From: Candidatus Eisenbergiella stercorigallinarum
GTDB taxonomy: Bacteria > Bacillota > Clostridia > Lachnospirales > Lachnospiraceae
DNA length: 33,911 bases
Assembly: GCA_019120525.1 (NCBI GenBank)
Contig: DWUW01000154.1
Span: forward strand, 1 to 33,911
Direction: 5' to 3'
This document shows positions 1 through 33,911 of the stretch, piece by piece (position 1 is the first letter of the stretch; every line of letters begins with the position of its first letter). Made by a program: the position numbers and the translations under genes. The notes under the pieces were generated by a model. That model saw nothing but the letters and a program-made list of their open reading frames with translations, searched no databases and was not told the origin of the DNA.

Positions 1-1088
1 TTTACGACCAGGTTTCTGTCAAAGCGTTTTTCCACGTATTCCCGGCCCTTCTGTCCCATCTCCCTCTTTTTCTCATAAGGAAGGGCGAGAAAGGCTTCCA
101 CGGCCTTCTCCAGGCTCTCCGCGTCCTTCGGCGCGAAGGAAATGCCGCTCACCCCGTCCTCAAAGGTGTCCAGGCAGCCCTCCACCGCGCTGGCAAGGAC
201 CGGCCTCGCCGTGGCCGCCGCCTCCAGGAGCACGTTGCTCATTCCCTCATGGTAGGAGGGATGGATCAGGGCATGGCATTGTGCCAGGAATGCGGGCACA
301 TCGTCCCGGTAGCCGTAGTACTCCAGAACGCCCTCCTTCTGCAGCTTCTCCACAAGAGGCTCATAACGCGCCCTGGTCTCCTCCTCGTAAGCGCCCAGCA
401 GGCGGAACACCGTTTCCGGATGCCGCGCGTGGATCCGCTGCGCCGCCTCCAGAAGCTCTCCGATCCCTTTATCCTCCATCAGACGGAGGATGGACAGGAA
501 CACGGTCCTTTTCCTTCCGTCCGGCGCCGTCTCCGGCGGATATTCCTGCGGCAGGTGCGCGGACAGGTTTACGCCGGAGCCGGGAATGATCCGGCTTTTT
601 CCGGAAAGGCAGCCCTTTTTTCGCATAAAATCCCGGTTCCCCCGGTTCTGGAAGAACACGCAGGAAGCCTTCTTAAGCCCCAGGCGGTACAGAAGCACGA
701 TCAGCTTCTGCAGAAGCCCTTCATGCTCCAGAGTGGTGCCCAGCCCCGTGACGTTGGCCAGATACGGCGTTTTCGTCATTCCCGCCGCAAGACCGCCGTA
801 GACATTGGGCTTGATGGTATAGGTAAACACCGCCTCTGGCCGGTAACGCTTCATCAGCTCTCTGTAAAAAAGCAGGAGCTTCAGATCCTTTGCCGGATTC
901 ATCCCCCGCCGTTCAAAAGAGGTGGGAATATATTCGCAGCCAAGCTGGCGGATGCGCTGCACATAGCCGGTATCCGGGACGGAAACCAGCACCCGCCAGC
1001 CTTCGTCCAGAAGCGCCTGCAGCACCTCCCTGCGGAAGTCGTACAGGCCGGAATCGCTGTTGGATAAAATCAGTACGCAGTGTTCCAT
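1..1088 (-). CDS. Glycosyltransferase family 4 (PglA/CapM-like), C-terminus cut by window edge
   Basis: A retaining GT-B glycosyltransferase that should add a sugar from a nucleotide donor to a lipid-linked acceptor on the cytoplasmic face. About 362 residues are visible; the C-terminus lies beyond position 1. The N-terminal Rossmann half has SNSDSGLYDFRREVL and the stretch FTYTIKPNVYGGLA, followed by NVTGLG, as in PglA/CapM-type GalNAc or related transferases. The C-terminal half has HPSYHEGMSNVLLEA, the family-4 EX7E region. The ATG at 1088 lies five bases after the stop of the ATP-grasp gene, with an AGGAG site inside that gene's end, so the two are co-translated. Placed after a PglC-like sugar transferase, it most likely adds the second sugar of the lipid-linked glycan. 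Donor specificity cannot be read from the sequence. Confidence 0.9.
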   Translation of the reverse strand, partial: MEHCVLILSNSDSGLYDFRREVLQALLDEGWRVLVSVPDTGYVQRIRQLGCEYIPTSFERRGMNPAKDLKLLLFYRELMKRYRPEAVFTYTIKPNVYGGLAAGMTKTPYLANVTGLGTTLEHEGLLQKLIVLLYRLGLKKASCVFFQNRGNRDFMRKKGCLSGKSRIIPGSGVNLSAHLPQEYPPETAPDGRKRTVFLSILRLMEDKGIGELLEAAQRIHARHPETVFRLLGAYEEETRARYEPLVEKLQKEGVLEYYGYRDDVPAFLAQCHALIHPSYHEGMSNVLLEAAATARPVLASAVEGCLDTFEDGVSGISFAPKDAESLEKAVEAFLALPYEKKREMGQKGREYVEKRFDRNLVV

Positions 1089-1093
1089 GCTTT

Positions 1094-2071
1094 CTACAAC
1101 TCCTCCCGCCTTCGGATCATGATCTCATTATACTTCATCATGCAGATCCCTTCCTCATAAGCCCCGATGGCTTCCTCATTGGGCTTTCCTTCCAGATTCC
1201 GGATGATCTGCGCGGGCACATTGACGCCGCATTCATACGCGTGCGGATAACCGCCGCCGAACCGGGGATTCACCTCTGAGATACAGTATTCGTCCCCGCG
1301 CCGGAAAATATCTATGTCAATGATACCACAAAAACCGACAGTTTCAACGAAATTTTTGATCAGGGAAAACAGCCTTTCGTCCTTCACGGAAACGGACTTG
1401 TCCGTTTCCCCGGCCCGCATCTTCAGCTTCTCCTTCACGAAAATGGAGGTCACCTTCTTCGTGATCATATCCACATACACGTCCGCGCCGTACTCCGTGC
1501 CGTCCATGTATTCCTGGATCATCATATCCTCCTGACAGCCGTGCAGGAACCGCACCGCTTCCAGCGTATCCGCCCGGCTGATGCCGATGCTGGCGCTTCC
1601 CTTCGCGGGCTTCACAAAGACGGGAAGCTTCACCTCTCCCGTATGAAGCGCCTCCTCAAAGGCGGCAAGATCCATGAAGCAGCGGCCCGTGGGGATCTGC
1701 AGCTCACACAGCTTCTGATACATCCGGAACTTATCAAAGGAGGTCTCCACCGCATCCAGGGAAGAAATCACAGGCGTGGTCCCCACCGCGAGAAACTCCT
1801 CCCGATGGCGGGCCAGAAGGGCCAGCTCCGGATCGATCAGGGAAAACACGCCGGTGATCTTCTTTTCCCTGCAGATGGAAAGGATTTTTTCCAGATAGCC
1901 CGGCTCCGTGATCCGCGGGACAAGGATGGCCTCATCCGCCTCATACAGGGCGGGGGCGAGGCTGCTGCAGTCCGTGGCGTACACCTTCCCTTTTCCCGCC
2001 AGCTCCTTCTTAAAATACTGCACCACCTTGTTGCGGGTGCCCGCGCTTAAGATCAGAAGATTGATTTCCAT
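1094..2071 (-). CDS. ATP-grasp ligase (CarB/D-Ala-ligase-like fold)
   Basis: 325 residues. The ATP-grasp fold joins a carboxylate to an amine through an acyl phosphate. Visible motifs are an N-terminal preATP-grasp region (LLILSAGTRNK), the nucleotide loop VKPAKGSAS at about 153-161, IQEYMDGTEYGADVYVD at about 185-201, and the metal/phosphate motif EVNPRFGGG at about 266-274. Its neighbours are a PglC-like phosphoglycosyltransferase and the GT4. In Neisseria, PglB2 fuses a PglC-like domain to an ATP-grasp domain that puts a glyceroyl group on the 4-amino sugar. By analogy this separate ligase may acylate a UDP-4-amino-sugar here, where no PglD acetyltransferase is seen beside the block. That substrate is inference; carbamoyl-phosphate-like or amino-acid ligase roles remain possible. 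Confidence 0.85.
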   Translation of the reverse strand: MEINLLILSAGTRNKVVQYFKKELAGKGKVYATDCSSLAPALYEADEAILVPRITEPGYLEKILSICREKKITGVFSLIDPELALLARHREEFLAVGTTPVISSLDAVETSFDKFRMYQKLCELQIPTGRCFMDLAAFEEALHTGEVKLPVFVKPAKGSASIGISRADTLEAVRFLHGCQEDMMIQEYMDGTEYGADVYVDMITKKVTSIFVKEKLKMRAGETDKSVSVKDERLFSLIKNFVETVGFCGIIDIDIFRRGDEYCISEVNPRFGGGYPHAYECGVNVPAQIIRNLEGKPNEEAIGAYEEGICMMKYNEIMIRRREEL

Positions 2072-2092
2072 AATTACCTCCCTGACGCTGTC

Positions 2093-2731
2093 TCACAGCC
2101 TTCCTTCCGCCTCCGCCCTGGCCTTCCGGATCTGGGCCAGGTTTCCTTCGGAAGCCGACGTATCCTCCGCCACACCGGAGCGGTCGAAGACCGCCTTCAC
2201 CGTCATGACGAGCACCTTCACGTCCATGGCGAAGGACAGGTTCTTCACATACTCCACATCCTTCGCAAGCCGTCTGTCCCAGTCCAGAAAATTCCGCCCG
2301 GAAGCCTGGGCAAGACCGGTAAGGCCGGGCCTTACCGTGTGGCGCAGCCTCTCCTCTTCGGTGTACCAGGGCAGGTAGGAAACCAGCAGCGGCCTGGGGC
2401 CGATGATGCTCATATCTCCCTTAAAAATATTGAACAGCTCCGGCAGTTCGTCCAGGCTGGTGGAACGAAGGAACTTCCCGAAGGAGGTCAGCCGTTCTGA
2501 ATCCGGAAGGAGCTGTCCGTTCTCATCCCGCGCGTCCGTCATGGTGCGGAATTTGCACAAAGTAAAAATCTTCTCCTTCCGTCCCGGCCTCTCCTGATGG
2601 AACAGCACCGGGCTTCCCAGCTTCGTCCGCACCAGGACGGCCACGACCAGAAGCACGGGCGAGAGCACCAGGATCGCGCAGCCGGATAAAAGGATATCCA
2701 GCGCTCTTTTTCCAAATTTTCTGTAAAACAT
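2093..2731 (-). CDS. PglC/EpsL-type polyprenyl-phosphate sugar phosphotransferase
   Basis: 212 residues, close to the small monotopic phosphoglycosyltransferases (PglC is about 200). It should move a sugar phosphate from a UDP-sugar to undecaprenyl phosphate, the first membrane step of glycan assembly. There is one N-terminal hydrophobic re-entrant helix (residues 10-35), then FHQERPGR (44-51), FRTM (61-64), the catalytic Asp-Glu dyad in SLDELPEL (92-99), and IIGPRPLL (109-116). The frame is open upstream to 3031 without meaning. I chose ATG 2731 because GGAGG lies just upstream and the family start MFYRKFGKR follows. The aminotransferase gene upstream and the dehydratase at 4500-6434 point to a 4-amino- or acylamino-4,6-dideoxy UDP-sugar as donor. 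Confidence 0.93.
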   Translation of the reverse strand: MFYRKFGKRALDILLSGCAILVLSPVLLVVAVLVRTKLGSPVLFHQERPGRKEKIFTLCKFRTMTDARDENGQLLPDSERLTSFGKFLRSTSLDELPELFNIFKGDMSIIGPRPLLVSYLPWYTEEERLRHTVRPGLTGLAQASGRNFLDWDRRLAKDVEYVKNLSFAMDVKVLVMTVKAVFDRSGVAEDTSASEGNLAQIRKARAEAEGRL

Positions 2732-2774
2732 ACGCTCCTCCCTTCTGCCCGGATCCGCCCCGGCTCCGTTTCCG

Positions 2775-3956
2775 TCACACGAACAGCCCGCGCACCAGGC
2801 CGATGATCCGTTCCATGTCCTCCGGCGTATTCTTGATATCGCTGGGAAGGCACAGGCCGTGATAGAAGATCTTCGCTCCCACGCTCTCCGCGGGCGCGGA
2901 CAGATCCAGCGACTGCACGCTGCGGCCGTCCGCCCCCTTCCGGGATCCGTCCTTCGTGAAGAAATCCGCGCCCGCGAAAATGGGCTGCATGTGCATGGGC
3001 TTCCAGATGGGCCTGGTTTCAATGTTTTCATCGGAAAGCACGTCCATCACCCGGTCGGGCACAACGCCGCAGGCAGGATCGATGGTGATGCAGGAAAGCC
3101 AGTTGTTGGCCTCCCCGTCCGGGTTCAGGGGATTCATGGCAATGGCCGGGATATCCGCGAAGGCCTCCCGGTACTGCCGGTAGATCTCCTGCTTTTTCCG
3201 CTTGTGTTCCTCAATATGAAGGAGCTGGCCTCTGCCTACCCCGGCCGTGATATTGGACATCCGGTAGTTGAAGCCCAGCTGGGAATGCTGATAGTAGCGG
3301 GCCGCGTCCCTGGCCTGGGTGGAAAGGAACCTTGCCTTATCCACATATTCCTCATTGGCGGAAACCAGCATGCCGCCGCCGGAGGTGGTGATGATCTTGT
3401 TTCCGTTGAAGGAATAGATGCCGATGTCGCCAAAGCAGCCCGTCATCCTCCCCTGGAAGGTGGAGCCCAGGGATTCCGCCGCGTCCTCGATGAGCGGCAC
3501 GCCCTTCCGGTCGCAGATCTCGCGGATCCGGCCGATCTGGGCGGGGGTGCCGTACAGGTGGGCGCAGATCACCGCCTTCGCGTCCGGGTATTTTTCAAAG
3601 GCCGCCTCCAGCGCGTCCGGATCCATGTTCCAGGTCTTTTCCTCCGCGTCGATGAAAACCGGCACTGCCTTTTCATAGCAGATGGGATTGCAGGTGGCGG
3701 AAAAGGTCAGGTCGGAGGAAAACACCACGTCTCCCGGCTGAATTCCGATCAGCCGCAGGGCCAGATGGATGGCCGCCGTCCCGGCGCTCAGCGCCGCCGC
3801 GTGGCCGCAGCCCGTATATTCAGCCATTTCCTTTTCAAAGGCGTTCACATTCGGCCCCAGAGGAGCGATCCAGTTGGTCTCAAAGGCTTCGTTCACAAAC
3901 CGCTGCTCATCCCCGTGCATGGTAGGGGAAGACAGATAAATTCTTTCTTTTCCCAT
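2775..3956 (-). CDS. DegT/DnrJ/EryC1 aminotransferase (PglE/EpsN-type)
   Basis: 393 residues, full length for the family. This PLP enzyme should aminate the 4-keto-6-deoxy UDP-sugar made by the dehydratase of this operon. The start IYLSSPTMHGDEQ and then NWIAPLGPNV closely recall Bacillus EpsN and Campylobacter PglE. The PLP lysine is K187 in SFNGNKIITTSGGG, and EDAAESLG (158-165) holds the Asp that contacts the pyridine nitrogen. ATG 3956 is preceded by GGAG with good spacing; the frame is open to 4016 without a ribosome site. The 151-base gap to the VOC gene holds a perfect hairpin. The product is probably a UDP-4-amino-4,6-dideoxy-GlcNAc-type sugar; a PseC role is less likely given the EpsN-like sequence. 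Confidence 0.92.
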   Translation of the reverse strand: MGKERIYLSSPTMHGDEQRFVNEAFETNWIAPLGPNVNAFEKEMAEYTGCGHAAALSAGTAAIHLALRLIGIQPGDVVFSSDLTFSATCNPICYEKAVPVFIDAEEKTWNMDPDALEAAFEKYPDAKAVICAHLYGTPAQIGRIREICDRKGVPLIEDAAESLGSTFQGRMTGCFGDIGIYSFNGNKIITTSGGGMLVSANEEYVDKARFLSTQARDAARYYQHSQLGFNYRMSNITAGVGRGQLLHIEEHKRKKQEIYRQYREAFADIPAIAMNPLNPDGEANNWLSCITIDPACGVVPDRVMDVLSDENIETRPIWKPMHMQPIFAGADFFTKDGSRKGADGRSVQSLDLSAPAESVGAKIFYHGLCLPSDIKNTPEDMERIIGLVRGLFV

Positions 3957-4037
3957 ATCCTGTTCTCCATTTCCGTGCGGCTTTCGATCTGTCAAGGCCC
4001 TGCGCTGCCGCGCCATACGCAGAGCTGTCCGCTTCCG

Positions 4038-4066
4038 TAACAGTTCAGCCTTCGGCTAAACTGTTA
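4038..4066 (-). repeat. 13-bp hairpin with GAA triloop between VOC and aminotransferase genes
   Basis: In minus-strand RNA the arms TAACAGTTTAGCC and GGCTGAACTGTTA pair along 13 positions, with one U-G wobble, around a GAA loop. No U-tract follows. Nine-base direct copies of TCCGCTTCC lie on each side (4028-4036 and 4067-4075), like a target-site duplication. It may stabilise or process the transcript, or be a small inserted palindrome. Confidence 0.75.
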
Positions 4067-4107
4067 TCCGCTTCCCGTCTTCGGCCCGCATGTCCGGCCG
4101 CCGGGCC

Positions 4108-4503
4108 TCAGCCCTCTTTCTCCAGAAGCTCGATCATCCCGGCAAAGCGGTTCATGAGAAAGCACACGCGCCTTCCGCCGATGGCCGGAGCTGGCACGGG
4201 AGAATCGATCTGCACATAGCCGGACCCGGTGAGCCGTTTCAGCTCCCCGTCCAGATCCTCGCACACATAGCAGATATGATAGGGAGCGTTCTTATAGGTT
4301 TTTAACAGCCCGGCAACCACGCTGTCCGGCGCGTTGGGGCTGACCAGCTCCACCACATAACCGTCCTTTTCCAGAAAAAGGATGTCCACCTTCCGGTATG
4401 TGTCGTCCGTAACGTCTCCCAGCCGGACATAGCCCAGCTTTTCAAATTCTTCCGCAGCCTTCTCCAGTTTTTTTACCAGATAGCCGATGTGATGTATCCT
4501 CAC
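4108..4503 (-). CDS. VOC superfamily (glyoxalase/methylmalonyl-CoA-epimerase-like) protein
   Basis: 131 residues, a single pair of beta-alpha-beta-beta-beta modules. Signs are HHIGYLVKKLEKAAEEF at the start, FLEKDGYVVELVSP in the middle, YHICYVCEDLD opening the second half, and FAGMIELLEKE at the end. The candidate metal ligands are H4/H5, E56, H76 and E127. The start is GTG 4503, with GGAGG six bases upstream, and it overlaps the stop of the dehydratase gene (GTGA), so it is translationally coupled. Its position between a sugar 4,6-dehydratase and its aminotransferase suggests a small epimerase, isomerase or lactonase acting on the pathway sugar or on the acyl precursor. The function is not known to me. 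Confidence 0.85.
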   Translation of the reverse strand: MRIHHIGYLVKKLEKAAEEFEKLGYVRLGDVTDDTYRKVDILFLEKDGYVVELVSPNAPDSVVAGLLKTYKNAPYHICYVCEDLDGELKRLTGSGYVQIDSPVPAPAIGGRRVCFLMNRFAGMIELLEKEG

Positions 4504-6434
4504 GCTGATCCTCCCGTCCGTTTCGCTTCCTGTCTGGCCCGGACCGTCCTTCCGTCCTTCTTATAAACATAGGTGGGGACGATCTGCTGCACCAGAGGCC
4601 GGATATCCTCGACCTCATCCTTTGAGGCGTCCTCCAGCTTTTTTAGCTGGACGAAAAATTCGTCCTCGTCCAGCTCGATGGGCCTGCCGATATGGATGAG
4701 CTTATTCGCGGTATCCTGCATGCCCTCCTCATCCATCAGAAGCTCTTCATAAAGCTTTTCTCCCGGGCGGAGGCCCGTGAACTCGATCTGGATATCCTCG
4801 CCTACCTTGTAGCCGGATAAGCGGATCAGGTTTTTGGCAAGGTCCAGGATCTTCACCGGTTCTCCCATATCCAGGACGAAGATCTCTCCGCCCCTGGCGT
4901 AGGCCCCGGCCTGAAGCACCAGGGAAACCGCCTCCGGGATCGTCATGAAATACCGGATGATGTCCGGATGGGTGACGGTCACCGGGCCGCCCGCCGCGAT
5001 CTGCTTCTTGAACAGAGGGATCACGCTTCCGTTGCTCCCAAGCACATTTCCGAAACGGACCGCCACAAATTCCGTATCATAGTGCTTGTTGAAGGTCTGG
5101 ACGATCATCTCGCAGATCCGCTTGCTCGCCCCCATGATGTTGGTGGGATTCACCGCCTTGTCCGTGGAAATCATCACGAATTTGCGGCAGCCGTTGTTCG
5201 CCGCGGCATAGGCCGTCTTCCAGGTTCCGAATACGTTGTTTTTGATGGCCTCGTTGGGGCTAACCTCCATCAGGGGCACATGCTTGTGCGCCGCCGCGTG
5301 ATACACGATATCAGGATGATATTCGGAAAAAATGGCGTTCATCCGCTTTGTGTTGCGCACGGAGGCGATCAGCACCACAAGCTGCAGGTCCGGATGGTTC
5401 TGCAGCAGCTCCTGCTGGATATCATAAGCGTTATTTTCATAAATATCCACAATGACCAGCCGCGCCGGTTTATGCGTGGCAATCTGGCGGCACAGCTCGC
5501 TTCCGATGGAGCCGCCGCCCCCCGTGACCATGACCACCTTGTTCTGCACATAACCCAGGATGGAATCCAGGTCCACGCGGATGGGTTCCCTGCCCAGCAG
5601 ATCCTCCACCTCCACGTCCCGCAGCTTGCTCACGCTCACCTCGCCGTTGACCAGCTGGTACATGCCCGGAAGGGAACGCAGCTTACAGTTGGTTTCCTTA
5701 CAGATATCCAGGATATCCCGGATCACAGAACGGGGCGCGGAAGGGATCGCGATGAAAATCTCGTCGATATCGTAAAGGTCGGCGGATTCGATGATCTTGT
5801 CCCTGCCGCCAACCACCTTGATGCCCTGGATGAACTGGCCCCATTTCTGCCTGTCGTCGTCGATGATGCAGCGGATCACCATGGTGCTGTAGTTGCTGGT
5901 AACGATCTCCTTGATCAGCGCGTTCCCCGCTTCCCCGGCCCCGATGATCATGACGGAAATGTTATTTTTCCTGTTCTGCATCCGGTGCTTGCGGCCCCGG
6001 AGGAACCGATAGGAAAACCGGCTGATGAACAGGAAGGTGATCAGCAAAAACAGATACATGAAGTAGTAGCTGTCCGGCACAGGCTGTCCCGAGATCTTAA
6101 ACAGGTTCAGGCCGATCCCCGACACGATGGCGGACAGGAAGCAGGCGATCACCAGATTCTGCATCTCGTTTTCTCCCGCGAAGGCCCACAGGCTGTGATA
6201 CAGGCGGAAGAAGTAGAAGATCGCCACCGTCAGCAGGATGTTGAGCGGCAGGAAATTCCGCACGGGAAGGAGGAACTCGTCCGGAATGGCGTCCACATGC
6301 ATGTCGTAGCGCAGAAGCAGCGCCAGGAAGCTGGACGCGGTAATGCTCAGGATATCATACAGGATCAGCGCCGTCCTCCGGTAAAAAAGCTGATAATTAA
6401 AATATCTTTTTTTCGTTTTTTCTTTTTCCTGCAT
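4500..6434 (-). CDS. Membrane-anchored UDP-sugar 4,6-dehydratase (PglF/EpsC/CapD family)
   Basis: 644 residues, the full-length membrane form. Four predicted transmembrane helices lie at about 20-145. A first Rossmann-like CoA_binding region contains IIGAGEAG (163-170). The catalytic SDR domain has TGGGGSIGSEL (304-314) for NAD(P) and STDKAVNPTNIMGASKR (423-439), which carries the catalytic Thr/Asp/Lys of PglF/FlaA1-like dehydratases. It should convert UDP-GlcNAc to the 4-keto-6-deoxy sugar, feeding the aminotransferase at 2775-3956. The start overlaps the stop of the ligase gene by one base (TAATG), and no strong ribosome site is visible, so translation probably depends on coupling. The EpsC/EpsN/EpsL-like trio supports a bacillosamine-type product. 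Confidence 0.94.
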   Translation of the reverse strand: MQEKEKTKKRYFNYQLFYRRTALILYDILSITASSFLALLLRYDMHVDAIPDEFLLPVRNFLPLNILLTVAIFYFFRLYHSLWAFAGENEMQNLVIACFLSAIVSGIGLNLFKISGQPVPDSYYFMYLFLLITFLFISRFSYRFLRGRKHRMQNRKNNISVMIIGAGEAGNALIKEIVTSNYSTMVIRCIIDDDRQKWGQFIQGIKVVGGRDKIIESADLYDIDEIFIAIPSAPRSVIRDILDICKETNCKLRSLPGMYQLVNGEVSVSKLRDVEVEDLLGREPIRVDLDSILGYVQNKVVMVTGGGGSIGSELCRQIATHKPARLVIVDIYENNAYDIQQELLQNHPDLQLVVLIASVRNTKRMNAIFSEYHPDIVYHAAAHKHVPLMEVSPNEAIKNNVFGTWKTAYAAANNGCRKFVMISTDKAVNPTNIMGASKRICEMIVQTFNKHYDTEFVAVRFGNVLGSNGSVIPLFKKQIAAGGPVTVTHPDIIRYFMTIPEAVSLVLQAGAYARGGEIFVLDMGEPVKILDLAKNLIRLSGYKVGEDIQIEFTGLRPGEKLYEELLMDEEGMQDTANKLIHIGRPIELDEDEFFVQLKKLEDASKDEVEDIRPLVQQIVPTYVYKKDGRTVRARQEAKRTGGSA

Positions 6435-9028
6435 TATTTCTGTTTCTCTTTTCTTTTAAAGGTCAGGATGGGCGCAAGCACAGCCATGACGGACAGCCCC
6501 ATGGGATTGCAGGGATGGAACAGCCATTCCACCAGCCCCGCCGCGGCAAAAGCGGTAAAAACGGCAAGCGGGAGCGCCGCGTATTCATCCCGCCGCTCCT
6601 GTCTCCTGCGCAGCCGGTACAGATGATGATACGCATATCGTACCATCTGTATCAACGTCACAACCCCCAGGAGGATAAACGCCGCCCCTGTGATCAGGCC
6701 GTGGTCGTGGATCACCTGCAGATAGGTATTGTGGGCATGGACGGAAAGAGTCCCGTCCTCCAGGGGAACGCCCATCAGCTCGTGTCCCGTCAGGTTCCAC
6801 TGCGCGATATATTTCCGGAACAGGGCCAGGCGTCCGTTGGAAATATCGCCGCCCTCTTCCTCCTCAGACGGCCCGGGGTTCTGCCCCGCGTCCGTCTGCT
6901 CCGCTTCTTCCTCCGTCATCGGGCTGCCGGCAGCTGCTTTTGCGGATACCGTCAGGGCAAGCGCGTCCGCCTCCGCGGGTGCGTCCGTTTCCGTGGCGGG
7001 CACTTCTGAAACAGGATCGGCCTGCGCCATAAAGGTATCCACAAATTCCCGCAGCACCCTGTGTTCATCCCCGAACAGCTTTTCATCAAAGCAATAGGCG
7101 AAACGGGGAAACGTGATATAATTCTCGGAATCAGCACGGTCTCCCCTGTGGATCGCCCATTCCTCCGGGTCAGCCTCCAGTTCAAAAATATAAGGATCGT
7201 CATAGAGCGGCGGGATCAGCCGCACAGCCGAATAAGTAACCGGGAAGCAGGCAAGGACAGTCAAAAGCATCGCTCCTGTTTTGAAAAAGAAAGCCCCGGG
7301 CCGTTCCCTGTAACAGGAAAGCGACACAAACAGCCATATTCCAAGCCCCATCACTCCCGCCGCCAGATATCCGGTCCGCGACAGCGTAAGGATCAGCAGG
7401 GAAGCCGCCGTACCGAACAAAAAGCCGGTCCCCCACCAGGCATACAGCTTACGGGAACGGTGGTAGCGCGCGAGAAAACGTACCAGCAGGGCGGCAAGCA
7501 CCAGTGTCAGATAGCAGGCCGTCACCGTCACGGTATGGAACACAAAATTATACCGGTAAAAATACCAGGTCCGGAAAGGCCGCCGCGCCGCCGCAAAGAC
7601 CAGGGCACAGGCAAAATTCAGGATGATCCCGTTGCAGAAGATCACGCAGAACCGCTTCCTTCTCTCCCAGGCAAGGTAAAACAGGTACAGAAGCCCGAAG
7701 GCAACAGCCAGATAAACAGGCCAACCCCTGGTATTGCGCAGGACAATCAACAGGACCAGAAACACCGCGAGCAGTCCGGCATAGGCAAACGAAACCCTCC
7801 GCAGCTCTGCTCTTTTCCTGAGCAAAATAAGAACCAGCTGGATCAGCACCAGCCCGGCGACGACAAAAAGCACGGCATTCAGCTGTGCCAGCCGGTCCTG
7901 CTCCGGCATCCCGCGGTACTGCAGCCAGTAAAAAAATCCGGCCGCCGCAGAAGCCACGGCCCAGACCAGGCTGCCCACATGGAAAAGCGCCTTCTTCTCA
8001 CACATGGAAAGGAGCACCAGCCCCAGGAAGATCAGCACCTTCCGGTAAGCATAGGCCTGCTGGATATTATACATCGCGTTCATGTAATCGATGCAGCCCC
8101 AGAGTACGCCTGCCCAGAAAACGGTCTGGAGAGTATCCATCCCCTTATCCAGCAGGTTCTCCCTCACAGTGAGGGTCAGCGGCCGGATATCATCCCTTTT
8201 CGCGTTCACCACATAGAAAAGGACAGCGGCAGAAATGAGGATCCCGGCACAGTATACCATCTTATCCGCGCGGACGCCCCCATAATAGTCAAAGATCAGC
8301 ACGGCGGCAAGCCAGGCGGCGGTTCCCGCAGCGATCAGCGGATTGCATACCGCCCGGAAAAGCCATTGTACCCTTACCTCCCGGCCCTTACCTGCTTTCC
8401 TTGCCGCGTTTTCCGTAAGCAGCACAAAAAAGCCGGCAAGCAGGGCGATCCCCGCCATCAGCCCGGCCTTCTGGGGAAGGCTTAAGGGATCTGAATAAGT
8501 AAAGGCCATGGGGATGTTCTTCCCGACCTGCTCCCGGATTTCGCCGCCTTCCTCTACATAATAATAATTGCCGTAAACCGTCAGCCCCGATTCTCCGGTA
8601 TTCTGCCAGCCCAGCAGCAGCTCCTCCTCCGGATGGCTGATCTGCCAGACATAGGCCCTCCCGGCCTCCGTCTGAAACTCCACCGGGATCGTGAAAAAGC
8701 CCGGCGCGGTATAAGTATCCAACGCCACATTCCGGGAAAACAGCGTCTCTCCCAGATCGTTGGAAACGGTAAAGTTGACCACCTTCCGGGACAGATCGTT
8801 TTCCGCGAAAATGCTGACGCTTTCCAGATATCCGCCGTCCGCGATGAATACCTGCTGGATACGGTCATTTGCCCCTACGGCCTCCGTCGTCCCGGCCGTC
8901 GCCTGGTTTCCCGCCACCGTCCGCACACCGTCCAGGATCCCGGCGGGTCCCACGAGCAGCATCAGCACGGCCGCATAGCACAGAATCGCATATTCGATTG
9001 CCCGGCTTCTTTTCAGCTTTCTGTTCAT
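6434..9028 (-). CDS. O-antigen-ligase/Wzy-like polytopic protein with large ectodomain
   Basis: 864 residues, much larger than usual ligases (about 400). After TM1 (about 14-34) comes a polar, beta-rich outside domain (about 35-185) with no relation to the membrane part that I recognise. About a dozen further membrane helices follow. The motif HAHNTYLQ (764-771), followed by DHG, is the Wzy_C/O-antigen ligase signature loop. Just before it is an acidic, Ala/Glu/Pro-rich low-complexity insert at about 668-728. It may polymerise or ligate the finished glycan to a cell-wall, lipid or protein acceptor on the outer face. Its start overlaps the upstream stop (ATGA), but an internal promoter at 9067-9095 could also express it alone. 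Confidence 0.85.
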   Translation of the reverse strand: MNRKLKRSRAIEYAILCYAAVLMLLVGPAGILDGVRTVAGNQATAGTTEAVGANDRIQQVFIADGGYLESVSIFAENDLSRKVVNFTVSNDLGETLFSRNVALDTYTAPGFFTIPVEFQTEAGRAYVWQISHPEEELLLGWQNTGESGLTVYGNYYYVEEGGEIREQVGKNIPMAFTYSDPLSLPQKAGLMAGIALLAGFFVLLTENAARKAGKGREVRVQWLFRAVCNPLIAAGTAAWLAAVLIFDYYGGVRADKMVYCAGILISAAVLFYVVNAKRDDIRPLTLTVRENLLDKGMDTLQTVFWAGVLWGCIDYMNAMYNIQQAYAYRKVLIFLGLVLLSMCEKKALFHVGSLVWAVASAAAGFFYWLQYRGMPEQDRLAQLNAVLFVVAGLVLIQLVLILLRKRAELRRVSFAYAGLLAVFLVLLIVLRNTRGWPVYLAVAFGLLYLFYLAWERRKRFCVIFCNGIILNFACALVFAAARRPFRTWYFYRYNFVFHTVTVTACYLTLVLAALLVRFLARYHRSRKLYAWWGTGFLFGTAASLLILTLSRTGYLAAGVMGLGIWLFVSLSCYRERPGAFFFKTGAMLLTVLACFPVTYSAVRLIPPLYDDPYIFELEADPEEWAIHRGDRADSENYITFPRFAYCFDEKLFGDEHRVLREFVDTFMAQADPVSEVPATETDAPAEADALALTVSAKAAAGSPMTEEEAEQTDAGQNPGPSEEEEGGDISNGRLALFRKYIAQWNLTGHELMGVPLEDGTLSVHAHNTYLQVIHDHGLITGAAFILLGVVTLIQMVRYAYHHLYRLRRRQERRDEYAALPLAVFTAFAAAGLVEWLFHPCNPMGLSVMAVLAPILTFKRKEKQK

Positions 9029-10935
9029 GACGTCTTTTCTATCCTTTTTTCCGACATCGTCGTATTAGTATAGCATAATTTCCCCCGGCTTACAACAAGT
9101 GCCAGGACCGGCAGCGCGAACCAGAGGATCAGCACATATCGCACCAGGCTGGCAGGCCCCAACAGGACAGTCAGCCAGTTCAGCCCGGCCGGAAGGAAGA
9201 CGGCGGCCGTCCGCAGGTTCCGGTTCCTGATCAGGAAGCCGGCCCCAGCCGCATAGGCCCAGAACAGAAAGCCCGGTGAAAACAGCATGGACAGCACGGG
9301 CATCCGCTGCTGGAACAGTTCAAGGCTCATCTTCTCAAACAGGCCGTCCAGCCAGGGAAGAAAGCTATTCCGCTCTCCCGGGAGCTCCGTTTCGTAGCCG
9401 AAATAGGAGCTGTCCCCGTAGGTGAAGGTAAATACCACATTGCCTTCATAGCAGTCCAGCACCGCGTCCGGATACCAGAATCCGTAGGAGGTGAGAAACC
9501 AGGCGTTCAGATAGGAGGCCGGAGCCTTCCTGAAAACGGACAGCCAGAGCTTCCAGAAGGAAGCCTTGTCCGACGCGTAAGCTTCATTGTTGAAGGAAAT
9601 CTTTACGTTGTCGCTGAGCTTCGGCGTATAGCGAAGAAGCGCTTCTTCCGGAAGAAAGGAAAACAGCGTTTCCTCCTCCTGCCGCGTAAAGGTCTCCGGG
9701 CTGAGCGTCCAGGTCCGGGCAAGCTGCTGGATCGGGACGGTAAGCATCTCCTGGTTTTCCGAATCCTGCGCGTGGAAAGCCGTCTTCAGGCCCACATTCG
9801 TTCCCAGAGCCAGGGCCAGGGCCGCAAGGCTGAAAAGCGCGGCTTTAAACCGCCGCTTCCTTCCGGCAAGCGCTGCAAGCACCGGGATCAGAAGGATCAG
9901 GATATACAGGCCGTTATGGCGCGTCAGGGCCATCACAGCCATGCAGACGGCCAGAAGGGACAGCCTTTGGGGGCTGCCGAAAAAGGCCTCCCTCTCCTGC
10001 GCCCCCTGCAGCAGCAATACCGTTACCGCCAGCATCGCCGCCGAATACAGGGTATCCTTGGCCGAACAGAGCACGTACATCTGGATCACCGGAAAAAAGG
10101 CAAAGTACAGCGTCCCTGCGGCCCGCAGCCACAGAGGCGCACCTTTTTTCCGGATAAGCTCCATCGTCCAGACAAACACGCAGGCCAGCACCGCCATCTG
10201 GAACAGCATATAGCAGGCGATCCCCGCGTTATAGCTTCCAAACACCCTGTTCCCCGCGCTGACGATCCCTCCCAGCAGAAGGACGTGCAGGAGCGGATGA
10301 TGGGTGCTAAACCGTCTCTGCGCCACCTGATTGAACTCCTCCTGGGCATCATAGACGAAAAAGCCCGGCCACACCGCAAGGAGCACGGTCCCCCAGACAA
10401 GCAGGAAAAACAGGAAAACAATCAGCCGCCGCTTTCCCACAGGCAGGCTCTCCCAACGGGACACAAGAGCATGCGTCCAGGCAGGCTTCCTTCCGGCAGG
10501 TTCCGCCCCGCCCTGCCCACTTCCGGCCGTCTCCCGGCGCCTGCCTTGTTCCCGCGCCGGCCGGTTCTCCAGAAGCCCGTACAGCCGCTCCAGCAGGGCG
10601 GCAAAAAACAGGGTCAGAAAAGGCAGGGACAGCCACATTTCCGGATCTGAAAGGAGCAGATAGCCCTCCGCCTCCAGCCGGCTTCCAAACGTACAGGCCA
10701 GCACAAAGCCGAAGGAAAGCAGCAGGACGACGATGCTTCCCGCGCCTTTCCAGCCTGCTGACAGCGCGCGGCGCACCTGCGGGAATGCCAGAAGGAACAC
10801 CGTTACGGACAGGAAGCTGTTGGAAAAACCCAGGCCGCGCCCTTCAGGAAGGAGCATCTGCGGCAGAAAGAACACTCCCGCAAGCGTGACCGCCAAGGCG
10901 GCAGGCAGATTACCGTTCTTCTCCGTCATCCTCAT
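9025..10935 (-). CDS. DUF6020-type polytopic membrane protein
   Basis: 636 residues with about a dozen hydrophobic helices. The segment YDAQEEFNQVAQRRFSTHHP (about 195-214) and the following LLHVLLLGG match what I recall of DUF6020 proteins found in Firmicute exopolysaccharide loci. The acidic and His residues there could be a GT-C-like active site in the first outside loop. A Gly/Arg/Ala-rich linker (about 125-155) separates the N-terminal helices from the core. The start overlaps the GT2 gene by 26 bases; GGGAG lies eight bases before ATG 10935. Its last codons (TTA TGC TAT ACT AAT) are AT-rich unlike the rest and overlap a promoter-like sequence. The family name is from memory; a role in glycan transfer or transport is inferred. 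Confidence 0.82.
   Translation of the reverse strand: MRMTEKNGNLPAALAVTLAGVFFLPQMLLPEGRGLGFSNSFLSVTVFLLAFPQVRRALSAGWKGAGSIVVLLLSFGFVLACTFGSRLEAEGYLLLSDPEMWLSLPFLTLFFAALLERLYGLLENRPAREQGRRRETAGSGQGGAEPAGRKPAWTHALVSRWESLPVGKRRLIVFLFFLLVWGTVLLAVWPGFFVYDAQEEFNQVAQRRFSTHHPLLHVLLLGGIVSAGNRVFGSYNAGIACYMLFQMAVLACVFVWTMELIRKKGAPLWLRAAGTLYFAFFPVIQMYVLCSAKDTLYSAAMLAVTVLLLQGAQEREAFFGSPQRLSLLAVCMAVMALTRHNGLYILILLIPVLAALAGRKRRFKAALFSLAALALALGTNVGLKTAFHAQDSENQEMLTVPIQQLARTWTLSPETFTRQEEETLFSFLPEEALLRYTPKLSDNVKISFNNEAYASDKASFWKLWLSVFRKAPASYLNAWFLTSYGFWYPDAVLDCYEGNVVFTFTYGDSSYFGYETELPGERNSFLPWLDGLFEKMSLELFQQRMPVLSMLFSPGFLFWAYAAGAGFLIRNRNLRTAAVFLPAGLNWLTVLLGPASLVRYVLILWFALPVLALVVSRGKLCYTNTTMSEKRIEKTS
9067..9095 (-). 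promoter_or_regulatory. Internal promoter inside the DUF6020-like gene's 3' end
   Basis: TTGTAA (9090-9095), a 17-base spacer ending in TGC, and TATACT (9067-9072), an extended -10 form. It lies about 40 bases before the ligase start and inside coding sequence whose codons become AT-rich here. It could drive the ligase, dehydratase, VOC, aminotransferase, PglC-like, ATP-grasp and GT4 genes apart from the upstream part. Confidence 0.6.
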
Positions 10936-11863
10936 TTTTTACGATCTCCCGTATCACATACTGCGGCGCATTATTCATACAGATATACATCCTCCCCACG
11001 TATTCCCCGATCATGCCCAGCATCAGCATCAGCATTCCGCCTATGAACACGATCGCCGACATCAGGGCGCTGAAGCCCACGGGAACCAGAGGGTTTACCA
11101 GCTTCTTGACAATGGTGTACAGCCCGTAAAGAAAGCCCAGGGCCGCACAGCCCGTACCCACCATGGTGGCGATGCGAAGCGGTTTTTCACTGAAGGAGGT
11201 GAAGCCGTTGAACCACAGGGAAAACAGCTTTCCCAGAGTATATCCCGATTCGCCCTCCCGCCGGTCATGATGCTCCACCGTCACGTTTTTAATGTTCTTC
11301 GTCGCCCGCAGGACCAGCCCGATCACATAAGGAAAGGCGTTCTGGTAACGCAGCATCTCATCCACGATGAACCGCTTCGCCGCGAAAAAGCTGGAAATAT
11401 ACAGATTCTTCGGCTTCCCCAGCATAAAGCAGAGCATCCAGTCGTTTATGCGGCTGCCGAAATTACGGAAGGCATTGTGATGCTTGTGCTCATATTTCGC
11501 GTATACCACATCGCTCCCTTCCTCCAGCCCCTGAAGGAGGCTGCCGATAGCGGCTGCCGGCGTCTGTCCGTCGTCGTCCAGACACACCAGAAGCTCTCCC
11601 TTCATCTGCCGGAACCCCGCCATCAGCGCCGCGTGCTGTCCGAAGTTCCTTGCCAGGTTCACGCCGGTGATATAAGGCTTCTCCTGACAGAGCCTGCGGA
11701 TGGCCTCAAAGGTTCCGTCCGGCGAACAGTCGTTGACCAGGATGATCTCATAAGCGTACCTGTCCTCCAGTTTTTCCATTTCCCTGTCGATATCCGCAAC
11801 CACCCCCGCGATCATCGTCTCCGAGCGGTAACAGGGGATCACAATACTGACCAGCTTTTTCAT
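10910..11863 (-). CDS. GT2 polyprenyl-phosphate glycosyltransferase (GtrB/DPM1-like)
   Basis: 317 residues. A GT-A domain is followed by two C-terminal transmembrane helices (about 228-295), the GtrB layout. Motifs are SIVIPCYRSE (6-15), VNDCSPDGT (43-51), the metal-binding CLDDDGQ (94-100), and NLARNFGQHAALMAG (69-83). It should make undecaprenyl-phosphate-hexose, which outward-facing GT-C enzymes such as the GtrII-like protein at 21621-23348 use as donor. I chose ATG 11863 because GAGGG precedes it; the in-frame ATG at 11881 has no ribosome site. No GtrA-like small flippase was found in the window. Confidence 0.92.
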   Translation of the reverse strand: MKKLVSIVIPCYRSETMIAGVVADIDREMEKLEDRYAYEIILVNDCSPDGTFEAIRRLCQEKPYITGVNLARNFGQHAALMAGFRQMKGELLVCLDDDGQTPAAAIGSLLQGLEEGSDVVYAKYEHKHHNAFRNFGSRINDWMLCFMLGKPKNLYISSFFAAKRFIVDEMLRYQNAFPYVIGLVLRATKNIKNVTVEHHDRREGESGYTLGKLFSLWFNGFTSFSEKPLRIATMVGTGCAALGFLYGLYTIVKKLVNPLVPVGFSALMSAIVFIGGMLMLMLGMIGEYVGRMYICMNNAPQYVIREIVKNEDDGEER

Positions 11864-11881
11864 TCTGCCCTCTTTCTCCAT

Positions 11882-12421
11882 CTATCTGTTTTCCGGAAAC
11901 AGGACCGCCATCAGGATCAGGTCCCTCCGGCTTCCGTCCGCATTCCTGATCTCATCTCTCAGCAGGGCTTCCTGCCGGAATCCGGCTTTCTCATAGCTCC
12001 TGACTGCCGCGGTATTGTCCGCGAACACCCGCAGGGACAGCTTATGAAGCTTCAGCGTATCCCGGGCGAAAGCGATGGCTCCCTTCGCCGCAAGCGTACC
12101 ATAGCCTTTTCCCGCGGCATCCGCCTCGCCGATGAAGATCCCGTATTCCCCCTTTTCGTTTTTCCGGTCGATATCCCGGATATAGACGCTTCCCACCGGC
12201 CGGTCCGTCCCTGTCTCACAGAGAATGAACTGGACTACCTCCCCGGCCGCGACCCTGGTTTCCATCCAGTTCAGATGTCCCTGCCTGGTAAATGGCCTCT
12301 GGTCGATGAAATTCTTCCTTACCCGGTCGGAATTACGCCATCTTATGATCCGGTCCGTATCCTCCAGGGTAATAGGCCGGAAATAGACCGGCCCAAGATC
12401 GATCTTCTCTTCGTTTCTCAT
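11882..12421 (-). CDS. GNAT N-acetyltransferase (RimJ/PseH/WecD-like)
   Basis: 179 residues with a complete GNAT fold. The first strand is VYFRPITLEDTDRIIRWRN (12-30), the acetyl-CoA loop is AAGKGYG (102-108), and FADNTAAVRSYEKAGF marks the C-terminal half. ATG 12421 is chosen because similarity to GNAT proteins begins just after it; the open frame to 12520 runs into the upstream gene. Two readings fit the locus. As a WecD-like enzyme it would acetylate dTDP-Fuc4N from the WecE two genes upstream. As a PseH-like enzyme it would acetylate the pseudaminic acid precursor for PseG. The WecE neighbourhood favours the first; sequence alone does not settle it. Confidence 0.88.
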   Translation of the reverse strand: MRNEEKIDLGPVYFRPITLEDTDRIIRWRNSDRVRKNFIDQRPFTRQGHLNWMETRVAAGEVVQFILCETGTDRPVGSVYIRDIDRKNEKGEYGIFIGEADAAGKGYGTLAAKGAIAFARDTLKLHKLSLRVFADNTAAVRSYEKAGFRQEALLRDEIRNADGSRRDLILMAVLFPENR

Positions 12422-12464
12422 ATCTCTTTCCCGCTCCTTCCGGGCGACGCGGCACAGAACCGCC

Positions 12465-14453
12465 TCATTCTCTTTCCAGCCGCCAGACATACAGGCTCCT
12501 TCCTTCCGCCGCGATCTCATCCTCCGGTGTCAGGACGGCGCTTTTTCCCTGCCCCGCGAGCAGTCCTGTCAGCCAGCTCCAGTCCGTTTCCGGCTCTCCT
12601 ACCAGCCTGATCTTTTTCCCTTCCGAAACAGCCTGTCCCATGCTTTCATATCCAAAGGCGGCAAGCTTCTTTTCACTGTGCGGGCTCTTGCACAGCCAGC
12701 CTCCCAGAAGGTCATAATTTCCCGGCGCGCTTTTTTCCGAAAACAGCTTCTCCGAAAAATCCACGGTGGACATCACATCCGCCAGGTACAGAAGTCCCCC
12801 ATGGTCTTCATAATAAGAAAGAGCCGCCAGGTTCACCGCGTTTACCTGCTGTCTGCGGAAGAATTCCGCCTGTGTGCGTTCCGCCTGTCCGGGAAGGAAG
12901 CAGATCCCAACCGCCAGGCAGAAAAGCGCTGCCGCCGCAGGCAGAACAGCCGGAAACCTTCCGGATCCCGCAGGCGGCACAGCACGAGGCTTTCCCGTCC
13001 CGGCCCAAGGTCCGCAAGCCATGGTGTCCAGAAGCAGCCAGCCAAGCAGGATCAGCTCGCAGAAATACAAAGGATGGCTGATCCGCTCCGGCACCCGCTC
13101 CCGCAGGATGAGATACATCCACAGGCCGCTTCGCACCGCGCCCAGAAGCAGAAGCTTCCAGAGGATACCGGTCCGGCGGCCGGAACTGCCTTCCCGGCGG
13201 CCGGCGGCCGCATCAGAAGTCCCCGTCTGCCCGACGCCGCCCTTTCCCCGCCGGAGCCATCTGGCCCATTCCCCTGCGGCCGCCGAAAGAAGCAGCGCTA
13301 CGGGCCCGGCTTCCGGAAGCAGCCAGGGAAGCTGGTCGTCCGGCACGATGGCGCGGTTATTTCTCAGCCGCTGGACATAGAGCCACAGCCCTTCCGAAGG
13401 GCTGTGCGCGAAGGCTCCCTGCGTTTTTCTTCCATAAGCCGCCACCTGCTCCATTACCGAAGCGCCGATGGCATCGTCCGCCCCGTAATTATAATTGGAA
13501 AGCAGCTCACACTGCTCCCGCGAAAGCCCCAGTTCTTCGTAAAAGGCCCGGTTATCCTCCCAGGAGCGCAGATCGGCGCCGGAAAAATCATAGACCTCCG
13601 TCCTGGCGTCAAACAGCCGCTCAAACTCCCGCCAGGCAGGATCCGAACAGGCCAGCCGGTCCGCCCCCAGGCAGATCAGAAGCCCCGCCGCGATCCAGCC
13701 GAACAGCCCCGCAAAGGCAGCCATGTTTTTTTTCGTGAAAACAGGGCGGCAGCCCGACCACTTCCAGATTCCCGCCACGCCCGCCAGCGGCAGAAGGAGA
13801 AGCCCCATCTCGCTTCGCAGGCAGAAGGCGAGCCAGAACAGGAGCGCCGCGGGCAGGCAACGGAGCCAGAAGGATACGGCGCTTTCTTCCTTTCCCGGAA
13901 CCGCCAGGTTTCGTGGAACCGCCAGGTTTCGTGGAACCGTCAGGTTTCGTGGGACCGTCAGGAAATAAAAGACTGCCGCCGCCGCGAGGAGCCCCGCCGT
14001 CACCGTGTACTGGACGAATACCAGGTGGTACAGCAGGCAGACCGCCGCAATCAGGGTTTCCAGGAAACACATCAGAAGCTTCTTCCAGACCGGGCAGGAT
14101 GGACAGCCCGCGCACGCCTCCAGCCAGAGAAGGCTCCGCCGCAGGATCAGGAAAACGCTCCCCGCCTGGCACAGCCAGAGAAAGGCCCCAAAGACAGGCT
14201 GTCCCGGAAGCAGGCGGTACAGGCCCGCAAGCAGGGCGCCAAGCGGCCACAGAAGCTGGGCGGTCAGGGCCTCCGGTTCCCCGGTATAGACGCCGGAAAG
14301 GATGTCCCGGATCAGCACGTCGTCGTTCAGGTCATAATAATAATCCCAGGCCAGGCCCGCCGCGAGAAACAGGATCAGGCAGCAGAAGCCCGGGATCAGC
14401 CAGTTTTCTCCTTTTTTCAGATAGCCGGCACGTTTTTGCCATTTAGCGTCCAT
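12465..14453 (-). CDS. Polytopic membrane protein, glycan-operon associated, with hexapeptide tandem repeat
   Basis: 662 residues with about ten hydrophobic segments. Early in the protein is DYYYDLNDDVLIRDILSG (about 32-49), an acidic outside loop like those carrying catalytic Asp in GT-C enzymes. A C-terminal soluble part has LYLADVMSTVDFSEKLF. Between two helices, TVPRNL/AVPRNL repeats are encoded by an 18-bp tandem repeat at 13897-13962. ATG 14453 has an AAAGGA site and overlaps the end of wecE by 11 bases. I do not recognise a named family with certainty. The context of six other large membrane proteins suggests a glycosyltransferase or translocation role in surface-glycan assembly. Confidence 0.82.
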   Translation of the reverse strand: MDAKWQKRAGYLKKGENWLIPGFCCLILFLAAGLAWDYYYDLNDDVLIRDILSGVYTGEPEALTAQLLWPLGALLAGLYRLLPGQPVFGAFLWLCQAGSVFLILRRSLLWLEACAGCPSCPVWKKLLMCFLETLIAAVCLLYHLVFVQYTVTAGLLAAAAVFYFLTVPRNLTVPRNLAVPRNLAVPGKEESAVSFWLRCLPAALLFWLAFCLRSEMGLLLLPLAGVAGIWKWSGCRPVFTKKNMAAFAGLFGWIAAGLLICLGADRLACSDPAWREFERLFDARTEVYDFSGADLRSWEDNRAFYEELGLSREQCELLSNYNYGADDAIGASVMEQVAAYGRKTQGAFAHSPSEGLWLYVQRLRNNRAIVPDDQLPWLLPEAGPVALLLSAAAGEWARWLRRGKGGVGQTGTSDAAAGRREGSSGRRTGILWKLLLLGAVRSGLWMYLILRERVPERISHPLYFCELILLGWLLLDTMACGPWAGTGKPRAVPPAGSGRFPAVLPAAAALFCLAVGICFLPGQAERTQAEFFRRQQVNAVNLAALSYYEDHGGLLYLADVMSTVDFSEKLFSEKSAPGNYDLLGGWLCKSPHSEKKLAAFGYESMGQAVSEGKKIRLVGEPETDWSWLTGLLAGQGKSAVLTPEDEIAAEGRSLYVWRLERE
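13897..13962 (-). repeat. 18-bp coding tandem repeat (hexapeptide) in membrane-protein gene
   Basis: Three full units of GGAACCGCCAGGTTTCGT-type sequence plus a 12-bp partial unit encode TVPRNL, TVPRNL, AVPRNL and AVPG. The units differ by one or two bases. The unit length keeps the frame, so copy changes would only alter a loop between membrane helices. Confidence 0.85.
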
Positions 14454-15573
14454 AGAATTCCTTTACCCTGCCGCAGATCTCGCTCACCTGATCCCGCGTC
14501 AGCCCGTAATACAGAGGCAGGCGCAGAAGCCGCTCGCTCTCCTTCGTGGTATATCGGTCCTCCCCGTGGAACCGGCCGTACTTCAGGCCCGCGGGCGCGG
14601 AGTGCAGCGGCACATAATGGAACACGGCCAGAATGCCGTTCTTCTTCAGGAAATCGATCAGCGCCGTCCGCTCCGCCATATCCTTCGTCTTCACATAGAA
14701 CATGTGCCCGTTCTGCTTACAGTGCCCCGGCACGTAAGGAAGCTCTACAATCCCCGCCTCCTGCAGGCAGGAAAGCTCTTCCCGGTACTGCTCCCAGACG
14801 GCAAGACGGGCGGCGGTGATCTGATCCGCCAACTCCAGCTGGGCGTAGAGGTAGGCCGCGTTCAGCTCGCTGGGAAGGTAGCTGGAGCCGTAATTCTGCC
14901 AGCGGTACTTATCCACCTGGCCGCGGTAATATTTGCTCCGGTCCGTCCCCTTTTCCCGGAAGATCTCCGCGTTCTCGATATCCTCCTCATGGGCGATAAG
15001 AAGCGCGCCGCCCTCTCCGGAGCTGACGTTCTTGGTCTCATGAAAGCTGAAGCAGCCGAAATCGCCGATGGTTCCCAGCGCCCTGCCCTTATATTCCGCC
15101 AGGATCCCCTGGGCCGCGTCCTCCACCACGAACAGGCTGTGCCGTTTCGCGATATCCATGATCTCGTCCATCTCGCAGCCCACGCCGGCATAATGGACCG
15201 GAACGATCCCTTTCGTTTTCTCCGTGATGGCGTCCTCGATCAGCTTCTCATCGATGTTCATGGTGTCCGGACGGATGTCCACAAATACGGGCGTCGCCCC
15301 CCGCAGCACGAAAGCGTCCGCGGCGGACACAAAATTGAAGGAGGGCATGATCACCTCATCCCCCGGCCCTACGCCAGTAAGCAGCGCCGCCAGCTCCGTA
15401 GCGTGGGTGCAGGAGGTGGTGAGCAGGCATTTCTTCGTCCCCGTGCGCGATTCGATCCACTCGCTGCACTTTTTCGTGAACTCCCCGTCGCCGCAGATCT
15501 TCTGGTTTTCCACAGCCTGCCTCATATATTCCATTTCTTTTCCCGTAAAGGGGGGTACGTTAAAATTGATCAT
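14443..15573 (-). CDS. wecE: dTDP-4-amino-4,6-dideoxygalactose transaminase (WecE/RffA-type)
   Basis: 376 residues, very similar throughout to E. coli WecE as I recall it: NFNVPPFTGKEMEYM, CGDGEFTKKC, GDEVIMPSFNFVSAADAFVL, VPVHYAGVGCEMD, and the C-terminal FHGEDRYTTKESERLLRLPL. The PLP lysine is K181 in FSFHETKN, with EDAAQG (151-156). It should aminate dTDP-4-keto-6-deoxyglucose to dTDP-Fuc4N. RmlA/RmlB, which make the precursor, are not in the window and must be elsewhere. The start has GGAAGG upstream. The GNAT gene two positions downstream could provide the N-acetylation step, giving Fuc4NAc for the glycan. Confidence 0.95.
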   Translation of the reverse strand: MINFNVPPFTGKEMEYMRQAVENQKICGDGEFTKKCSEWIESRTGTKKCLLTTSCTHATELAALLTGVGPGDEVIMPSFNFVSAADAFVLRGATPVFVDIRPDTMNIDEKLIEDAITEKTKGIVPVHYAGVGCEMDEIMDIAKRHSLFVVEDAAQGILAEYKGRALGTIGDFGCFSFHETKNVSSGEGGALLIAHEEDIENAEIFREKGTDRSKYYRGQVDKYRWQNYGSSYLPSELNAAYLYAQLELADQITAARLAVWEQYREELSCLQEAGIVELPYVPGHCKQNGHMFYVKTKDMAERTALIDFLKKNGILAVFHYVPLHSAPAGLKYGRFHGEDRYTTKESERLLRLPLYYGLTRDQVSEICGRVKEFYGR

Positions 15574-15638
15574 AAGCGTTTCCTTCCTTTTTCATTCTGC
15601 CGGCATTCCGCCGCCGTCCTGCCTTCAGGGCCGCGGCC

Positions 15639-17402
15639 TCAGTCCCGGCCGCCGCTTTCATAGACCCGGTAGCCTCCGTTTTCATAGCGCAGCCCATAAC
15701 CGCCTTCTTCCAGGAAGCCTGTCAGAAGCTCCCACTTTTCCGTTTCTTCCGGGACCTCTCCGTTTTCCTTATAGACGATCACCACGGGAAGCTCCTGTCC
15801 GGAAGACGCCAGTCCGTCCAGCTCCTCCTTCATCTGCGCAGCCGGATAGGTATCCAGATCCGGCCAGCAGTGGGAAATTCCCGGCGGCATGTCCAGGATG
15901 AAATGAAGCCCCGGCGCGCTGCCGAAGGCAATGAGATCCCTTCCAGCCAGAGAATGGTTTTCCGCATAGTCCGCAAGGCCGGACAGGCTTTCAGCGTTTT
16001 CCGCCCTGGTCTTCATACCTGTCAGTATAACACTGTTTTCCACTTTTGCATCCCTTTTTTCTCCGTAAATCCCGTCCCCGAAGGAAAAACAGGCCCGGAA
16101 ACCAATCCCCTGCGCCGCTGCCATCAGGAAAATAGCCGCCGTCAGCGCCGCAAAGGGAAAGGCGAAATACCTTTTCCGGTTCCTGGAAAAAATGTCGGAA
16201 ACAGCCCGGAGGGCAAAGGGCGCTGCAAGGAACAGATTGTTCAGCGCCGGCATGGTGCCGTTGTTGCTGCCGATGGGCGTCACCAGGACAACCAGGAGGA
16301 TGATGGACGCAAGCAGCCGGTCTCTCCGAAACGCCCTTCCGTCCGCCATCACAAGCACACAGGAGACCAGCGCAAGGTACAGAAGCAGCATCCCCCATTC
16401 GTACATACTCCGGTAATTGTAATAGGTAAAGGTGAACATCCCCCTGCCCCAGAACAGCCGGAAGAGCACCGGGATACAGCAGAGATAGGCCGCCCTTCCG
16501 GCCGGCCTCAGGCCTGCGGGAAGGAACCGGAAAAAAAGCCAGCCAGCCAGAGCGCATACCACCAGCGTCATCACCCAGGGAAAGGTTCCCGCATAGGCGG
16601 AAAACACCGAAGTCACCATGGAAAACGCCGAATAGGTCTCATCCGTTCCGGTATAGCCGGAAAGACCGGCAAACATGCTGAAATAAGCGCCGGGGCCATA
16701 CTGGATGCAGATGGCCGCAAAAGCCGCAAGAAAACCCGCCAGAAATCCGGCAAAGCAATGCCACACATTTTTCCAGACCGCCCCCGCCGGCGCTTTCTCC
16801 AGCCTGCCATACCAGAACACCGTCAGGATCAGGGCAGCTTCAAGAATGTTTGGCACACGCACCGCCACATTCAGCCCCAGGCAGACGCCGGCCAGAAAAA
16901 GCAATCCCTTCCGCTTCCAGATCAGTCCCCGAAACAGCAGGATACAGCAGGCGAGGAACAGAAAATAGGTGAGATAATTGTACAGGATCGTGGACGGACA
17001 CCAGCAGAAGCTGACGGCGATGACCTCCCCCGCGAAGGCCATCCAGGCGGGCATCTTTCCCCGCAGGAAAAAATAGGAAAAAAGCGCCATAGCGCTGATA
17101 AACAGCCTGGTATACAGGTTCATGCCAAGGAGCGTATCCCCGAAGGGAAGCTTCATGAGCAGAAAGCCCGCCGCGTTCGCCAGCCAGGTGGCGATGGGCC
17201 AGGTTCCGGAAAGCTCCGGGAAAAAGCGGAAATTGGTCAGGCTGTAGGTGGGATCCGACACATCGATCCCCTGGTCGGCCCACAGCAGCGGGTAGATCAG
17301 CAGGATCAGCGGGAACAGCCATTTTGAGGAAACCTGCCGCCAGACCCGCCATATGTTTTCCGGTAATCCGTTCGTTTTCTTCTGTATCAGACGTTGTTCC
17401 AT
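15639..17402 (-). CDS. Polytopic membrane protein (GT-C-like, glycan operon)
   Basis: 587 residues. After a basic N-terminus come about eleven hydrophobic helices, and then a soluble C-terminal domain (about 440-587) with DLIAFGSAPGLHFILDMPPG. The first outside loop has WADQGIDVSDPTYSLTNFRF (about 42-61), rich in Asp as in GT-C enzymes where this loop holds the catalytic acid. ATG 17402 is preceded by GGAGG at five bases. Similar proteins with a DQG-D-SDxTYSL loop occur in clostridial surface-glycan loci as I recall them. The donor would be a polyprenyl-phosphate sugar. Function is inferred from topology and neighbours. Confidence 0.82.
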   Translation of the reverse strand: MEQRLIQKKTNGLPENIWRVWRQVSSKWLFPLILLIYPLLWADQGIDVSDPTYSLTNFRFFPELSGTWPIATWLANAAGFLLMKLPFGDTLLGMNLYTRLFISAMALFSYFFLRGKMPAWMAFAGEVIAVSFCWCPSTILYNYLTYFLFLACCILLFRGLIWKRKGLLFLAGVCLGLNVAVRVPNILEAALILTVFWYGRLEKAPAGAVWKNVWHCFAGFLAGFLAAFAAICIQYGPGAYFSMFAGLSGYTGTDETYSAFSMVTSVFSAYAGTFPWVMTLVVCALAGWLFFRFLPAGLRPAGRAAYLCCIPVLFRLFWGRGMFTFTYYNYRSMYEWGMLLLYLALVSCVLVMADGRAFRRDRLLASIILLVVLVTPIGSNNGTMPALNNLFLAAPFALRAVSDIFSRNRKRYFAFPFAALTAAIFLMAAAQGIGFRACFSFGDGIYGEKRDAKVENSVILTGMKTRAENAESLSGLADYAENHSLAGRDLIAFGSAPGLHFILDMPPGISHCWPDLDTYPAAQMKEELDGLASSGQELPVVIVYKENGEVPEETEKWELLTGFLEEGGYGLRYENGGYRVYESGGRD

Positions 17403-17463
17403 CCGTTCCTCCCGTGTTCTTTCCTGATCCGTCCCTTTTTCCGCTGCCTTTGCCTCATCGCTT

Positions 17464-18594
17464 TCACTCCTTCATGAGCCGGTCCAGCTCCCCGATCAGC
17501 CGGTCCATACGCGCGCCCGGCCATGTCCGCGCAAGGAGCCTTCCCAGGACGTCAAACAGCCTCGCCCGCGCAAGATCGATACACACCGCCAGCGCGAACA
17601 AAAGGACCACGCTCTCCACAAGCTGGATCAGATATCCCCCAAAATGCTCCGAAGCCTCCCCCACGATCCACAGTGCCCAGCCTGCGCTCACATCCACATG
17701 CTCATGGATGAGATACACGCCGAACACGGCAGGGGAGATCCGCCGCACAGCCTGCGCAAGCCCGTTTTCCGGGATCCTGAGGCCGGAGAAAAAGGTGAAC
17801 AGCCCCAGCGCCCCGGTCAGGCACAGAAGGAAATTATAGTGAAAGGGGACGGAAGCGTAATACTCCAGCGCCCCGGTCCATCCGCAGAGATACAGGCAGA
17901 TCAGGGACAGAGCCGCCACGCCCGCGCAGGAGAATAGATACAGCGCCCCGCCCCGTTTTTTCCCGTACAGGAAGGTGCTTCCGTATCTTCTCAGATAAGC
18001 CGCGATCAGGTACAGGCAGCAGAACCATCCGAAATCATATCCGTACCGGTCCGTCCCGAAGGGAAGCACGCTCAGGCTCTTTCCGAGACAGAAAAAGGCC
18101 AGCAGGCACAGGATGGCCGCCTTCAGCTGCCTGCGGGAAAGCGCGCGCGCCGCCGCGTTCAGGGCCGGTGAAAACAGAAGCATTATCACGTAAGCGGTCA
18201 CAAACCAGTAATGCCCGCTCTCCACGGGGAACAGGCAGGCCCACAGGTGATAGGGGTCAAATGCCTCCCGCCAGGAAAGCCTTCCCAAAAGCGCCAGCAC
18301 CGGCGGGATGAGCAGGGTGTAAAAAAGGATCTGCAGCCAGAGCCGCCAGAGCCGCCGGAAGGAAAATGCCTTTTCCGACAGAAAAAAGCCGCTCAGAAGC
18401 ACATAAACGTTTACCGCAACGATGCAGAAGGATTCCAGAAGCACGCCGAAAATCTCCCTCTCCCCCGGGAACCGCCCCGTTCCTGCCTCAGGCAGCGCTC
18501 CCGTATGGGAAAGAAAGTGCATCACCACCACCATCAGCATGGCAAGGATGCGCAGCAGCTCATAATTTGCCTGTCTTTTTCCGCCTGAACCCAT
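17464..18594 (-). CDS. Acyltransferase family 3 (OafA/WecH-like) membrane protein
   Basis: 376 residues with ten or so transmembrane helices. The family start NYELLRILAMLMVVVMHF, which carries the conserved His, sits near residues 11-28. GHYWFVTAYVIMLLFSP and FGVYLIHEH are further Acyltransferase_3 landmarks. It should move acetyl or another acyl group across the membrane onto a sugar hydroxyl. I chose ATG 18594 (AGGAAG upstream), because the frame open to 18732 only gives low-complexity Gly/Arg sequence. It probably decorates the glycan made by this operon. O-acetyl is the common cargo of the family, but the cargo here is unproven. Confidence 0.9.
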   Translation of the reverse strand: MGSGGKRQANYELLRILAMLMVVVMHFLSHTGALPEAGTGRFPGEREIFGVLLESFCIVAVNVYVLLSGFFLSEKAFSFRRLWRLWLQILFYTLLIPPVLALLGRLSWREAFDPYHLWACLFPVESGHYWFVTAYVIMLLFSPALNAAARALSRRQLKAAILCLLAFFCLGKSLSVLPFGTDRYGYDFGWFCCLYLIAAYLRRYGSTFLYGKKRGGALYLFSCAGVAALSLICLYLCGWTGALEYYASVPFHYNFLLCLTGALGLFTFFSGLRIPENGLAQAVRRISPAVFGVYLIHEHVDVSAGWALWIVGEASEHFGGYLIQLVESVVLLFALAVCIDLARARLFDVLGRLLARTWPGARMDRLIGELDRLMKE

Positions 18595-18680
18595 TCCGTC
18601 TTCCTTTCCTGTTTTCTTTTCTCCGCGCCCGGACCGACGCCTTCCCGGCCAACGGCCCTGTCCGCCGCCCGCGCCTCCGT

Positions 18681-20432
18681 CTACCTCTCCCGCCGGATCT
18701 GTCCGTCCTCCACCCGGTAAACCATGTCGCATTTCTCGATGGTCTGCAGCCTGTGGGCGATGATGACCAGCGTCTTTTTCCCGTGCAGATGGTTGATGGA
18801 ATCCATGATGGCCGCCTCCGTCTCGTTGTCCAGCGCGGAGGTGGCCTCATCCAGCACCAGCACCTCCGGATCCTCAAACAGAGCCCTTGCGATGCCGATC
18901 CTCTGGCGCTGTCCGCCGGAGATGCGGATGCCCCGCTCCCCGATGCTGGTGTCCAGCCCCTCCGGGAGGCCGCGCACGAATTCGTCCAGCTGGGCTTCCT
19001 TCAGCGCCTGCCATACCTTTTCATCGTCGATCTCCTCGTCCGGCACGCCGAAGGCCACATTTTTGCGGATGGAAGAATCGATCATGAAAATAGTCTGGGG
19101 AATGTAGCCGATATTTTTCAGCCATCCCTCATAATGCTCCCTGACCTCCACGCCGTCCGCCAGGATCTGCCCCTCCTGGATGTGAAGAAGGCCGAGAAGA
19201 ATATCGATGATGGTGGTCTTTCCCGCGCCGGAGGTGCCGACCACGCCCACGGAGCTTCCCACCGGGATGGCCATCTGCGCGTGGTCAAAGATCAGCACGT
19301 CGCTGTTCGGGTAATGATAGACGATATCCTTCAGCTCGATTTTTTCATGGACCGGAAGCTTCTCCACCTCTTTTTTCTGCAGATAGGCCTGCGCGTCGTA
19401 GTTCACGCTGTCGTCGTGGATCTCCTCCTGCAGATTGTCGCTCACGCCCATGAAAAAGGGCTCGAAATAGGAAATGGAGGTCAGATAATTGTTGATCCGG
19501 TTGGCGCTGGGCAGAAGCCGCATGGCCGCCACCGCGAACACGCCGATCTGGGCGATCATGTCCGTCATGTCCCGCCCCGCCAGGATCTGCAGGATCAGAT
19601 ACAGCATCAGCCCCGCGATGCAGATCGTCTCGATCAAAAGCCTGGGGGTGGAGTTGTAGATGTTGTACTTCTGCACCGCGCCCACATAGCCCGCCCCGCA
19701 TTTGGCGTATTCGTTGATGAAATAGCTTTCCCGGTTGGCGATCTTGATCTCCTTGATGCCCATCACCGACTGGTCGATCCATTTGTACAGGCCGCTGTAA
19801 TAATCCTGATTTTCCTCGCCGGCCTTTTTCATGATGGGCTTGAGGATGTTCTTGATGACAAGAAGGACCGCCACAAGCAGGGCCGCGATCATCAGCGTCA
19901 TCAGAGGATCCTGCACCATCAGCACCGCGGTCAGGATCACAAACATGATGATCTCGCTGGTCAGCTGCAGACAGGCCAGGATCAGGCCGTACATGTTGTT
20001 CACGTCCGAGGTGATGCTCCTCTGGATCACGGAGGTGTCCGCGTTCAGATAATATTCATAGGGCCTCTGCATGAAATTGATCATCATCCGGCGGGAGGTG
20101 GCGAACTGATTGGTATAGACGAAGCGCAGCTGCACCACGTTCTGAAAATACAGGAATATATTTTTCAGCACAAAGGCCGCGATGATCGCCGCAAGCATCA
20201 GGATGGTGAACTGGGAGGCGCTCTCCAGCCCCAGAAAACGGTATATCTTCCCCAGATAACCGTCTCCCGTCACCTCCTCCGGGTCCAGAAGCGTCTGGAT
20301 CACCGGGATGACCAGGCCGATGCTGCAGGCCTCCAGAAGGGCGCCGATGAACATCAGCACGATGATCCCGCCCATCTTCGCCTTCTGCTTTCCGTCCAGC
20401 AGGACATTCATTTTCTTCAGTATCTTCTGCAT
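18681..20432 (-). CDS. PglK-like ABC transporter (lipid-linked oligosaccharide flippase)
   Basis: 583 residues, a half-transporter with six transmembrane helices fused to an ATPase. Walker A GTSGAGKT is at 399-406, the signature ISGGQRQR near 504-511, Walker B LVLDEATSALD at 525-535, and AHRLQTI follows. The stretch MRLLPSANRI (304-313) closely matches the same place in Campylobacter PglK, the flippase for undecaprenyl-diphosphate heptasaccharide. It should flip the completed lipid-linked glycan to the outer face. ATG 20432 has GGAGAG upstream; a TTG at 20444 in frame lacks one. This replaces a Wzx-type flippase, which was not found in the window. Confidence 0.93.
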   Translation of the reverse strand: MQKILKKMNVLLDGKQKAKMGGIIVLMFIGALLEACSIGLVIPVIQTLLDPEEVTGDGYLGKIYRFLGLESASQFTILMLAAIIAAFVLKNIFLYFQNVVQLRFVYTNQFATSRRMMINFMQRPYEYYLNADTSVIQRSITSDVNNMYGLILACLQLTSEIIMFVILTAVLMVQDPLMTLMIAALLVAVLLVIKNILKPIMKKAGEENQDYYSGLYKWIDQSVMGIKEIKIANRESYFINEYAKCGAGYVGAVQKYNIYNSTPRLLIETICIAGLMLYLILQILAGRDMTDMIAQIGVFAVAAMRLLPSANRINNYLTSISYFEPFFMGVSDNLQEEIHDDSVNYDAQAYLQKKEVEKLPVHEKIELKDIVYHYPNSDVLIFDHAQMAIPVGSSVGVVGTSGAGKTTIIDILLGLLHIQEGQILADGVEVREHYEGWLKNIGYIPQTIFMIDSSIRKNVAFGVPDEEIDDEKVWQALKEAQLDEFVRGLPEGLDTSIGERGIRISGGQRQRIGIARALFEDPEVLVLDEATSALDNETEAAIMDSINHLHGKKTLVIIAHRLQTIEKCDMVYRVEDGQIRRER

Positions 20433-20465
20433 GAAACTCTCCAATCTTTCCGGGCGCGCCGCTCT

Positions 20466-21539
20466 TTATTTTTCGATCTGCTCGTTCTGCCTGTGGATCT
20501 CCGGCGCTTCGTACCGGTCCATGAAATCCTCTCCCAGGAAAACCTTTTCCCTGGCGAAATGGATGGAATCCGGCACCGTGAACACGGAGATCACCTTTTC
20601 CACCTGAATGTCCGGCAGGAAATTCATCATCTCCATGGGGAACTTCCCGGGAAGCACCACGCAGTCGGAAAACAGCTTTTCATAATCCAGTATATCCCGG
20701 GGATGGGGTTTTAAAATTACCTGCGCGCCCTGTCCGTACTGCGCGATGATATCCCGGAAGATCCGCTCTCTGGTAGCGAGGTCGCACAGAGGCTCCGTCA
20801 GGATCAGAATCTTTTTCTCATGATGCGCCCCTCCCGTCAGCTGACGGACCAGGGCTTCCTTATTTTCCAGAAAGATCCCAAGCAGGCAGTCCCTTCCCTG
20901 CGGCGTGACCGCTTCTGCCAGCTTCTCTCTGGGGCATTCGATGTATTTCGGGCAGGGATAAGGCAGAACGGAGATGTCGTTCACTTCCATATCTATGCAG
21001 TATTTCCCCCATCCATTCTGAATGAAGATCAGGTTCCGGGACGCAAGGAACGCTTTCAGCCTGAAATGTCCCCGGTTGTCGTATCTGGCCGTATCATAAT
21101 AGCGGATGCAGTCCAGCCCGTCCTCCAGGGCATGATAGCGGATCCGCTTCCAGCTTAAGTAATACCCGATGGGGTCGGAATCGCAGAACACGTAAATATC
21201 CCGGTACTTCCTGAAATCCACGGGAACATACGCCTCCTGCGCCGCGCCCAGCTTTTTGCAGAAGATCATGCGGGAAACCATGTTCAGCACGAGGTTCCCC
21301 CTGTCCCTGTGGTATTTTTCCAGGCCGGGGATCCGGCTTTCTTCCTGCTCGTCAAAGCGGAAGACCGCTCCGTACAGACCGCTTTTTTCCAGCCGATTTG
21401 CCAGGGATCCAAAGTCGCAGGACATGGCGCTCAGCACCATGTCCGCGCCGCCCCGTTCTCCTTCCGGAAGGTTCAGCTCCTTCAGGCAGGCCACATATAC
21501 ATGATAAAAGGTATGGCATACATAGATCCGTTCCTTCAC
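20466..21539 (-). CDS. GT52-like putative sialyl/nonulosonic acid transferase
   Basis: 357 residues. The start RIYVCHTFYHVYVACLKE resembles the first GT-B strand of family 52 and polysialyltransferases. Two motifs shared by bacterial sialyltransferases of GT38/52/80 are present: D/E-D/E-G as ALEDGLD (EDG 139-141) and HP in LKPHPRD (KPHP 277-280). This fits a transferase for a CMP-activated nine-carbon sugar, and the CMP-pseudaminic acid genes pseG/F/I are divergent from this operon. GTG 21539 is chosen because GGGAGGAG sits six to eight bases upstream; the ATG at 21581 has only a poor site. Pseudaminic acid as donor is an inference from context. Confidence 0.83.
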   Translation of the reverse strand: MKERIYVCHTFYHVYVACLKELNLPEGERGGADMVLSAMSCDFGSLANRLEKSGLYGAVFRFDEQEESRIPGLEKYHRDRGNLVLNMVSRMIFCKKLGAAQEAYVPVDFRKYRDIYVFCDSDPIGYYLSWKRIRYHALEDGLDCIRYYDTARYDNRGHFRLKAFLASRNLIFIQNGWGKYCIDMEVNDISVLPYPCPKYIECPREKLAEAVTPQGRDCLLGIFLENKEALVRQLTGGAHHEKKILILTEPLCDLATRERIFRDIIAQYGQGAQVILKPHPRDILDYEKLFSDCVVLPGKFPMEMMNFLPDIQVEKVISVFTVPDSIHFAREKVFLGEDFMDRYEAPEIHRQNEQIEK

Positions 21540-21596
21540 ATTCTTCTCCTCCCGCGGGCCGGTATCCGGAGCGTCCCGCATCCGTCCAGCTAGGCC

Positions 21597-21635
21597 TGCG
21601 CCGCGCTTACTGCGCCGCCCTTACTGCGCCGCCAG
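21597..21635. repeat. 14-bp tandem repeat across the stop codon of the GtrII-like gene
   Basis: TGCGCCGCGCTTAC, TGCGCCGCCCTTAC and a third partial copy follow one another with period 14. On the minus strand each full copy holds CAGTAA, so the stop of the gene is present in the repeat. A slip by one unit would still end the protein near the same place. Confidence 0.7.
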
Positions 21636-23348
21636 CGTCTCCTCACAGGTCTTTATCACCCACACGTCCTGGATCCGCCGCACGCAGCCGTCGGCCGGCC
21701 AGGCCGGCATGCTGCGGTATTCCTCCGACTGCCGGATGGCCTCCTGGGTTTCCTCGCTCACCTCCGGCGTCTCCATGCCGATATAGATCTTCATGAAATT
21801 CTGCCGTACGCCGCTGGTGAGAAGGCCGGTTTCCTTCGCCGCGCCGGACAGATCGTCAAAGCGCTCCCCATCCATGCCGTAGCTTCCCAGAAGATCCGGC
21901 GTATCGCTCAGGCCGTATTCTCCCAGCACAAGATAGGCGTCTCCCGGCTGATAGCCCTCCGTCGTCTCCAGCCGCTCCATGATCCGGTTATACCAGGCAT
22001 AGGCTCTCTCATAGGCGATATCCATCCGGAAATAAGCCTCGTTTGTCACCAGAAAATTTTCATAGCCCACAAGCAGGAGGACAGCTGTAACAAACAGGCT
22101 GAGAAGTCCCGGCAGCCTGCCAAAAACACGCCCTCCCGCAAGGCTCTTTCGTTCCGTCTTCCCTCCCGCCGTCCGCTCCGGGCCGGAAGCGCCGGACGAA
22201 GCATGCGCAAACAGCCCGTCCTTCTTTCGCAGGCTCCGTTCCAGTATGGCGATGATAAAAACATAAAGGATCACATACTGGTACAGCATCAGCATGCTGA
22301 CGCTGGCATCCGGCGCCATGATGATAATGGAGCCCATGGAAAGCGGCACCGCCGCCGCGAGAAACAGATACAGGGCCGCTCCCGCCGGACGCTTCCACAG
22401 CCTTTCTTTTACAAACCAGGCGATCACGAAGCCTGCCGCAAGCAGGCAGCAGATCACATTCAGTCCCCTGGCAAATGCCGTCACAAAGGAGTACGGCTCC
22501 AGGATAAAATACTCCGCCACATAACGGTACGCCCGCAGGATGAGCCGGGGAAGCCTTGCCGGATCGATCTGCCCCATCTGGTTCAGGCCGTTATAGGCAT
22601 CCAGCTCCGGAAAGATCAGCCTTGCGGTCAGGCTGTAGATGGCCACGGATGCCAGAAGCACCAGGAAGGCCTTCACCCCGGAAAGGAAAACCGACCGTAT
22701 TCTCTCCGCAGGGATCCCGGCCATACGCCGTTCCTTTTCCGAGGCCCCTCCCGTCTGCGGCCCGTCTTCCCGCAAAAGATCCAGAAACAGGCCGCAGACC
22801 AGCACCGCCAGCGCCAGGCACAGATAGGCCTGGTACAGCCCCAGGCCCAGCACCAGAAGCACGGTTCCCGGAAGGAATCCGGACCGGTATCTGCGGATCA
22901 GGAAAGCCGCCGTACAGGAAAAAAAGATCCCCACCGCATAGCAGTCCGCCGTGAACATGAAGGTAAACATGCTGCAGACAGAGGGAAAGGACAGCATCAG
23001 CAGCGGAACCAGCACCACGCCGGACATGCTGCGGATATCCAGGGCAGAAACCACCATACAGGCCGAAAGGGACAGGAAAAATACCGCGAACAGCCCTCCG
23101 ATCCAGGGGACGCTCCAGACTCCGTCCAGCGGATTGATATATTTCAGGAACCATCTGCCGAATTCCGATCCCACGCCAAAGCTTCCGATATTGTTGATGT
23201 CGTCCCAGTTGGGCAGCTTGTTCGCGAACATATAGGCATGGATCAGGATGCCGGATATCATGCCCGCGCAGAAACACAGGCGGATGCGGGAGGGTATTTT
23301 TTCAACAAGCGCTTTTATCATATCCGTATTCTGCGTCATTCGGTTCAT
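21621..23348 (-). CDS. GtrII-type glucosyltransferase-domain membrane protein
   Basis: About 575 residues. The N-terminal part contains KLPNWDDINNIG and FGVGSEFGRWFL, the acidic first loop typical of the Glucos_trans_II family (serotype-converting GtrII). About ten helices follow, then a soluble C-terminal tail with YERAYAWYNRIMERLE. It should add a hexose from undecaprenyl-phosphate-hexose to the glycan on the outer face, probably using the donor made by the GtrB-like gene at 10910-11863. The start overlaps the stop of the DUF6311-like gene (ATGA). The ATG nine bases later (23339) has better spacing from the AAGGA site and is an alternative. The stop codon lies in a 14-bp tandem repeat. Confidence 0.87.
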   Translation of the reverse strand: MNRMTQNTDMIKALVEKIPSRIRLCFCAGMISGILIHAYMFANKLPNWDDINNIGSFGVGSEFGRWFLKYINPLDGVWSVPWIGGLFAVFFLSLSACMVVSALDIRSMSGVVLVPLLMLSFPSVCSMFTFMFTADCYAVGIFFSCTAAFLIRRYRSGFLPGTVLLVLGLGLYQAYLCLALAVLVCGLFLDLLREDGPQTGGASEKERRMAGIPAERIRSVFLSGVKAFLVLLASVAIYSLTARLIFPELDAYNGLNQMGQIDPARLPRLILRAYRYVAEYFILEPYSFVTAFARGLNVICCLLAAGFVIAWFVKERLWKRPAGAALYLFLAAAVPLSMGSIIIMAPDASVSMLMLYQYVILYVFIIAILERSLRKKDGLFAHASSGASGPERTAGGKTERKSLAGGRVFGRLPGLLSLFVTAVLLLVGYENFLVTNEAYFRMDIAYERAYAWYNRIMERLETTEGYQPGDAYLVLGEYGLSDTPDLLGSYGMDGERFDDLSGAAKETGLLTSGVRQNFMKIYIGMETPEVSEETQEAIRQSEEYRSMPAWPADGCVRRIQDVWVIKTCEETLAAQ

Positions 23349-25093
23349 CCTTTCTTCGCCGTTCCCACAATGATCCCGTCCACATGAGTATATTCCATGT
23401 CCGGGCTGACGCACATGGCCTCATCGGACGCGAGATAGATATACAGCGTATCCTCCCTCACATCCGCCAGCGCGTCCAGCAGATCCTCCGCCACCTGCGC
23501 CCGGACCGTCACACAGGCACTGCAGAAATCGTTCACGGTCATCCCGTTCTGCGCGGCGTAAACGGAAAGCTCACTGACCAGATCCTCGTCCTCCAGAAGG
23601 TAGGAAACAAATACCATATGTTCTATCTCCGGATCCTCCGCCCATTCCTCCCACCGCGCGTCGTCCAGAGGGCTGACATAGGCGTAATCCGTACTGAACT
23701 GTACCTGCCGCTGCATGAGCTGCCATTTGCCGTCGTACACCTGGAATACGGCGAACGCGACGAGGAGTACGGCAGCCATCCCCTGCCAGGGCATGGATTT
23801 TTCCATAAAAACCACGCTTCCCAGGATGACCAGATAGACCACAGGCCAGATCAGCCGCCCCGTATTTCCCACAATCCCCCACAGCCTGGCCGCCCACAGC
23901 GGCAGGGAAAAGCTTACTATCACCTCTGAGCCAAACGCGATCTGCGGAGACAGAGCCGCCAGCACGCACAGGACGCAGAGCAGGAAAAACGCCAGGGCAT
24001 TCTTCCCCTTCCTGCGGTACGGGTTCTCCTGCCCGGCATCCTTTCCCCTGCCGGAAAGCTTCGCGGCTATCCCGGCGAAGATATTCTCCCTTCTGACAAA
24101 CAGCCGGAAGGCAAAATGAAGCAGCCAGCCGGCCACCCCTGCCAGAAGAGTCAGCAGGATCCCTGTCCCGGGAAAAGCCAGTCCCTCCTGCGCGTCATTC
24201 CCGTGCACAGGAAGCGTCTCAACCACCCGCGACCAGCCCTGGGGATTGAACAGGCCGTTCAGGTTAAAGCCCGCCTGCCCCAGGATCGTAAAATCTGCCA
24301 GATGCTCATGGGAAAATCCTCCCAGAAGCGCCGTCATTCCCACAGCGCAGGCAGCGTAGGCTCCCATCGCCGCAGCTCCGCGCGTGATTCCTTTTTTCCT
24401 TATCACATCCGCCAGGAAAAAACTGAACAGGATCAGCGCGCAGATCAGGATAAAATATGGCTGGATCCCCGAGGCAAGAAGCCCTGCCGCTCCCCAGCCG
24501 GCCGCTGCATGCGCCGCCCTCATCCCTTCCCTCTTCAGTCCCAGGTACAGGCAGAGCAGGACCAGCCACTGCGCCCCCAGCGCCATATTCACCGTCATCT
24601 GGGACAGCATGACGGGCGTAAGGATGAAAAGCAGGCTGCCCACCGCAGATTCCGCCCTTTTCCCCACATAATGGTAGATGAGAAGGGATCCGAACGCTCC
24701 CTGCAGCATAAAACAAATAAGGCCCCACAGCCCGAAATACTGAAATCGCTCCGGCAGGATTCCCCGGAACAGCTTGAAGAACACAGCCAGAAGCGGCACA
24801 GAATCCGTATAGATCACAGACACCTCATAAGGCCAGGACATCCGGTCCGTCAGCCCGATGGGAAAGGTCCATGCGCTGTCCCGGAAAAAGCACCACCCAA
24901 GATAATGCTGGGTCAGGTCTCCGCCGCCCAACAGCCAGTCCGTATAGGTAACATCCAGCACATGCACGCCGTAAATACACAGAAAAGCCGCGATCCCGAC
25001 TGCCATACCGCACAGCCAGACCATATTATTTATCATCCAGGCCGAAAAGCCCTTTCCGTTCCACTTCCGCACCGTTTCTGTTTTTCCTTCCAT
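23345..25093 (-). CDS. DUF6311-like polytopic membrane protein (GT-C-like), first gene of the long operon
   Basis: 582 residues with about eleven transmembrane helices. The first outside loop has GGGDLTQHYLGWCFFRDSAW, then GLTDRMSWPYEVSVIYTDS, which matches my memory of the DUF6311 family found in surface-glycan loci. The Asp/His pairs here look like a GT-C active site. A soluble C-terminal part follows, with DLLDALADVREDTLYIYLAS. It is the promoter-proximal gene of the minus-strand operon: a SigA promoter at 25170-25198 gives a leader of about 70 bases. The ribosome site before ATG 25093 is weak and lies near GC-rich inverted repeats. The sugar transferred is unknown. Confidence 0.84.
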   Translation of the reverse strand: MEGKTETVRKWNGKGFSAWMINNMVWLCGMAVGIAAFLCIYGVHVLDVTYTDWLLGGGDLTQHYLGWCFFRDSAWTFPIGLTDRMSWPYEVSVIYTDSVPLLAVFFKLFRGILPERFQYFGLWGLICFMLQGAFGSLLIYHYVGKRAESAVGSLLFILTPVMLSQMTVNMALGAQWLVLLCLYLGLKREGMRAAHAAAGWGAAGLLASGIQPYFILICALILFSFFLADVIRKKGITRGAAAMGAYAACAVGMTALLGGFSHEHLADFTILGQAGFNLNGLFNPQGWSRVVETLPVHGNDAQEGLAFPGTGILLTLLAGVAGWLLHFAFRLFVRRENIFAGIAAKLSGRGKDAGQENPYRRKGKNALAFFLLCVLCVLAALSPQIAFGSEVIVSFSLPLWAARLWGIVGNTGRLIWPVVYLVILGSVVFMEKSMPWQGMAAVLLVAFAVFQVYDGKWQLMQRQVQFSTDYAYVSPLDDARWEEWAEDPEIEHMVFVSYLLEDEDLVSELSVYAAQNGMTVNDFCSACVTVRAQVAEDLLDALADVREDTLYIYLASDEAMCVSPDMEYTHVDGIIVGTAKKG

Positions 25094-25169
25094 TCCGTTA
25101 TCCGCCGCCCTCCCGGGAAAGCGGCGCAGCCGCAGGCAGGATCACGCCCACAGCCTGAAAACTGAGGAA

Positions 25170-25198
25170 AGTATAACACTTTTCCAGCCGGGAGACAA
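25170..25198 (-). promoter_or_regulatory. SigA-type promoter of the 18-gene glycan operon
   Basis: On the minus strand, TTGTCT (25193-25198), a 17-base spacer and TATACT (25170-25175). The start of transcription should fall near 25163, about 70 bases before the first gene. It is divergent from the pseG promoter at 25259-25287, about 60 bases apart. Confidence 0.8.
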
Positions 25199-25258
25199 CC
25201 GGAAACCTTTTTCTTCTTTCCCTTACGCCCATTCAGAAAATTACTTGATTTTCCTTAT

Positions 25259-25287
25259 TTGATGCTGCGGCTGCGCTATGATATAAT
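25259..25287 (+). promoter_or_regulatory. Extended -10 SigA promoter of the pse operon
   Basis: TTGATG (25259-25264), a 17-base spacer ending in TGA, and a perfect TATAAT (25282-25287). The TGn before the -10 box makes it an extended -10 promoter. Transcription should start near 25294, leaving a leader of about 85 bases before pseG. Confidence 0.85.
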
Positions 25288-25301
25288 GATTGCGCATAAT
25301 A

Positions 25302-25355
25302 ATTGCGCGAAGCGCAATCCGGCACGATTACATCGTGCCGCCCCGCTTCGCGGGG
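25302..25355 (+). promoter_or_regulatory. pseG leader with three consecutive perfect triloop hairpins
   Basis: Hairpin 1 is ATTGCGC-GAA-GCGCAAT (25302-25318), hairpin 2 is GGCACGAT-TAC-ATCGTGCC (25321-25339), and hairpin 3 is CCCCGC-TTC-GCGGGG (25341-25355). They follow one another with only one or two bases between. The ribosome site (AGGAAAGGG, 25363-25371) is left free. There is no U-tract, so this is not a simple terminator. A second ATTGCGC at 25289-25295 could pair with the right arm of hairpin 1 instead. Confidence 0.8.
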
Positions 25356-25379
25356 AATCATCAGGAAAGGGTAGCTGCC

Positions 25380-26438
25380 ATGGAAGACAGAAAAACGGTT
25401 CTGATACGGGCGGATGGGAATCCGGACATCGCCACGGGGCACTTGATGCGGTGTCTTTCCATCGCTGAAGCGCTGCGGGAGCAGGGAGCGCAGGCGGAAT
25501 TTGCCGTCGCGGATCCGGTCTCCGCCGGACTGCTCGCTTCTTTTTGGGAAGAAGAAAAGGCTTTTCCTGTCCATGTCCTGCATACGGACTATCGGAAGCC
25601 GGACGCGGAGCTTCCGGCCCTGGAGCGGCTGCTGGAAAACGGCCCTGCCGGACAGGCAGGCGGACGCTTCCGCTGTCTTCTGATCGATTCCTATTTTGTG
25701 ACGCCGCCATATCTGGAGGAGCTCAGGAGACTCCTTCCCACCGCTTATCTGGATGACCTGATGGCCTTCGACTGTCCGGCGGATCTGGTGGTCAACTATG
25801 ATTTCCTGCCGCCCCGGGATTTTTATTCCAAAGCGGGCAGGACGCTGCTGGGAGGCCGGTATACCCCCCTTCGCAGCCAGTTTTGCGGGCTTACCCCGGC
25901 ATTTCGGGAACAGGTGGGCAGCCTTCTGATCTCCACCGGAGGGACGGATGCCTGCAATGTGGCGGGACGGCTTGCAGCCTTCCTTCTCCTCGCCCCTCAA
26001 AGCGCCTCCTGGAAGATCCACGCGCTTACAGGCCCCATGCACGCACACAGACGGGAGCTTACAGCGCTTGCCGCAAAAGACCCCCGGCTGCAGCTGCATG
26101 AAAACGTAAAGGACATGGCTTCCCTCATGGCGGGCCGCGACCTGGCGGTATCCGCCGCAGGCACCACCCTGTACGAGCTCTGCGCCGCAGGCGTGCCGGC
26201 TGTCAGCTTCACCCTGGCGGACAACCAGCTTTCCTGCGCCCGTGACATGCAGCGCTTCGCGGGGGTTCCCTGCGCCGGTGACGCCAGACAGGAAAAGGAT
26301 ATCATCGAAACGCTTGCGTCCCTGCTTTTTTCCCTGGCAAAAAACAGGGAGAAACGGGATGCGCTGGCCCGCTCCATGCATGCCGCCGTTGACGGAAGAG
26401 GCGCGCAGAGGATCGCGCGCGCCCTGCTTGCGCTCTGA
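25380..26438 (+). CDS. pseG: PseG: UDP-2,4-diacetamido-trideoxy-L-altropyranose hydrolase
   Basis: 352 residues, full length. PseG removes UDP from UDP-2,4-diacetamido-2,4,6-trideoxy-L-altrose, the fourth step to pseudaminic acid. The start IRADGNPDIATGHLMRCL (9-26) is the family hallmark and includes the catalytic His (H21). The GT-B-like C-terminal half has LLISTGGTDACN and SAAGTTLYELCAAGVP with SFTLADNQ, as in PseG and MurG-like folds. ATG 25380 follows AGGAAAGGG after a leader with three hairpins. It heads the plus-strand operon pseG-pseF-decarboxylase-pseI and has a consensus promoter. The earlier pathway genes pseB and pseC are not in the window. Confidence 0.94.
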   Translation: MEDRKTVLIRADGNPDIATGHLMRCLSIAEALREQGAQAEFAVADPVSAGLLASFWEEEKAFPVHVLHTDYRKPDAELPALERLLENGPAGQAGGRFRCLLIDSYFVTPPYLEELRRLLPTAYLDDLMAFDCPADLVVNYDFLPPRDFYSKAGRTLLGGRYTPLRSQFCGLTPAFREQVGSLLISTGGTDACNVAGRLAAFLLLAPQSASWKIHALTGPMHAHRRELTALAAKDPRLQLHENVKDMASLMAGRDLAVSAAGTTLYELCAAGVPAVSFTLADNQLSCARDMQRFAGVPCAGDARQEKDIIETLASLLFSLAKNREKRDALARSMHAAVDGRGAQRIARALLAL

Positions 26439-26481
26439 TCCGGCGTTTGCGCGCTGGCCTGAACGGCAACGGCCTCCCTCC

Positions 26482-26561
26482 CGCTCCAGGAGCGCGGCGA
26501 AAAGGCCCTTTCATAAGATCCATAGGATCACACATCTATCAGAACAGCCGCGCTTTGCGGC
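26482..26561 (+). repeat. Three small triloop hairpins between pseG and pseF
   Basis: CGCTC-CAG-GAGCG (26482-26494), GATCC-ATA-GGATC (26517-26529) and GCCGCG-CTT-TGCGGC with one wobble (26547-26561). None has a U-tract. Together with the hairpins before pseG and pseI they show that most spacers of this operon are structured. Confidence 0.6.
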
Positions 26562-26581
26562 AGAAAGGCAAGGTCTGAGAT

Positions 26582-27349
26582 ATGCCGGAAACGGAACACA
26601 CATACAAAAACGATACCTCCCAAAATGATATCTGCGGAAACGATACCTGCAGAAACGCCGTCGCCATCATCACGGCGCGGGGCGGGAGCAAGCGCATCCC
26701 CCGCAAGAACATCCGGGATTTCTGCGGCCGCCCCATTCTTTCCTATTCTATCCGGGCTGCCCTGGAATCCGGCGTCTTTGACGAGGTGATGGTTTCCACG
26801 GACGACCCGGAGATCGCGCGGATCGCGGAGAAATGGGGCGCCGCCGTCCCTTTCTTTCGCTCCGGCGACACCGCAGGAGACTACGCTTCCACGGACGACG
26901 TGATCCTGGAGGTGCTGCGGGAGTATGAAAAAAGAGGCGTCCGCTTCCGCCGCTTCTGCTGCATCTACCCCACCGCCCCCTTCCTCACCGCTGACCGGCT
27001 TCGGGAGGCCATGGCCCTGCTGGATACGGCGGAGTCGGTGATGCCCGTGGTCGCCTTTTCCTATCCGCCCCAGCGCGGGCTGATCGTGGAACACGGACGC
27101 GTCCGGCGCAAATATCCGCAATATCAGAATACCCGGTCTCAGGATCTGGAGAAAATGTATCATGACTGCGGCCAGTTCTACGCCTGCCGCACGGACGCGT
27201 TCCTGCGGGATGGCACCACGGACGTGGAGGACCTGGTTCCCGTTTACCTCTCCGATCTGGAGGTACAGGATATCGACACCGAAGAGGACTGGGAAATCGC
27301 GGAGCTGAAATACCGCAGGCTCCATCCGACGGATTCTGCCGGGATATAA
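26582..27349 (+). CDS. pseF: PseF: pseudaminic acid cytidylyltransferase
   Basis: 255 residues. It should activate pseudaminic acid as CMP-Pse using CTP. The NTP loop ITARGGSKRIPRKN (30-43), DEVMVSTDDPEIARIA, CCIYPTAPFLTADRL, and NTRSQDLEKMYHDCGQFYA are typical of PseF rather than NeuA. An extra N-terminal tract of about 26 residues precedes the core. It holds three five-residue units (NDTSQ, NDICG, NDTCR) encoded by 15-bp repeats at 26609-26653. A stop codon lies two codons upstream of ATG 26582 and no later start would keep the core whole, so the extension seems genuine. The ribosome site is weak. The 143-base gap upstream holds three short hairpins. Confidence 0.93.
   Translation: MPETEHTYKNDTSQNDICGNDTCRNAVAIITARGGSKRIPRKNIRDFCGRPILSYSIRAALESGVFDEVMVSTDDPEIARIAEKWGAAVPFFRSGDTAGDYASTDDVILEVLREYEKRGVRFRRFCCIYPTAPFLTADRLREAMALLDTAESVMPVVAFSYPPQRGLIVEHGRVRRKYPQYQNTRSQDLEKMYHDCGQFYACRTDAFLRDGTTDVEDLVPVYLSDLEVQDIDTEEDWEIAELKYRRLHPTDSAGI
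26609..26653 (+). repeat. 15-bp tandem repeat at the start of pseF
   Basis: Three units (AACGATACCTCCCAA, AATGATATCTGCGGA, AACGATACCTGCAGA) encode NDTSQ, NDICG and NDTCR. They form most of an N-terminal extension before the NTP-binding core of the cytidylyltransferase. Confidence 0.8.
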
Positions 27350-27440
27350 TCTCCGCGGCAGCCGCCGGACGGATATGCAGAGACCTCTCCGCCCGGCCCC
27401 GCCGCCCGCAGGAATCAAACAATCAGGAAAGGAAACTATC

Positions 27441-28640
27441 TTGCAGCCATTAAATACCCCCTATTTTCATATTCAGGAAACGGATCTGGACAAGGACGTT
27501 TCCATTTTAAAGCAGGCCCTGACCGACAACTGGGGAAACTGGATCGTGGGCTATTCCGTAAAAACCAATTCCCTTCCCTGGCTTCTGTGCTACATGAAGG
27601 AGCAGGGCTTTTACGCGGAAATCGTCTCCGGGACGGAATACCGGCTGGCAAAAAGGCTGGGCTTTCCGGATGAACAGATCATCTATAACGGGCCGATCAA
27701 GGAAAAGCAGATTTTCACCGACATCCTTCTGGCGGGCGGCCTGGTGAACCTGGATTCCAGCGAGGAGCCCGTATGGCTTTCCGGGCTTTCCGCCCGCTTC
27801 CCCGACAGGACCTTTTCCGTGGGCCTGCGGGTCAACTGCGACATCGCCTCCCTCTGCCCGGAGGAAGTGCTTGTCGAGGAGGAGGGAGGCCGCTTCGGCT
27901 ACTGCTATGAAAACGGCGCGCTCGCCGAAGTCATCCGTTCCCTTCGCGCTCTTCCCAACGTGAGGATCGCCGGCCTGCACCTGCACTCCTCCACCCAGTC
28001 CCGCACGGTGAACGTCTACGCCGCCCTGGCCCGCACGGCGGTAAAAATCGCGCGGGAATACGACCTGAAGCTTTCCTATGTGGACATGGGCGGCGGCTAT
28101 TTCGGAGGCCGGGACGACAAGCCTGACTACCGGGACTATTTTCCCGCCATCTGCCGGGAGCTTCGTGCCGCTTTTAACCCGAAGGAAACCATCCTCATCG
28201 CGGAGCCGGGCGTCAGCCTGATCTCCCGCGCCACCACCTTCGCCACCACCGTCCTGGATGTGAAGCACATCCGGAACCACGTTTTTCTGGTGACGGACGG
28301 AAGCCGCACCAACTTAAATCCCCTGGTCACCAGGCACGTATATCCGCACCATATCGAATACGCGGACGCGCCGAAGGGCCGCCCGACGGTTCCCAGCCAG
28401 TGGGTGACCGGCTTTACCTGCATGGAATACGACCGCCTGTTTGAGATCAAGGACGGCCCCGCCCTGAAAAAAGGCGACCGGATCATCTACGATACCGCCG
28501 GCGGCTACACCATGTGCCTGAATCCTCTTTTCATCCATTATTTCCCTCCCGTCTGGGTGACGAAACGGGACGGAAGCCTGTTCAAAGCCAGAGAGCAGTG
28601 GGATGTGGAGGAATTCATGCAGAAAAATTATGTAAAATAA
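27441..28640 (+). CDS. PLP fold-type III decarboxylase (diaminopimelate/ornithine decarboxylase-like) in the pse operon
   Basis: 399 residues if started at TTG 27441, which has AGGAAAGG eight bases upstream; the in-frame ATG at 27375 has no good site. The alanine-racemase barrel has the PLP lysine in GYSVKTN (K41), GLHLHSS (179-185), MGGGYFGG (216-223) and IAEPGVS. The C-terminal domain has CMEYD (327-331) where LysA-type enzymes have a Cys-Glu-Ser-x-Asp motif, so the substrate pocket differs. It lies between pseF and pseI with about 100-base spacers and no strand change. It may make an amine or amino acid used to modify the nine-carbon sugar, but it is not a known pseudaminic acid pathway enzyme. 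Substrate unknown. Confidence 0.85.
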   Translation: MQPLNTPYFHIQETDLDKDVSILKQALTDNWGNWIVGYSVKTNSLPWLLCYMKEQGFYAEIVSGTEYRLAKRLGFPDEQIIYNGPIKEKQIFTDILLAGGLVNLDSSEEPVWLSGLSARFPDRTFSVGLRVNCDIASLCPEEVLVEEEGGRFGYCYENGALAEVIRSLRALPNVRIAGLHLHSSTQSRTVNVYAALARTAVKIAREYDLKLSYVDMGGGYFGGRDDKPDYRDYFPAICRELRAAFNPKETILIAEPGVSLISRATTFATTVLDVKHIRNHVFLVTDGSRTNLNPLVTRHVYPHHIEYADAPKGRPTVPSQWVTGFTCMEYDRLFEIKDGPALKKGDRIIYDTAGGYTMCLNPLFIHYFPPVWVTKRDGSLFKAREQWDVEEFMQKNYVK

Positions 28641-28641
28641 C

Positions 28642-28729
28642 GCTGTCAGAGCCCCCTGCAGGCCGTACCTGCGCGAATCCCGCCCGGCAGTCCGTGCCCT
28701 GCACGGAAAATGCCCGGAGCTTTGACAGC
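28642..28729 (+). promoter_or_regulatory. Branched inverted-repeat structure in the decarboxylase-pseI gap
   Basis: An outer 11-bp stem joins GCTGTCAGAGC (28642-28652) to GCTTTGACAGC (28719-28729), with one G-U pair. Inside are GCAGG-CCGTA-CCTGC (28658-28672) and CCGTGC-CCT-GCACGG (28692-28706). The AGGAG site of pseI (28736-28740) lies just outside the outer stem. It could be a translation control element or an RNA-processing signal. Confidence 0.6.
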
Positions 28730-28749
28730 CGGACAAGGAGATATGCTTC

Positions 28750-29802
28750 ATGAAAAAACAGTTTACCATCGGTTCCCGCAGCGTGGGAGAAAACTGCCCC
28801 GTTTTCATCGTGGCGGAAATGTCCGCCAATCACCTGCAGGACTATAACCGGGCCGTGGAAATCATCCATGCCGCGAAGGAGGCCGGAGCGGACGCCATCA
28901 AGCTGCAGACCTATACTGCCGACACCATCACCCTGGACTGCGATTCCCCGGATTTTCAGATCAACGAGGGAACTGTCTGGGACGGCACCACGCTTCATAA
29001 GCTGTATGAGGAAGCCTATACCCCCTGGGACTGGCAGCCGAAGCTGATGGAGGAAGCGAACCGGCTGGGACTGGAGTGCTTTTCCTCCCCCTTTGACGCC
29101 ACGGCGGTGGACTTCATGGCTTCCATGAACATGCCCGCCTACAAGGTGGCCTCCTATGAGATCACCGATCTTCCCCTCATCCGCCGGATCGCCCGCCTCC
29201 ATAAGCCCGTGATCCTGGCGACGGGCGTGGCGTTTCTTACAGACATCGAGCGCGCCCTCGCGGTCTGCCGGGAGGAAGGAAACGAAGAAGTGCTTCTGAT
29301 GAAATGCGTCTCCGCCTACCCCACTCCCTATGAGGATATCCACCTGAACATGATGCCCACCCTGGGCCGTACCTTCGGCTGCCTCACCGGCCTGTCCGAC
29401 CATTCCATGGGAAGCGCCGTGGCCACCGCCGCCACGGCCCTCGGCGCGCGGATGATCGAAAAGCACCTGACCCTGCGCCGGGCGGACGGCGGCCCGGACG
29501 GCTCCTTTTCCATGGAGCCGGAGGAATTCGCGGAAATGGTGCGAAACATCCGCGCGGTGGAAAAGGCGCTTGGCGATTCCGATTACCACCTCACCCCCGT
29601 TCAGGTAGTGGAGCACGGCGACTGCCGCTCCCTGTTCGCGGCGAAGGATATCGCTGAAGGGGAGACGTTTACGCCGGAAAACGTCCGTTCCGTCCGGCCG
29701 GGGAACGGGCTGCATACCATGTATTATGAAAAAATTCTCGGAAAAAAGGCGGCCTGCGCCATTCAGATGGGGACGCCGATGAAGTGGGAGCTGATTCGGT
29801 AA
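28750..29802 (+). CDS. pseI: PseI: pseudaminic acid synthase (NeuB family)
   Basis: 350 residues. It should condense 6-deoxy-AltdiNAc with phosphoenolpyruvate to give pseudaminic acid. The NeuB barrel has IVAEMSANH (20-28), DAIKLQTYTADTI, ECFSSPFD, KVASYEI, ATGVAF, KCVSAYPTP and GLSDHSMG. A C-terminal SAF antifreeze-like domain runs from about 290 to 350 (LFAAKDIAEGE, MGTPM). The EMSANH form is closer to PseI than to NeuB, as I recall. ATG 28750 has AGGAG nine bases before it. A long inverted repeat with inner hairpins lies in the gap upstream, and a terminator follows the stop at once. It is the last gene of the pse operon. Confidence 0.94.
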   Translation: MKKQFTIGSRSVGENCPVFIVAEMSANHLQDYNRAVEIIHAAKEAGADAIKLQTYTADTITLDCDSPDFQINEGTVWDGTTLHKLYEEAYTPWDWQPKLMEEANRLGLECFSSPFDATAVDFMASMNMPAYKVASYEITDLPLIRRIARLHKPVILATGVAFLTDIERALAVCREEGNEEVLLMKCVSAYPTPYEDIHLNMMPTLGRTFGCLTGLSDHSMGSAVATAATALGARMIEKHLTLRRADGGPDGSFSMEPEEFAEMVRNIRAVEKALGDSDYHLTPVQVVEHGDCRSLFAAKDIAEGETFTPENVRSVRPGNGLHTMYYEKILGKKAACAIQMGTPMKWELIR

Positions 29803-29808
29803 AGTTAT

Positions 29809-29840
29809 GGAGCCGGCTGATGACCGGCTCCTGCTTTCTT
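29809..29840 (+). terminator. Intrinsic terminator after pseI
   Basis: GGAGCCGG (29809-29816), a 7-base loop, and CCGGCTCC (29824-29831) form a perfect 8-bp stem, followed by TGCTTTCTT. It starts seven bases after the pseI stop. It may also act on the convergent toxin transcript, though the other side is less U-rich. Confidence 0.85.
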
Positions 29841-30099
29841 AATCGTCATAGTGTCCCAGACAGGAAATAATATAAATGATCCCGCCCTGCTCATAGTAAA
29901 CAATGCGGTTGGTTTCGTCAATACGACGGCTCCACAGGCCGCTCAGGCTGGCCCGCAGCGGCTCCGGCTTACCGATCCCTTCACAGGGACTTCTCTGAAT
30001 ATCCTTGATCAGCGCATTGATCCGTTTCAGCGTTTTTTTGTCCTGCGTCTGCCAGTACAGGTACTCGCTCCACGCCCGATCCTCCCACAACAGCCTCAT
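29839..30099 (-). CDS. yoeB: Txe/YoeB-family toxin (ribosome-dependent mRNA endonuclease)
   Basis: 86 residues. YoeB toxins enter the ribosomal A site and cut mRNA. The sequence has LLWEDRAWSEYLYWQ, GKPEPL, LSGLWSRRID and RIVYY. The residues equal to E. coli YoeB E46, R65, H83 and Y84 are all present at the same numbers, so the toxin should be active. The start overlaps the antitoxin stop (ATGA), which couples the two genes. Its partner is a RelB/DinJ-like protein rather than the YefM type that E. coli YoeB uses. Confidence 0.93.
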   Translation of the reverse strand: MRLLWEDRAWSEYLYWQTQDKKTLKRINALIKDIQRSPCEGIGKPEPLRASLSGLWSRRIDETNRIVYYEQGGIIYIISCLGHYDD

Positions 30100-30365
30100 T
30101 CGTCCACCTCTATCAGATCATGCTCGGCGAAATGCGCCTTGCCAGTCTTTACATCCTGCATGACGCTCTCCAGGTGGCGGAGATTGCTTTCCGAGTAAAA
30201 CGGATCAGCCGAAACCTCAAACGGTATGCGGTACTCTCTGCCGACCTTCTTTGCGAATATCGTAAAGGCCGCGCTCATGGAAAGGCCCATCTCGGTACAG
30301 GCCCGTTCCATTCTCTTCTTAACATCTTCATCCATCTTAATATTTACATTGACCATGTGTGCCAT
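30096..30365 (-). CDS. RelB/DinJ-family antitoxin
   Basis: 89 residues. The N-terminal ribbon-helix-helix (about 4-45: VNVNIKMDEDVKKRME, then MGLSMSAAFTIFAKK) should bind the operon promoter and repress it. The C-terminal part (EVSADPFYSESNLRHLE onwards) should wrap the toxin. ATG 30365 is chosen for its AGGAG eight bases upstream; the frame is open to 30422 across the promoter, which rules out the longer form. It is transcribed from a strong promoter at 30390-30418 together with yoeB. Autoregulation by the antitoxin and toxin complex is expected from the family. Confidence 0.92.
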   Translation of the reverse strand: MAHMVNVNIKMDEDVKKRMERACTEMGLSMSAAFTIFAKKVGREYRIPFEVSADPFYSESNLRHLESVMQDVKTGKAHFAEHDLIEVDE

Positions 30366-30389
30366 ATAGAACACTCCTTTCCCACCCAT

Positions 30390-30418
30390 AGTATATGCAA
30401 ATAGGAAGAAAAATTCAA
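30390..30418 (-). promoter_or_regulatory. Promoter of the RelB-YoeB operon
   Basis: TTGAAT (30413-30418), a 17-base spacer and TATACT (30390-30395) on the minus strand. The start of transcription should be near 30383, leaving a leader of about 18 bases with AGGAG. It overlaps the open frame upstream of the antitoxin ATG, which supports the chosen start. Confidence 0.82.
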
Positions 30419-30462
30419 GCATTTTTCTTTACTTTTTCTGTAAATACTGTTGTACCTGACAC

Positions 30463-30508
30463 AATAATACAAATACGGCTGTAACCGCGTAACAGCAGAT
30501 TACAACCG
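30463..30508 (-). terminator. Intrinsic terminator of the HMA/P-type ATPase operon
   Basis: In minus-strand RNA, CGGTTGTAATC (30498-30508) pairs with GGTTACAGCCG (30476-30486) over 11 positions with two wobbles. It is followed by TATTTGTATTATT. It lies about 16 bases after the ATPase stop and before the toxin-antitoxin promoter. Confidence 0.75.
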
Positions 30509-30523
30509 CAGAAATGGTACTTA

Positions 30524-32419
<1,896 letters not shown>

Positions 32420-32489
32420 CGTAATCTTCCTTTCTTTACCGGCATTCCGTCGTTGGGCACGCCCTCACGACATGTCCTGCCAGACAGAA

Positions 32490-32513
32490 ATGCCCGCCGC
32501 ATCCGGCAGGCAT
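32490..32513 (-). promoter_or_regulatory. Intercistronic hairpin between HMA gene and ATPase gene
   Basis: In minus-strand RNA, ATGCCTGCCG (32504-32513) pairs with CGGCGGGCAT (32490-32499) around a GATG loop, 10 bp with one wobble. No U-tract follows. It may protect the short HMA message or partly stop transcription, giving more metal-binding protein than pump. Confidence 0.65.
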
Positions 32514-32536
32514 CCGTCCACAGCGACATTTTCCGA

Positions 32537-32755
32537 TCAGAGGAAAATCTCGCAGTCGTCCTCTACCTTTTTGCAGTTCTTACGGACCTCCGGCATAACG
32601 GCCTTCGGATCCTGCCCCTCTTCAAATTCCACGATCATCTTCAGCGTCATGAAATTCACGGTCGCGTCCTTCACGCCCGCCGTCTTCTTCGCGGCTTCCT
32701 CCATCTTATTCGCGCAGTTGGCGCAGTCCACGTCGATTTTATAAGTCTTTTTCAT
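32537..32755 (-). CDS. Stand-alone HMA domain metal-binding protein
   Basis: 72 residues, one ferredoxin-like HMA domain. The metal loop is DCANCA with C11 and C14, close to the DCxxC of the N-terminal domains of ZntA/CadA. VNFMTLKMIVEF is the second strand. It probably hands Zn or Cd to the ATPase encoded downstream, which lacks this domain. C-terminal C61 and C68 and D66/D67 may add ligands. It has an AAGGAG site about 12 bases before ATG 32755 and a consensus promoter at 32812-32840. Confidence 0.93.
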   Translation of the reverse strand: MKKTYKIDVDCANCANKMEEAAKKTAGVKDATVNFMTLKMIVEFEEGQDPKAVMPEVRKNCKKVEDDCEIFL

Positions 32756-32782
32756 GATATCTGTTTTCTCCTTTTCTTTAAC

Positions 32783-32802
32783 AATTAAGCAATTATTTAA
32801 TT
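32783..32802. promoter_or_regulatory. Putative ArsR/SmtB-type operator
   Basis: AATTAA-8 bases-TTAATT, an AT-rich inverted repeat placed just after the start of HMA operon transcription. This is the usual kind of place and composition for SmtB/CadC-type operators. The exact family consensus is not matched, so the call rests on position and symmetry. Confidence 0.5.
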
Positions 32803-32811
32803 TATACCCTT

Positions 32812-32840
32812 ATCATATGCCACATTTGCCCCTTCGTCAA
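32812..32840 (-). promoter_or_regulatory. SigA promoter of the HMA/ATPase operon
   Basis: TTGACG (32835-32840), a 17-base spacer and TATGAT (32812-32817) on the minus strand, near consensus. Transcription should start near 32805, directly at the AATTAA/TTAATT inverted repeat. Confidence 0.85.
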
Positions 32841-32878
32841 CAGCTTTCATTCCACTTCTTCCGAACGGGCAATAAGTA

Positions 32879-32892
32879 TTCCCAAATGGGAA
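32879..32892. promoter_or_regulatory. 14-bp palindrome between the divergent metal promoters
   Basis: TTCCCAAATGGGAA, arms TTCCCA and TGGGAA around AA. It lies 17 bases upstream of the regulator's -35 box and about 40 bases upstream of the HMA -35 box. It could be a site for the AraC half of the fusion regulator or for another repressor. Confidence 0.45.
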
Positions 32893-32909
32893 AGACCTCC
32901 GGATTTTTT

Positions 32910-32938
32910 TTGCAGGATCCTGCCGGATATGATACAAT
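32910..32938 (+). promoter_or_regulatory. Promoter of the ArsR-AraC gene with palindrome in the spacer
   Basis: TTGCAG (32910-32915), a 17-base spacer and TACAAT (32933-32938) with TGA before the -10 (extended form). The perfect 12-bp palindrome GCAGGATCCTGC (32912-32923) overlaps the -35 box and spacer, a good place for autorepression. Confidence 0.7.
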
Positions 32939-32939
32939 A

Positions 32940-32974
32940 ATTGCGCGCGGCACAATGCCTGCGCGCAGCGCAAT
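32940..32974 (+). promoter_or_regulatory. Structured leader of the ArsR-AraC gene with two competing pairings
   Basis: One fold pairs TGCGCGCGGCA (32942-32952) with TGCC-T-GCGCGCA (32956-32967) around CAA, with one bulged T. The other pairs ATTGCGC (32940-32946) with GCGCAAT (32968-32974). The two share bases, so only one can form fully. The flanking sequence is nearly the same as in the pseG leader. Confidence 0.6.
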
Positions 32975-33018
32975 CCAGAAAGGGAAACGGCAGCAGGCGC
33001 TTCAGAACGGAGGTTCCC

Positions 33019-33747
33019 ATGTCAGAAAACAAACTACCTCACGACCATGGCCAGAAAATCGAACAGCAGACGGAAGAAATGCCCAGCGTGGATAATTTTC
33101 AGACCGTCGCGGAAATTTTCAAACAGCTTGGGGATGGAAGCCGGATCCGGATCTTCTGGCTCCTGTGCCACTGCGAAGAATGCGTTATCAACCTTTCCGC
33201 CCTGGTGGAGATGAGCAGCCCAGCCGTCTCCCACCACCTCCGGCAGCTGAAGGCCGCCGGGCTGATCGTCAGCAGGCGGGAAGGCAAGGAGGTCTATTAT
33301 AAGGCAGCGGAAACCGACAGGGCACAGCTTCTGCACCACATGATCGAAGATCTGGTACAGATCGCCTGCCCGTCCGCCCCTGAAAAGGAAATTCCCTGCC
33401 ATAACGGCGGCCAGGCCGAACTGATCCGCTCTATCCACGACCGCCTGACGCAGAATCCGGGACAGCGCTTCACCATTGAAGAGCTGTCCCGGGAATATCT
33501 GATCAATACATCTACTCTGAAATCCGTATTTAAGGCCGTCTATGGCCAGCCCATCGCCGCCTACATGAAGGAATTCCGCATGCACAGGGCCATGGAGCTT
33601 CTGCGCGGAACCGATATGCCCATTTCTGATATCGCGGCCGCCGTAGGATATGAATCCGCAGGCAAATTCACCAAAGCTTTTCAGGATGTCGCCCACGTCC
33701 TGCCTTCCGAATACCGAAAGCAGTTCCTCCGCGGGGAAATCCGATAG
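33019..33747 (+). CDS. ArsR-AraC fusion metalloregulator
   Basis: 242 residues. The N-terminal half (about 25-115) is an ArsR/SmtB winged helix: FKQLGDGSRIRIFWLL, SSPAVSHHLRQLKAAGLIV and REGKEVYYKA. Possible metal ligands are C50, H51, C52 and C55 in LLCHCEEC, D100/H106/H107 near the last helix, and C117, C127 and H128 in the linker. The C-terminal half (about 135-240) is a complete AraC domain with two HTH units (FTIEELSREYLINTSTLKSVF and PISDIAAAVGYESAGKFTKAF in shortened form). ATG 33019 has GGAGG nine bases upstream. It is divergent from the HMA/ATPase operon and should regulate it. Joining a repressor-type sensor to an activator-type domain is unusual. Confidence 0.92.
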   Translation: MSENKLPHDHGQKIEQQTEEMPSVDNFQTVAEIFKQLGDGSRIRIFWLLCHCEECVINLSALVEMSSPAVSHHLRQLKAAGLIVSRREGKEVYYKAAETDRAQLLHHMIEDLVQIACPSAPEKEIPCHNGGQAELIRSIHDRLTQNPGQRFTIEELSREYLINTSTLKSVFKAVYGQPIAAYMKEFRMHRAMELLRGTDMPISDIAAAVGYESAGKFTKAFQDVAHVLPSEYRKQFLRGEIR

Positions 33748-33764
33748 GATAAAAGAGAGATCCT

Positions 33765-33835
33765 GTCCTGCCGCAAAAGAACGCGCGGCCTTCCGCGGCA
33801 GGGCTGTCCGGGCCTGCAGGCTCCCTACAGGCCCT
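33765..33835. terminator. Possible terminator region between convergent genes
   Basis: Between the regulator stop and the partial minus gene are inverted repeats CTGCCGC/GCGGCAG (33768-33774 and 33795-33801) and GGGCCTG/CAGGCCC. Neither has a clear U-tract. They may end transcription from both sides, but the call is weak. Confidence 0.35.
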
Positions 33836-33911
33836 GCTCTCCGAGCACGAAATGCACGACCCCGCAATCATACTGCGCCCAGATGCCATGTCTCGCCTCA
33901 TCTCCGGAACG
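33825..33911 (-). CDS. C-terminal end of an unrecognised gene (cut by right edge)
   Basis: Twenty-eight codons are visible, ending in TAG. The peptide reads like a folded protein end: ARHGIWAQYDCGVVHFVLGE, then QGL. The alternating hydrophobic pattern and the convergent position after the regulator support a real gene. I cannot name a family from so little. Codon use fits the neighbours. A 7-bp inverted repeat just beyond the stop may be its terminator. Confidence 0.5.
   Translation of the reverse strand, partial: RSGDEARHGIWAQYDCGVVHFVLGEQGL

Follow-up and report, generated by a model that had tools for sequence, protein, structure and literature searches.

An ArsR–AraC fusion gene beside a heavy-metal ATPase in Lachnospiraceae: likely origin by deletion and two candidate operators at the pump promoter

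How could a metal-sensing repressor and the DNA-binding part of an activator come to be joined in one polypeptide, and what might such a protein do at the promoter of a metal pump? Metal makes ArsR proteins let go of DNA, whereas AraC proteins are activators that bind to tandem direct repeats close to the −35 element. The question is raised by a 33,911-nucleotide stretch of DNA from Candidatus Eisenbergiella stercorigallinarum (contig DWUW01000154.1), called here the window. A first-pass annotation had described in it an ArsR sensor and a complete AraC domain in one chain. The gene is divergent from genes for a small HMA-domain protein and a P1B ATPase.

One open frame with two DNA-binding domains

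The genes of the locus and the parts of the fusion are as follows.

33019–33747, plus strand: arsR-araC fusion gene, 242 aa and stop (open frame; HTH_5 and HTH_18 above curated cut-offs)
33019–33378, plus strand: ArsR/SmtB-derived part, residues 1 to about 120 (identity to the ArsR of locus L047; residue conservation)
33376–33402, plus strand: fusion junction and disordered linker, residues about 120–128 (DNA alignments with relatives; pLDDT)
33403–33744, plus strand: AraC DNA-binding domain with both HTH motifs, residues 129–242 (HTH_18, L047 identity, model)
32537–32755, minus strand: small HMA-domain protein, 72 aa, probable metallochaperone (PF00403, 36.6 bits, cut-off 24.8)
30524–32419, minus strand: P1B-type heavy-metal translocating ATPase, 631 aa (TIGR01525, 557.8 bits, cut-off 346; TIGR01512 cadmium family, 502.9, cut-off 313.5)

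A frameshift giving two proteins, named beforehand as the alternative that would speak against a single chain, is ruled out by one open frame: positions 33019–33747 of the plus strand are translated into 242 aa with no internal stop, and the ATG is preceded by a good Shine-Dalgarno sequence, GGAGG. Profiles of both families exceed their curated thresholds. The ArsR/SmtB winged helix occupies residues 30–104 (NCBIfam HTH_metalloreg, 85.3 against a cut-off of 55; Pfam HTH_5, 44 bits against 22, residues 40–83) and the complete AraC DNA-binding domain residues 129–237 (HTH_18, 76.4 bits against 33.6, residues 157–235, covering profile positions 2–80 of 80; HTH_AraC, 38.6 against 26.6). In the AlphaFold2 model both domains are complete and confident (mean pLDDT 90.5), the AraC domain has seven helices, residues 120–128 form a disordered linker (pLDDT below 50) and the relative placement of the two domains is not fixed (pTM 0.51). 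SmtB and CzrA were found as fold matches of the ArsR domain. Both domains are ordinary members of the ArsR/SmtB and AraC/XylS families; the N-terminal effector/dimerisation domain of AraC, present in the intact AraC proteins of relatives, is absent from the fusion.

Conservation of potential metal ligands was assessed across 108 loci of separate, fused and arsR-only classes. All three keep H8, H10, C50, H51, C52, C55, H106, E110 and C117, with C52 in 35 of the 48 fused loci. Thus the CHCEEC cluster (residues 50–55), earlier proposed as a candidate sensor, is present and conserved in every class, together with the N-terminal H8/H10. The second proposed sensor, the linker CPSAPEKEIPCH, fared less well: its C117 is retained, but its Cys/His cluster of C127 and H128 is not conserved across the 108 loci, which rules these two residues out as a conserved sensor, and they lie in the fusion scar.

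Two candidate operators at the ATPase promoter

The intergenic region contains the following elements.

32812–32840, minus strand: hma-ATPase promoter TTGACG-17-TATGAT (promoter scan 10/12; −35/−10 conserved in relatives)
32909–32938, plus strand: candidate fusion-gene promoter TTTGCA-18-TACAAT, extended −10 (promoter scan; similar −10 region in relatives)
32782–32803, unstranded: candidate ArsR operator CAATTAA-n7-TTTAATTt (pattern scan; also present in relatives, whether or not these carry araC)
32859–32890, unstranded: candidate AraC-type operator TTCCGAACGGG + TCCCAAATGGG, direct repeat with a 21-bp period, 23 bp from the −35 (pattern and cross-locus scoring)

Alignment of intergenic regions across the genus gave one block common to all loci and another restricted to those bearing araC. 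The common block is the palindrome CRATTAA-n7-TTTAATYG, a short way downstream of the −10 in the hma promoter, and the window copy at 32782–32803 is the sole site in the window at no more than 2 mismatches (0.05 expected). The palindrome is near-universal, every class of locus having one, and its position makes it a candidate ArsR repressor operator.

The direct repeat has the consensus TTCCRWWYGGGC and a period of exactly 21 bp. The window copy matches 21 of 22 consensus positions (0.04 sites with one mismatch expected in the window) and is the best such site in the 2.83-Mb genome, where other matches are about as frequent as in the backward control. Across loci, scores peak at spacing 21 where araC is adjacent or fused, with no peak in araC-less loci. 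At a threshold of at least 18/22 the repeat occurs in 18/19 adjacent, 24/42 fused and 0/17 araC-less regions, and in about 0.1–0.2% of shuffles; at 17 or more with a position limit it is found in 49/61 araC-bearing and 0/17 araC-less loci, the remaining 12 of the 61, all fused, having no scorable repeat at the expected position. The association of araC with the repeat is strong in description and not in formal phylogenetic statistics, since the motif was first spotted in this genus and then scored across other, related loci, and a phylogenetic contrast test, with only two independent contrasts on well-supported branches, was not significant. One fused clade (L016, L021, L024, L031, L033, L035, L036, L038, L040, L041) has a weakened first copy and a consensus that has moved to something close to TTCTAAAYGGATTA, which would be in keeping with a drift in what DNA its AraC domain prefers.

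Measured from the −35, the repeat begins at 23 bp in 17/19 adjacent loci and in 24/25 of the fused loci that could be scored; measured from the start of arsR, it lies anywhere between 8 and 244 bp away. The DNA separating the −35 from the repeat is not conserved (mean 0.35–0.38 bits, against 1.1–1.4 in the repeats). The repeat therefore belongs to the pump promoter. Its near end is about 18 bp from the −35, which fits an AraC site for an upstream (class I) activator, though position alone is no proof of activation. Repression and activation had been suggested earlier for both divergent promoters; separate candidate operators do flank the hma-ATPase promoter, in support of a repressor combined with an activator, but the AraC sites are phased to this promoter and not to both. 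TTCCCAAATGGGAA, taken earlier for a palindrome, proved to be one copy of the direct repeat, and an inverted repeat at about 32941–32975 is restricted to this window. The latter is GC-rich (ATTGCGCGCGG...GCGCAGCGCAAT), lies in the leader of arsR and has no counterpart in the intergenic regions aligned from relatives; it is possibly a leader hairpin.

We consider it probable that the gene is a deletion-born fusion which represses the pump promoter from the palindrome until metal lifts the block, and activates it through the AraC part on the direct repeat. Judging from family and site, in the absence of metal the ArsR part would sit on the palindrome downstream of the −10 and block the promoter. 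Metal of the Zn/Cd/Pb type, bound by the conserved Cys/His set (H8/H10, C50-C52-C55, C117), would make it leave, and the AraC part on the 21-bp repeat would recruit RNA polymerase and activate the pump genes. Repression and activation of one promoter would then be the task of one protein here and probably of two in relatives. The two DNA elements and their phasing, as well as the fusion frame and its likely precursors, come from sequence comparison; from these we infer binding, metal response and metal identity, activation, and the use of both sites at once or in turn.

It is unlikely, in our opinion, that the AraC domain merely gives the repressor another foothold, with the fused dimer bridging palindrome and repeat in a small loop which metal opens, and with no activation. 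The elements do lie on either side of the promoter, about 82 bp apart centre to centre, and the distance from palindrome centre to first repeat is fixed at 63–69 bp in nearly all scored loci, but this is equally accounted for by phasing to the intervening promoter, and the spacing is identical where ArsR and AraC are separate proteins. Since araC-less relatives keep the palindrome alone, a loop is unnecessary for repression; moreover, the repeats lie upstream of the −35, the usual site for AraC-type activators.

Origin and recurrence of the fusion

The nearest ArsR halves (95–96% identical) are non-fused. In four sister genomes (L047, L049, L051, L056) arsR has its normal end, and a separate gene for an AraC of 333–339 aa comes next at a distance of −4 to +26 bp: in L047 and L049 arsR has 121–122 codons and a 333-aa AraC starts 17–26 bp downstream, and L051 and L056 show a 4-bp overlap of the two genes. 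Residues 1–115 of the fusion are 96% identical to the stand-alone L047 ArsR, and its AraC domain is 89% identical to the C-terminal domain of the intact L047 AraC. At the DNA level the window follows L047 arsR up to about 33376 and then the 3′ third of L047 araC. About 680 bp are missing between them, and therefore the arsR tail is in frame with the AraC interdomain linker. Comparative evidence suggests that loss of these 680 bp between arsR and the co-oriented downstream araC produced the fusion gene. Deletion between short repeats is a likely route, because the joint falls within CCTGAAAAGG, which DNA alignments show both in the tail of arsR in L056 and in the linker of araC in L049.

The window is nested inside the four intact relatives with tree support of 99/90 and 100/99; nesting is not backed by the AU test, in which placement of the window outside them gave p 0.36. 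Grouping with Mediterraneibacter fusions was not rejected either (p 0.09), and the window and these fusions may share a single origin. The HMA and ATPase genes (30524–32755) are closer to L051/L056 (96–97% and 91–92%) and the ArsR part (33019–33378) to L047/L049 (95–96%, against 85–87% for L051/L056). Because the nearest relatives differ in this way, the locus may be a recombinant mosaic.

The lost segment comprises a beta-barrel and a long helix and is the sensor/dimerisation part of an AraC protein; linker was joined to linker. Pfam has no named family for it, and Foldseek matched it to full-length regulators of the ToxT, Rns, CsvR and CuxR type and to cupins. In the fusion, an ArsR dimer would take the place of AraC's own barrel and dimerisation domain.

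As the window genome is a MAG (377 contigs, 82% complete, 5.75% contaminated), it is conceivable that reads from an arsR and an araC, really two genes, were collapsed across the short shared repeat by assembly or within the population. The joint does lie in a shared sequence of about 10 bp, the window ends 164 bp past the gene, and 0/12 other genomes searched in the genus have a fused locus. We regard such an artefact as quite improbable, as the junction is in frame and joins linker to linker, the lost AraC N-domain was not found elsewhere in the genome assembly, and 47 other loci hold equivalent fusions, one of them (L030) in Oscillibacter sp. ER4, a record without a MAG label. No relative of the fusion was found among the viral contigs searched.

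The AraC half is under purifying constraint, with dN/dS of 0.12–0.16 against 0.11 between two intact relatives, though part of that history precedes the deletion. That it is a decaying leftover of an araC-inactivating deletion, with the ArsR repressor alone at work, we consider very improbable: the gene has no fused counterpart in its genus, it has lost AraC's own sensor and dimerisation parts and its second repeat copy is one mismatch off consensus, but besides this low dN/dS its HTH regions match those of intact relatives, the repeats themselves are kept, and other fused lineages retain both domains.

In Lachnospiraceae, Oscillospiraceae and other Clostridia the locus exists as arsR alone, as arsR with adjacent araC and as a barrel-less fusion. 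On a tree of 75 loci (222 columns) the fused state changes 10 times, and at least 6 changes between fused and adjacent are forced by well-supported branches. A single origin of all fusions was rejected on the same tree (one fused clade, p-AU 3e-66); the fused rows L017, L020, L022 and L025 may have one common origin. Gain and loss of the barrel are indistinguishable from the tree alone, and loss is a simpler reading than repeated gain because homologous barrel domains (E 6e-52) occur in both of the separated groups with adjacent genes. In an outgroup-rooted AraC tree with long branches some fused rows stand at the base. Replacement by recombination is possible.

We propose, tentatively, a recurrent one-protein metal switch, in which a metalloregulatory repressor domain repeatedly captures the neighbouring AraC activator domain by deletion, and the product would repress without metal and activate with metal from a second operator. 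If true, this adds a metal sensor that activates besides derepressing. Gut Clostridia contain one locus in separate, fused and arsR-only states, and its DNA shows the operators that go with them. Here one can test how two regulators merge into a single protein, and also why, since even as separate proteins both seem to serve one promoter.

Relation to known regulators and flanking genes

With ArsR/SmtB metalloregulators of the CadC/SmtB type the fusion has in common the winged-helix fold, the Cys/His-rich N-terminus and alpha-3, and a candidate palindromic operator at a divergent metal-ATPase promoter. It differs from them in having CHCEECVIN where SmtB and CadC have the metal box ELCV(C/G)D (PMC1665450), in the absence of the alpha-5 D-x-H motif (H106/E110 being conserved), and in the presence of the conserved C-terminal Cys117 and of the AraC domain. 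Like AraC/XylS activators, it has a complete seven-helix, two-HTH domain and a candidate tandem direct-repeat site upstream of the −35, but an ArsR domain stands in place of the usual N-terminal effector/dimerisation domain. Such a domain is present in most, not all, members of the family, MarA/SoxS-type proteins being without one. For XylS at Pm two 15-bp direct repeats have been described (PMC5481539).

The two-gene arsR and araC loci beside hma-ATPase in Lachnospiraceae and Oscillospiraceae share the neighbours, the two operators and the spacing, yet they encode two proteins, the AraC with its own barrel domain; we found no published description of this arrangement in the open literature searched. 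Both operator types are known ones. In these open papers, which do not extend to most subscription journals, we found neither the pairing of ArsR and AraC domains nor its repeated emergence, nor a promoter with the two elements.

Further along the window, judging by translation only, two small overlapping genes at 29839–30422 (minus strand) resemble a YoeB/RelE-type toxin and a RelB-like antitoxin, and a decarboxylase-like gene at 27375–29802 (plus strand) is followed, within that interval, by a NeuB/PseI-like synthase.
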